Below are positions 1-45,732 of a stretch of 45,732 bases of DNA, one piece after another. A program made the position numbers and the translations under genes. The stretch is from positions 1-45,732 of the forward strand of contig JAFSTC010000036.1 in NCBI GenBank assembly GCA_017450705.1, given 5' to 3'. Origin of the DNA: Lentisphaeria bacterium (lineage in GTDB: Bacteria > Verrucomicrobiota > Lentisphaeria > Victivallales > Victivallaceae). Position 1 is the first letter of the stretch. Every line of letters starts with the position of its first letter. Below the pieces are notes generated by a model. The model ran no database searches. It worked only from the letters and a program-made list of their open reading frames with translations, and had not been told where the DNA came from.

Positions 1-201
1 ACGTCTCGGGGGCCCGCACACGCCGCGGGATTTTTGCCAAGCTTTTTTTGAAAAAAAGCGTTTACCCGCTTTTCTTTGTCTTACTTTCTTTTCTTCCGGA
101 GGAACGTCTCGGGGGCCCGCACACGCCGCGGGATTTTTGCCAAGCTTTTTTTGAAAAAAAGCGTTTACCCGCTTTTCTTTGTCTTACTTTCTTTTCTTCC
201 G
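1..201. repeat. Two direct copies of a ~98-bp repeat (103-bp period)
   Basis: Bases 1-98 recur, identical by eye, at 104-201, separated by the linker gagga. Each copy opens with acgtctcggg, has a GCTTTTTTT/AAAAAAAGC inverted repeat in the middle and ends with a pyrimidine-rich arm. Only the second copy continues into the complementary arm that makes a full hairpin (181-216). The window starts inside or at the edge of this array, so further copies may lie to the left. The second copy overlaps the 3' end of recN. Confidence 0.9.
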
Positions 202-1811
202 AAAAGAAAGTAAGACATGCGGGCGAGTTCGGGGGTGGGGTCGGTGAGGGGGCGGATGGTGGAGAAGGTGCGGCCGTTGGAGACGGATTTTTCGACGAGG
301 AAGTGGCGGTCGGCTTTGGAGGCGACCTGGGCCAGATGGGAGATGGAGAGGATCTGGCGGCTGCGGGCGAGGAGGCTGAGGGCTTCGCCGACTTTTTCCG
401 CGGCGGCGCCGCCGATGTTCATATCGATCTCGTCGAAGACGACGGTGGGGATGGCGTCGGAATCGGCGAGGACGATCTTGAAGGCGAGCATGATGCGTGA
501 GAGTTCGCCGCTGCTGGCGATCTTGCGCAGGGGTCGGAGCTCCTCGCCCAAATTGGCGGAGAAGAGCAGTTCGAAGCGGTCGGAGCCGTTGGCGGAATCG
601 GGGACAACGGAAAACTCCGGTTCGAGACGGGCGTGGGTAAAGCCGATCATTTCGAGGCGGGAGACAAGTTCCTTCACGAGTTTTGCGGCGGCCTTTTTCC
701 GGGCTTTGGAGAGTTCGCCGCAGGCGGCGGAAAGCTGACTTTTCAAATTTTCCTTTTCGGCGAGGAACTCCTTGCGTTTGACGGAAGCGCGGCGGAAGTC
801 GTCGAGCTGTTTTTCGGCCTTTTCTCGGGCTTCGAGGAGAAGTTCGATGGAGGGGGCGTAGCGGCGTTTGAGGGTATGCAGAGAAGCCATGCGTTCTTCG
901 AGGGCGGCAAACTCCGCGGGATCCAGTTCGATGCGGGAGGCGAGGTCAGAGATGTCGCGGGAGAGGTCGGAAACGAACTCCTGTATCTCGACGCAGCGGG
1001 AGACGAGGGAGGATATGGAGTTTTCGTCGATCTTCTCCAGTTCGCCCAAGCGGCGGACGACGTTGCCGAGGCGGTCGGCGACGGCGTTTTCGCCTTCGTA
1101 AAGTTCGGAGGAAAGTTCCGAAGCGGTGGCGAGGACGAGTTGGGCGTTGGAGGCCAGACGGTGCCGTGCTTCCAGTTCACGGTCCTCGCCGGGAGCGGGA
1201 TCCACGCGGCTGATCTCTTCGACCATGAGGGCCAGCCGGTCGGCCAGGGCGGCGTCGGGGATCCCGGCCTCGAATTCGGCGATCTTGCGGTCCAGTTCGC
1301 CGATGGCGGAAGAGAGGGCGGCGCACTTGGCGCGCAGGGAAACGAGGCTGCCGTACCGGTCGAGGAGTTCGAGCTGCCGGGCGGGATGAAGGAGCGAGAG
1401 CTGTTCCCCGGCGCCGTGGCGGTCGATGAGGAGCGCGCCCAGATCGGCGAGAAATTTGGCGCCGACGGGGGAGTCGTTGACGTAGTTGCGCACGGCGGAA
1501 GGGGTCAGCACCCGGCGGATGCAAAGCTCGCCGCTGCCGGTTTCGAAGGGGATGTCGGCGGAATCGAGCCGCTCTCCGACGAGGGGCCTGAGATTTTCGG
1601 GGACGACGAAGATGCCGGAGATCTCCGCTCGGGAGCAGCCGCCGCGGACGGCCCCGTGGTCGGCGCGTCCGCCGAGAAGGAGATCGACGGCGCTCATCAA
1701 AATGGACTTGCCCGCGCCGGACTCGCCGGTGAAGACGTTGAATCCGGGGGCAAACTCAAGTTCTGCGGATTCGATCAGGACGTAATTACTGATTTTGATG
1801 AAGCTGAGCAT
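165..1811 (-). CDS. recN: DNA repair protein RecN
   Basis: SMC-like ATPase that helps hold and process DNA ends during double-strand-break repair. The 548-aa product starts MLSFIKISNYVLI and has Walker A GESGAGKS near residues 29-36. A central coiled-coil stretch follows, then the ABC signature region (SSGELSRIMLA), Walker B (TVVFDEID) and ISHLAQVA. Length fits the family (about 550). It overlaps cinA by 26 bp and is last of the mrp-cinA-recN run. Oddity: after the conserved ELARM the family's usual C-terminal segment is missing. The last 16 residues (SYFLFGRKESKTKKSG) are read from the intergenic repeat at 165-215. The ATPase core is intact, so it is probably functional. Confidence 0.96.
   Translation of the reverse strand: MLSFIKISNYVLIESAELEFAPGFNVFTGESGAGKSILMSAVDLLLGGRADHGAVRGGCSRAEISGIFVVPENLRPLVGERLDSADIPFETGSGELCIRRVLTPSAVRNYVNDSPVGAKFLADLGALLIDRHGAGEQLSLLHPARQLELLDRYGSLVSLRAKCAALSSAIGELDRKIAEFEAGIPDAALADRLALMVEEISRVDPAPGEDRELEARHRLASNAQLVLATASELSSELYEGENAVADRLGNVVRRLGELEKIDENSISSLVSRCVEIQEFVSDLSRDISDLASRIELDPAEFAALEERMASLHTLKRRYAPSIELLLEAREKAEKQLDDFRRASVKRKEFLAEKENLKSQLSAACGELSKARKKAAAKLVKELVSRLEMIGFTHARLEPEFSVVPDSANGSDRFELLFSANLGEELRPLRKIASSGELSRIMLAFKIVLADSDAIPTVVFDEIDMNIGGAAAEKVGEALSLLARSRQILSISHLAQVASKADRHFLVEKSVSNGRTFSTIRPLTDPTPELARMSYFLFGRKESKTKKSG
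181..216. repeat. Perfect 16-bp hairpin with TTCC loop inside recN 3' end
   Basis: Arms 181-196 and 201-216 are exact reverse complements around the loop ttcc (197-200). A very similar hairpin (CTTACTTTTCTTCTC arm) lies at 10720-10754 beside the tRNA gene, so this looks like a dispersed family. There is no clear T-run next to it, so a terminator role is uncertain. It is translated as part of RecN. Confidence 0.85.
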
Positions 1812-3039
1812 TGGATGAGCGGAGTCGTTTCACCAGTTGATAAACGGCGCGGGCGGCGGCGCGGCGGCGGATGGCTTCGCGTCCGCCCCGCAGGTTGAGT
1901 TTGAGGACGGTCGTCTCGCCGGCGAGGAAACAGCCGACGTAGACGAGCCCCACGGGTTTCTCGGGTGTGCCGCCGCCGGGACCGGCGATGCCGGTGGTGG
2001 AGACGGCGCAGTCGCAGTTGAGAACTCGCGCCGCGTTCCGGGCCATGAGGGAAGCAGTCTCCTCGCTGACGGCCCCGAGGGTGTCGAGGATCTCCTGCGG
2101 CACGCCGAGGACATCTCGCTTGACTTCATTGGCGTAGGAGACGATGGTCCCCTTGTAGAACGCCGAAACGCCGGGGATGTCGGTCATGAGAGTCCCGATG
2201 AGGCCGCCGGTACAGGACTCGGCGGTGCCGAAGGAGAGATGCCTTTCGGCGAGGAGCGAAACAAGATAGGCGTAAAGATCGGTGACGCCCGCGGGGAGCG
2301 CGTCCTCGCCCGCGGAAGAGCGGGCACGTTCCAGCGCTTCGGAGACGATTTGCGGATCGTCGCCCTCGAGGAAGAGCTTCGTTCCCTCGGGAACGGCGGT
2401 GTAGGCGATCTCGACGGGATAATTTTCGAGGGCCGGCTCGACGGCCTTGGAAAGGAACGATTCGCCGACGCCCGCCGCGAGGAAGCCGCACGTGAAACGG
2501 CGGTCGTGATCGAGTTCCAGAAGTTCGGGCAGAAGGTGATCGTGCATCATGGGGACGAATTCCGTCGGGGGACCGGGCAGAAGGAAGACGTGGCGCATCC
2601 GGCCGCCGTAGAAACTGGAGAAAGCCAGTCCCGAAGCGGAGCCCACGGGGTTGGGCAGATAGTGGCCGCCCTTGGGAACGCGGGCCTGACGCAGCTGCCC
2701 CTCGGGACAGTGGCCGGTGTGGATCCTGTGCCAGAAGTCGACGACCTTTTTTTCCAGTTCGGGGGAGCGCTCCAGAGGGCAGCCGAAGAACGAGGCGGCG
2801 ACGTCGAGGGTGATGTCGTCGCGGGTGGGTCCGAGACCGCCGCAGAGAATCAAGACGTCGGCGGTCTTCATGGCGGAGGAAATGGCGCCGCCGATCTCTT
2901 CGCGGCGGTCGCCCACGGCGATCTCCAGCGCCAGCGGGATCCCGGAGGCGGTCATTTCGGCGCCGAGACGCGCCAGATTGGAGTTGACGGTGGAGCCTTT
3001 GAGCAGTTCCGTCCCGGTGCAGACGACGGCAATGTTCAT
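1786..3039 (-). CDS. cinA: CinA family protein (nicotinamide-nucleotide amidase / competence-damage inducible)
   Basis: Two-domain CinA of 417 aa. The N-terminal molybdopterin-binding-like (COG1058) domain opens MNIAVVCTGTELLKG and continues with CGGLGPTRDD. The C-terminal PncC-type amidase domain has GTAESCTGGLIG, the KGTIVSYANEVK stretch and TTGIAGPGGGTPEKPVG. The family recycles pyridine nucleotides by deamidating NMN and acts on ADP-ribose. I chose the ATG at 3039, which overlaps the mrp stop as ATGA; the in-frame upstream ATG at 3087 would lie inside mrp. Its 3' end overlaps the recN start. Such overlaps imply co-transcription with mrp and recN. Confidence 0.95.
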   Translation of the reverse strand: MNIAVVCTGTELLKGSTVNSNLARLGAEMTASGIPLALEIAVGDRREEIGGAISSAMKTADVLILCGGLGPTRDDITLDVAASFFGCPLERSPELEKKVVDFWHRIHTGHCPEGQLRQARVPKGGHYLPNPVGSASGLAFSSFYGGRMRHVFLLPGPPTEFVPMMHDHLLPELLELDHDRRFTCGFLAAGVGESFLSKAVEPALENYPVEIAYTAVPEGTKLFLEGDDPQIVSEALERARSSAGEDALPAGVTDLYAYLVSLLAERHLSFGTAESCTGGLIGTLMTDIPGVSAFYKGTIVSYANEVKRDVLGVPQEILDTLGAVSEETASLMARNAARVLNCDCAVSTTGIAGPGGGTPEKPVGLVYVGCFLAGETTVLKLNLRGGREAIRRRAAARAVYQLVKRLRSSNAQLHQNQ

Positions 3040-3875
3040 TTTCCGGCTCCGGCGCCCGTGATCTTTTTGACGATATCTGCGAAACACCGGCCGGAGGGCG
3101 TGTTGGCGTCATGGCGGATGAAGGGGGTCCCCTCATCGCCGTCGCGGCAGATCGCGGGGTCGATGGGGATCCTGCCCAGCAGCTCGATGCCGAACTTCTG
3201 GGCGAGGGCCTCCCCTGCCCCGGCGGAAAAGATCTCAGTGACCTCGCCGCAGTGGGGACAGACGAACCCGCTCATGTTCTCGATGAGGCCGACGACGGGC
3301 ATTTCGAGCTGACAGCAGAAGTTGACGGACTTGGCCACATCGAGGGCCGCGACCTGCTGGGGGGTGGTGACGATGACCGCGCCGGCCTCGGGACCGAGGA
3401 GCTGACAGATGGTCAGGGGCTCGTCGCCGGTGCCGGGAGGGGCGTCGACGACGAGATAATCCAGCTCGCCCCAGAGGACGTCGGTGATGAACTGTTTGAT
3501 GACGCCCATTTTCATGGGTCCGCGCCAGATCACAGCCTCGTCGGGATCGCGGAGGAGAAATCCCACGGACATGACCTTGAGTCCGCCGAAGGAGACGGGG
3601 ATCATGCGTTCGCCGTCGGTCTCGGGGGCCTCATCCTCCAGTTTGAGCATCTTGGGGACACTGGGACCGTGGAGATCGATGTCCAGCAGGCCCGTGGCAT
3701 AGCCCTCCATGGCCAGCGCGATGGCCAGATTGACGGCGACGGTGCTTTTGCCGACGCCGCCCTTGCCGGACATGACGACCAGTTTGTTTTTGATCTTTGC
3801 GAGACTGTTCTTGACGATGATGGCGTCCAGCCCTCCCGCGGAGGGATTGCCGCCGCAGCTTTCCTTGTCGGCCAT
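3036..3875 (-). CDS. mrp: Mrp/NBP35-type iron-sulfur carrier P-loop ATPase
   Basis: P-loop ATPase of the Mrp/ApbC family that carries or inserts Fe-S clusters in the cytoplasm. The 279-aa product has the deviant Walker A GKGGVGKSTVAVNLA near residue 38, the DIDLHGPSVPKML motif, and the C-terminal CPHCG pair typical of Mrp ATPases. No N-terminal DUF59 domain is present, so this is the short form. The start at 3875 (MADKESCGG) has a good ribosome binding site (cAGGAGcg); a longer reading from 3992 would include the promoter. It is first of the mrp-cinA-recN operon. Confidence 0.94.
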   Translation of the reverse strand: MADKESCGGNPSAGGLDAIIVKNSLAKIKNKLVVMSGKGGVGKSTVAVNLAIALAMEGYATGLLDIDLHGPSVPKMLKLEDEAPETDGERMIPVSFGGLKVMSVGFLLRDPDEAVIWRGPMKMGVIKQFITDVLWGELDYLVVDAPPGTGDEPLTICQLLGPEAGAVIVTTPQQVAALDVAKSVNFCCQLEMPVVGLIENMSGFVCPHCGEVTEIFSAGAGEALAQKFGIELLGRIPIDPAICRDGDEGTPFIRHDANTPSGRCFADIVKKITGAGAGK

Positions 3876-3928
3876 GGGAAACACGCTCCTGAAGATGTTT
3901 TTTCCGTAGTAATGACTCCGTGTCTTAT

Positions 3929-3956
3929 AACATATCACGGGAAAAGATAAAATCAA
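3929..3956 (-). promoter_or_regulatory. Predicted promoter of mrp-cinA-recN
   Basis: On the minus strand TTGATT (3951-3956) is followed after 16 nt by TATGTT (3929-3934), with TG one base upstream of the -10 box. It lies about 55 nt before the mrp start and closely resembles the nagA promoter. Confidence 0.55.
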
Positions 3957-3985
3957 GACGGCCCGGCTTTCCCGGGGGGGCGGAC

Positions 3986-4014
3986 TTGACAAAATCCCGT
4001 TGGCGGGCTATTTT
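3986..4014 (+). promoter_or_regulatory. Predicted promoter of the sodium:solute symporter gene
   Basis: TTGACA (3986-3991), a 17-nt spacer and TATTTT (4009-4014). It is diverged from the mrp promoter. The 5' leader to the ATG at 4150 is about 130 nt and GC-rich, with the short palindrome gcgcccgcgggcgc near 4075-4088; I see no known riboswitch in it. Confidence 0.65.
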
Positions 4015-4149
4015 TTAGGACGTCGGGTGCGGGGCATTGTCGTTTCTCTTCCCGGCGCCAGGGAGGTGAGGACCGCGCCCGCGGGCGCCGCGTCTTCCCC
4101 CGGATCGTGGATTTTTTTTGGCAATCGACCGAAAGGGAAGAACGGAAAA

Positions 4150-6456
4150 ATGGGTTGGATCGACTGGCTGATCGTCATCATCCCCACGGGACTTGTGATC
4201 TCGCTGGGAATGTACTCGAGAAAATATGTGCACGGCGTGGCGGACTTCCTCTCCGCGGGGCGGTGCGCGGGACGCTACGTGCTCAGCATGGGCGACGTGG
4301 CCAGCGCCCTGGCCGTGACGGGACTGATCGCCTACGTCGAAGTCCACTACAAAACGGGATTCGCCATCGCCTTCTGGAACAGTCTCATCATGCCGCTGAC
4401 CATCGCCATGGGCCTTTACGGCTACTGCACCTACCGCTTCCGGGAGACCCGGGCCATGAGTCTGGGGCAGTTCCTCGAGATGCGTTACAGCCGGTCCTTC
4501 CGCATCTTCGCCTCCGGACTGCGCTCCATCTCGGAAATGCTGGCCAACATGATCATGCCGGCCATCGCCGCACGCTTCTTCATCTACTTTCTGGATCTGC
4601 CGCGGACCTTCACGGTCTTCGGGGTCACGGTGCCGACGTTCATGCTGGTGATCGTCATCTGCCTCGTTCTTGCGATCTCGCTCATCTGCTGCGGGGGCAC
4701 GCTCTCCATGCTGATCGCCGACTCGATCCAGGGGATGGTGCTGTTCCCGCTGATGGTGGTCTTCGTGGTGTTCATCCTCTGGAAGTTCAGCTGGACGCAG
4801 GAGATCATCCCCGTGATGAGCGACCGGGTGCCCGGGGAGAGCTTTCTCAACAGTTTCGACGTCAAGAACCTGCGGGACTTCAATCTGCTCATGGTGTTCA
4901 TGACGCTGATGACGTCGATCCTGCACCGGGCCAGCTGGATCGGCGCGGGGTACTCCACCGCGGCGAAGTCGCCCCACGAACAGAAGATGGCGGGCGTGCT
5001 GGGCACTTGGCGGGGGGCGTTGAACACCCTCTTCTACGTGCTGATCGCGCTGGGCATCATCACCGTGCTGAACCATCAGAAATTCTCCGCCCGGGCCCGG
5101 GAGATCAAGATCGATCTCAGCCGCCACATCGCCGAGGAACTGGTCTCCCCCGTCCACCGGCAGGACTTCATGACCCGGATCAAGGCCGTTCCGGAACTCA
5201 AGCACCAGATCGGCAAAGACGCCCCGCTCTCCCACAAGAAAGATCTGGACACGCCTTACATGGAGGTCGCGCACAAGGCCTTCAAAGAATACGAGGGCGA
5301 GGCGCAGGGGAACTCCAAATTCCAGCAGTACCGCACGCTCTATTACCAGCTGATGATGGCCGCCGGGATGCACCGCATTTTGCCGCCCGTCATCATGGGG
5401 ATGTTCTGTCTGCTGATGGTCCTTGCGATGATCTCCACCGACGACACCCGGATCTTCAGCGCCAGTCTCACCGTCGCACAGGACGTGATCCTGCCGTTCT
5501 GCAAAAAAGCGCCGACGCCCGCCCAGCACATCCGGCTGCTGCGGATCGTCTCCATCGGGATCGGCGTCTTCTACTGCTGCGGCAGTCTTTTCATGGCCCA
5601 GCTGGACTACATCAACCTCTTTGTCACGATCATGACCATGATGTGGATGGGCGGCTGCGGCCCCGTGATGATCTTCGGATTGTACAGCCGCTTCGGCAAC
5701 ACCAAAGGCGCTTGGGCGTCGCTCCTCACGGGCATGGTGCTGGCGCTGGGCGGCATCGCCGTGCAGCGCAACTGGGCGGACATCGTCTACCCATTCCTGG
5801 CCTCCCGCGGCTGGACGGAACCCATCGGCAAGTGGCTGGAGATCGTCTCCGCGCCCTTCAACCCCTACGTGGTCTGGAAGATGGATCCCGTGAAGTTCCC
5901 GATCAACTCCTATGAGATCTACCTCGTCACCATGTTCATCACGCTGGCGATCTACTGCGGTGTTTCGCTGGCGACGCAGAAGGAGCCCTTCAATCTGGAC
6001 AGGATGCTCCACCGCGGCATCTACAGCGACAGCGGCGAAGAAAAGAAGCCCGTCCGCATGACGCTGAAGACGGTCCTCGGCAAAATGGTGGGGATCAACG
6101 GGGAATACACCCGGGGCGACAGGGTGATCGCCTGGGGCGTATTCTGGTACAGCTTCGTCTACCGTTTCATCCTCAGCTTCGCGGCGGTGGCGCTGTGGAA
6201 CCTCGTGTCGCCGTGGCCGCTCAAGTGGTGGGGATTCTACTTCTTCGTCACCACGCTGCTGGTCCCCGGCATCGTGGCTTTCGTCACCACCTTCTGGTTC
6301 GGCATCGGCGGCGCCATCGATCTGGTGAGACTGTTCCGCGATCTGGAACACCGCGAAGCCGACATCCTCGACAACGGTCAGGTCGAAGGCAACGTCTCGC
6401 TGGCCGACCGCGCCCGTTTCGCCAAACTCGAAGCGAAAGAGAAGGACAAGGAGTGA
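4150..6456 (+). CDS. Sodium:solute symporter family transporter, large form
   Basis: Inner-membrane transporter of the SSS family that couples solute uptake to sodium. The 768-aa product starts MGWIDWLIVIIPTGLVISLG (TM1) and has a dozen or more hydrophobic segments. It is longer than typical SSS proteins (500-600 aa) for two reasons. A hydrophilic insert of about 90 residues (roughly 310-400) interrupts the helices, and a C-terminal extension adds amphipathic sequence, two or more membrane spans and a charged tail containing DNGQVEG. The start at 4150 has gaaaggGAAG upstream; the in-frame ATG at 4000 sits inside the -10 region. It is convergent with the nagA operon, which suggests it imports that operon's substrate. 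The substrate cannot be read from sequence. Confidence 0.88.
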   Translation: MGWIDWLIVIIPTGLVISLGMYSRKYVHGVADFLSAGRCAGRYVLSMGDVASALAVTGLIAYVEVHYKTGFAIAFWNSLIMPLTIAMGLYGYCTYRFRETRAMSLGQFLEMRYSRSFRIFASGLRSISEMLANMIMPAIAARFFIYFLDLPRTFTVFGVTVPTFMLVIVICLVLAISLICCGGTLSMLIADSIQGMVLFPLMVVFVVFILWKFSWTQEIIPVMSDRVPGESFLNSFDVKNLRDFNLLMVFMTLMTSILHRASWIGAGYSTAAKSPHEQKMAGVLGTWRGALNTLFYVLIALGIITVLNHQKFSARAREIKIDLSRHIAEELVSPVHRQDFMTRIKAVPELKHQIGKDAPLSHKKDLDTPYMEVAHKAFKEYEGEAQGNSKFQQYRTLYYQLMMAAGMHRILPPVIMGMFCLLMVLAMISTDDTRIFSASLTVAQDVILPFCKKAPTPAQHIRLLRIVSIGIGVFYCCGSLFMAQLDYINLFVTIMTMMWMGGCGPVMIFGLYSRFGNTKGAWASLLTGMVLALGGIAVQRNWADIVYPFLASRGWTEPIGKWLEIVSAPFNPYVVWKMDPVKFPINSYEIYLVTMFITLAIYCGVSLATQKEPFNLDRMLHRGIYSDSGEEKKPVRMTLKTVLGKMVGINGEYTRGDRVIAWGVFWYSFVYRFILSFAAVALWNLVSPWPLKWWGFYFFVTTLLVPGIVAFVTTFWFGIGGAIDLVRLFRDLEHREADILDNGQVEGNVSLADRARFAKLEAKEKDKE

Positions 6457-6489
6457 CCTTCCTTTCCGGGGGAGCCCCCTCCCGGCAAG

Positions 6490-7224
6490 TTACCGGAAGA
6501 GGATCTTTTCCATGTCGTATGATGAGGCTTCCAGGGCGCCGTCGCCCCATTCGGGAGAAGCGTCCTTCGCCGGACGGCTGAACCAGATGGTTTCGTCCAG
6601 ACGGTCCATCTCCACCAGTTCCGGGCAGATGACCATGGCTTCGCTGGTCTCCAGTTTCCCGGCGTGATCCCCGCCGTACTTCTTTCTCGTCTCGGGCCCG
6701 CGGATCGGGTGGATACCGATCCAGTTGAAGGGATTGTTGCCGCCGGAGTAATAGGCGCTGAATTTTTCCGTTCCCCACCAGCCCTCGCCGGACTCCTTTT
6801 CCAGATACTCGAAGATCACGTGCCGCGCGGCGAAGCGGAAGGCGAGATCCGTCGGCATGCCCTGATAGAACTCCTCCGTCTGGTGAGAGACGAAGGCGTG
6901 GATGTTGCGGAACCCCACCCGCAGCAGCCCCCGGAAGATCTCCTCGGCCACGGGGATGATCTTTTCGGAATCCACCTGGACCGTGCCGTTGCGTTCGGGC
7001 TTGGCCACGGCCAGAGAGGCCGCGCCGTAGTAAAAGGGCGGCAGAACGACCAGTTCCGGACGGCGCTTTTCGACCCGGCTGATCGCGTCGATGCACGTGA
7101 AGCAGTCCACGCCCAGCGGGAGGTGCTCGGCATGGTACTCGATGACCCCCAGCGGCAGGGCCACGGGATAGTTTTTGTCGATCGCTTCCCTCACCTGATA
7201 GGGCAGCATGTTCAAGTATTGCAT
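6490..7224 (-). CDS. Creatininase-family (creatinine amidohydrolase-like) metallohydrolase
   Basis: The 244-aa product carries the family metal-binding signature LPLGVIEYHAEHLPLGVD near residues 23-40 (Glu, His and Asp ligands) and a later SHQTEEF region. Creatininase-family enzymes are Zn/Mn amidohydrolases acting on cyclic amides, N-formyl groups or amidated intermediates; few have real creatinine activity. It is the last gene of the operon with nagA and the six-hairpin-like protein, starting 8 nt after the latter's stop. Here it could remove an amide or acyl group from a sugar derivative; that is inference. Confidence 0.85.
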   Translation of the reverse strand: MQYLNMLPYQVREAIDKNYPVALPLGVIEYHAEHLPLGVDCFTCIDAISRVEKRRPELVVLPPFYYGAASLAVAKPERNGTVQVDSEKIIPVAEEIFRGLLRVGFRNIHAFVSHQTEEFYQGMPTDLAFRFAARHVIFEYLEKESGEGWWGTEKFSAYYSGGNNPFNWIGIHPIRGPETRKKYGGDHAGKLETSEAMVICPELVEMDRLDETIWFSRPAKDASPEWGDGALEASSYDMEKILFR

Positions 7225-7231
7225 TTTTCCC

Positions 7232-9460
7232 TCATCCTATTTCGATGGTTTTGGTTTCTTTCGCGGCAAAGGAGACGGTTTTCTCCTCCCGGCCGCCGAT
7301 GAAAAGGGTCGTGCGGTGGGGCCGGTCGAGCTCGTTCCGGACCGTGATCTCCCCCTTGTCCCAGTCCGCGCCCGTCACGGTCACGCAGTCCAGACCGAAG
7401 GCCTGTTTCCGGCCGGGATAAACGGCAATGCCGCCGAATTCCCGCAGAATGTCTCCGAGATACAGATACAGGTCGATAAACAGCGAATAACTGTTTTCCG
7501 GATAACTGTGCTTGTAGAGCCCCGACTCGTCGTCCATCTGCGGGTTGTTCTCGTAGATGCTGTACAAAATCTGATCTTTGTGGGGATTGCCCTCGAGGCT
7601 CTTTTCGTCCCGGTGGAGCATGACCTGACGGAAGGTCGCGATGCCGCGCTCCATGTAGACGGCCTTGCCCGTCGCCCGGTAGAGGCGCATCAGAAGATAC
7701 GCGATCCACGCCACGGACTGGTTGCCCGTCGCAGTGCACTGGGTGCGGGAGTAGTCCGGCCAGGTGTAGTAGCTGGTGGAGATCATGCCCCGGGACTTCC
7801 AGCCGATCTTATCGTAAAAACTCCCCGGCACGTTGGGGATGTTGTAGCCCATCTGCATGACGCTGCCGAACCGCTGGACCTTTTCCGCGGCATCCAGCCA
7901 CTTTTTGTCATGCTCCGCGTCGTAGAGGTCGAGAAACGCCCAGAGCATCGTGCGGTAGCCGTCCACGTCCCAGAAGTCCGGATAATCGGTCTCGCAGCCG
8001 CCCATGGCGAAGAGCCCCTGCTCCTCGATGTCCAGCAGACAGCGTTCCGCGGTCTTGAGATAGGCGGTGCGCAGCCGTTCATCTTTGGTGGCCTGATACA
8101 TCTTGATGAGTGCGGGGATCCAGGTCTGGGTTTCGGAATACTGGCTGACCCAGCCGGCTTTTTCCTTCGGCGTGAGGTCGGCGTTGTAGAGCCGCCGGAA
8201 GTGGCCGTCCGGCTGCTGGAGTTTCAGCACGTCATCCGCGATCGTAAAGGGATATTTCGTTTGGAACAGGGTTTCATCTTGCAGATACAGCGTCATGGCG
8301 TCGTAGATCATCTCCGGCAGGGCCAGGGAGTCCAGCGCCTCGGCCTCGAAGGGGGCGCCCCAGCCGGTCTTTTCGCAGAACGGCATGATGTCCTTCATGA
8401 AGTCGCCGGTGTGGAACGGATAGGTCAGTTTTGAATTGCCTACGTAATGATTGTACAGATAGTAATTCAGCAGTTTGACGGTATGCTCGCGGTATTCCGC
8501 CTTGCCGGTTTCCTTCCAGCGGCGGTAAAATTCATTGGCTTTGAGCAGGTCGTATTCCAGCCATGAACAGCCGAACTGGTCCGGGGGACGGTAGCCGTCT
8601 TTGAACTGCCCGAAGAACTCCGAAAAGTAGTGGGCCGCATAATGATCGCCCTGTTCCACCCCTTTGAGCTCGGAACGCGGCCAGATGGAGACGAATTTTT
8701 CGACGAAGTCCGCCATGTCGGTCTGGGGTGTGTGCACGGGCGACTTGTCGAGACGCCACATCACGTCCGAGAGCACCCCCGCATGGTCCTCCCCTCCCCG
8801 GCCGAAAAACCAGAAAAAGCACAGATCCAGCGGGCCCTCCACGGGCGTCCGCAGCCGGAAGACATGGGCCAGTTCCGTGTCCTCCCGCTCGGTTTCGGAA
8901 ACGCGGTCGATATCCGTCTCCCGGTAGGCCTCGCCGAAATAAAGATGCCCGGAACAGGTGAAGAAGATCCGGTTGTTGGCGGCGGAAGCGAGGTAGTCGC
9001 TCCAGTCTTTGTCGAAGGGATACGCCCCCTGATTCATCTTGCGGGAGATCCACTTCAACGAGACGTAAGTGAAGTCGGCCACGGGCCCCTCGTTGAAGTA
9101 ACTTGTGCGGTAAAGGGCGTTCCCGGCGCAGTTATAGTGGATGTCGCGGATGAAGTAAAGCTCCTTTTCCTCCGGGTCCTCGCCGACCGTGATCCGCTCC
9201 GTTCCCCAGGTGGTCTCGACGGTGATGCCGTCATGATCGAAGGCGGCGCGCTTCACCTCCCCCAGGTCGGATTCGGCTTTTTTGCGCCACAGGCCGCGCT
9301 CGAAAAAGTAGGCGCGAAGGAGATTTCCGCAGACGACGACGGCTTTGTCTCCGCGAATGAGCTCCGCCTGACGCTCCGGCAGTTCCGGCAGTTTGTAGTA
9401 ACGCGCCCGGTTGGTGTAGTCGACGATCTTCTGCTGACGCTCGAGAATTTTCTCATACAT
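7232..9460 (-). CDS. Large uncharacterised protein, probable six-hairpin-type glycan-active enzyme
   Basis: A 742-aa protein with no signal peptide, so cytoplasmic. Residues about 1-230 look beta-rich. Residues about 250-660 are rich in helices spaced as in (alpha/alpha) toroid glycosidases, with segments such as KEKAGWVSQYSETQTWIPAL, YDAEHDKKWLDAAEKV and GNQSVAWIAYLLMRLYRATG. The last 90 residues are again beta-like, resembling an Ig or Greek-key end domain. This layout resembles the six-hairpin glycosidase superfamily, but I do not recognise a named family or a certain catalytic pair. It overlaps nagA by 8 bp, so the two are co-translated; a glycoside hydrolase, lyase or epimerase role on an imported amino-sugar glycan is plausible. 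Confidence 0.72.
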   Translation of the reverse strand: MYEKILERQQKIVDYTNRARYYKLPELPERQAELIRGDKAVVVCGNLLRAYFFERGLWRKKAESDLGEVKRAAFDHDGITVETTWGTERITVGEDPEEKELYFIRDIHYNCAGNALYRTSYFNEGPVADFTYVSLKWISRKMNQGAYPFDKDWSDYLASAANNRIFFTCSGHLYFGEAYRETDIDRVSETEREDTELAHVFRLRTPVEGPLDLCFFWFFGRGGEDHAGVLSDVMWRLDKSPVHTPQTDMADFVEKFVSIWPRSELKGVEQGDHYAAHYFSEFFGQFKDGYRPPDQFGCSWLEYDLLKANEFYRRWKETGKAEYREHTVKLLNYYLYNHYVGNSKLTYPFHTGDFMKDIMPFCEKTGWGAPFEAEALDSLALPEMIYDAMTLYLQDETLFQTKYPFTIADDVLKLQQPDGHFRRLYNADLTPKEKAGWVSQYSETQTWIPALIKMYQATKDERLRTAYLKTAERCLLDIEEQGLFAMGGCETDYPDFWDVDGYRTMLWAFLDLYDAEHDKKWLDAAEKVQRFGSVMQMGYNIPNVPGSFYDKIGWKSRGMISTSYYTWPDYSRTQCTATGNQSVAWIAYLLMRLYRATGKAVYMERGIATFRQVMLHRDEKSLEGNPHKDQILYSIYENNPQMDDESGLYKHSYPENSYSLFIDLYLYLGDILREFGGIAVYPGRKQAFGLDCVTVTGADWDKGEITVRNELDRPHRTTLFIGGREEKTVSFAAKETKTIEIG

Positions 9461-10385
9461 GGTCGTGAATGACTCCCGAAAATTTGCGCGGCAGACCGGA
9501 ACAGGCGTAGAGCGCCTCCTCGTCGGTCAGACCGCAGAATTTGATGAGATTCGCATAAACTCTGTTCATGGTGGCGAGACTGCCGGTGAGTTTGTCGGTT
9601 CCTGCGATGTACAGCGCCCCGTTGCGGACGTCGAACTCCGCCGGGGTCCCGACGGGATCGGGAAAGACGAGGCGCTTTCCCGGCAGTCCCGTGGCGGCGC
9701 ACCCGTCGGTGACGGCGATGAAGCGCTCCCGGCCCTTGACCCGCCGGACGGTCTTCACCAGCTCGGGGGGCACATGGACGCCGTCGCAGATCATTTCGAC
9801 GGTCAGGCGGTCGTCGGAAAGGATCTCGAGGAAGGGGCCGTCGGTGTGATAAACGCCGTCGGTATTGCAAAGGGGCCCCTCGCCGTTGTTGCAAAAATGC
9901 GTCACCCCGGTGATCCCGCAGGCCACGGCCTCCCGGAGCTTCGCGGGCGAGCAGAAAAAGTGCCCGGCGGAGACGCGGATCCCCTCGGAGGCAAAGTATT
10001 CGATGACGGGCAGCGCGCCCTCCAGTTCCGGGGCAACGGCGACGTTTCTCAGGATGCCGCGCCCCGCCCGGACCAGACGCCTGGCCGCCTCGACGGAGGG
10101 TTTCGCAAGCAGCGACGCCGTCATGCCGCCCGCCACATGGAGGAAAGGCCCCTCCAGATAGACGCCCGCAAGACGGGCTCCCGGCAGGGGAGCGCTCTCC
10201 ATGAGTTCCCGGCAGAACTCCAGACACCGCACCAATTCGTCCACCGGCGCGGCTGAGAAGCCCGCCAGAAACGCGTCGGTCTCACCCTTCTCCGCAAGAA
10301 AAAGGGACATCTCCTCGTAGGCCTTCCGGTCCAGCTCGATGGTCTTGTGCCCCGCACATCCGTGAAAATGATATTCGAAAAACAT
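9453..10385 (-). CDS. nagA: N-acetylglucosamine-6-phosphate deacetylase-like protein
   Basis: Amidohydrolase-fold enzyme that removes acetate from GlcNAc-6-phosphate in amino-sugar catabolism. Visible family motifs are GVYLEGPFL (metal-binding Glu), the SAGHFF and THFCNN histidines, MICDGVHVPPE and the VTDGCAATG aspartate. The 310-aa product is shorter than usual (about 380). The N-terminal small beta domain is nearly absent and the protein begins directly near FHGCAGH, which stands where the family normally has HxHG. The start at 10385 has a TAAGGACG ribosome binding site; the upstream in-frame ATG at 10418 overlaps the predicted promoter. First gene of its operon. Specificity for GlcNAc-6-P is not proven. 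Confidence 0.86.
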   Translation of the reverse strand: MFFEYHFHGCAGHKTIELDRKAYEEMSLFLAEKGETDAFLAGFSAAPVDELVRCLEFCRELMESAPLPGARLAGVYLEGPFLHVAGGMTASLLAKPSVEAARRLVRAGRGILRNVAVAPELEGALPVIEYFASEGIRVSAGHFFCSPAKLREAVACGITGVTHFCNNGEGPLCNTDGVYHTDGPFLEILSDDRLTVEMICDGVHVPPELVKTVRRVKGRERFIAVTDGCAATGLPGKRLVFPDPVGTPAEFDVRNGALYIAGTDKLTGSLATMNRVYANLIKFCGLTDEEALYACSGLPRKFSGVIHDHV

Positions 10386-10418
10386 CTTTGCCGTCCTTAC
10401 GCGCGTCCCGCGCTCCAT

Positions 10419-10446
10419 AACATACCACGGAAAACGGCAAATGCAA
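10419..10446 (-). promoter_or_regulatory. Predicted promoter of the nagA operon
   Basis: Minus strand: TTGCAT (10441-10446), 16-nt spacer, TATGTT (10419-10424) preceded by TG. The element CCGTGGTATGTTATG is almost the same as in front of mrp. Confidence 0.55.
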
Positions 10447-10719
10447 GCGGCCCGTCAGCCGAAACCGCCGCCTCCTGCTCTCCCGCGGAGGCGGAGGGGG
10501 AAGACCGGGGGACTGTGAACACTGGGAATACTGGGAATACCGTTTCTGAACGCGGGGTCAGGATAACCTCTTTTCCCGGAAAGTCGAGCGTTTTTTGTCT
10601 GTCGGACTTGCTTGCCCGCCGCAGTCTCGGCGGAGGCGGGTCGGACCTGTCGGACTGGTCGGACATGACTGCCCGGCAGCCCCCCTCCCCCAAACCCAAA
10701 ATATCCGGCTCTTCTTTTG
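10447..10719. other. Gene-free spacer with short tandem repeats
   Basis: No gene is supported here. The region holds a 9-nt tandem repeat (ctgggaata, 10522-10539) and the motif gtcggac at 10601, 10640, 10649 and 10658, the last three at exact 9-nt spacing. Similar 9-nt repeats occur near the right end of the window. Confidence 0.7.
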
Positions 10720-10754
10720 CTTACTTTTCTTCTCACCGGGAGAAGAAAAGTAAG
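10720..10754. repeat. 15-bp perfect hairpin abutting the tRNA-Leu 3' end
   Basis: Arms 10720-10734 and 10740-10754 are exact reverse complements with loop accgg. The right arm ends one base before the tRNA discriminator position. It resembles the hairpin at 181-216 (CTTACTTT...AAAGTAAG). Being directly downstream of the minus-strand tRNA it may help terminate or protect the tRNA precursor, but no T-run follows. Confidence 0.8.
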
Positions 10755-10835
10755 TGCCCGGGACGGGGGTCGAACCCGTACTTCTTTCGAAAGCAGATTT
10801 TAAGTCTGCTGCGTCTGCCATTCCGCCACCCGGGC
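10755..10835 (-). tRNA. tRNA-Leu (anticodon UAA)
   Basis: The minus strand folds as a class II tRNA. The acceptor stem is GCCCGGG/CCCGGGC (10829-10835 with 10756-10762), the discriminator is A, and the D arm contains GGCGGAATGGCAGACGC. The anticodon stem GCAGA/TCTGC encloses CTTAAAA, giving anticodon TAA. A long variable arm of 13 nt follows, then the T arm ACGGG-TTCGACC-CCCGT. The 3' CCA is not encoded, so it must be added after transcription. Confidence 0.97.
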
Positions 10836-10860
10836 AAAAAAAGAGAGGGGCAATGTGTAA

Positions 10861-10889
10861 AAAATAACAGGCGTTGGCGAAAAAATCCA
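10861..10889 (-). promoter_or_regulatory. Predicted promoter of tRNA-Leu
   Basis: Minus strand: TGGATT (10884-10889), 17-nt spacer, TATTTT (10861-10866) with TG one base upstream of the -10 box. It ends 25 bp upstream of the mature tRNA 5' end. Confidence 0.45.
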
Positions 10890-10928
10890 GTGGAAAGGGA
10901 AAAAAAACGGCTATTTTCCCGTTTTCGG

Positions 10929-10956
10929 TGGAAAGGAGGAGGAATCGTGCTATATT
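10929..10956 (+). promoter_or_regulatory. Predicted promoter of the DUF3857 gene
   Basis: TGGAAA (10929-10934), 16-nt spacer, TATATT (10951-10956) preceded by cgTGc. It is 42 nt upstream of the ATG at 10999. Confidence 0.5.
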
Positions 10957-10998
10957 TGGGGAGGAAGGGAAACAATATCCATATCAAGGGAAAGAACG

Positions 10999-13900
10999 AT
11001 GAAAAAAGCGATACGGAGAAGACTTGCGGTCCTGCTGTGCGTGTTTGCGGCGTTTTCCGTTTTTGCGGCGGGGGAGCTTCCGACGGCGGAACTTGTTCAG
11101 GCGGAGAAGGATGCGACGCAGAAGAGGTTTCCTGATTCGGACACGGTGCTGCTGTACGACCGGGAGGACATCAGATACGAGGCGAACGGGCTGTCGGTCT
11201 CGACGGACGAATACTATCACAAGGTGCTCACGGAGTCGGGGCGGCGGCAGCTGCGCAGTTTCACGTTCCACTTCAACGCGTCTTACGGCGCGGTGACGGT
11301 GGAAAAGGCGATGATCCTGAGGAACGGCAAGGTGATTTCGCTGGATCCCGCGGCGCACACGAAGGTCTCCATCGAGCCGGGGCAGATGGGGAGCAACATT
11401 TACGACCCGGCGAACAAAATTCTGACGCTGACGTTTCCCGAGGTGAAGATCGGCGACGTGGTCGGGATCAAGACCCGGACGACGGTCAAAAAGGCGCGGA
11501 TCCCGGGGTTCTGGGGAGATTACATCGCGCTGCAGGGAAATATGCCGATATTGAAATACATCGTCACGATCGACGGTCCGAAGTCGAATCCCCTGCGGTC
11601 GAAGGTGGTGAAGGACCCGGCTGGCAGCGGGGTGAAGTTCAGCGAAAAGGCGGCGGGCGACAGGATCCTTTACCGCTGGGAGGCGGAGAACGTGCCGCAG
11701 GCGATCCCGGAGCCGGACATGCCGCCGCTTTACACGGCGGTGCAGCGGCTTCTGGTGGGTACGGCGAAGAACTGGGAGGAGATCTCCAAGTGGTACGATG
11801 CTCTGTGCCGTCCCCGGCTGAACGCGGCGGACGAGGCCATCAAAAAGCAGGTGAAGGAGCTGACGGCGGGAAAAAAGAGCGATGAGGAGAAGATCCGGGC
11901 GCTGTTCAAGTTCGTGTCGCAGAAGATCCGTTACATGGGGATCACGCCGGAGTCGGAGGCGCCGGGGTACGAGCCCCACGACGTGACGATGACGTTCCAC
12001 AGGCGGTACGGTGTCTGCCGGGACAAGGCGGCGCTGCTGACGGCGATGCTGAAGATCGCGGGCTTCAAGGCGTATCCCGTGCTGATCATGGCCGGAGCGC
12101 CCAAGGACGACGACGTGCCCAACGGGTATTTCAACCACGCGATCACGGCGGTGGCGGGCAAAGACGGCCAATACATACTGATGGATCCGACGGACGAGAA
12201 CGCGGGGGAGCTTCTCCCGGCGACGCTGGCCAACTGCAGCTATCTCGCGGCGCGTCCGGAGGGGGACAAGCTCCGGCGCACGCCGTCGCCGCCGCCGGAA
12301 CGCAACCGGCTGACGATCAAAAGCCGCTCGGAGCTGGACGGGAACGGCCGGCTGACGGGATCGATGGAGCTGGACTTCACGGGCGTCAACGATCAGATCT
12401 ACCGCAACGCGCTGTCGCGCTGGACTCCGGAGGAGGCGGACCAGTACTTTTCGCGGCGTCTGGCGCGGGCGATCCCGGGGGCGACGCTTGTGAAGCTGGA
12501 GATCCTTCCCGTGCCGGTCAGGGACACGTCGAAGCCTCTGCATGTCAGGCTGAGTTATGCGGCAGAGGGGGTCTTTTCCGACACCCGCAGTCCGGCGGCG
12601 CTCCAGCTGCCGGAGCTGGGGGACGCGGTGGGGGCGTCGGGATTTCTGCTGGGCTCCTTCGGACTGGAGAAGCGCAAATTCAAACTGCAGATCCCCTCGA
12701 CCTTTTCGGTGAAGGAGGATTTCACGCTGAAGATCCCGCGGCATCTGCGTCTGCTGGGGATGCCGAAGGCGGAGGAAGAGGGGGCGAAGGGGCTTCTGCG
12801 CTGGTCCCGCAGGATCGGGGAAAAAGACGGTCTCATCACGGGCAGCCGCCTGTTTTCGGTGGATTCTCTTGAATTCACGCCGCAGCAGTACGCTTCCGCC
12901 CGGGAAGTCCTGCGCAAGATGGACATGAAAAAGCGGGCCCTGCCGGTGGTCGTCGAGGATTACGGACGGATCGCCGAAAACGAAATGGCGGCGGTCTTCT
13001 CCGGAGCGGACACGGTCATTCTGAAGGACACGAAAAAGTATACGCTGAAGAGTCTTGTGGCGTGGACGGAGGAACAGGAGCTGGAGATCAAGGTGCTGAC
13101 CTATTCCGGCGTCAAGAAGTCGGGGGATTTCCGGATGGAATTCAATCCGGTCAACGAGCAGCCCGAGATCACGGGCGAGGTGGTTTCACCCTCCGGGCAA
13201 GTCCGCAAGCTGGGGAAGGTGGAGATCAATCTCATGGATGCCGGCTGGAACTCCTCCGCGCCGCGCTATCCGGGAGCGAAGGTCCTCGCGGCCAGTTTCC
13301 CCGGCGTGGAGACGGGCTCGAAGATCCGCATGCGGATCAAGCGGACTCTGACGCGGCCGTATTTTTCGGCGCTCCTGACTTTTTCGGGCGCGTCGCCCGC
13401 GGTGAGCCGGATCCGGATCATCGATCTGCCTTCCCGGATGCTCTTGCGCTGGTCCCCGCTGCCCGACGGCATCGAGTTCCGGGAAAAACTGGAAGGCACC
13501 CGGCGGATCCTGTCGTGGAAGGCCTCCAGCACCCGGCGGATCCAGGCGGAGACGAATCAGCCGCCGCGATGGTACTTCACGCCGGCGGTCATGGTCTCTT
13601 CGGGACGGCTGTCGGACTACGCCACCCGGTTGAACGCCATGTTCATGCGTCTGAGCTCGCCGGAGGGGAATCCCCGCGCGGCGGCGCTGGCCCGGGATCT
13701 GGTGAAGAACGTTCCCGCGGACGGAACGAAAGAGGAGCAGCTGACCCGCCGTGTCAGGGTGCTGAGAGACTATGCCGCCCGGTACATCCGCGCCGCGGGG
13801 CCCGGGTTCGAATCGCTGCCGCTGGAGAAGCTTTCTCCGGCGGACGTGACGCTGAAATCCGGCTACGGCCACTCGGCCGACCGGGCCATCCTGCTGGCGG

Positions 13901-14808
13901 CCCTGCTCCGGGCGACGGGGATCGAGGTGGAGTTTTTCGCGGTCTCGAACATGCTCTACACCATGTTCGCGGCGCGGCATTTCGAGCGTTATCCGCAGCC
14001 GATCTTCAGCGGCGCTCTGCTCTACGTCCCGGCGCTGGATCTCTTTCTCAACGACACGTCGCATTACGCCGAGCTGGGCGCGGTCAATTCGGCGGACAGG
14101 ATCGTTCTCTCGCTGAAAAACCGCCGTCTGGAGTCGCTCCGCGAGACGGGGAAACACGAGAGCCGCTCCCGGCATCTGGTCCGGATCATGATCGCCGATG
14201 ACGGCTCGGCGGAGCTGACCGTCACGGGGTTTTACCGCGGGTCCGAATTCGAGTCCGCCAAACGGCTCTACGCGGAGCTGACTCCGGAACTGAGGAAACG
14301 GCACTTTTCGGAACTGGCCGCGGATCTCTCCCGGGCGGCCCGGATCAAAGGGACGCCGGAAACGGATTTCAGCGTTTATCCCGGCATGGTGAAGTACACG
14401 CTGACGTGTCCGGGCTTCGCCGTGCGGACCGGGAAATTCCTCGAATTCGACCTGCCGTACTTTTCGACCTTCACCGAATCGACCGGTTCGGTGAAGAAGG
14501 TGCGCGAGACGCCGTTCCTGCGGAACCGCTCGGTCAACACGGCCATCCGGTACGAGATCGCCTTCCCGGACAAATACACGGTCAACGAGAACCGCTCCGC
14601 GCAGCTGGAACTGGGCGATTACAACATCGGGCTCTTTTCCCGGAACTATACCGTCTCCCGGGGGAAACTGGAGATCGACTGCCGGCTGAAGATCCCCTCG
14701 GGCATCGTCCCCGCGGACGACTGCGACAAGCTGTTCCAGCTCCGCCGCCGGCTCTCGCGGCCCACGGCCCGCAAGATCATACTCATCCCCAACGGAGAAA
14801 TAAAATGA
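10999..14808 (+). CDS. DUF3857/transglutaminase-like exported protein with a second, degenerate transglutaminase half
   Basis: A 1269-aa protein with a signal peptide (MKKAIRRRLAVLLCVFAAFSVFAAG), so exported. Residues about 40-250 match a DUF3857-type beta domain. Residues about 270-420 are a transglutaminase-like fold with an apparent triad: Cys340 (YGVCRDKAALL), His380 (FNHAI) and Asp396 (LMDPTDENAG). The second half (about 650-1269) repeats the plan, with the equivalent positions Ser959 (GHSADRAILL), Gly1005 and Asp1019 (LNDTSH), so that site should be inactive. The ribosome binding site is AAGGGAAAG. Its stop overlaps the MBL gene start (ATGA). Function is unknown; a periplasmic peptide or isopeptide-processing role is possible. 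Confidence 0.88.
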   Translation: MKKAIRRRLAVLLCVFAAFSVFAAGELPTAELVQAEKDATQKRFPDSDTVLLYDREDIRYEANGLSVSTDEYYHKVLTESGRRQLRSFTFHFNASYGAVTVEKAMILRNGKVISLDPAAHTKVSIEPGQMGSNIYDPANKILTLTFPEVKIGDVVGIKTRTTVKKARIPGFWGDYIALQGNMPILKYIVTIDGPKSNPLRSKVVKDPAGSGVKFSEKAAGDRILYRWEAENVPQAIPEPDMPPLYTAVQRLLVGTAKNWEEISKWYDALCRPRLNAADEAIKKQVKELTAGKKSDEEKIRALFKFVSQKIRYMGITPESEAPGYEPHDVTMTFHRRYGVCRDKAALLTAMLKIAGFKAYPVLIMAGAPKDDDVPNGYFNHAITAVAGKDGQYILMDPTDENAGELLPATLANCSYLAARPEGDKLRRTPSPPPERNRLTIKSRSELDGNGRLTGSMELDFTGVNDQIYRNALSRWTPEEADQYFSRRLARAIPGATLVKLEILPVPVRDTSKPLHVRLSYAAEGVFSDTRSPAALQLPELGDAVGASGFLLGSFGLEKRKFKLQIPSTFSVKEDFTLKIPRHLRLLGMPKAEEEGAKGLLRWSRRIGEKDGLITGSRLFSVDSLEFTPQQYASAREVLRKMDMKKRALPVVVEDYGRIAENEMAAVFSGADTVILKDTKKYTLKSLVAWTEEQELEIKVLTYSGVKKSGDFRMEFNPVNEQPEITGEVVSPSGQVRKLGKVEINLMDAGWNSSAPRYPGAKVLAASFPGVETGSKIRMRIKRTLTRPYFSALLTFSGASPAVSRIRIIDLPSRMLLRWSPLPDGIEFREKLEGTRRILSWKASSTRRIQAETNQPPRWYFTPAVMVSSGRLSDYATRLNAMFMRLSSPEGNPRAAALARDLVKNVPADGTKEEQLTRRVRVLRDYAARYIRAAGPGFESLPLEKLSPADVTLKSGYGHSADRAILLAALLRATGIEVEFFAVSNMLYTMFAARHFERYPQPIFSGALLYVPALDLFLNDTSHYAELGAVNSADRIVLSLKNRRLESLRETGKHESRSRHLVRIMIADDGSAELTVTGFYRGSEFESAKRLYAELTPELRKRHFSELAADLSRAARIKGTPETDFSVYPGMVKYTLTCPGFAVRTGKFLEFDLPYFSTFTESTGSVKKVRETPFLRNRSVNTAIRYEIAFPDKYTVNENRSAQLELGDYNIGLFSRNYTVSRGKLEIDCRLKIPSGIVPADDCDKLFQLRRRLSRPTARKIILIPNGEIK

Positions 14809-15416
14809 AGATCGAAATCCTGCCGACCGGGCCTCTCTCGACCAACTGCTATCTGGTTTATCTGGAGGATGTCCGGCACCTCTACGTCATTGACCCCGGT
14901 GCGGAGGCCGACGTCATCATCGGCCACGCAAAAAAATATGACGCGCTGGAGACGGCGATCCTGCTCACCCACGCCCATGCCGACCACATCGGAGCCGCGG
15001 GAAAAGTCGCCTCCGCGCTGGGCGTGAAAAAAACCTTCCTCGGGGAAGCCGACAGACCGCTGTACGACAGTCCCGACAATCAGATCTTCCCCTACTACGG
15101 AAGGGCCGTGGACCGTCCGGAGGTGTCGGAGTTCGACCCCGCGGGGGATTTCGTCATCTCCCGGATGCCCGGCCACAGCCCCGGCGGGACGGGATTCCTC
15201 TTCCGCCACGGCGGCAAATCGGCCTTTTTCACCGGCGACACGATATTCGAAGGCTCCATCGGCCGGACGGACCTCTGGGGCGGCAATTACGACGAGCTCA
15301 TCGAATCCATCCGCCGGGAGATCCTCTCCCGCGAGGAGGATCTTCCCCTCTACACCGGCCACGGCCGTTCCACCACCGTGGGACGCGAACGGGTCACCAA
15401 TCCCTACATCTCCTGA
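14805..15416 (+). CDS. MBL-fold metallohydrolase (YcbL / glyoxalase II-like)
   Basis: Cytoplasmic 203-aa metallo-beta-lactamase-fold hydrolase. The HxHxDH metal motif appears as THAHADHIGA near residue 64, followed by GHSPGGTGF, GDTIFEGSIGRTDL (bridging Asp) and the C-terminal GHG. The compact size without the C-terminal glyoxalase II domain matches the YcbL group, thioester hydrolases of uncertain substrate. The start overlaps the upstream stop as ATGA and it is followed 10 bp later by pyrK, so it is probably part of one transcript. Confidence 0.93.
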   Translation: MKIEILPTGPLSTNCYLVYLEDVRHLYVIDPGAEADVIIGHAKKYDALETAILLTHAHADHIGAAGKVASALGVKKTFLGEADRPLYDSPDNQIFPYYGRAVDRPEVSEFDPAGDFVISRMPGHSPGGTGFLFRHGGKSAFFTGDTIFEGSIGRTDLWGGNYDELIESIRREILSREEDLPLYTGHGRSTTVGRERVTNPYIS

Positions 15417-15426
15417 CGAGGTTTTT

Positions 15427-16212
15427 ATGGACACTCCCGGAACAATGATCGGCAACGTCAATCTCAAAGGCGACTACTACGCGGCAGCGTTCTGTGCGCC
15501 CGAGATCGCATCAAAAGCCCGCGCGGGACAGTTCGTCCACGTCCGGATCGACGACACCCGGAACGACTGGATCCTCCGCCGCCCCTTCAGCATCTGCGAC
15601 ACCGATCCCGAAAAAGGGACCGTGACGATAGTCTACAAGGTCGTCGGCAAGGGCACCGCCGCCCTGAGCGGCCTCCGGCCCGGAAGCATCTGCGACATCA
15701 TGGGTCCCCTGGGCAGTTGTTTCACCCCTCCCCCGGACGCCACCCCCGTGGCCGTCTGCGGCGGTTACGGTGCGGCGGCGACCTTCATGCTCACCCGCGG
15801 AAAAAAAGGCGTCCTCCTGCTGGGCGCCCGCTCCGAAGCCGATGTCATCCTGACGGATAAATACGAAAAGGCCGGCTTCGACGTCCGCATCGCCACCAAC
15901 GACGGCAGCGCCGGGACCCGGGGCTTCGTCACGGAACTCGTTCCGCGCCTCCTCGAAGAGCGGCCGCAGGAAAAGTTCTTCTTCTGCGCCTGCGGGCCCC
16001 ACCCCATGCTCATGGCCCTGGCCCGGCTCCTCCGCGAAATCGGGCAGTCCGGCCAGCTGAGCATCGACCACCGCATGTGCTGCGGCGTGGGCTCATGCTT
16101 CGCCTGCGTGGTGAAAGTCAACGACCCCGGCAGCGCCGACGGCTGGCGCTACGCCCGCTCCTGCGCCGAGGGCCCCGTTTTCAACCTCGAAGACGTCTAT
16201 ACCGGAGACTGA
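15427..16212 (+). CDS. pyrK: Dihydroorotate dehydrogenase electron transfer subunit PyrK
   Basis: Subunit that passes electrons from dihydroorotate dehydrogenase to NAD+ through FAD and a [2Fe-2S] cluster. The 261-aa product shows the FAD-binding RRPFSI motif near residue 43, an NAD-binding GGYGAAATFM region, and the cluster cysteines Cys219, Cys224 and Cys227 (CGVGSCFAC) with Cys246. It directly precedes pyrD, the usual pair in type 1B enzymes of the pyrimidine pathway. Start ATG at 15427 with GAGG upstream. Confidence 0.96.
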   Translation: MDTPGTMIGNVNLKGDYYAAAFCAPEIASKARAGQFVHVRIDDTRNDWILRRPFSICDTDPEKGTVTIVYKVVGKGTAALSGLRPGSICDIMGPLGSCFTPPPDATPVAVCGGYGAAATFMLTRGKKGVLLLGARSEADVILTDKYEKAGFDVRIATNDGSAGTRGFVTELVPRLLEERPQEKFFFCACGPHPMLMALARLLREIGQSGQLSIDHRMCCGVGSCFACVVKVNDPGSADGWRYARSCAEGPVFNLEDVYTGD

Positions 16213-16217
16213 ACATC

Positions 16218-17135
16218 ATGGCTGACCTCTCTGTCGATTTTGGTAAATTCCAACTCAAAAACCCCGTCATGACCGCCTCCGGCACCTTCGGTTACGGTTT
16301 CGAGTACAGCCGGTACTACGACATCTCACGCCTGGGCGCCGTGGTGGTCAAGGGCATCCGCATGACCCCCTCCCACGGCAACCCCACCCCCCGCGTGGCA
16401 GAAGTCACCGGCGGCATGCTCAACGCCATCGGTCTCCAGGGCCCCGGCGTCGAGAAATTCCTCCACGGCAAGGATTACATGCCCTTCCTCCGCAAAAGCG
16501 GCGCCACCGTCATCGTCAATATCTGGGGCACCACCGTCGCCGAATATGCCGAAGTCGCCTCCCGGCTCGACGCAGAACGGGAGGGCATCACCGCCCTCGA
16601 GATCAACATCTCGTGCCCCAACGTCAAAGCCGGCGGCGCGGCCTTCGGCACGGATCCGGTCCTCGCCGCCCAGGTCGTCTCCGCCGTGAGAAAGGCCACG
16701 ACGCTCCCCCTCATCACCAAACTCAGCCCCAACGTGACCAAAATCAGCGATTTCGCCCGCGTCGCCGAGGAGAACGGCAGCGACGCCGTCTCCCTCATCA
16801 ACACCCTCTCGGCCATGTGCATCGACATCGAGACCCGGCGGCCCGTCCTGGCCAACAAAACCGGCGGACTCTCCGGCCCCGCCGTCAAACCCGTCGCGCT
16901 CCGCATGGTCTACGAGACCGCCCAGGCCGTCAGGATCCCCATCATCGGCATGGGCGGCATCATGACCGGGAACGACGCCGTGGAGTTCCTCCTCGCCGGC
17001 GCTTCCGCCGTCGCCGTCGGCACCGCCAACTTCGTCGATCCCTTTGCCCCCCTCAAAGTCATCGACGGCATCGACGCCTATCTCGACCGCCACGGCTTCA
17101 AGTCCGTCCGCGACATCGTCGGCGCCCTCGCCTGA
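16218..17135 (+). CDS. pyrD: Dihydroorotate dehydrogenase (type 1B, NAD+-linked) catalytic subunit
   Basis: FMN enzyme oxidising dihydroorotate to orotate in UMP synthesis. The 305-aa product has LKNPVMTASGTFGYG at the start, NAIGLQGPG, the active-site cysteine region LEINISCPNVKAGG, IGMGGIMTG and the FMN phosphate-binding AVAVGTANF. Length is normal (about 305). It begins 5 nt after pyrK. The start at 16218 (MADLSVDFG) was chosen over an upstream in-frame ATG at 16077 that lies inside pyrK. Other pyrimidine genes are not in the window. Confidence 0.97.
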   Translation: MADLSVDFGKFQLKNPVMTASGTFGYGFEYSRYYDISRLGAVVVKGIRMTPSHGNPTPRVAEVTGGMLNAIGLQGPGVEKFLHGKDYMPFLRKSGATVIVNIWGTTVAEYAEVASRLDAEREGITALEINISCPNVKAGGAAFGTDPVLAAQVVSAVRKATTLPLITKLSPNVTKISDFARVAEENGSDAVSLINTLSAMCIDIETRRPVLANKTGGLSGPAVKPVALRMVYETAQAVRIPIIGMGGIMTGNDAVEFLLAGASAVAVGTANFVDPFAPLKVIDGIDAYLDRHGFKSVRDIVGALA

Positions 17136-17157
17136 GCGCGGCGGAGCGAAAGCGGAG

Positions 17158-17213
17158 CCCGTGGGCCTACGCGGGGGCGCTTGCGCCGCCCCCCGCACCC
17201 CCCGGCGCCCCGT
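17158..17213. repeat. Dispersed GC-rich repeat, copy 1
   Basis: From cccgtgggc to cggcgccccgt this ~56-bp stretch matches the reverse complement of 25992-26046 with a few substitutions and indels. The shared core includes gcgggggcgcttgcgccgcc. It lies just downstream of pyrD. Confidence 0.8.
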
Positions 17214-17267
17214 AGCACGGGGAGGCGAGTAGGCCGGAGGCACGCGGGCTTCGGGCTGGAAATGCGT

Positions 17268-17331
17268 GTTGCAAAATAAATGCATGCACTTCCCGCTTTT
17301 TTGCGGAAAGTGCATGCACATATTTTGCAAC
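17268..17331. repeat. 64-bp near-perfect palindrome (29-bp arms, T6 loop)
   Basis: Arms 17268-17296 and 17303-17331 are reverse complements except for three positions, around a loop of six T. The arms contain gttgcaaaat at the outer ends and tgcatgcac in the middle. It could be a transcribed hairpin or terminator, a protein-binding site, or a small mobile repeat. The arms are AT-richer than their surroundings. Confidence 0.88.
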
Positions 17332-17401
17332 GGCTTGCCGCCGGGGGGACGAAAAGTCGCTCACGCGATTTTCTTCCCCCCGGACCCCCTTGCTTGTACT
17401 G

Positions 17402-17539
17402 TTACTCGCTCGAAGCCCGTATGGTGACGATGAAGCCGCAGAGGTTCAAGTAGCCACGCAGCTGTCCGACTGCGATCTGATCGGCGACTTCTTTGCCCGC
17501 GGGCCGCGGTAATTTCCCCCTCGGCCCGTCTCCTGCCAT
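17402..17539 (-). CDS. Possible small ORF or gene remnant
   Basis: Minus strand ATG (17537-17539) to TAA (17402-17404) gives 45 aa beginning MAGDGPRGKLPRPAGKEV. The C-terminal half, QLRGYLNLCGFIVTIRASSE, has a protein-like pattern of residues unlike the surrounding repeats. There is no clear ribosome binding site and the start lies in the heptamer repeat. I do not recognise it. It may be the tail of a decayed gene rather than a live one. Confidence 0.25.
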   Translation of the reverse strand: MAGDGPRGKLPRPAGKEVADQIAVGQLRGYLNLCGFIVTIRASSE

Positions 17540-17598
17540 CTCATCTCTCATCTCTCATCTCTTTTACCTCATACCTCATACCTCATACCTCATACCTT
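17537..17598. repeat. Heptanucleotide tandem repeats (ctctcat)n and (acctcat)n
   Basis: About three units of a tctcat-type heptamer (17537-17562) are followed by four exact acctcat units (17566-17593) and a partial one. The repeat supplies the last codons and TGA stop of the IclR gene. A related array in the opposite orientation lies at 25916-25936. Confidence 0.85.
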
Positions 17599-18317
17599 CC
17601 CTGCCGCCGCTCGTTGAACAGGGAGGAAAGGCGGGAGGCCAGACGGGAGCACTCGAACTGCATCCGGTCGATGCTGCGGTTCTCGGCGGCACTGCCGTAG
17701 AGACAGACGCCGTAGATGTCGGTCCCTGCGGGAACGGGGAAACTGACGCTCCAGCCCAGGCGGGGATCCTGAACGGCGATGAAGCCGCGTTCGGACGCCG
17801 CGCGGAACCGCTGGAGAAACAGCTCCCGCGCGCGGGCATCCGGGCGCGGCACGACGTCCGCAGAGAAGAGATCGAAAAATTTTTCCGCCTGCCCGGGATC
17901 ACCGCGGGAAGCGAGGATCACGGAGACGAGAGGGGAGTCCCACGGGAGCGGGAGCCTCCTCTCGGTCCCCCCCGCCTCGTGGGCGCAGAGGCAGACCGGA
18001 CGCCCGGCGTCGATGCCGGCCAGAACTCCGTTCACACCCAGCTCGGAGACCCGCTCCTTCAGCAGCGCCGACGCACCGCGCAGAAGAGGCGTCTCCAGCG
18101 CATCCAGCCCCAGGCGGATCAGCCCCGTGGAGGGGACGAAACTGTGGTACCCCGCCTTGCGGATGAGATTGCGCGCGGCAAGATCCGACGCGATGCGGCT
18201 CACGGTGCTGGCGTTCAGCTCAAGATCCGAAGCCAGTTCCTTGAGAGTCACCGGCGCCGGAGAAGAGGCGATGCGGTCGAGGATGCGGAAGCTCTTTTCC
18301 AGAAGAGTGCTTTTCAT
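17583..18317 (-). CDS. IclR-family transcriptional regulator
   Basis: A 244-aa DNA-binding regulator. The N-terminal winged helix (about residues 1-65) contains SFRILDRIASSPAPVTLKEL and the recognition region LNASTVSRIASDL. The remainder is the IclR effector-binding domain, with the usual GRPVCLCAHEAGG core and a C-terminal RLASRLSSLF helix. IclR proteins usually control carbon-source catabolism from the neighbouring locus, but the neighbours here are housekeeping genes. Its ATG overlaps the coaD stop (ATATGA), so it is translated with coaD. The last codons (RYEV, stop) come from the heptamer repeat, so the C-terminus may be repeat-modified. Confidence 0.9.
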   Translation of the reverse strand: MKSTLLEKSFRILDRIASSPAPVTLKELASDLELNASTVSRIASDLAARNLIRKAGYHSFVPSTGLIRLGLDALETPLLRGASALLKERVSELGVNGVLAGIDAGRPVCLCAHEAGGTERRLPLPWDSPLVSVILASRGDPGQAEKFFDLFSADVVPRPDARARELFLQRFRAASERGFIAVQDPRLGWSVSFPVPAGTDIYGVCLYGSAAENRSIDRMQFECSRLASRLSSLFNERRQGRYEV

Positions 18318-18802
18318 ATATCCTCGCCCCGGTTCTTCCGGATGATGGCCTCGGCCACCGGATCGGGAACGTAGCGGCGGACGTCTCCGCCGTAGCTGGC
18401 CACCTCCTTGACGAGACTGGAGGAGACGAAGGAGTTCTTCAGCGTCGGCGTGAGGAAGATCGTCTCGCACTGGGGCCGCATGTTGCGGTTCATCAGGGCC
18501 ATCTGCAGTTCGTATTCGAAATCCGAGAACGCCCGGAGTCCCCGCAGGATGGCCTGCACGCCGTAACGCTCAAGGGAATCCACCAGCAGACCCTCGATGA
18601 CGACGACTTCCACCGTGGGCAGATCGGCGCAGCACTGCTCGATGAGGTGCCGGCGCTCGGCCAGGGTGAACATCGGACTCTTGCCCGCATTGACAGCCAC
18701 GGCGACGATGACCTTGTCGAAAAGCTGGACCGCACGGCAGACGAGATCGTAGTGCCCGTTGGTAAAGGGATCGAAAGATCCGGGATACAGAACCGTTTTC
18801 AT
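18314..18802 (-). CDS. coaD: Phosphopantetheine adenylyltransferase
   Basis: Fourth-step coenzyme A enzyme joining phosphopantetheine and ATP to give dephospho-CoA. The 162-aa product has the nucleotidyltransferase start YPGSFDPFTNGHYDL, then RGLRAFSDFEYELQMALMNR and FVSSSLVKEVASYGG. All are canonical and the length is typical. The start at 18802 has GGTGAG upstream; longer in-frame readings run through ribF on the other strand. Transcribed divergently from ribF and overlapping the IclR gene. Confidence 0.97.
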   Translation of the reverse strand: MKTVLYPGSFDPFTNGHYDLVCRAVQLFDKVIVAVAVNAGKSPMFTLAERRHLIEQCCADLPTVEVVVIEGLLVDSLERYGVQAILRGLRAFSDFEYELQMALMNRNMRPQCETIFLTPTLKNSFVSSSLVKEVASYGGDVRRYVPDPVAEAIIRKNRGEDI

Positions 18803-18830
18803 AACTCTCACCAAAATGTTTCTTTTCCGT

Positions 18831-18859
18831 TTGACGGATATGCCGTTCGAGTGTATTTT
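18831..18859 (+). promoter_or_regulatory. Predicted promoter of ribF-acpS-two-component operon
   Basis: TTGACG (18831-18836), 17-nt spacer, TATTTT (18854-18859), about 58 nt upstream of the ribF GTG. It sits in the coaD/ribF divergent gap. Confidence 0.6.
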
Positions 18860-18916
18860 AAATAGAAGCGGCGGCATCTGCATATAATATACGGCGGACA
18901 ACCGGAAATTACAATC

Positions 18917-19888
18917 GTGACATCCTTGATAAAATTCGACGTGCCCCTCCCCGGAGGAGGCGTTCCCCTCGTCCTCGGGCTGGGGGTCTTCGACGGCGTC
19001 CATCTCGGCCACAGGAAGATCATAAGCGAACTGTGCGACATGGCGGTCCGCCGTCACGCCGTTCCGGCGGCGGTGACGTTCCACCCCCATCCCCGGCAGG
19101 TCCTGTGTCCGGACGATCCGCCGCGTCTGCTGCTCCCCATGGAGGAGCGCCGCCGACTGCTCAGGGATGCCGGCGCGAAACTCGTCGGCGTCATCGAATT
19201 CGATCAGAAATTCGCGGCCATGGAGCCTCTCGACTTTCTGGAGCGGCTCCGGAGCGCCCCGGAATTCCATCTCGCCGGCATCTGCGTCGGCAGCCGCTGG
19301 AGATTCGGTCACTTCGGGGCCGGGGACAAAACCGTCATCGCCGCGTTCGCCGAGGCGAACGGGATCGGCTTTTCTCCTTGCGAAGAACTGGTCATCGCGG
19401 GCGAGACCGTGAGCAGCAGCGCCATCCGGCGGGCCGTTTCCGCGGGGAAACTCGACCACGCCCGGGAACTGCTGGCCCGGCCCGTGCGGCTTTTCGGGAC
19501 CGTCGGCCAGGGCAACGGCATCGCGGGAAAGATGCTCAAAGCGCCCACGGCCAATTTGGAAGTCTCCTGCGGCGTCCTGCCGCCGGACGGCGTCTACGCG
19601 GGGGGGGTCCGGCTCGGGAACCTCCTCCATCCGGCGGCGGTCAACATCGGGCTGGCCCCCACCTTCGGCGGCATTTCCCGCCGGGTCGAAGTGCACGTGC
19701 TGCATTTCGACGGCGATCTCTACGGAGCCGGGATCGTGCTCGAACTTTATTCCTTCATCCGGCCCGAGCGGAAATTCGCCTCCCCCGAGGCGCTGATGGA
19801 GAGGATCCGCGAGGATATGCGTCTGGTCGAAGAAGATTTTTCACGGAACGGCCCGAGGGAGGTCTCCTCATGTACCGCTGCGGGATAG
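18917..19888 (+). CDS. ribF: Bifunctional riboflavin kinase / FAD synthetase
   Basis: Makes FMN and then FAD from riboflavin and ATP. The 323-aa product has the FAD synthetase nucleotidyltransferase domain first (LGVFDGVHLGHRKII near residue 22, VTFHPHPRQVL, and SSSAIRRAV). The riboflavin kinase domain follows from about residue 185 (GTVGQGNGIAGKMLKAPTANL, PPDGVYAGGV, NIGLAPTFGG). The start is a GTG at 18917. It overlaps acpS by 19 bp. First gene of a run ribF-acpS-response regulator-kinase. Confidence 0.96.
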   Translation: MTSLIKFDVPLPGGGVPLVLGLGVFDGVHLGHRKIISELCDMAVRRHAVPAAVTFHPHPRQVLCPDDPPRLLLPMEERRRLLRDAGAKLVGVIEFDQKFAAMEPLDFLERLRSAPEFHLAGICVGSRWRFGHFGAGDKTVIAAFAEANGIGFSPCEELVIAGETVSSSAIRRAVSAGKLDHARELLARPVRLFGTVGQGNGIAGKMLKAPTANLEVSCGVLPPDGVYAGGVRLGNLLHPAAVNIGLAPTFGGISRRVEVHVLHFDGDLYGAGIVLELYSFIRPERKFASPEALMERIREDMRLVEEDFSRNGPREVSSCTAAG

Positions 19889-20268
19889 ATATCGTCAAAA
19901 TCGCCCGGATCGAACGGCTGGAACGGGAGGAAGGCTTCCGGGAGCGGATCTTCTCGCCGGCTGAGCTCGCCGTGGCCGAGACCCGGGGCGCACGCGCGGA
20001 ATTCTTCGCGGGCAGATGGGCGGCCAAGGAGGCCGTCGCCAAGGCCCTCGGCTGCGGCTTCGGCAAAGACTGTTCCCCCGCGGAGATCGAGATCCTGCCC
20101 GACGGCCGGGGCGCGCCGCAGGTCCGCCTCTCGGGCGCCGCGGCAAAGACCTCCGCCGCAGCGGGGATCCTGTCGTGGGCAATTTCCATCTCCCATGAAA
20201 AAGACTATGCGGCCGCCATGGCCGTCGCAGAAATATCCGCTGCTTGCGGCAAAGGAGGAGAAAGATGA
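19870..20268 (+). CDS. acpS: Holo-[acyl-carrier-protein] synthase
   Basis: Transfers the phosphopantetheine arm of CoA to acyl carrier protein. The 132-aa product has GIDIVKIARIERL at the N-terminus, the Mg-binding FAGRWAAKEAVAKAL motif (about residues 46-60) and the ISISHEKDYAAAMAV end. Length fits the small AcpS trimer class. It overlaps ribF upstream and the response regulator downstream (ATGA). With coaD nearby, three CoA/ACP and flavin cofactor genes cluster here. Confidence 0.96.
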   Translation: MYRCGIDIVKIARIERLEREEGFRERIFSPAELAVAETRGARAEFFAGRWAAKEAVAKALGCGFGKDCSPAEIEILPDGRGAPQVRLSGAAAKTSAAAGILSWAISISHEKDYAAAMAVAEISAACGKGGER

Positions 20269-20933
20269 ATATCCTGCTGATCGAAGATGACGCGCAGACC
20301 GCCGATTTCATCGCCAAAGGCTTTGCCCAGTCCGGCATGACCTCGACGGCGGTGGCCGACGGCAAGGAGGGCCTCGAAAAACTCAAGTCCGGCGCCTTCG
20401 ACATCGCCGTCGTGGACGTGATGCTCCCCGTCATGGACGGGATCTCCATCGTCCGGCAGGCCCGGCAGGACGGCTGCGTCACGCCTGTGATCTTCCTGAG
20501 CGCCAAAGGCTCCGTGGACGACAAGATCCGCGGTCTTCAGGCGGGGGGCGACGACTACCTGGCCAAGCCCTTCGTTTTCACGGAACTGCTGGCCCGGATC
20601 CAGGCCATGCTCCGGCGTTCCCAGAGCTTCACGCCGCCGACCCAGCTCACCGTGGCCGACCTCACCATGGATCTGCTCAGCCGCAAGGTGACCCGGGCGG
20701 GGAAACGCATCGATCTGCAGCCGCAGGAGTTTTCACTCCTCGAATATCTGATGAAAAACACCGGACACATCGTCTCGCGGAGCATGATCCTCGAGCACGT
20801 GTGGGAGTACAACTTCGATCCCCAGACCAACATCGTCGAAACCCGCCTCTGCCGTCTGCGGGAAAAAATCGACAAGGAGTTCGACCGCAAGCTCATCCGC
20901 ACCGTGCGCGGGTTCGGGTATGTCCTGGAATAA
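20265..20933 (+). CDS. OmpR-family response regulator
   Basis: Two-component response regulator of 222 aa. The receiver domain has the acidic pocket IEDD near residue 7, phospho-acceptor Asp51 (AVVDVML) and AKPF with the conserved lysine. The C-terminal OmpR/PhoB winged helix follows, with QPQEFSLLEYLMKNTG and ETRLCRLREKID. It resembles the CusR/CopR branch in overall pattern. The start at 20265 overlaps the acpS stop; the kinase start overlaps its end by 14 bp. Its targets are unknown; the sialidase-like gene downstream is a candidate. Confidence 0.95.
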   Translation: MNILLIEDDAQTADFIAKGFAQSGMTSTAVADGKEGLEKLKSGAFDIAVVDVMLPVMDGISIVRQARQDGCVTPVIFLSAKGSVDDKIRGLQAGGDDYLAKPFVFTELLARIQAMLRRSQSFTPPTQLTVADLTMDLLSRKVTRAGKRIDLQPQEFSLLEYLMKNTGHIVSRSMILEHVWEYNFDPQTNIVETRLCRLREKIDKEFDRKLIRTVRGFGYVLE

Positions 20934-22527
20934 ACATACCATTTCCATCCGGGCGCAGGTGATGCTGTGGTTCACGACGCTCTTCGTCGGCGTCGCGGCG
21001 GCCACGATCATCTTCGTCGGACACAATCTCTATCAGCTGCTGCTGCGCCGGATCGACCAGCAGCTCGAGGAACTTCTCTCGCAGTGCCGCAAAGACTACA
21101 TCGTGGGCAAGAACGCCGCTCATCTGGGCCTGGACTTTCCTGTTTACGACCTGCCCGCCGACCTCATCACGGCCTTCGACGACCATCTGCCGGGATTCGT
21201 CCCGCTGATCGCCTTCGAACCCGCCGTGACGGATCCCGGCAGTTCCCCCACGCTCTTCGGACACGTGGAGGATCAGGTGTACATGATGCGGCGCTCGGGC
21301 ACGGGCAGGATCTACTCCCGTCTGCTCAATCCCAAGCCCAATATCCACTTGCTCAGGCGGCGTCTTCTGCTCCGGCAGAAGGAATCCCGGGGGGGGCTTC
21401 TCTTTTTCCGCGTCACGGATCCCGCGGGGAAAACCGTGTGCAGATCCTCCAACTTTCCCGGGAAACTGGAGAAAAACCTTTCGGAGATCCCGACGACATG
21501 CGGCAGCGCCCGGAGCCTCTCGTGCAGATTCCCCGACGGAACGATCCTCACCGCGGGGCACATGCTCACGCAGCTGCACACCCGTGTGGAACACTACGTC
21601 ACCGATCTGCTCGCCATCGGACTGCCCGTCCTCGGCGTCGGCATCCTCGTCGCGTGGCTGATCTCTTCGAGGATCGCCTCCGACATCCGCAAGGTGGGCG
21701 CGGCCGCCTCCGATATCGCCGGCGGCAACTACTCCCGGCGGGTCGAGGGACGCTATCACGGGCAGGAGATATCCGAACTTGTCTCGGCCTTCAACACCAT
21801 GAGCGCCAACACCGAGCGTCTGCTCAACGAATTGCGGGGCGCCACCGATGACGTGGCCCACGACCTCAAAACGCCCCTGACGCGCATCCGCGGCCTGGCC
21901 GAAGTCACCGCCGCGGGGCCCAAGGATTTCGCCGTCTGGACGGACGCCCTCGGCAACATCGCGGAGGAGTGCGACGACATGGTCGCCATCATCAACACCA
22001 TGCTGGAGATCACCCGCACGGAGTCCAACATCGAGTACCTCAAAAAGGAGCCCGTGGATCTGTGCGGACTGGTGCGCCGGCTGTACGACCTCTATCTCCC
22101 GGCCGCGGAGGAGAACGGCATCGCCTGGGAACTCCACGTCCCTGAAGCTCCCGTCGTCATCGCCGCTGACCGGATCAAACTGCAGCGCATGATCGGCAAT
22201 CTCCTCGACAACACGCTGAAATTCGTCCCCGCAGGCGGCAAAGTCGTCATCCGGCTGGACGCGGGGGAAGAGGCGGTCAAACTGCGCGTCATCGACAACG
22301 GTCCGGGCATCCCCGACCAGGACAAGAAGAGGATCTTCGAACGCTTCGTCCGTCTGGACAGCAGCCGGACGAAACGGGGCAACGGTCTGGGACTGGCCAT
22401 GGTCCGGGCCGTGGCCCGCATCCACGGCGGCAGCGCCGAGATCACCGACACGCCCGGCGGCGGCGCAACCTTCACCATCACCCTGCCCTGCGGCGGGAAA
22501 AATCACCGAGACGAGGCAAATGCATAA
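20920..22527 (+). CDS. Membrane sensor histidine kinase
   Basis: Partner kinase of the preceding regulator, 535 aa. TM1 is at about residues 13-35, followed by a periplasmic sensor of about 190 residues, TM2 (LLAIGLPVLGVGILVAWLI, about 230-248) and a HAMP linker. The dimerisation helix carries phospho-acceptor His314 (DDVAHDLKTPLTRIRG). The ATPase domain has N box NLLDNTLKF, DNGPGIP, FERF and GNGLGLAMV. All catalytic motifs look intact. The periplasmic domain is larger than in minimal sensors and has Cys residues near the end. The signal sensed is unknown. Confidence 0.95.
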   Translation: MSWNKHTISIRAQVMLWFTTLFVGVAAATIIFVGHNLYQLLLRRIDQQLEELLSQCRKDYIVGKNAAHLGLDFPVYDLPADLITAFDDHLPGFVPLIAFEPAVTDPGSSPTLFGHVEDQVYMMRRSGTGRIYSRLLNPKPNIHLLRRRLLLRQKESRGGLLFFRVTDPAGKTVCRSSNFPGKLEKNLSEIPTTCGSARSLSCRFPDGTILTAGHMLTQLHTRVEHYVTDLLAIGLPVLGVGILVAWLISSRIASDIRKVGAAASDIAGGNYSRRVEGRYHGQEISELVSAFNTMSANTERLLNELRGATDDVAHDLKTPLTRIRGLAEVTAAGPKDFAVWTDALGNIAEECDDMVAIINTMLEITRTESNIEYLKKEPVDLCGLVRRLYDLYLPAAEENGIAWELHVPEAPVVIAADRIKLQRMIGNLLDNTLKFVPAGGKVVIRLDAGEEAVKLRVIDNGPGIPDQDKKRIFERFVRLDSSRTKRGNGLGLAMVRAVARIHGGSAEITDTPGGGATFTITLPCGGKNHRDEANA

Positions 22528-22551
22528 AATTCTTTCATCAGGGAGGCAAAC

Positions 22552-24219
22552 ATGCTGAAAAAAATTCTTCCGCTCATCTGTGCCGCGATCCTTACGACCG
22601 CCTGCGCCGGAGAACCGGCGCTCCGCTGGATCCCGGGCCGCCTGAAACCTGAGATCAACGGACCCGTCTTCCGGTTCCGGGCGGCCGAGAAAGACGCGCA
22701 GACGCTGCTCCTCGCCGACAGGCGGATCGACGTCAGCCGGGGGATACGGATCGAACTGGAATACAGGGACGACGCCGAACAGACCAATGAATACCCCCGT
22801 CTTCTCGCCGCGGGCAATCTCTCGCTCCAGCTGAAGTGTTCCCCGCGGTCGCCCGACAAGGAGATCAAAGCCATTTTGACCGGCGGGAACAAAAAGGATT
22901 TCGTCCAGATCCTCACTCCGTCGAAACACCACTGGGAGAACTGGCATCACGTCGTTTGCACGCTGGAGCCGGAGAACGGGCTCCTGACGCTTCAGCTGGA
23001 TCACGGTCCCGTTCTGAAATGCCGTCTGACCTTCCCCGTTCCCCGGCAGCAGGCGACCCTTCTGCTCGGCGCCTCGTCGAAGGACCATTCCGACCGGGGC
23101 TACAGCGGCCTCATCCGCAACGTCTCGGTCGCCTGTCCCTACGCCCCGGGCCGGGATGACGGCAAAGGGCCCGTCATCGGCAGCCCCCTCGCCGTCAACG
23201 GCCGGCCCGTCGAATACTTCACCGTCTGCGCCATTCCCGGGCGGCATCTGGCCTTCCCGGGGATCGCCCGACTCCCCGACGGTCAGCTGGCCGCCGTGTT
23301 CCGCGAGGGCGAGGGCCACGTCTGCCCCTACGGACGGATCTGCATGACGCTCTCGAAAGACGGCGGCCGGAACTGGTCGGCCCCCTTCGTCATCTGGGAC
23401 ACCGTGACCGACGAAAGGGATCCCTCGATCCAGACCCTCCCCGACGGGCGGATCCTGGTGACGAACATGGCGTGGAAAAGCTGGATGCGCGCACCCCACA
23501 CCGCGAAAAAGTATCCCGGCCCCACCGCCTTCGCCGGGAACGCCAAAGGCTATCCCTACTACTACTCGCAGTACATGTTCAGCGCCGACAATGGCAAGAC
23601 CTGGACGCGGAAGCTCGTGAACGCGTTTTCTCCCCACGGGCCCGCGTTCAAAGACGGATATTTCTATCAGCCCGTCGTCCGCCGGGAGCGCGACAGGCGG
23701 CGGATCTGGATGTACCGCATCAGCGCCGACGCTTCGAAGACCGAACGGCTGGGACTGGTCATGGAAACGGGTAACGGCGATCACCGGATGATCCCCGCCT
23801 GCGAAGAACCCCACACGGCGATCCTGCCCGACGGGACTCTGGTGACGGCGATCCGGGTGGATTTCGACGGTTTCATGCGCCTGAGTTTCTCCAAAGACGA
23901 AGGCCGCACCTGGACGAAGCCGGTCAAAACCCCCGTGCGCGGCTACCCCCAGCATCTGCTGGTCCTCAAAGACGGGCGTCTGCTGGCAACCTACGGCTAC
24001 CGGTACTATCCCTTCGGGATCCGCGCGTGCATCAGCCGGGACGGGGGAAAAACCTGGGACTTGAAAAACGAAATGATCCTCCGGGACAACGGACTCACTT
24101 CCGACCTCGGCTACCCCGTCAGTCTGGAGCTGGAGCCGGGCCGGGTGATGACGGTCTACTACCATATCACCCGGGAACACCCCAGCTGTTACATCGAGGC
24201 CGCCGTGTACACCCCCTGA
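22552..24219 (+). CDS. Exported sialidase-like protein with LamG-like N-terminal domain
   Basis: A 555-aa secreted protein. The first 20 residues (MLKKILPLICAAILTTACAG) form a signal peptide with a weak lipobox (TTAC), so it may be a lipoprotein. Residues about 35-205 look like a LamG/concanavalin-like lectin domain (WENWHHVVCTLE). Residues about 220-555 form a sialidase-type beta propeller with four Asp-box repeats: SKDGGRNW, SADNGKTW, SKDEGRTW and SRDGGKTW. The catalytic residues of true GH33 sialidases cannot be confirmed by eye, so exo-sialidase activity is unproven. It starts 24 nt after the kinase, suggesting shared transcription, and ends at a terminator. Confidence 0.86.
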   Translation: MLKKILPLICAAILTTACAGEPALRWIPGRLKPEINGPVFRFRAAEKDAQTLLLADRRIDVSRGIRIELEYRDDAEQTNEYPRLLAAGNLSLQLKCSPRSPDKEIKAILTGGNKKDFVQILTPSKHHWENWHHVVCTLEPENGLLTLQLDHGPVLKCRLTFPVPRQQATLLLGASSKDHSDRGYSGLIRNVSVACPYAPGRDDGKGPVIGSPLAVNGRPVEYFTVCAIPGRHLAFPGIARLPDGQLAAVFREGEGHVCPYGRICMTLSKDGGRNWSAPFVIWDTVTDERDPSIQTLPDGRILVTNMAWKSWMRAPHTAKKYPGPTAFAGNAKGYPYYYSQYMFSADNGKTWTRKLVNAFSPHGPAFKDGYFYQPVVRRERDRRRIWMYRISADASKTERLGLVMETGNGDHRMIPACEEPHTAILPDGTLVTAIRVDFDGFMRLSFSKDEGRTWTKPVKTPVRGYPQHLLVLKDGRLLATYGYRYYPFGIRACISRDGGKTWDLKNEMILRDNGLTSDLGYPVSLELEPGRVMTVYYHITREHPSCYIEAAVYTP

Positions 24220-24230
24220 CGGACGCGGAC

Positions 24231-24278
24231 AAAAAATGCGCCGGTCCCGGGAATTTTCCGGAACCGGCGTTTCTTTTC
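24231..24278. terminator. Bidirectional terminator between sialidase-like gene and gdhA
   Basis: A 12-bp stem with one mismatch (24239-24250 and 24258-24269) around gaatttt is followed on the plus strand by tttcttttc and preceded by aaaaaat, which reads as a T-run on the minus strand. It sits between two convergent stops, so it serves both. Confidence 0.8.
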
Positions 24279-24292
24279 GTTCGGACGGGACG

Positions 24293-25630
24293 TCAGATCC
24301 CCTGAGCGACCATGGCGTCGGCCACGCGCTTGAACCCGGCGATGTTGGCGCCGGCGATGTAGTCCACGGTGCCGTCCTTGCGGGAACCGCACTCGACGCA
24401 GGCGGCGTGGATGTGGACCATGATGTCGTGGAGCCTGTGATCGACTTCGGCGCTGGTCCAGTTGGTGTGACCGGCATTCTGGGACATCTCAAGACAGCTG
24501 GTGGCGACGCCGCCGGCGTTGACGGCCTTGCCGGGGGCGAAGAGCACGCCGTTCTTCTGGAAGCATGCGGCGGCCTCGGGCAGACAGCCCATGTTGGACC
24601 CCTCGGCGACGAGGATGACCTTGTTGGCGACCAGTTTCGCGGCGTCCTCGCCGTTGACCTCGTTCTGCGTGGCGCAGGGCATGGCGATGTCGGCCTTGAC
24701 TTCCCAGGGCTTGCGTCCGGCATAGAACTTGCATCCGGGGAACTTGTCGGCGAAGACCGAAAGATCAAGCCCCTTCTCGCGGAGTTCGAGCATGAAGGCG
24801 ATCATTTCGCCGGTCAGGCCGCCTTCGCAGTGGACATAGCCTTTGGAGCCGGAGATGGTGACGACGCGGGCGCCCAGTTCGCTGGCCTTCTTGGCCACGC
24901 CCCAAGCCACGTTGCCGTAACCGGAAATGACCACGGTCTTGCCCGCGACGGAGTCGTTGCGCCGGGCCAGCATCTCCTGAACGAAGTAGATGGCGCCGTA
25001 GCCGGTGGCCTCGGGCCGGATGAGCGATCCGCCCCAGCCGATGCCCTTTCCGGTGAGCACGCCGCAGTAGCGGTGGGTCAGGCGCTTGTATTCGCCGAAG
25101 AGATAACCGATCTCACGGCCGCCGACGCCGATGTCGCCCGCGGGCACGTCCACATCGGGGCCGATGTGGTGATGAAGCTCGCGGATGAAGGACTTGCAGA
25201 AATTCATGACTTCGAAATCGGTCTTGCCCTTGGGGTCGAAATCGCTGCCGCCCTTGGCGCCGCCCATGGGCAGCGTGGTCAGGGAGTCCTTGAAGGTCTG
25301 CTCGAAGGCGAGGAACTTCATGACCGAAAGCGTCACGCTGGGATGGAAACGCAGACCGCCTTTGTAGGGGCCCAGCGCGTCGTTGAACTGCACGCGGTAA
25401 CCGGTGTTGATCTGGATCTTGTTGTTCCGGTCGAGCCAGGGGACCTGGAAGGAGATCGCCCGGTCCGGGATCACCATGCGCTCCAGCACGCGGTTCGCCT
25501 CATACTGGGGATTCTCGTCGAGGACGGCTCCGAGGGTGTTGAAGACTTCCTCCACACTCTGCAGGAACTCCTTCTCCCAGGGAACCTTGGTCTTCAGCTC
25601 GTCAAAAACTCTCTGTGCATACGCGTTCAT
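24293..25630 (-). CDS. gdhA: Glutamate dehydrogenase, hexameric (NADP-type)
   Basis: Reversible conversion of 2-oxoglutarate and ammonium to glutamate. The product, 445 aa from this start, has the substrate-binding KGGLRFHPSV and PMGGAKGGSDFDPKGK (catalytic lysine), PAGDIGVGGREIGY, and a Rossmann motif around ISGYGNVAWG. Length and motifs match the ~450-residue NADP-dependent small hexameric class. Two consecutive ATGs exist (25633 and 25630); GAGG is six bases from the second, so I prefer 25630. It is a lone gene with a strong-looking promoter and phased T-tracts upstream. Confidence 0.97.
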   Translation of the reverse strand: MNAYAQRVFDELKTKVPWEKEFLQSVEEVFNTLGAVLDENPQYEANRVLERMVIPDRAISFQVPWLDRNNKIQINTGYRVQFNDALGPYKGGLRFHPSVTLSVMKFLAFEQTFKDSLTTLPMGGAKGGSDFDPKGKTDFEVMNFCKSFIRELHHHIGPDVDVPAGDIGVGGREIGYLFGEYKRLTHRYCGVLTGKGIGWGGSLIRPEATGYGAIYFVQEMLARRNDSVAGKTVVISGYGNVAWGVAKKASELGARVVTISGSKGYVHCEGGLTGEMIAFMLELREKGLDLSVFADKFPGCKFYAGRKPWEVKADIAMPCATQNEVNGEDAAKLVANKVILVAEGSNMGCLPEAAACFQKNGVLFAPGKAVNAGGVATSCLEMSQNAGHTNWTSAEVDHRLHDIMVHIHAACVECGSRKDGTVDYIAGANIAGFKRVADAMVAQGI

Positions 25631-25740
25631 CATTCACCTCTTTGACTTTGTGTGCGGCCTCAAAAGCCGGAGGAACGGAACGCCCCGGACACGACGGCAT
25701 CCGGCGGCGGGCCAGCCCCTCTGATTTTTGCATCGCGTAG

Positions 25741-25806
25741 AATTTAACTCCATTTTCCGTATTTTCAAGAGACTTTTTCTGTTTTTTTTGATTTTTTTTG
25801 ATTTTT
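25741..25806 (-). promoter_or_regulatory. gdhA promoter with phased A-tracts upstream
   Basis: Minus strand: TTGAAA (25763-25768), 16-nt spacer, TAAATT (25741-25746). Immediately upstream are four A-tracts (T-tracts on plus at 25774-25778, 25782-25789, 25792-25799 and 25802-25806), spaced about 9-10 nt apart. That resembles a UP element or intrinsically curved DNA and suggests strong expression. Confidence 0.65.
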
Positions 25807-25915
25807 GAGCAATAGGCGCTCTCTCAGAAACGCAAAATTAAGAAAAAACATTCTCCCAAACTTTCGCAAAAACAGCATTAAAAACGCCGTTTTACATGCA
25901 TTTTGGCGCACAAGG

Positions 25916-26046
25916 GATGAGAGATGAGAGATGAGAGATCACCGAGACGGTCGCCGTCGAACGGTCCTGCGGCACCCCCGCTCCCGGTCGCACGGGGCGC
26001 CGGGGGGTACGGGGCGGCGCAAGCGCCCCCGCAAAAAGCCCACGGG
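25916..26046. repeat. Heptamer array plus dispersed GC-rich repeat, copy 2 (inverted)
   Basis: Three gatgaga units (25916-25936) are followed by the GC-rich repeat 25992-26046, which is the reverse complement of 17158-17213. The order (GC-rich unit, then heptamers, when read on the minus strand) is the same as at 17.16-17.56 kb. The rest of the 25.64-26.15 kb gap is AT-rich (25735-25905) apart from the gdhA promoter and holds no supported gene. Confidence 0.78.
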
Positions 26047-26084
26047 TCCGTGCCGCTCGAATGGCGGCGGAACGGATCGGGGGA

Positions 26085-26112
26085 TTGATTTTTTTTCGAT
26101 CCGTGCTATATT
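26085..26112 (+). promoter_or_regulatory. Predicted promoter of the glycogen-binding protein gene
   Basis: TTGATT (26085-26090), 16-nt spacer, TATATT (26107-26112) preceded by cgTGc. Transcription would start near 26119, about 30 nt before the GTG start. Confidence 0.62.
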
Positions 26113-26149
26113 AAGAGACGTTCATGCAACAAAAAAAGGACATGAGGCC

Positions 26150-26443
26150 GTGATCACAGTCAGCAAAACAGGTTCCGCGGAAACGCGCAGGGTGGAGTTC
26201 CGTCTGGAGGGAAACCCGGATCAGGTCGTGTGCATCGCCGGCTCCTTCAACGACTGGGATCCCGCGGCGACCCGCGTGCCCTACGACCGCAAAGAAAAGT
26301 GCTTCCTGCTGACCATGGAGCTGGCGCCCGGGTACTACGAATACAAATTCGTCATCGACGGCCAGTGGATCATGGACGAGACCAACCACAACTTCGCGGC
26401 CAACGACTTCGGTACGCTGAACAGCGTCCTTTCCGTCGAGTAA
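26150..26443 (+). CDS. Single-domain glycogen-binding (CBM48/AMPK-type E-set) protein
   Basis: A 97-aa protein that is essentially one isoamylase-N/AMPK-beta glycogen-binding domain. The motif VCIAGSFNDWDP near residues 27-38 carries the carbohydrate-binding tryptophan, and APGYYEYKFVIDGQWIMDE follows, typical of these domains. It has no enzyme domain and no signal peptide, so it may attach to glycogen in the cytoplasm or guide a partner enzyme. The GTG start at 26150 was chosen because AAAGGA lies 9 nt before it and no ATG is in frame after the promoter. The GTG overlaps the stop of a 9-codon reading frame (26124-26153). Confidence 0.78.
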   Translation: MITVSKTGSAETRRVEFRLEGNPDQVVCIAGSFNDWDPAATRVPYDRKEKCFLLTMELAPGYYEYKFVIDGQWIMDETNHNFAANDFGTLNSVLSVE

Positions 26444-26537
26444 GTTTTCCGCCCGTTCTCCCCCCCCGCGCGCAGTCCACATGAGGGATATTCCTCCGGA
26501 GGAGGCTTTTTTTGCGCCGCCCCCCGGTCTGCAGGTC

Positions 26538-29500
26538 TCAGTTTTCCCTTTCGGCGATCTCTTCGGCGATATGGCGGAGAAGCGAGAGATCCAGCTTGCC
26601 GCTGCCCAGCAGGGGGAGCTGGTCCACGCGGTGGAAATTTCTGGCCTTGGGGATCCAGAGGTTGGAAATACTGCGCTCCCGGAGCTGATCCACGATCTGC
26701 TCCGGCGTGAAGGGCATCTCATCCGTATAGAGCACCAGCAGCGCCTCGCCCTTGGAGGGATCGGGGATTCCGCCCACCGCCACCACGCGGTTCTCGCACC
26801 GGCACATCTCGTTGATGATGCGCTCGACCATCTCGTGGGGAACCATCTCGCCCGCGATCTTGCTGAAACGCGAAAGCCGTCCGCAGATGTGGAGATAACC
26901 GTTTTTCTCCATGCGGGCGATGTCGCCGGTCTTGTAATACTCGCCCGTCATCACCTCTTTCGTCTGAGCTTCGTCGTCGAGATATCCCTGCATGACGAGA
27001 GAGCCCTTGACGCAGAGGATCCCCTCCTCCCCCGGCTCGACGGGGGTGAACTGCAGCGGATCGAGGATGCGTACGGAAATGTTTTCCAGCGGCAGGCCGA
27101 TGCTGTCGTCACAGCCGGCCTTTCTGCCGAGCTCCGCGATGTCCTGAGCCAGATTGATGGAGACCACAGGGGAAAGCTCCGTGCAGCCGTAGCACTCGAC
27201 GGCTTCCAAACGGCCCTCCGTGAGGCTCCGAACCCGCTCGGCGATGTCCGCGCGCAGCTTCTCGGCCCCCGTGGCGATCAGGCGCAGACTGGCCAGCTCC
27301 TTCCCGTCGCACCGGTGGAGATATTTCTGCAGGAACGACGGCGTCGCAAAAAGCATCGTCGCCTTGCGGTCGGAGATGATCGAACGGACAGCCTGCCCGT
27401 CCAGGGGATTTGCGATGAACACGACGGGGATCCCCCGCTGGACCGGCATCCAGAAGCAGACGTTGAGCCCGAAGGAGTGGAACAGCGGCAGATTGCCCAC
27501 GATCAGATCCGAGGGATCCGCCGCCAGCCCGCAGCCGACGGACCGGGCATTGCTGTTCAGATTGTGGTGGGAGAGCCGGATCCCTTTGGGATTGCCCGTG
27601 GAACCGCTGGAAAACAGCAGCGCCGCATCCCGCTTGAGATCGAAGGCCGAGAGCGGCGAGATCATGTTCATGAATTCCCCCGTCGGCAGCAGGAAAAGCC
27701 CCGTCTTCATGATGAAGCGGGCGAAGAGTGAATACTGCTCCTCGATGTCCTCGATGCAGACGGCCTTCTCCCCGGGAGTGATCCGGATCTTCTCGAGAAA
27801 CGCCCGGCTGGTGATGATGAGGGGCAGCCGCGCCTTCTCGACGGAACAGTCGAAGACGGCCTGGGAAGTGCTGTAATTGAGCGGCACCGGCGTTTTGTCG
27901 GCCATCAGGATGCCGAGGATCGCCTTGGCCGCGTAAGTGCTGTTGGGCAAAAGAGTCCCCACGTACCTGCTGTCGGAGGGGACGCGCTTGCGGACAAAAC
28001 GGCTGAGCAGCGCGGAATCCGCCGCCAGCGCGAACGCCGAAAACTCCCTGCCGCCGTAATCGGAAAACATCTTCCGCAGGAAATGCCGCTTGGCCAGCTT
28101 CACGATGGCGTGATGGAGCGTCACTTCGCCCGGCAGCAGACTCTCCGCCGCCTCGGCGCCCAGCTCGATGATCTTCTGCCGGATCTCGAAGGCGGAAGTT
28201 CCCCGGGGCACGGGCGGTCCGAAAGTCACCGCCGAAAAGAAGGGAAAGGAGACCTTGCGCCTCATGCCGGCCCGGTTGAAGAAATTCGAAAACACGCTCC
28301 CCCACGCGAAGGAGATGTTGACCGGAATGATCGGGATGTTCGCATTCTCGGGCAGCATCTTCTCGTACCCCGTCTTGAATTCGCCGACGAGACCGTTCCG
28401 GGTGAGCCGGCCCTCGGGAAACACGCAGACCAGCCCGCCCCGCTCGAGATGCTGGCGGATGTTTTCCAGCAGCAGCCCCATGCTCTTGGCCTTGCCGGCG
28501 GAGGGGACTTTGAAAAAGCCCGTCATCCGCGCCACCGCCCCCAGCAGGGGCACCGAGAAGTAATCCTCGTAAAGCAGGAATCTTATCTGCCGGCTGGTAC
28601 AGGCGCTTATCAGCACGCTGTCCACAGCCGAAACGTGATTGCAGAGCAGCAGCGCCGGTCCCCGCTCGGGGATGTTCTCCGCGCCGGAGATCCTGAGCCG
28701 GTAGAGCGAATGCCCCAAAGCCAGAATGATGAAGCGCAGCATGAAGTTGGGCAGCTGCCACATGGAAAAAACCGTCAGGATGAAGACGGTCAGACCGAAC
28801 CCGATCAGCAGGACCTGGAAGGGAATGCGGGGCATCACCGACGTGATGTCGTGCAGCAGCGGAGGAAGCCCCTGGACGCCGCCGCCCCCCAGCGCACAGG
28901 AGACGGCCAGCAGCATGGCCACGGAGCAGATGGCGAAGGCGGCGGCGTTCTTGAGCGCCAGCGCCGCCCCCCGGAGATTGGGGATGAGCCGCTGCAGAAC
29001 GAAGGACCGCAGGGGAATGATCAGCACGCCGCCGGAGAAACCGGCGAAGGTGGCCCAGAACCACGCTCCGGTGTAGACGAAGATGCTGGCCGAAAATCCG
29101 CCGGGCATGTCGACCACGATGCGGGTCCCCTCTCCCGGGAAAAACACCATCAGCGGCAGGGAAACGGCCATTCCGAGGGCGCCGAGGGGCACGAGCCCCA
29201 GCTCGATCCTGTTCCCGGAGAACACCCCGGCGCAGAAACAACCGATCAAAAGTCCCGTCCCCGGAGCGAGCTGAAGCAGGGCGATGTTCGCCGAATCGGT
29301 CATGCCGAGGGAATAGCGTCCGAAAAGGACCAGCAGGGGAATGGTCGCGACGCCCAGAGCGATGAAGCAGACATCCCCCAGCGCCGCGGCGAGGACCCCC
29401 TGATGGACCCGAAGTGCGCGGTAGCCCAGTTTGAGCGTCGAACCGCAGCGGTAGGCCATCTCCCGCCGGAGCTGAACGGGGGAGATGACGGGACAGATGC

Positions 29501-30065
29501 TCACGGCTGAGACGATCCCGCCGATCACCGCCGCCAGAATGACGTACTGGCACGCCTGAAGGTGGAAGGCGCACGGCATCACCGCGGCCCCGGTCAGAAG
29601 CCCCAGCGTGCCCGCGGAGGTGATCCGCCCGCAGGCCTTGGAGAGCTCCGGCTCGCTGAAGGTCTCCGGCTGGAGCCCTTCGAAGGCGGGCGTGAAAAAC
29701 GCCCCGAGAATGGAGTAGAGCAATATCGCCGTGAGGATCCAGTAGCCGTCATTGGCGGAGTTCAGTCCCGACATGGTGTAGGCGCCGAATCCCAGAAGGG
29801 GAAGCTCCAGCAGTTTGACGGCGATGACGACGTAGCGCTTGGGCAGCCGGTCGGCGAGGAACCCGCTCCACACCGGAAGAAGCAGCGGCGGCAGGATGCA
29901 GACGGCGGCAATGGAAAGCAGAAACGCCGAGTCCCTGAAATAATCGAAACTGCTGCCCAGGACGGCGAGGACCGCCCAAACCTTGAAGCCGCTGTCGCTG
30001 AACGAATTGAAAAATCCGGTCAGGGCCAGCGGAACAGTTCTTCTCGAGATCGACGGTGATGTCAT
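26538..30065 (-). CDS. aas: Fused MFS lysophospholipid transporter-like / acyltransferase / AMP-ligase (Aas-type)
   Basis: An 1175-aa three-part membrane protein. Residues about 1-430 are an MFS transporter like LplT, with 10-12 helices. Residues about 440-660 are a PlsC-type acyltransferase with the HX4D motif (NHVSAVD, near 473-479) and FPEGR near 548. Residues about 680-1175 are an adenylate-forming domain with SSGSTGNPKG near 817, CTELSP and KTGDIARM. In E. coli separate LplT and Aas import lysophospholipid and reacylate it; here all steps would be in one chain. The start at 30065 (MTSPSISRR) has a weak ribosome binding site and follows fabF by 17 bp, consistent with a lipid operon. Confidence 0.9.
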   Translation of the reverse strand: MTSPSISRRTVPLALTGFFNSFSDSGFKVWAVLAVLGSSFDYFRDSAFLLSIAAVCILPPLLLPVWSGFLADRLPKRYVVIAVKLLELPLLGFGAYTMSGLNSANDGYWILTAILLYSILGAFFTPAFEGLQPETFSEPELSKACGRITSAGTLGLLTGAAVMPCAFHLQACQYVILAAVIGGIVSAVSICPVISPVQLRREMAYRCGSTLKLGYRALRVHQGVLAAALGDVCFIALGVATIPLLVLFGRYSLGMTDSANIALLQLAPGTGLLIGCFCAGVFSGNRIELGLVPLGALGMAVSLPLMVFFPGEGTRIVVDMPGGFSASIFVYTGAWFWATFAGFSGGVLIIPLRSFVLQRLIPNLRGAALALKNAAAFAICSVAMLLAVSCALGGGGVQGLPPLLHDITSVMPRIPFQVLLIGFGLTVFILTVFSMWQLPNFMLRFIILALGHSLYRLRISGAENIPERGPALLLCNHVSAVDSVLISACTSRQIRFLLYEDYFSVPLLGAVARMTGFFKVPSAGKAKSMGLLLENIRQHLERGGLVCVFPEGRLTRNGLVGEFKTGYEKMLPENANIPIIPVNISFAWGSVFSNFFNRAGMRRKVSFPFFSAVTFGPPVPRGTSAFEIRQKIIELGAEAAESLLPGEVTLHHAIVKLAKRHFLRKMFSDYGGREFSAFALAADSALLSRFVRKRVPSDSRYVGTLLPNSTYAAKAILGILMADKTPVPLNYSTSQAVFDCSVEKARLPLIITSRAFLEKIRITPGEKAVCIEDIEEQYSLFARFIMKTGLFLLPTGEFMNMISPLSAFDLKRDAALLFSSGSTGNPKGIRLSHHNLNSNARSVGCGLAADPSDLIVGNLPLFHSFGLNVCFWMPVQRGIPVVFIANPLDGQAVRSIISDRKATMLFATPSFLQKYLHRCDGKELASLRLIATGAEKLRADIAERVRSLTEGRLEAVECYGCTELSPVVSINLAQDIAELGRKAGCDDSIGLPLENISVRILDPLQFTPVEPGEEGILCVKGSLVMQGYLDDEAQTKEVMTGEYYKTGDIARMEKNGYLHICGRLSRFSKIAGEMVPHEMVERIINEMCRCENRVVAVGGIPDPSKGEALLVLYTDEMPFTPEQIVDQLRERSISNLWIPKARNFHRVDQLPLLGSGKLDLSLLRHIAEEIAEREN

Positions 30066-30082
30066 TTGACGGCCGCTTTTCG

Positions 30083-31339
30083 TTATTTGCCCTCGTAACG
30101 CCTGAATATGACGGCGGCATTGTGTCCGCCGAAACCGAGGTTGTTGTTGACGGCGACGCGGATGTCGCGTCTGACGGCCGTGTTGGGCGTCACATCCAGA
30201 TCGCACTCCGGATCGGGCGTCTCGTAGTTGATCGTTGGCGGCACGATCCCGGATCCGATGGCCTTGACGCAGGCGATGCACTCGAAACCGCCCGCCGCGC
30301 CCAGCGCGTGCCCCGTGACTCCCTTGGTGCTGCTGATGGAGATCTTCCGCGCAGCGGCCTCGCCGAAAGCCAGCTTGATCGCCTTGGTCTCATAGAGATC
30401 GTTGAGGTGCGTCCCCGTGCCGTGGGCGTTGATGTAATCGACCTCCTCCGGCCGTATGCCCGCGTGCTCCATGGCGATGCTCATGGCCCGGGCGTCCTCG
30501 GCCCCCTCAGGATCGGGACTGGTGATGTGGAACGCATCTCCCGTGGCGCCGTAGCCGATGACCTCAGCGAGGATCTTCGCGCCGCGGCGCCGGGCATGCT
30601 CCAGCTCCTCGAGAACGAGGACCCCCGCTCCTTCCGATGCGACGAAACCGTCGCGGTCCAAGTCGAAGGGACGGCTGGCGTGCAGGGGATCGTCATTGCG
30701 CTGACTCATGGCCTTCATGGCGGCGAAACCGGCCAGGCAGATGGGCATGACACTCTCTTCGGTCCCCCCCGCCAGCATGACATCGGCGTCGTTGCGGCGG
30801 ATCATCCACCAGGCTTCTCCCACGGAGTGACACCCCGTCGCACAGGCGGACATGAGGGCGAAATTCGGCCCCTTCGCCCCGTAGCGGATCGAGAGACACC
30901 CCGGCGCGCTGTCGCCGATCATCATGGGGATCGCAAGAGGCGACATGCGGCCGGGGCCCTTGTCGCGCAAAATGTTCTGCTGCTCGGCAATGACGATCAG
31001 ACCGCCGATCCCCGTGGAGACAAGCACGCCGAAGCGGCGGTTGTCGATGCCCCGGAGTGCGGGATCGAGAGCCAGACCCGCCTCGGCCATCGCCTCGTCC
31101 GCCGCCGCGATCGCAAACTGGCAGAACAAATCAAGACGCTTGGCCTCCTTGGCGCTCATATACCGGGTGATGTCGAAATTTTTGACCTCCCCGGCGATCT
31201 TCGTCCGGTACTCGGACACGTCGAACTTGGTGACAGGTCCCAGACCGCACCGGCCGTTGACCATGGAATCCCACAACTCGGGCACACTGTTTCCGGCACA
31301 GGAAACCGCCCCGCAGCCGGTTACGACAACTCTCCGCAT
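30083..31339 (-). CDS. fabF: Beta-ketoacyl-[acyl-carrier-protein] synthase II
   Basis: Condensing enzyme that extends acyl-ACP with malonyl-ACP in fatty acid synthesis. The 418-aa thiolase-fold protein starts RRVVVTGCGAVS. It has the active cysteine in SACATGCHSVGEA (near residue 168), the first histidine in NAHGTGTHLND and the second histidine region near STKGVTGHALGAAGG. The end NNNLGFGGHNAAV is typical. First gene of the fabF-aas transcription unit, divergent from rfbB. Confidence 0.95.
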   Translation of the reverse strand: MRRVVVTGCGAVSCAGNSVPELWDSMVNGRCGLGPVTKFDVSEYRTKIAGEVKNFDITRYMSAKEAKRLDLFCQFAIAAADEAMAEAGLALDPALRGIDNRRFGVLVSTGIGGLIVIAEQQNILRDKGPGRMSPLAIPMMIGDSAPGCLSIRYGAKGPNFALMSACATGCHSVGEAWWMIRRNDADVMLAGGTEESVMPICLAGFAAMKAMSQRNDDPLHASRPFDLDRDGFVASEGAGVLVLEELEHARRRGAKILAEVIGYGATGDAFHITSPDPEGAEDARAMSIAMEHAGIRPEEVDYINAHGTGTHLNDLYETKAIKLAFGEAAARKISISSTKGVTGHALGAAGGFECIACVKAIGSGIVPPTINYETPDPECDLDVTPNTAVRRDIRVAVNNNLGFGGHNAAVIFRRYEGK

Positions 31340-31391
31340 GAACGAATCCTCTTTTCCCGCGTTTCAAAAACGAAAAAACACATTCTGCAAT

Positions 31392-31420
31392 AATGTAACC
31401 TCGCGAAACCGTTTTTTCAA
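31392..31420 (-). promoter_or_regulatory. Predicted promoter of fabF-aas
   Basis: Minus strand: TTGAAA (31415-31420), 17-nt spacer, TACATT (31392-31397), about 50 nt before the fabF start. Confidence 0.65.
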
Positions 31421-31481
31421 GAAACGCAGAGCAAAAAGGGAACAAAAAACGGCCCGGCCGCCCGAAAGTTCCGCACAAAGC

Positions 31482-31510
31482 TTGACAATTCCCCCTCCCG
31501 GAGGTACATT
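31482..31510 (+). promoter_or_regulatory. Predicted promoter of rfbBACD
   Basis: TTGACA (31482-31487), 17-nt spacer, TACATT (31505-31510). The leader to the rfbB ATG is about 95 nt. The promoter is back-to-back with that of fabF, which has the same -10 sequence. Confidence 0.68.
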
Positions 31511-31609
31511 ATCCGGCAGTCGTTGTTTCAGGGCTCCGACCGGATCGTCCCCGGTGCGGACGGGAACTCCGCCGCGGGCCCGAAGGACAGAAAGGGACAG
31601 ACGTTATCC

Positions 31610-32683
31610 ATGAACAGGATCATCGTTACGGGAGGAGCCGGATTCATCGGTTCCGCCGTCGTGCGTCACATCATCGGCGGCACGGAGGACGCCGTGTGCG
31701 TCGTGGACAAGCTGACATATGCCGGCAATCCCGAAAATCTCGCCCCGGTTTCCAGTTCTCCCCGCTTCACTTTCGTCAAGGCGGACATCTGCGACAGGGA
31801 AGCCGTGGATCCGGTCTTTTCCTCTTTCCGCCCGACCCACGTGATGCACCTGGCGGCCGAAAGCCACGTGGACCGCTCCATCGACGGCCCCGGCGAATTC
31901 ATCCGGACCAACATCGTCGGCACCTACACGCTGCTCGAGGCGGCGCGAAAGTATTTTTCCGGCCTCGATGAGGCGGGGAAAGCGGGGTTCCGCTTCCACC
32001 ACATCTCCACAGACGAGGTGTACGGAGATCTGGAGGGACCCGGCGACTTCTTCAGGGAAACGACGCCCTACGCGCCCAGCTCGCCCTACTCCGCCAGCAA
32101 GGCCTCCAGCGACCACCTCGTGCGCGCGTGGCACCGCACCTTCGGCCTGCCGGCGATCATCACCAACTGTTCCAACAACTACGGGCCGTACCACTTCCCC
32201 GAGAAACTCATCCCGCTGATCATCCTCCACGCCCTGGACGGGAAGGAACTGCCCGTGTACGGCAGCGGGCTCCAGATCCGCGACTGGCTGTACGTCGAGG
32301 ACCACGCCCGCGCGCTGTACCTCGCGGCGACCAGGGGAAAACCGGGCGAAACCTACAACATCGGCGGACACAACGAAAAGACCAATATCGAGGTGGTCAA
32401 AACCATCTGTTCCCTCCTTGACGAACTTTCGCCCCGGCCCGACGGGAAGAAGTACGAAGAGCAGATCGTCCACGTCAAAGACCGCCCCGGTCACGACGCC
32501 CGCTACGCCATCGATCCGTCGAAGATCGCAAGGGAACTGGGGTGGAAACCTGCGGAGACTTTCGAAAGCGGCATCCGCAAGACCGTGGTCTGGTACCTCC
32601 GCAACAGAGACACCTGGTGCGCGCACGTCCTGAACGGCGGATACAAAATGGAACGTCTCGGTACGGGAGGAGGCAACATATGA
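31610..32683 (+). CDS. rfbB: dTDP-glucose 4,6-dehydratase
   Basis: Second step of dTDP-L-rhamnose synthesis, forming dTDP-4-keto-6-deoxyglucose. The 357-aa extended-SDR protein has the NAD motif [13 protein letters not shown], the [11 protein letters not shown] motif, [12 protein letters not shown] and the catalytic [14 protein letters not shown] (YxxxK). The C-terminal [11 protein letters not shown] is family-specific. The ATG at 31610 was chosen because the frame upstream reads back into the promoter region. It leads an rfbBACD operon in which each gene overlaps the next. Confidence 0.96.
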
Positions 32684-33546
32684 AAGGCATTGTTCTGGCC
32701 GGAGGCGCGGGAACAAGACTGCATCCCATCACGCAAGGCGTCTCGAAACAGCTGCTGGGCGTTTACGACAAGCCCATGATCTACTACCCCATCAGCGTGC
32801 TCATGCTCGCCGGGATCCGCGACATCCTCGTCATCACCACTCCGGAGGACCAGGGTTCCTTCATCCGTCTGCTGGGGGACGGGACCCGCTTCGGCGTCAA
32901 CTTCACCTACGCCGTCCAGCCGAAGCCGGAGGGCCTGGCTCAGGCCTTTCTCATCGGCAAGGATTTCATCGGTCCCGATCCCGTGGCGCTGGTCTTGGGA
33001 GACAACATCTTCTACGGGGCGAATCTGCGGGCCCTGCTCAAAAAAGCCGCATCCCGCACGACGGGCGCGACGGTCTTCGGCTATTACGTCTGCGACCCCG
33101 AGCGCTTCGGCGTCGTGGAATTCGATGAAAACGGCCGGGCCGTCAGCATCGAGGAAAAGCCGGCGCATCCCAAATCCAACTATGCGGTGACGGGACTCTA
33201 TTTCTATGACAACGACGTCGTGCGCATTGCGGAAGGGATCAGACCCTCCGCCCGGGGAGAGCTTGAGATCACCGCCGTGAACAACGCCTATCTCCGGCGC
33301 GGACAGCTCAACGTCGAAGTCTTCCGGCGCGGCTACGCATGGCTCGACACGGGGACCCACGAGAGCATGCTCGACGCCGCCAACTTCATCCGGACCATCG
33401 AAACACGTCAGGGACTTCAGGTCGCCTGCCTGCAGGAGATCGCCTACGAGAACAAGTGGATGACCGCCGACGATGTCCGCAAAAGCTGCGATGATCTCCT
33501 CAAGACCGCCTACGGGCAGTACCTTATGAAAATGATCGAAAAATGA
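32680..33546 (+). CDS. rfbA: Glucose-1-phosphate thymidylyltransferase
   Basis: First step of dTDP-rhamnose synthesis, making dTDP-glucose from glucose-1-phosphate and dTTP. The 288-aa product has [32 protein letters not shown], the LGDNIFYG metal site and [20 protein letters not shown]. All are canonical and the length is standard. The ATG overlaps the rfbB stop (ATGA) and follows a ggAGGAgg ribosome binding site. Confidence 0.97.
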
Positions 33547-34115
33547 ATGTGACCGATACGGAACTCGAAGGCGTGAAGATCATCGAACCCCGGGTGTTCG
33601 GCGACGCGCGCGGTTACTTTTTCGAGTCGTGGAACGAAAAGAATTTCAGGGACGCCGGGATCGACTGCCGCTGGGTGCAGGACAACGAATCCAAGTCGCG
33701 GGCGGGCGTTCTGCGCGGTCTCCACTATCAGGCGGCTCCCTACACCCAGGCGAAGCTGGTGCGGGTCATCGAGGGGGCCGTGCTCGACGTGGCGCTGGAC
33801 ATCCGCCGGGGTTCGCCCACTTTCGGGAAACACGTCGCCGTGGAGCTCTCGGCCGAAAACAAACGCCAGCTTTTCGTCCCGCGGGGGTTTGCGCACGGCT
33901 TCGTCGTCCTGTCTGACGAGGTGATCTTCGTCTACAAGTGCGACAATGCGTATATGCCCTCCCACGAACGGGGGATCGCCTTCGACGACCCGGCCCTGGG
34001 CATCGACTGGCGGATCGACAGGAGCCGGACCATCCTCTCCGAGAAAGACAGAAAAAATCCCCTTTTCAAGGACGCCGAGCTCTTCGACTATGCAAAAAAG
34101 GAGTATCTGAAATGA
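33543..34115 (+). CDS. rfbC: dTDP-4-dehydrorhamnose 3,5-epimerase
   Basis: Cupin-fold epimerase in dTDP-L-rhamnose synthesis. The 190-aa product shows [37 protein letters not shown] with the catalytic histidine, [15 protein letters not shown] and [20 protein letters not shown]. Length is typical (about 180-190). It overlaps both neighbours by 4 bp. Confidence 0.96.
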
Positions 34116-34960
34116 GAGTTCTCGTCACCGGCGGCAAAGGAATGCTCGGGCGGACGCTGGCCGCGGAACTGACGGATTTCGAGATCATCCCGACCGATCT
34201 CCCCGAGGCCGACATCACCGATGCCCGCGGTTTTGACGCGGTCGTCGCGAGATCCCGGCCCGACGCCGTCATCCACTGCGCCGCCATGACCGCGGTGGAC
34301 AAGTGCGAGACCGAAAGGGAGCTGGCCTACAGGCTCAACGCCTTCGGCACCGCAAACGTCGCTTCGGCCTGCCGCCGCAACGGGGCAAGGCTGATCGCCA
34401 TATCGACGGATTACGTCTTCGACGGCGGTCTGGACCGGCCCTACAACGAGTTCGATGTGCCCAGCGGCGGCAGTACCGTCTACGGCAAGAGCAAATTCGC
34501 GGGAGAGGAAGCGGTCCGGCGGCACTGCCCGGATCACGTCATCTGCCGCATTTCGTGGCTGTACGGCAAGGGCGGTCCCAGCTTTGTGCACACGATGCTC
34601 AAACTCGCGGACGGCACCCGTCCGGAACTCAAAGTGGTGGATGACCAGCGGGGAAATCCGACGTCCGCGCTGGCGGTGGCCCGCCGCCTGCGGGACATCC
34701 TGAACGCCCGGGAGCTGACCGGTACGTTCCACCTTACCTGCGAAGGCGAGGCGTCGTGGGCGGAATTCGCCCGGGAGATCTTCCGGCAGAGAGGCATCGA
34801 TCAAAAGGTCGTGCCCTGCCGGACCGACGAATATCCCCGTCCGGCGCCCCGTCCGGCCAATTCACGCCTCGACAAGATGATGCTGCGCCTGGCGGGCCTG
34901 CCCCCCATGCCGCAGTGGCAGGAGGCTCTGAAGGAGTTTCTGTCGCTCCCGGAATTGTAA
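34112..34960 (+). CDS. rfbD: dTDP-4-dehydrorhamnose reductase
   Basis: Final NAD(P)H-dependent step giving dTDP-L-rhamnose. The 282-aa extended-SDR protein has VTGGKGMLGRTLA, AAMTAVDKCETE, ISTDYVFDGG and the catalytic YGKSKFAGE (YxxxK). RISWLYGKGG follows. The ATG overlaps the rfbC stop. The four genes imply rhamnose in a surface polysaccharide; no glycosyltransferase lies next to them in this window. Confidence 0.95.
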   Translation: MRVLVTGGKGMLGRTLAAELTDFEIIPTDLPEADITDARGFDAVVARSRPDAVIHCAAMTAVDKCETERELAYRLNAFGTANVASACRRNGARLIAISTDYVFDGGLDRPYNEFDVPSGGSTVYGKSKFAGEEAVRRHCPDHVICRISWLYGKGGPSFVHTMLKLADGTRPELKVVDDQRGNPTSALAVARRLRDILNARELTGTFHLTCEGEASWAEFAREIFRQRGIDQKVVPCRTDEYPRPAPRPANSRLDKMMLRLAGLPPMPQWQEALKEFLSLPEL

Positions 34961-35023
34961 CTTCAACTGCCGGCCGGGAAACGCCCGTCCGACTTCAACT
35001 TTTTTCTTAAGGAAGGAAAAATC

Positions 35024-36367
35024 ATGAACAAGTTCGAGTTCGGTTTCGCAAAAGAAGACATCACGCCGCGGTTCGGCGCTCCGCTCTGCGGGTACTTCAA
35101 TCCCCGGCCCAACACGGGAGCCCTCGACCGTCTCTCCCTCAAAGCGGCGGTCTTCCGTACCAGCGGCAGATCCTATGCGGCGATCGTCTCCTACGATCTC
35201 TGTTACATCCTCGCGGGTTTCGTGCAGGGCGTCGAGAAGATCCTGACCGAGAAAAAATCCCCGCTGGCGGGCAAAGTGCTTTACTGCGCCACCCACACGC
35301 ACACGGGCCCCTACACGTCGGAGATCTTCGACGCCGACTACACGGACAAGGACTACATGCAGCAGCTGCGCGAAAAGACCGTGACCGCTCTTGAAAACGC
35401 CTGCGCATCCCTGGCCCCCGCAGAACTTTACACGGCCCGGACGGAATGCACCACACTGGCCTTCAACCGCCGGTACGTGATGAAAAACGGCAAGATCCTG
35501 ACCAATCCCGGCAAGCTCAATCCCGACATCGTCCGGCCGGAGGGAGGAGTCGACCATGCCATTCTGATGATGGAGATCCGGCAGAACGGCTTCCCGGCCC
35601 TGCTCATCACCAACATCTCGAACCACACCGACACCATCGGCGGCAACCTGATCTCCGCCGACTGGCCCGGCAGGATGGAGGCCGAGATCCAGCACGAACT
35701 GGGTTTTGCCCTCCCCGTCATGAGCATCATTGCGCCGCAGGGAAACATCAACCACTTCGATGTGACCTCCCCCGTCAACCAGACCGGCTACGAAGAGGCC
35801 AAGCGCATCGGCAAAGCCTATGCGGCGGCTGTTCTCGCGGCAAGATACAGACTGACGCGTCAGGCGGACACCTCCATCAAAACCGCCTCGATGCAGGTTC
35901 CGGCGCCCTATCTGAAGCTGACCGATGAAGAGTACGCCGCAGCCAAAAAAGTCTATGCGAAGTACAAGAACGAAGTCATGGAAGCCGGAAGGGACTTCAC
36001 CAGCGAAGACATCGCAAAGGGGACGCCCTTCGTCATGAAATATTTTGCGGAGCGGGCCATCGCCTGCCGCGAAAATCCGATCAAGAAGAAACGGGTGGAG
36101 ACCCAGCTCGTCATCACCTTCGGCAAAGACCTGGCCATCGTCAGTCTGCCCTGCGAGGCTTTTGTGGAACTGGGCATGAAGATCCGCAAGGCATCGAAGT
36201 ACCCGATGACCATCCTGGCCGCACTGGGCATGGGCGAGATCGGTTACGTTGGCCAGCCGGGCAATTACGGCAACGGCGGTTACGAAACCAGTCCCAGCCG
36301 CGGTCTCGCCGACCGCACGGTGGGGGAAGCCATCGTGAAGACGGCGATCGCACTGCTCAAAAAGTGA
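35024..36367 (+). CDS. Neutral/alkaline ceramidase-like N-terminal domain protein
   Basis: A 447-aa protein resembling the N-terminal catalytic domain of neutral/alkaline non-lysosomal ceramidases. It opens with FGFAKEDITPRFGAPLCGYF and has the zinc-site motif ATHTHTGPYTSEIF near residues 90-103 and SNHTDTIGGNLISADWPG near 205-222, where ceramidases have their second histidine and substrate loop. There is no signal peptide and no C-terminal Ig domain, so a cytoplasmic hydrolase of the wider family is more likely than a secreted ceramidase. It follows rfbD by 63 bp with its own AAGGAAGG ribosome binding site, and ends at a terminator. Confidence 0.82.
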   Translation: MNKFEFGFAKEDITPRFGAPLCGYFNPRPNTGALDRLSLKAAVFRTSGRSYAAIVSYDLCYILAGFVQGVEKILTEKKSPLAGKVLYCATHTHTGPYTSEIFDADYTDKDYMQQLREKTVTALENACASLAPAELYTARTECTTLAFNRRYVMKNGKILTNPGKLNPDIVRPEGGVDHAILMMEIRQNGFPALLITNISNHTDTIGGNLISADWPGRMEAEIQHELGFALPVMSIIAPQGNINHFDVTSPVNQTGYEEAKRIGKAYAAAVLAARYRLTRQADTSIKTASMQVPAPYLKLTDEEYAAAKKVYAKYKNEVMEAGRDFTSEDIAKGTPFVMKYFAERAIACRENPIKKKRVETQLVITFGKDLAIVSLPCEAFVELGMKIRKASKYPMTILAALGMGEIGYVGQPGNYGNGGYETSPSRGLADRTVGEAIVKTAIALLKK

Positions 36368-36383
36368 CCGCATGACAAAAGAA

Positions 36384-36412
36384 GCGCCGGCCGTTCGCGG
36401 CCGGCGCTTTTT
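36384..36412 (+). terminator. Rho-independent terminator after ceramidase-like gene
   Basis: gcgccggcc / ggccggcgc stem around a g-ttcg-c tetraloop, followed by ttttt (36408-36412), 16 bp after the stop. Confidence 0.9.
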
Positions 36413-36477
36413 GAACGTCGCGGAGACGGACCGGACGGCAGAGCGGCAAAAAAATGCTGTTTTTTGGAATTTCCCTC

Positions 36478-36506
36478 TTGAAAATCCCGGAGGACGCCGC
36501 TATATT
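36478..36506 (+). promoter_or_regulatory. Predicted promoter of the rpmJ-rpsM-rpsK-rpoA-rplQ operon
   Basis: TTGAAA (36478-36483), 17-nt spacer, TATATT (36501-36506). The leader from about 36513 to the rpmJ ATG at 36709 is nearly 200 nt, with no convincing gene in it. Its length would allow a translational control element, but I recognise none. Confidence 0.7.
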
Positions 36507-36708
36507 AGTAAGACGGTCATGTGTGGCCGGGTGCGTTTTTCTGTCCGTATCGCAAATTCCACCGCTCACGGACGGAGGAAGGCATCGAAAAAATCAAGCT
36601 TAGTTTGAGAGGTCTCGTGTTCTGTCCTTACTGTTTTTCAGGGGGGACGGCACATGATGCCCGGCTTGTATTTTTACGTTTTTCAAAGGTTAAATCGAGG
36701 TTTGAACC

Positions 36709-36825
36709 ATGAAAGTCAGAGCTTCAGTCAAGCGCAGATGTGAATTCTGTCAGATCATCAAGCGCAACGGGACGATCCGCGTGATCTGTTCCCGGGACGC
36801 CCGTCACAAGCAGCGCCAGGGATGA
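36709..36825 (+). CDS. rpmJ: 50S ribosomal protein L36
   Basis: A 38-aa zinc-ribbon ribosomal protein, [20 protein letters not shown] at the N-terminus and ending RHKQRQG. The zinc ligands Cys11, Cys14, Cys27 and His33 are all present, so this is the zinc-binding form. It precedes rpsM by 66 bp, the usual order. Confidence 0.96.
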
Positions 36826-36891
36826 CCGGCGGACCGGCAGCGAATCAAAAATCCAACATAAACATAACCCAACACTTTCAGGAAAGAAACT

Positions 36892-37293
36892 ATGGCTCGT
36901 CTTATCGGCGTTGACATCCCGGGTAACAAGCGCATCGAATTCGCGCTGCGTTACATCTACGGAGTCGGTCCCACCAAGTCCGTCGAGATCCTCGAAAAAG
37001 CCGGTGTCGACCGCGACATCAAGGCCAACGATCTCACTCCGGATCAGATCGCGAAAATCACCAAGATCCTCCAGAACGACCTCCTGGTCGAGGGCGATCT
37101 GCGCCGCAGCGTCGCGGCGGACATCCGCCGTCTGCAGCAGATCAACTGCTACCGGGGCATCCGTCACCGCCGCAATCTGCCCTGCCGCGGTCAACGCACC
37201 AAGACCAATGCGCGTACCCGCAAGGGCAAGAAGGTGACGATCGGCGCCATCCGCGACAGGACCCAGCGCAAGCTGGCCGCCAAGGAAGGATAA
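36892..37293 (+). CDS. rpsM: 30S ribosomal protein S13
   Basis: Small-subunit head protein contacting the P-site tRNA and the 50S subunit. The 133-aa product starts [20 protein letters not shown] and has IYGVGPTKS, then [20 protein letters not shown] and NARTRKGKK at the C-terminal tail. A short extra tail follows. The ribosome binding site AGGAAAG is well placed. Confidence 0.97.
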
Positions 37294-37359
37294 TCCCCTC
37301 CCCTCTTCCGGGATCGGAACTTTTCACGAATAAAGCAAGTCAGGAAAGAGATCGAAATC

Positions 37360-37806
37360 ATGGCTGATGAAGTTACCAAAGAAGTCGCAGCGGAAGCGGC
37401 CGAGGCTCCTGCCGCCGCGCCCGCCGCAGCTCCGGCAAAACGCGGAAAGAGCGGACGCTACATTCCCAGCGGGATCGCTTATGTTCTGGCCACATTCAAC
37501 AACACCAAGGTGACCTTCACCGATCTGCACGGCAACGTGATCTGCTGGTCCACCGGCGGAAAGAACGGGTTCAAGGGTTCCCGCAAGAGCACCGCTTATG
37601 CGGCCCAGGTGATCGCCGGGGACGCCGCCAAGAAGGCGCAGCTGCTCGGCATGAAGGAAGTCGAAGTCCGGATCAAGGGACCCGGCGCCGGCCGCGAATC
37701 GGCCGTCCGCGGGATCGCCGCGACCGGCATGGAAGTGAAAGTCATCAAGGACATCACCCCCGTACCGCACAACGGCTGCCGTCCTCCGAAACGCCGTCGT
37801 GTCTGA
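37360..37806 (+). CDS. rpsK: 30S ribosomal protein S11
   Basis: Platform protein of the small subunit. The core (about residues 29-148) has [33 protein letters not shown], and the end [18 protein letters not shown]. At 148 aa it is longer than usual (about 129) because of an N-terminal Ala/Glu-rich extension of about 25 residues. rpsD, which usually follows, is absent; a 117-nt spacer with small hairpins leads to rpoA. Confidence 0.97.
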
Positions 37807-37807
37807 T

Positions 37808-37901
37808 CCTGTGTTTTCACAGGGTCGGTGCTTTTTCCGGAATCGTTCCGGGAAGCGGCTTTTACGGCATAACTGATGGTTTAATGGTGCTTGCAAAGCA
37901 C
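37808..37901 (+). other. Three small hairpins between rpsK and rpoA
   Basis: Perfect 6-bp stems occur at 37808-37823 (CCTGTG/CACAGG, loop tttt), 37837-37851 (CCGGAA/TTCCGG, loop tcg) and 37887-37901 (GTGCTT/AAGCAC, loop gca). They fill the spacer where rpsD stands in many other bacteria. They may be processing, attenuation or stability elements; none has a strong T-run. Confidence 0.5.
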
Positions 37902-37923
37902 AGTAATTTTGGAGGATAAAAAT

Positions 37924-38940
37924 ATGAGTTCAGCAAGTGGCTTTCCGATGCCCAAGTCGATCGTTGCGGATGAAGCGACAATGACTGACACCTACGCGAA
38001 GTTCATTGCTCAGCCGTTCCAGAGCGGATACGGCCATACTTTGGGCAATTCTCTCCGCAGGGTCCTGCTCTCATCCCTGGAGGGCGCCGCGATCTCGTCC
38101 GTCCGCATCGACGGTGCGAAGCACGAGTTCGACTCTCTGGAAAACGTCGTCGAGGACATCACTGAGATCGTATTGAACCTCAAGTGCGTCAAACTGAACA
38201 TGCATGTCGACGGTCCCAAGACCCTCGAGATCCGCAGCGACAAGGCCGGTCCGGTCACCGCCGGAGACATTGTCTGCGACAGCTCCGTCGAAGTGCTCAA
38301 TCCCGAGCAGATCATCTGCACCCTCGACAAGGCCGTTCCGTTCCGCGCCGAGATCGAAGTCATCTCCGGCAAGGGATATCTGCCCGCCGAGAAGAATACG
38401 GCCCCCCGGGCGATCGGAACGATCCCCGTCGACTGTCTGTTCAGCCCCGTGACCCGGGTCAACTATCAGGTCAACGCCGCCCGTGTCGGTGAGGAGACCG
38501 AAATGGACGGGCTCGAGATCGAGATCTGGACCGACGGCCGCATCTCTCCCCGCAACGCCCTCGAAGAGGCGGCGCGGATCCTGCGCGACCATCTGCAGCC
38601 CTTCCTCGGCACGCAGGTCGTCGAGAAGGATGTCATCCTCAATGAAGAGGAGATGAAGCTGTTCAAACTGTTGTCCCAGAGCGTGGAAGTCCTCGACCTC
38701 TCCGTCAGGGCCATGAACTGCCTCAACAGTGCCAACATCAAGCTGGTCAGCGAGCTTTGCACCAAGACCGAGAGCCGGATGCTCAAATACCGGAATTTCG
38801 GCAAGAAATCGCTGGATGAGATCAAAGAGAAAATTGAAAAAATCGGTTTGGAACTGGGAATGAATCTCAGTGACCGCCTGATGGCCGCCCTGGATGCGGA
38901 GTCGGCAAGGGTCCGGGCCGAAGGTGAGGAGACCAAGTAA
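37924..38940 (+). CDS. rpoA: DNA-directed RNA polymerase subunit alpha
   Basis: Assembly platform of RNA polymerase. The 338-aa product has the N-terminal dimerisation domain (GYGHTLGNSLRRVLLSSLEGA split as GYGHTLGNSL and RRVLLSSLEG) and the C-terminal domain, which binds UP elements and activators (LDLSVRAMNCLNSANI and YRNFGKKSLDEIKEKI). The ATG at 37924 has GGAGG eight bases upstream, so the in-frame ATG at 37891 is rejected. Residues for UP-element contact look conserved, fitting the A-tracts seen upstream of gdhA. Confidence 0.97.
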   Translation: MSSASGFPMPKSIVADEATMTDTYAKFIAQPFQSGYGHTLGNSLRRVLLSSLEGAAISSVRIDGAKHEFDSLENVVEDITEIVLNLKCVKLNMHVDGPKTLEIRSDKAGPVTAGDIVCDSSVEVLNPEQIICTLDKAVPFRAEIEVISGKGYLPAEKNTAPRAIGTIPVDCLFSPVTRVNYQVNAARVGEETEMDGLEIEIWTDGRISPRNALEEAARILRDHLQPFLGTQVVEKDVILNEEEMKLFKLLSQSVEVLDLSVRAMNCLNSANIKLVSELCTKTESRMLKYRNFGKKSLDEIKEKIEKIGLELGMNLSDRLMAALDAESARVRAEGEETK

Positions 38941-38942
38941 TC

Positions 38943-39353
38943 ATGCGTCATCGTGTCGATACTTTCAAAATCGGTCGTTCCGGCGCCCATCGCAGAGCCA
39001 TGCTGGCGAACATGGTCAGCAGCCTTTTCGCGAACGGCCGGATCGAAACCACTGTCGTCAAAGCCAAGGCCGCCGCGAGTTTTGCGGAGCGCCTGATCAC
39101 GATCGGCAAAAAAGGCGAGATCCATCACCGCCGCATCGCGTTCTCCCGGCTGCGCAACAAGGAAGCGGTGAAGACCCTCTTCGACGAGATCGCTCCCCGT
39201 TTCGCCGGCCGTCAGGGCGGTTACACCCGCATCTTCAAGCTGGGCCAGCGCCGCGGCGATGCCGCGGAGACCTGCATCCTGATGCTGGTCGAGGCCGCTC
39301 CTGCCGAAGCCGCGGCCAAGGAGCCCGAAAAACAGGAAGCCAAAGCCGAATAG
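38943..39353 (+). CDS. rplQ: 50S ribosomal protein L17
   Basis: Large-subunit protein near the exit tunnel. The 136-aa product starts MRHRVDTFKIGRSGAHRRAM and has SLFANGRIETTVVKAK, FSRLRNKEAVKTLF and GGYTRIFKLGQRRGDAAE. An Ala/Glu/Lys-rich tail of about 20 residues follows, similar in style to the S11 N-terminal extension. It starts two bases after the rpoA stop and ends the operon at a terminator. Confidence 0.97.
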   Translation: MRHRVDTFKIGRSGAHRRAMLANMVSSLFANGRIETTVVKAKAAASFAERLITIGKKGEIHHRRIAFSRLRNKEAVKTLFDEIAPRFAGRQGGYTRIFKLGQRRGDAAETCILMLVEAAPAEAAAKEPEKQEAKAE

Positions 39354-39376
39354 GTTTCGGACAACTTTTCGATTCC

Positions 39377-39423
39377 AAGGGCTGCCGCAGAACTTTCCGA
39401 AGGTCTTGCGGCGGCCCTTTTCG
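39377..39423 (+). terminator. Terminator of the alpha operon
   Basis: A 13-bp stem (39377-39389 and 39407-39419) with one T-G pair is followed by tttt, 24 bp after the rplQ stop. Confidence 0.85.
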
Positions 39424-39451
39424 TATCCTGTCCGCCCCGTGGCCGGAGGAC

Positions 39452-39494
39452 AAAAAAATCAGGGAGGGAACTTGAGGGTTCCCTCCCTGTTTTT
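39452..39494. terminator. Second hairpin terminator, probably for the minus-strand lipoprotein operon
   Basis: Perfect 12-bp stem cagggagggaac / gttccctccctg with loop ttgagg. It has aaaaaaat on its left (a T-run for minus transcripts) and gttttt on its right, so it can work in both directions. Confidence 0.85.
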
Positions 39495-39553
39495 GTCTCG
39501 GGCTCGCGGCCGGGCTCCGGGAAATATCCCCGGAACCGGCCGGAAAACACCGC

Positions 39554-39883
39554 CTACGGATGCGGCGCGGACTTCGGTCCGGGCTTCGGTCCGGGTTTCG
39601 GTCCGGGTTTCGGTCCGGGCTTCGGGCCGGGTTTCGGCCCGGGCTTCGGTCCGTACTTCGGCGGCGGAGGCGCCGGACGGTGGTGCTTCACGACCGGCCG
39701 TGGCGGCGGAGGCGCCGGACGGTGATGATGGCGCGGCCGGGGAGCGGGCGTCACCACCACAGCCGGCTGCGATACGACGACAGGCCGCGGCGGCGGAGGC
39801 GGAGGAGGCGGCACCGGATCGTAAACACAGCCGGCCAGCAGAAGAGCTGCCGTTGCGGCAGAGGCAATCTTCGTGGAATCCAT
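39554..39883 (-). CDS. Proline-rich repeat lipoprotein
   Basis: A 109-aa protein with a lipoprotein signal peptide ending LLLAGC, lipid site Cys19. The mature part is almost entirely low complexity: a run of eight prolines, two HHRPAPPPP-type segments, and seven PKPG-type units near the C-terminus coded by a 12-nt DNA repeat (39572-39655). It probably spans the periplasm or cell wall as a stiff, positively charged rod. No known family recognised. Third gene of the beta-helix/DUF805 operon; copy number of the repeat may vary between strains. Confidence 0.72.
   Translation of the reverse strand: MDSTKIASAATAALLLAGCVYDPVPPPPPPPPRPVVVSQPAVVVTPAPRPRHHHRPAPPPPRPVVKHHRPAPPPPKYGPKPGPKPGPKPGPKPGPKPGPKPGPKSAPHP
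39572..39655. repeat. 12-nt coding tandem repeat, seven units
   Basis: Seven successive 12-mers of the form (c/t)ttcggtccggg, the first four nearly identical and the last three diverged. They encode the Lys-Pro-Gly-Pro repeats of the proline-rich lipoprotein. Confidence 0.9.
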
Positions 39884-39897
39884 TCTGACGCGCGTCC

Positions 39898-40257
39898 TTA
39901 CTCCTCGGAGTCTTCAGAAGAAGCCGCGGCCGCCTTTCCGGGCTGGGCACAGAGGATCAGCACGATAATGACGCCGATGACCGGGATGAGGGCGATCAGC
40001 TGAAGCCAGCCCGACTTGCCGATGTCATGCAGACGCCGCGCGGTGACGCCGAGATTGGGCAGCAGAACGGCAAGAGCGAACAGAGACGAAAGAAAAGGGA
40101 AATGAACGGCCCGGCCGACGATGTCGAGGACGAAGCTGATGACGAAATTCACGAGGAAGAAATACCAGAACTCCTCTCGCCCGGCACAGCCCTCGAAGCA
40201 CACGTACTTCTGGGTGATGATCGTCTTGTAATTCCCGATAACTTTGCTGAAATCCAT
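39898..40257 (-). CDS. DUF805 family inner-membrane protein
   Basis: A 119-aa protein of the YhaH/DUF805 type, function unknown. It has the characteristic CFEGCAGREEFWYFFLVNF start, three or four hydrophobic helices, and ARRLHDIGKSGWLQLIALIP, the family hallmark. The end is acidic (SSEDSEE). It has AAGGAG seven bases upstream and is followed 14 bp later by the lipoprotein gene. Confidence 0.9.
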   Translation of the reverse strand: MDFSKVIGNYKTIITQKYVCFEGCAGREEFWYFFLVNFVISFVLDIVGRAVHFPFLSSLFALAVLLPNLGVTARRLHDIGKSGWLQLIALIPVIGVIIVLILCAQPGKAAAASSEDSEE

Positions 40258-40290
40258 TTTTTTCTCCTTGATTTCCCGTTTGACGGTTGA

Positions 40291-41616
40291 TTATTTCTGA
40301 GGAAGCTGCGCCCCGGCGCCCTGCATGGCACCGAAAAGTTTGAGCGCGTCTTCCATGGGATACCGGTTGGCGTACATGTCGCAGGTCGTCTTGATCGTTC
40401 CCTGGAGAGGCAGTCCGAGGACGCTGCGCAGCGCGTTGCACTTGCCGGGATCGAGCTTGGTCTTCTCGGAGTATTTCATCGTCGTGAAGGCGTTGAGATA
40501 CTTGGCGTTGATCCGGCCCTTGAACACGGAGGGATCCTTCAGATCGACATTGCCGCTGATGGACTCGATGCCGTCGGTGCCTTCAAGATCTTCGAAGCCG
40601 TCGACACGGACTTTGGCGATGGAGGGGGAGATCGTCATCTGGACGTCGGATTCCCGGTTCAGGAAGAACACGTTGTTGTCCAGCTTGGTCTTCTTCGACT
40701 TGGAGTTGCCCTTGGTGTTGTCGAACCCGGTCAGCACGTTGAGACCGATGATGTTGTTGTGGATATTGGCGGTGACGTTGGTGTTGGTCCGGATCCCGAA
40801 CCCCATGTCGGCCAGATCGTTGAGACGGCTCCAGGTGAAGAGGACGGTGTTGTAGGCGCACTCCCATACGACCGCGGGCTTCGCGTTGGAACAGGTGACG
40901 TTGATGCCGATCATGCGGTTGTTGCAGAAGACGTTGTTGAGGATGAACACCCCGCCCTTGTACCAGTTGATGTTGACGGCCATGTTGGACCCGTTGACGA
41001 AGGTGCAGTTCCGGATGGTGATATTGCCCTCGCCGCGGGAAGCGGTCGCAGAGTAGATGGAGTAACGGTTGGCACTGGGAAATTTATCCGCCTTGTTCAT
41101 CGCGGGCCCCTCGAGCCACATGCCGGTGTCGAACCCCTCCGGCTTGCCCTTTGTCGCGTGGTAGCTGGAAGCGAAGCCGTCGTCGAAGATGATGCCGTCG
41201 ATGGCGATATTGAAGCCCTTGGGAGCCGTCGCGGGGGATTTGCCGAACTCGATATGGAGCAGACCGAGGCCGCCGCCCTTCTTGTCATTGTTCTCGTTGC
41301 GGGGCTGGAACATGGTCTTGAACTTCAGCGGGTCGCGCTGAGAGAAGTCCGGGGAGTAGCCGCCGTAAAGAGAAACGGGCTTCGTCATTTTGAACCAGCC
41401 GCACTTCATCTTGCCGGGATAATTGCCCTCGGCGATGTGGATGACGTCGCCGGTCTTGGCCTTCTCGAGAGCCTTCCACAAGTTTTTGAAAGGAGCCTGC
41501 TGGGTCCCCGGATTTTTGTTTTTCCCGGTGGACAGCGAAACATACAGATCCGCCGCCGGGACATTCAGCGCGGCCGCGACAAGCACGGTCAAGACAGCCG
41601 ACAGACGACAATTCAT
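40291..41616 (-). CDS. Exported right-handed parallel beta-helix protein
   Basis: A 441-aa secreted protein with signal peptide (MNCRLSAVLTVLVAAALNVPA). It begins DLYVSLSTGKNKNPGT and KNLWKALEKAKTGDVIHIAEG, the classic opening of pectate-lyase-like or DUF1565-type beta-helix proteins. Repeated segments such as NITIRNCTFVNGS, VFILNNVFCNN and TANIHNNIIGL are successive helix turns with Asn ladders. No catalytic residues can be assigned; it may bind or cleave polysaccharide. The start at 41616 has AAGGAGAG upstream. It leads the operon with DUF805 and the proline-rich lipoprotein. Confidence 0.85.
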   Translation of the reverse strand: MNCRLSAVLTVLVAAALNVPAADLYVSLSTGKNKNPGTQQAPFKNLWKALEKAKTGDVIHIAEGNYPGKMKCGWFKMTKPVSLYGGYSPDFSQRDPLKFKTMFQPRNENNDKKGGGLGLLHIEFGKSPATAPKGFNIAIDGIIFDDGFASSYHATKGKPEGFDTGMWLEGPAMNKADKFPSANRYSIYSATASRGEGNITIRNCTFVNGSNMAVNINWYKGGVFILNNVFCNNRMIGINVTCSNAKPAVVWECAYNTVLFTWSRLNDLADMGFGIRTNTNVTANIHNNIIGLNVLTGFDNTKGNSKSKKTKLDNNVFFLNRESDVQMTISPSIAKVRVDGFEDLEGTDGIESISGNVDLKDPSVFKGRINAKYLNAFTTMKYSEKTKLDPGKCNALRSVLGLPLQGTIKTTCDMYANRYPMEDALKLFGAMQGAGAQLPQK

Positions 41617-41703
41617 AGAACTCTCCTTGCAATACTGTAGAAAACTATTTTCCCACGAGGCGGCCCGGCTATTTCCCGCCGGATCCCGCACACCACACTC
41701 GTT

Positions 41704-41731
41704 AATATACCTTGGAAAAGTTTTTTTACAA
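41704..41731 (-). promoter_or_regulatory. Predicted promoter of the beta-helix operon
   Basis: Minus strand: TTGTAA (41726-41731), 16-nt spacer, TATATT (41704-41709), about 88 nt before the ATG. The remainder of the 41.62-41.96 kb gap holds this and the divergent promoter; I see no gene in it. Confidence 0.55.
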
Positions 41732-41855
41732 ACGCGAACGGGGAAAAATCCACTTTTTTTGCTCTCTTTGCTCAGATTTCATAAAAAAAAAGCCTCAAAC
41801 GGGACGGCCGTTCCGTTTTTTTGCCGGATTTTCGGAATTACCGGGCCGGGACATA

Positions 41856-41884
41856 TTGAAAAAATTCTCCGCCCGTGCTAAATT
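41856..41884 (+). promoter_or_regulatory. Predicted promoter of the PurF-like/speE operon
   Basis: TTGAAA (41856-41861), 17-nt spacer, TAAATT (41879-41884) preceded by cgTGc. The ATG lies 75 nt further on. Confidence 0.68.
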
Positions 41885-41959
41885 AACTGCGGTGCGGGTC
41901 TCCGGAAGGACCTTCCGGGGCACCGGGCATCCAATCATAAATATCATCAAGGGATACGT

Positions 41960-43402
41960 ATGGGCGGCTTCTTCGGTGTTGTCTCGGCGGACGACTGCGT
42001 CTGCGATCTGTTTTACGGAACTGACTACCATTCACATCTCGGAACCCGGCGCGGGGGTCTGGCCGTCTCCGACGGCGCGGGCCGGTTCCACCGGAGGATC
42101 CACGACATCACCAATGCCCAGTTCCGCTCGAAATTCGACGACGATATCCCCAAGTTCAGGGGCAAAGCCGGGATCGGCGTCATCAGCGACGGCGAGGATC
42201 AGCCGCTGGTCATCTCCAGCAGTTTCGGCAATTTCTCCATTGTAACGGTCGGCAAGATCAACAACATCAAGGAGATCGCCGACAGCGCGTTCAACGCCGG
42301 GCACTCCCACCTCTCGGAATCCAGCGACGGAGAACTCAACCCCACCGAGATCATCGCCATGCTCATCTGCCGCAAGGACTCCATCGTCGACGGCATCATC
42401 TACGCGCAGGAGACCATCGAAGGCTCCTGTTCGATCCTGCTCCTGATCGGTGACAGGATCTACGCCGCCCGGGACAAGTACGGACGGACCCCGGTCATCT
42501 TCGGCCGGAAACCCGGCGCATGCGCCGTCACCATGGAGAGCACCGCTTTCCCGAACCTCGGGTACGAGACCGAGTACGAACTGGGACCGGGAGAGATCCT
42601 CGAGATCACCGAAAAAGAGGCCGTCTGCCGCAGGGAACCCCTCGACGAAATGAAGATCTGCAGCTTTTTCTGGGTCTATTACGGATATCCTTCCAGCAAT
42701 TACGAGGGCGCCAACACCGAGAGCGCCCGTTACCGCAACGGCGCCTCCATGGCCGCGGATGACAAGGACATGCTCGATCAGGTGGACTCCATCTGCGGCA
42801 TACCGGATTCGGGCATCGCCCACGCCATCGGCTACTCCAACGCCTCGGGGAAACCCTATCAGCGTTCCTTCGTCAAGTACACGCCGACCTGGCCCCGCAG
42901 CTTCATGCCCCAGAACCAGTCGCTCCGGGATCTGGTGGCCAGGATGAAACTCATCCCCGTCCGGGAACAGATCGACGGGAAACGGCTGCTCTTCTGCGAC
43001 GACTCCATCGTGCGCGGCACCCAGATGAAGGACACCGTCATCCGGCTCCAGGCCAACGGCGTCAAGGCCGTCCACATGCGTTCAGCCTGTCCTCCCCTGC
43101 TGTTCAACTGCAAGTTCCTGAACTTCTCCCGCTCCCGCAGCCAGCTGGATCTGGCCGCCCGCCGGGCCATCGCGAAGCTGGAGAACGTGGAGGAGCTGAC
43201 CGACGAGATCATTGCCGAATACCTCGTGTACGGTTCCCCGAAATACAACAGCATGGTGGAGGAGATGCGCAAGGCCATGCACCTCACCAGCCTGAGATTC
43301 CAGAAACTGGAGAAACTCCTCGACGCCATCGGCGTCCCGCCCGAAAAGCTCTGTACCTACTGCTGGAACGGCAAGGACGTCAAAAAACAGACGCTTTTCT
43401 GA
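41960..43402 (+). CDS. PurF-like phosphoribosyltransferase-family protein with non-functional glutaminase domain
   Basis: A 480-aa protein with the two-domain plan of amidophosphoribosyltransferase (Ntn glutaminase plus PRTase). The PRTase half has the PRPP loop LFCDDSIVRGTQMKD (Asp347/Asp348), the GYSNASGKPYQRSFVKY region and RSACPP. The N-terminus is MGGFFGVVS, so the catalytic Cys2 of PurF (normally MCG) is Gly. The stretch that should be HNGNL reads TVGKI, so the glutamine site is also lost. It should not use glutamine; it may use free ammonia or have another role. The next gene, speE, starts 12 bp later, suggesting a link to polyamines. Automated pipelines would name it purF; I do not. 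Confidence 0.85.
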   Translation: MGGFFGVVSADDCVCDLFYGTDYHSHLGTRRGGLAVSDGAGRFHRRIHDITNAQFRSKFDDDIPKFRGKAGIGVISDGEDQPLVISSSFGNFSIVTVGKINNIKEIADSAFNAGHSHLSESSDGELNPTEIIAMLICRKDSIVDGIIYAQETIEGSCSILLLIGDRIYAARDKYGRTPVIFGRKPGACAVTMESTAFPNLGYETEYELGPGEILEITEKEAVCRREPLDEMKICSFFWVYYGYPSSNYEGANTESARYRNGASMAADDKDMLDQVDSICGIPDSGIAHAIGYSNASGKPYQRSFVKYTPTWPRSFMPQNQSLRDLVARMKLIPVREQIDGKRLLFCDDSIVRGTQMKDTVIRLQANGVKAVHMRSACPPLLFNCKFLNFSRSRSQLDLAARRAIAKLENVEELTDEIIAEYLVYGSPKYNSMVEEMRKAMHLTSLRFQKLEKLLDAIGVPPEKLCTYCWNGKDVKKQTLF

Positions 43403-43414
43403 AGAGGTGCGGCT

Positions 43415-44257
43415 ATGGCATGGGTCAGCGAAGTCGGCGGCGGCTACGGGACGACCATCGAAACGACCGCTCATCTTTTCAGCAGGAAGAGCCGTTATCA
43501 GCAAATCGACATCTATGAGACCGTCAAGCTCGGCAAGCTGCTGATGCTCGACGGGATCATCCAGCTGACGGGTTTCGACGAGTTCGCCTACCACGAGATG
43601 ATGGCCCACTTGCCCTGCTGCACCCACCCGGCACCGGAGAAAGTCCTGGTGATCGGCGGCGGCGACGGCGGCGTGCTCAGGGAGCTCGGAAAAAACAAAA
43701 GCCTGCAGGAGCTCCACATCTGCGAGATCGACGAAGAGGTGATCGGGGCCTGCCGGAAATTTCTGCCTGAAACGGCCTGCGGCTACGACGATCCGCGCGT
43801 ACGCGTCCACATCGGGGACGGCAGTCTCTTCGTCAGGGAAAACCCCGCGTCCTTCGACGTCATCATCGTGGATTCGACCGATCCCGGCGGTCCCGGAGAA
43901 CCCCTTTTCGGGGAAGCATTCTACCGGGATCTCAAAGGTGCCCTGCGGCCCGGCGGCGTGATCGCCTCCCAGTCGGAATCCCCCTTCCTGCTGCCGGATA
44001 TCGTTTTGCGGCTGAACGCCATAACGAACAAAATCTTCAAATATGCCGACTACGCCGTCATCCAGGTCCCGACCTACCCGACGGGCCAGATCGGCATGTG
44101 CGTGGCCTCCGACGCCCGCGACGTCCGTCCGCAGGCCTCGGAACTTCCGCCGGAACTGCAGGCGACGCTGCGCTACTACAGTCCTTCCGCCCGGGAAGGC
44201 GCGTTCCATCACCCGCTTTTCGTCGACCGGCTCCTTCAAAAAGCCCGTCGCGGGTGA
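43415..44257 (+). CDS. speE: Polyamine aminopropyltransferase (spermidine synthase)
   Basis: Transfers an aminopropyl group from decarboxylated S-adenosylmethionine to a diamine. The 280-aa product has QQIDIYETVKLGKLLMLDG, then QLTGFDEFAYHEMMAHLP, the nucleotide motif VLVIGGGDGGVLRELG, EIDEEVI and the catalytic VDSTDPGGPGEPLF. All fit spermidine synthases of normal length. No speD or diamine-making enzyme is in the window. It is second in an operon with the PurF-like gene. Confidence 0.95.
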   Translation: MAWVSEVGGGYGTTIETTAHLFSRKSRYQQIDIYETVKLGKLLMLDGIIQLTGFDEFAYHEMMAHLPCCTHPAPEKVLVIGGGDGGVLRELGKNKSLQELHICEIDEEVIGACRKFLPETACGYDDPRVRVHIGDGSLFVRENPASFDVIIVDSTDPGGPGEPLFGEAFYRDLKGALRPGGVIASQSESPFLLPDIVLRLNAITNKIFKYADYAVIQVPTYPTGQIGMCVASDARDVRPQASELPPELQATLRYYSPSAREGAFHHPLFVDRLLQKARRG

Positions 44258-44295
44258 CCGGTCCCGGCACCCCGCCGGAATCCGTCAAATCTTCG

Positions 44296-45501
44296 TCAAG
44301 GCCGCGGCGTCTTCGTTTCGCCCATCACCCGGGCCAGCCCGCCCTGAGAGGTCTCGCGGTACAAGTTGGGCAAGTCGTGCCCCGTGGCCAGCATGGTCCG
44401 AACGACATCGTCGAAGGAGATCACATGGCGTCCATCCGAAATGAGCGCCAGTTCCGCGGCGACAACGGCACGGTTCGCGGCAAGCGCGTTGCGTTCGATA
44501 CACGGGATCTGCACCAGTCCGAGAACGGGATCGCAGGTCAATCCGAGAAAATGCTCCAACCCGATCTCCGCGGCGTATTCACATTGCCGGGGCGTCCCGC
44601 CGAACAACCAGGCGGCGGCAGCGGCGGCCATGGCGCAGGCCGTTCCCACCTCACCCTGACAACCGACCTCGGCACCGGAAATCGAACCGTTCTGCTTGAC
44701 GACGTCGCCGATCAGCCCCGCGACCGCAAGAGCACGGCACATATCTGCACGCGAATTTTTATGTGTTTCCTGAATGTACCGCAGAACTGCCGGCAGGACA
44801 CCGCAGGATCCGCACGTGGGCGCTGTTACCACCGTTCCGAGAGAGGCATTTTCCTCGCTGACGGCATAGGCATAGGCTGCGATGATCCCCGTTCTGCGAA
44901 TATCCTGACGCAAAGAGCGGGCTTTCAGATAAACGCTCCGGGCTTTTCTTCCCAAATTGAGCCCCCCGGGGAGGACGCCCTCCTTTTCCAGCCCGGCTTC
45001 AAGCGTCGTCATCATGCGGTCCCAGATATCACCAAGCCAGTCGATTCCCTCGACCTCCTCGACCAGTTGCCATAAGGGGACCGCCCCTGTTTCACAGGCG
45101 CCCAGCATTTCATCCATGGATTGCCATGAATAGATATCGGGCGTCTCCTCAAATCGGCCGTCTTCGGAAAGCGCACCACCGCCCACGGAAAAGACTTTCC
45201 ACTCTCCGTTCACGCCGCCCTGCGCGTCGACCGCACGGAAAACCATCCCGTTGGGGTGTTCCGGCAGAAATACATCAGGCTTCCAAACGATCCGGGTCCG
45301 CTCAGGCGAGAGGACTGAACAGATCGCCCGGTCGGTGAAATGCCCCTTCCCCGTCGAGGCAAGACTGCCGAAAAGCGTCACCTCAAAACCGGTTGCCACT
45401 GGATGTTTCCGCAGAAACATCTCCGCGGCACGACAGGGGGCCATCGTATGGCTGCTGGAAGGTCCGCAGCCCACTCGGAACAACTCTTTCAGGCTTTTCA
45501 T
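44296..45501 (-). CDS. sdaA: L-serine ammonia-lyase (iron-sulfur dependent), single-chain
   Basis: Deaminates L-serine to pyruvate and ammonia with a [4Fe-4S] cluster. The 401-aa single-chain enzyme has a beta domain first (LFRVGCGPSSSHTMAPCRAA). The alpha domain follows from about residue 150, with TAPTCGSCGVLPAVL, GCQGEVGTACAMAAA and LTCDPVLGLVQIPCIERN supplying the cluster cysteines. It is somewhat shorter than the ~450-residue E. coli form but keeps every motif I can check. Convergent with speE, lone gene; its upstream region is repeat-rich with no clear promoter. Confidence 0.95.
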   Translation of the reverse strand: MKSLKELFRVGCGPSSSHTMAPCRAAEMFLRKHPVATGFEVTLFGSLASTGKGHFTDRAICSVLSPERTRIVWKPDVFLPEHPNGMVFRAVDAQGGVNGEWKVFSVGGGALSEDGRFEETPDIYSWQSMDEMLGACETGAVPLWQLVEEVEGIDWLGDIWDRMMTTLEAGLEKEGVLPGGLNLGRKARSVYLKARSLRQDIRRTGIIAAYAYAVSEENASLGTVVTAPTCGSCGVLPAVLRYIQETHKNSRADMCRALAVAGLIGDVVKQNGSISGAEVGCQGEVGTACAMAAAAAAWLFGGTPRQCEYAAEIGLEHFLGLTCDPVLGLVQIPCIERNALAANRAVVAAELALISDGRHVISFDDVVRTMLATGHDLPNLYRETSQGGLARVMGETKTPRP

Positions 45502-45542
45502 TTTAATTCCTCATCATGCGGGAACACAACGGCACAGACAAA

Positions 45543-45715
45543 CAACTCGGCCCGGTGGGGGAGCAACTCGACCCGGTGGGTGAGCAATTCGGGCCCGGCG
45601 GGGGAGCAACTCGGCCCGGCGGCAACTATGAATACTATGAATACCAGGAATACTGCGAGACGGTCTTGGCCGTATTTTTAGCATTCTTAGTATTCTTAGT
45701 ATTCTTAGTATTCCC
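45543..45715. repeat. Tandem repeat cluster upstream of sdaA
   Basis: Nearly four ~21-nt units of the type caactcggcccggtggg..gag (45543-45624) are followed by a tatgaatac duplication (45628-45645) and three exact attcttagt units (45683-45709). The last two are built around gaatac/gtattc, like the 9-mers near 10.52 kb. No gene is supported from 45502 to the window end. Confidence 0.85.
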
Positions 45716-45732
45716 GGCTCCCGCGGTCCCGC

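Follow-up and report, generated by a model that had tools for sequence, protein, structure and literature searches.

Three neighboring minus-strand genes, encoding a short NagA-like amidohydrolase (short NagA), a 742-aa protein (P742), and a divergent member of the creatininase family (CRN), form a real conserved module that is co-linear and co-inherited in relatives. Each of the three is a member or a side branch of a known superfamily. We give about even chances to the view that, in some Lentisphaeria, they make up an intracellular, phosphorylation-independent module that breaks down an N-acetylated sugar conjugate. The genes lie in a stretch of 45,732 nucleotides from a Lentisphaeria bacterium (contig JAFSTC010000036.1 of assembly GCA_017450705.1; hereafter, the window), beside the gene of an SSS-type transporter (SSS).

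4150-6456, plus strand: SSS, 768 aa, large SSS-type transporter, convergent neighbor, probably outside the conserved set
6490-7224, minus strand: CRN, 244 aa, divergent creatininase-family metallohydrolase
7232-9460, minus strand: P742, 742 aa, probably cytosolic protein with no family over cut-off
9453-10385, minus strand: short NagA-like amidohydrolase, 310 aa, consisting of the catalytic barrel alone

Open frames and hexamer gene calls placed all four genes at these positions. The mechanical open reading frame of short NagA begins at 10418, and its relatives begin at an ATG matching 10385. An earlier sequence-only reading had described the minus-strand genes as facing the transporter and as overlapping or lying 8 nt apart; SSS and CRN do converge, over 33 nt, and the short NagA and P742 genes do overlap (by 8 nt), but the gap between P742 and CRN measured 7 nt. 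On the other side of the module, a divergent gene (10999-14808) for a 1269-aa protein, perhaps transglutaminase-like, lies beyond a stretch of about 600 bp in which no gene was called.

We looked for the trio in 197 genomes of the class. P742 was present in 14 of them, in 13 close loci (58 to 100% identity, window included) and 3 distant ones (43 to 46%). Short NagA, P742, and CRN occurred together in 10/13 close loci, and the three clusters where CRN was not seen (L036, L039, and L045) are each cut on one side by a contig end. The short NagA gene adjoined P742 in 11 close loci, with about 1.1 kb between the two in one case (L044, genome G176), and was fused to it in another, where a single natural open frame encodes 1090 aa (genome G096, L046:8732-12004). 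In genome G162, the 13th close locus runs into a contig end and its P742 is interrupted by a stop (L039:5185-7308; a pseudogene or an assembly error); the same genome has a second, distant P742. Short NagA itself was found in 12/197 genomes (54 to 100% identity), every one of which also carries P742, a co-occurrence with a hypergeometric probability of 1.8e-17 when relatedness is ignored. Its clade is sharply bounded, the next best protein in the class being full length and 38% identical. Since gene order is kept in relatives, chance is untenable as an explanation for the three minus-strand genes, though not for the transporter. Of the four-gene set in the sequence-only reading, the trio is conserved and SSS is a bystander, which adjoins the trio in the window alone (1/13 close loci).

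Other genes accompany the trio in part of the loci: an SDR-type oxidoreductase in 6/13 and a GDSL hydrolase in 2/13 close loci. The SDR family (L042:8823-9755 and relatives) is present in 93/197 genomes, often far from the trio locus, and carries an invariant Trp near what is presumably the position of the usual catalytic Tyr. The NagA gene was absent from the 3 distant P742 loci, two of which have an M28 peptidase instead, so deacetylation would not be universal.

One contig scan for P742 returned Lentisphaeria only; the named contigs found in this way all belong to metagenome-assembled genomes, several of which come from gut samples of sheep, goats, and horses. Among 387 genomes drawn evenly from the phylum, a single genome outside the class (G262) gave a match, which was weak and partial. 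This distant relative has a signal-like N terminus and sits in an arabinoxylan-type locus, surrounded by GH10, GH43, and arabinofuranosidase-like genes, a setting that fits a carbohydrate role for P742. The combination of short NagA, P742, and CRN was not found in print within the open-licence literature searched.

We then compared short NagA with NagA, the GlcNAc-6-P deacetylase. It matches NagA structures (E ∼1e-31), and the NCBIfam nagA profile (380 positions) aligns with it from position 58 to position 347, scoring 136 bits where the cut-off is 226. The amidohydrolase barrel aligns with that of NagA, as do the metal and catalytic residues: the HxH motif, Glu78, His142, His163, His204, and the catalytic Asp227 are invariant in 11/11 short NagA proteins. 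The sequence-only reading saw a NagA without its N-terminal domain, which is right but incomplete, as all 11 short homologues aligned lack the small domain's C-terminal segment too. The small beta domain is thus wholly absent, neither terminus carrying a flank the size of a domain in 11/11 separate short homologues, whereas full-length NagA relatives have an N-terminal flank of 43 to 61 residues and a longer C terminus in 18/18 cases. In Mycobacterium smegmatis NagA, Arg-219 of the neighboring subunit and the Ala-213 backbone together hold the phosphate of the substrate, and no function is known for the small domain (PMC6016474). The window protein has no phosphate-binding Arg in the segment after its THxxN motif, and this Arg is not conserved among the 11 short homologues, 6 of which have an Arg at one nearby column; the NAM motif is replaced by NNG and GAH by GGM. 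The segment without Arg and the change from NAM to NNG lead us to infer that short NagA probably deacetylates an unphosphorylated sugar. GGM and CHxFD motifs likewise set its nearest full-length paralogues apart from NagA, so short NagA is apparently a side branch of the family, and it further differs from NagA in its linkage to P742 and CRN. The GlcNAc1A route of oxidative chitin degradation also deacetylates an amino sugar derivative with no phosphorylation, by means of OngB, which unlike short NagA is D-aminoacylase-like; the available text of that report mentions no counterpart of P742 or CRN (PMC12017989).

P742 had been described as a protein of no clear family, and indeed no profile matched it over its cut-off. 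The best was GH127 (PF07944; E = 0.0072, 15.8 bits versus a cut-off of 24.9), and the AGE profile (PF07221) gave no match to the window protein at E values up to 10. In profile comparisons, the probability was 6% for AGE proteins from the same family of organisms and 1% for GH127, a weak negative as the alignments held some wrong-frame open reading frames. Assignment of P742 to GH127 or AGE by sequence was rejected for lack of profile-level support, and searching solved structures by sequence yielded nothing useful for P742, the G262 relative, or the C10 family introduced below. An AlphaFold2 model built from 14 sequences (mean pLDDT 77.7, pTM 0.85) is composed of a beta-sandwich (residues ∼30 to 222), an (alpha/alpha)6 barrel (∼226 to 675), and a C-terminal beta part (678 to 742), in agreement with the earlier six-hairpin-like label. 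The predicted barrel matched sugar-active and other six-hairpin proteins with Z scores of 19 to 24 at 8 to 14% identity (Foldseek, VIA-align 2); a Brucella DsbH-like protein ranked first (Z = 23.9), and AprG, known in complexes with GlcNAc and GalNAc, was also among the matches (Z = 19). Segments with pLDDT values below 50 include residues 273 to 299, 350 to 370, 565 to 573, and 634 to 660, parts of which are highly conserved, and the active site is therefore poorly modeled. P742 is probably cytosolic and the module intracellular, export signals having been judged absent by eye from the N termini only.

P742 may also be an epimerase and not a glycosidase. It would then act as an AGE-type isomerase or epimerase on a free sugar or a reducing end, and the NagA-like enzyme would deacetylate the product. 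AGE-family chains are among the best matches of the barrel (Z = 19 to 22), and PF07221 weakly touches 2 of the 14 P742 members (best E = 0.0063). However, GH76 and GH88 match the barrel about as well, and all three groups are at 8 to 12% identity (Z ∼19 to 22) and lack the N-terminal beta-sandwich of P742; the AGE chains among the matches have about 390 to 420 aa and their alignments begin near residue 243, leaving that domain extra. Given also the low probability in the profile comparison with AGE proteins, we regard the epimerase scheme as unlikely.

CRN belongs to the creatininase family but is not a creatininase. It matched PF02633 (98.1 bits versus a cut-off of 31.3) and scored 66 bits against the 235 bits required by the creatininase equivalog TIGR04448, remaining under all NCBIfam equivalog cut-offs. 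As in other members of the family (creatininase, MftE, and IolN), the metal-site equivalents are retained: E29, H31, D40, and H114, which align with E34, H36, D45, and H120 of creatininase, are invariant in 52/52 copies. Unlike these proteins, CRN has a VSHQTEE-type motif in place of NGHYEN, and E122 of the latter aligns to T116 in the window protein.

CRN is the hub of the system. Its relatives were found in 50/197 genomes. The stretches examined contain 53 copies, and 26 of these have C10, a family of ∼700 aa present in 89/197 genomes of the class, no more than two genes away. Among the 52 copies that exceed 225 aa, P742 is at most two genes away in 7 cases, and 12 copies lack any labeled partner. 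The window genome itself has two CRN-C10 pairs (C10 at L034:7544-9640, for example), and its closest CRN is 74% identical. The one C10 copy scanned gave no Pfam match over cut-off; its AlphaFold2 model (pLDDT 87.7) has the fold of GH138, GH67, and GH115 uronidases along its whole length (matches over ∼500 to 550 residues, Z = 16 to 18) and also matched GH20C (Z = 15). Besides C10 and P742, CRN is partnered by a DUF4910-AAC(3) fusion, an M24 peptidase, a GH78-type rhamnosidase, and a GH20C-type enzyme. The fusion proteins (L177:5106-7811 and similar ones in L178, L179, L182, and L188; domains scanned in L177 only) have 901 to 926 aa and join DUF4910 to an AAC(3)-type aminoglycoside N-acetyltransferase-like domain; their genes adjoin CRN and usually C10 too.

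GntR-type regulators are found at both P742 and C10 loci, mostly 46 to 52% identical to each other, with fewer at 36 to 42%. Upstream regions of the GntR-bearing loci of both types contain a motif, AAAAGTGTATnAGTCAAG, which scored 142, versus at most 128 in 8 mononucleotide shuffles. Outside the training set, four regions (L042, L177, L178, and L182) scored 14 to 24 and most others failed. Because a TTGACT-like promoter hexamer overlaps it on the opposite strand, AAAAGTGTATnAGTCAAG may be a mere promoter element and not a shared operator. The window has no adjacent GntR gene and no AAAAGTGTATnAGTCAAG upstream of its NagA.

We propose the following route. An N-acetylated sugar conjugate would enter the cell by a transporter, probably one other than SSS. 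Short NagA would strip the N-acetyl group from a sugar that bears no 6-phosphate, and P742 would cut or rearrange the glycosidic part in its six-hairpin barrel, two steps whose succession is suggested by the NagA-P742 fusion. CRN, a metal hydrolase, would then open an amide, lactam, or lactone in a product common to this module and to sister modules where the uronidase-like C10 replaces P742; in some relatives, the SDR-type oxidoreductase and the GDSL hydrolase would join in. The earlier proposal that the genes jointly process an imported acylated amino sugar, with glycosaminoglycan fragments among the substrates to try, survives in part: the conserved trio (a unit in 10/13 close loci) and the natural fusion make it reasonable that the genes act together on an acylated sugar, while neither the transporter nor the glycosaminoglycan part was sustained (see below).

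More tentatively, the trio may be one version of a modular phosphorylation-independent system, in which a constant CRN core is combined with an exchangeable glycosidase slot and an exchangeable amide-hydrolase slot, each set for a different N-acylated or uronic-acid-bearing glycan, under related GntR-type regulators. We would just as tentatively assign P742, C10, or a GH78-like rhamnosidase to the glycosidase slot and short NagA, M28, or DUF4910-AAC(3) to the amide-hydrolase slot. If this is true, P742 founds a new glycosidase family and CRN represents a new activity in the creatininase family.

The replacement of NagA by an M28 peptidase in two of the three distant P742 loci also suggests a substrate of another kind, a sugar with an amino-acid or acyl amide, on which the variable amide hydrolase would fit the acyl group (acetyl for NagA, aminoacyl for M28). 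The DUF4910-AAC(3) fusions, the M24 peptidase, and a protein that we assume to be ceramidase-like, all beside CRN or C10, point the same way. We nevertheless find this doubtful, for it is a neighborhood analogy only, M28 and M24 are large, generic families, and Pfam gave no match for the ceramidase-like protein.

Glycosaminoglycan fragments had been put forward as a substrate to try, and on this reading the module would end glycosaminoglycan breakdown, with P742 as a GH88-like unsaturated glucuronyl hydrolase acting on lyase-made disaccharides. GH88 enzymes have two catalytic Asp residues in their barrel. The P742 barrel matches GH88 chains with Z scores of 19 to 20, the neighbors in genome G100 looked promising (a PL8-type lyase and a chondroitinase-B-like beta-helix protein within ∼6 kb of the locus), and a weak GH123-like match adjoins the locus in genome G097. 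Yet neither family is enriched: PL8 was found in 4/14 P742 genomes versus 19/66 comparators and GH88 in 3/14 versus 16/66 (p = 1.0 for both), the comparators being hand-picked from related genera and families and not random. The window genome has no PL8 match, and the distant G262 relative lies among GH10, GH43, and arabinofuranosidase-like genes. We therefore rejected the glycosaminoglycan role, which we consider improbable.

The least probable reading is that of a four-gene uptake-and-degradation locus in which SSS, a convergent neighbor of the trio, imports the substrate, since the other 12 close loci have no SSS relative, such relatives occur in 114/197 genomes, often five or more per genome, and the only two other genomes with an 85 to 86% identical SSS have it on other contigs among unrelated genes. 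The assignment to the SSF family (PF00474; 30.6 bits versus a cut-off of 22.8) is sound, and both of those genomes carry P742, with a chance probability of 0.004 for an identity threshold that was picked after the list had been seen. As a fourth member, SSS was rejected for its non-conservation in relatives, and it probably stands outside the conserved set.

The preferred reading of the trio, a phosphorylation-independent breakdown of an N-acetylated sugar conjugate, would, if true, bring three additions: a family of six-hairpin sugar enzymes that work inside the cell, a deacetylase with the chemistry of NagA but neither its small domain nor its phosphate handle, and a role linked to sugars for an enzyme of the creatininase family. 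The hosts are gut bacteria known mainly from metagenomes, and thanks to the conserved trio and its natural fusion, three proteins would be enough to test the pathway directly.
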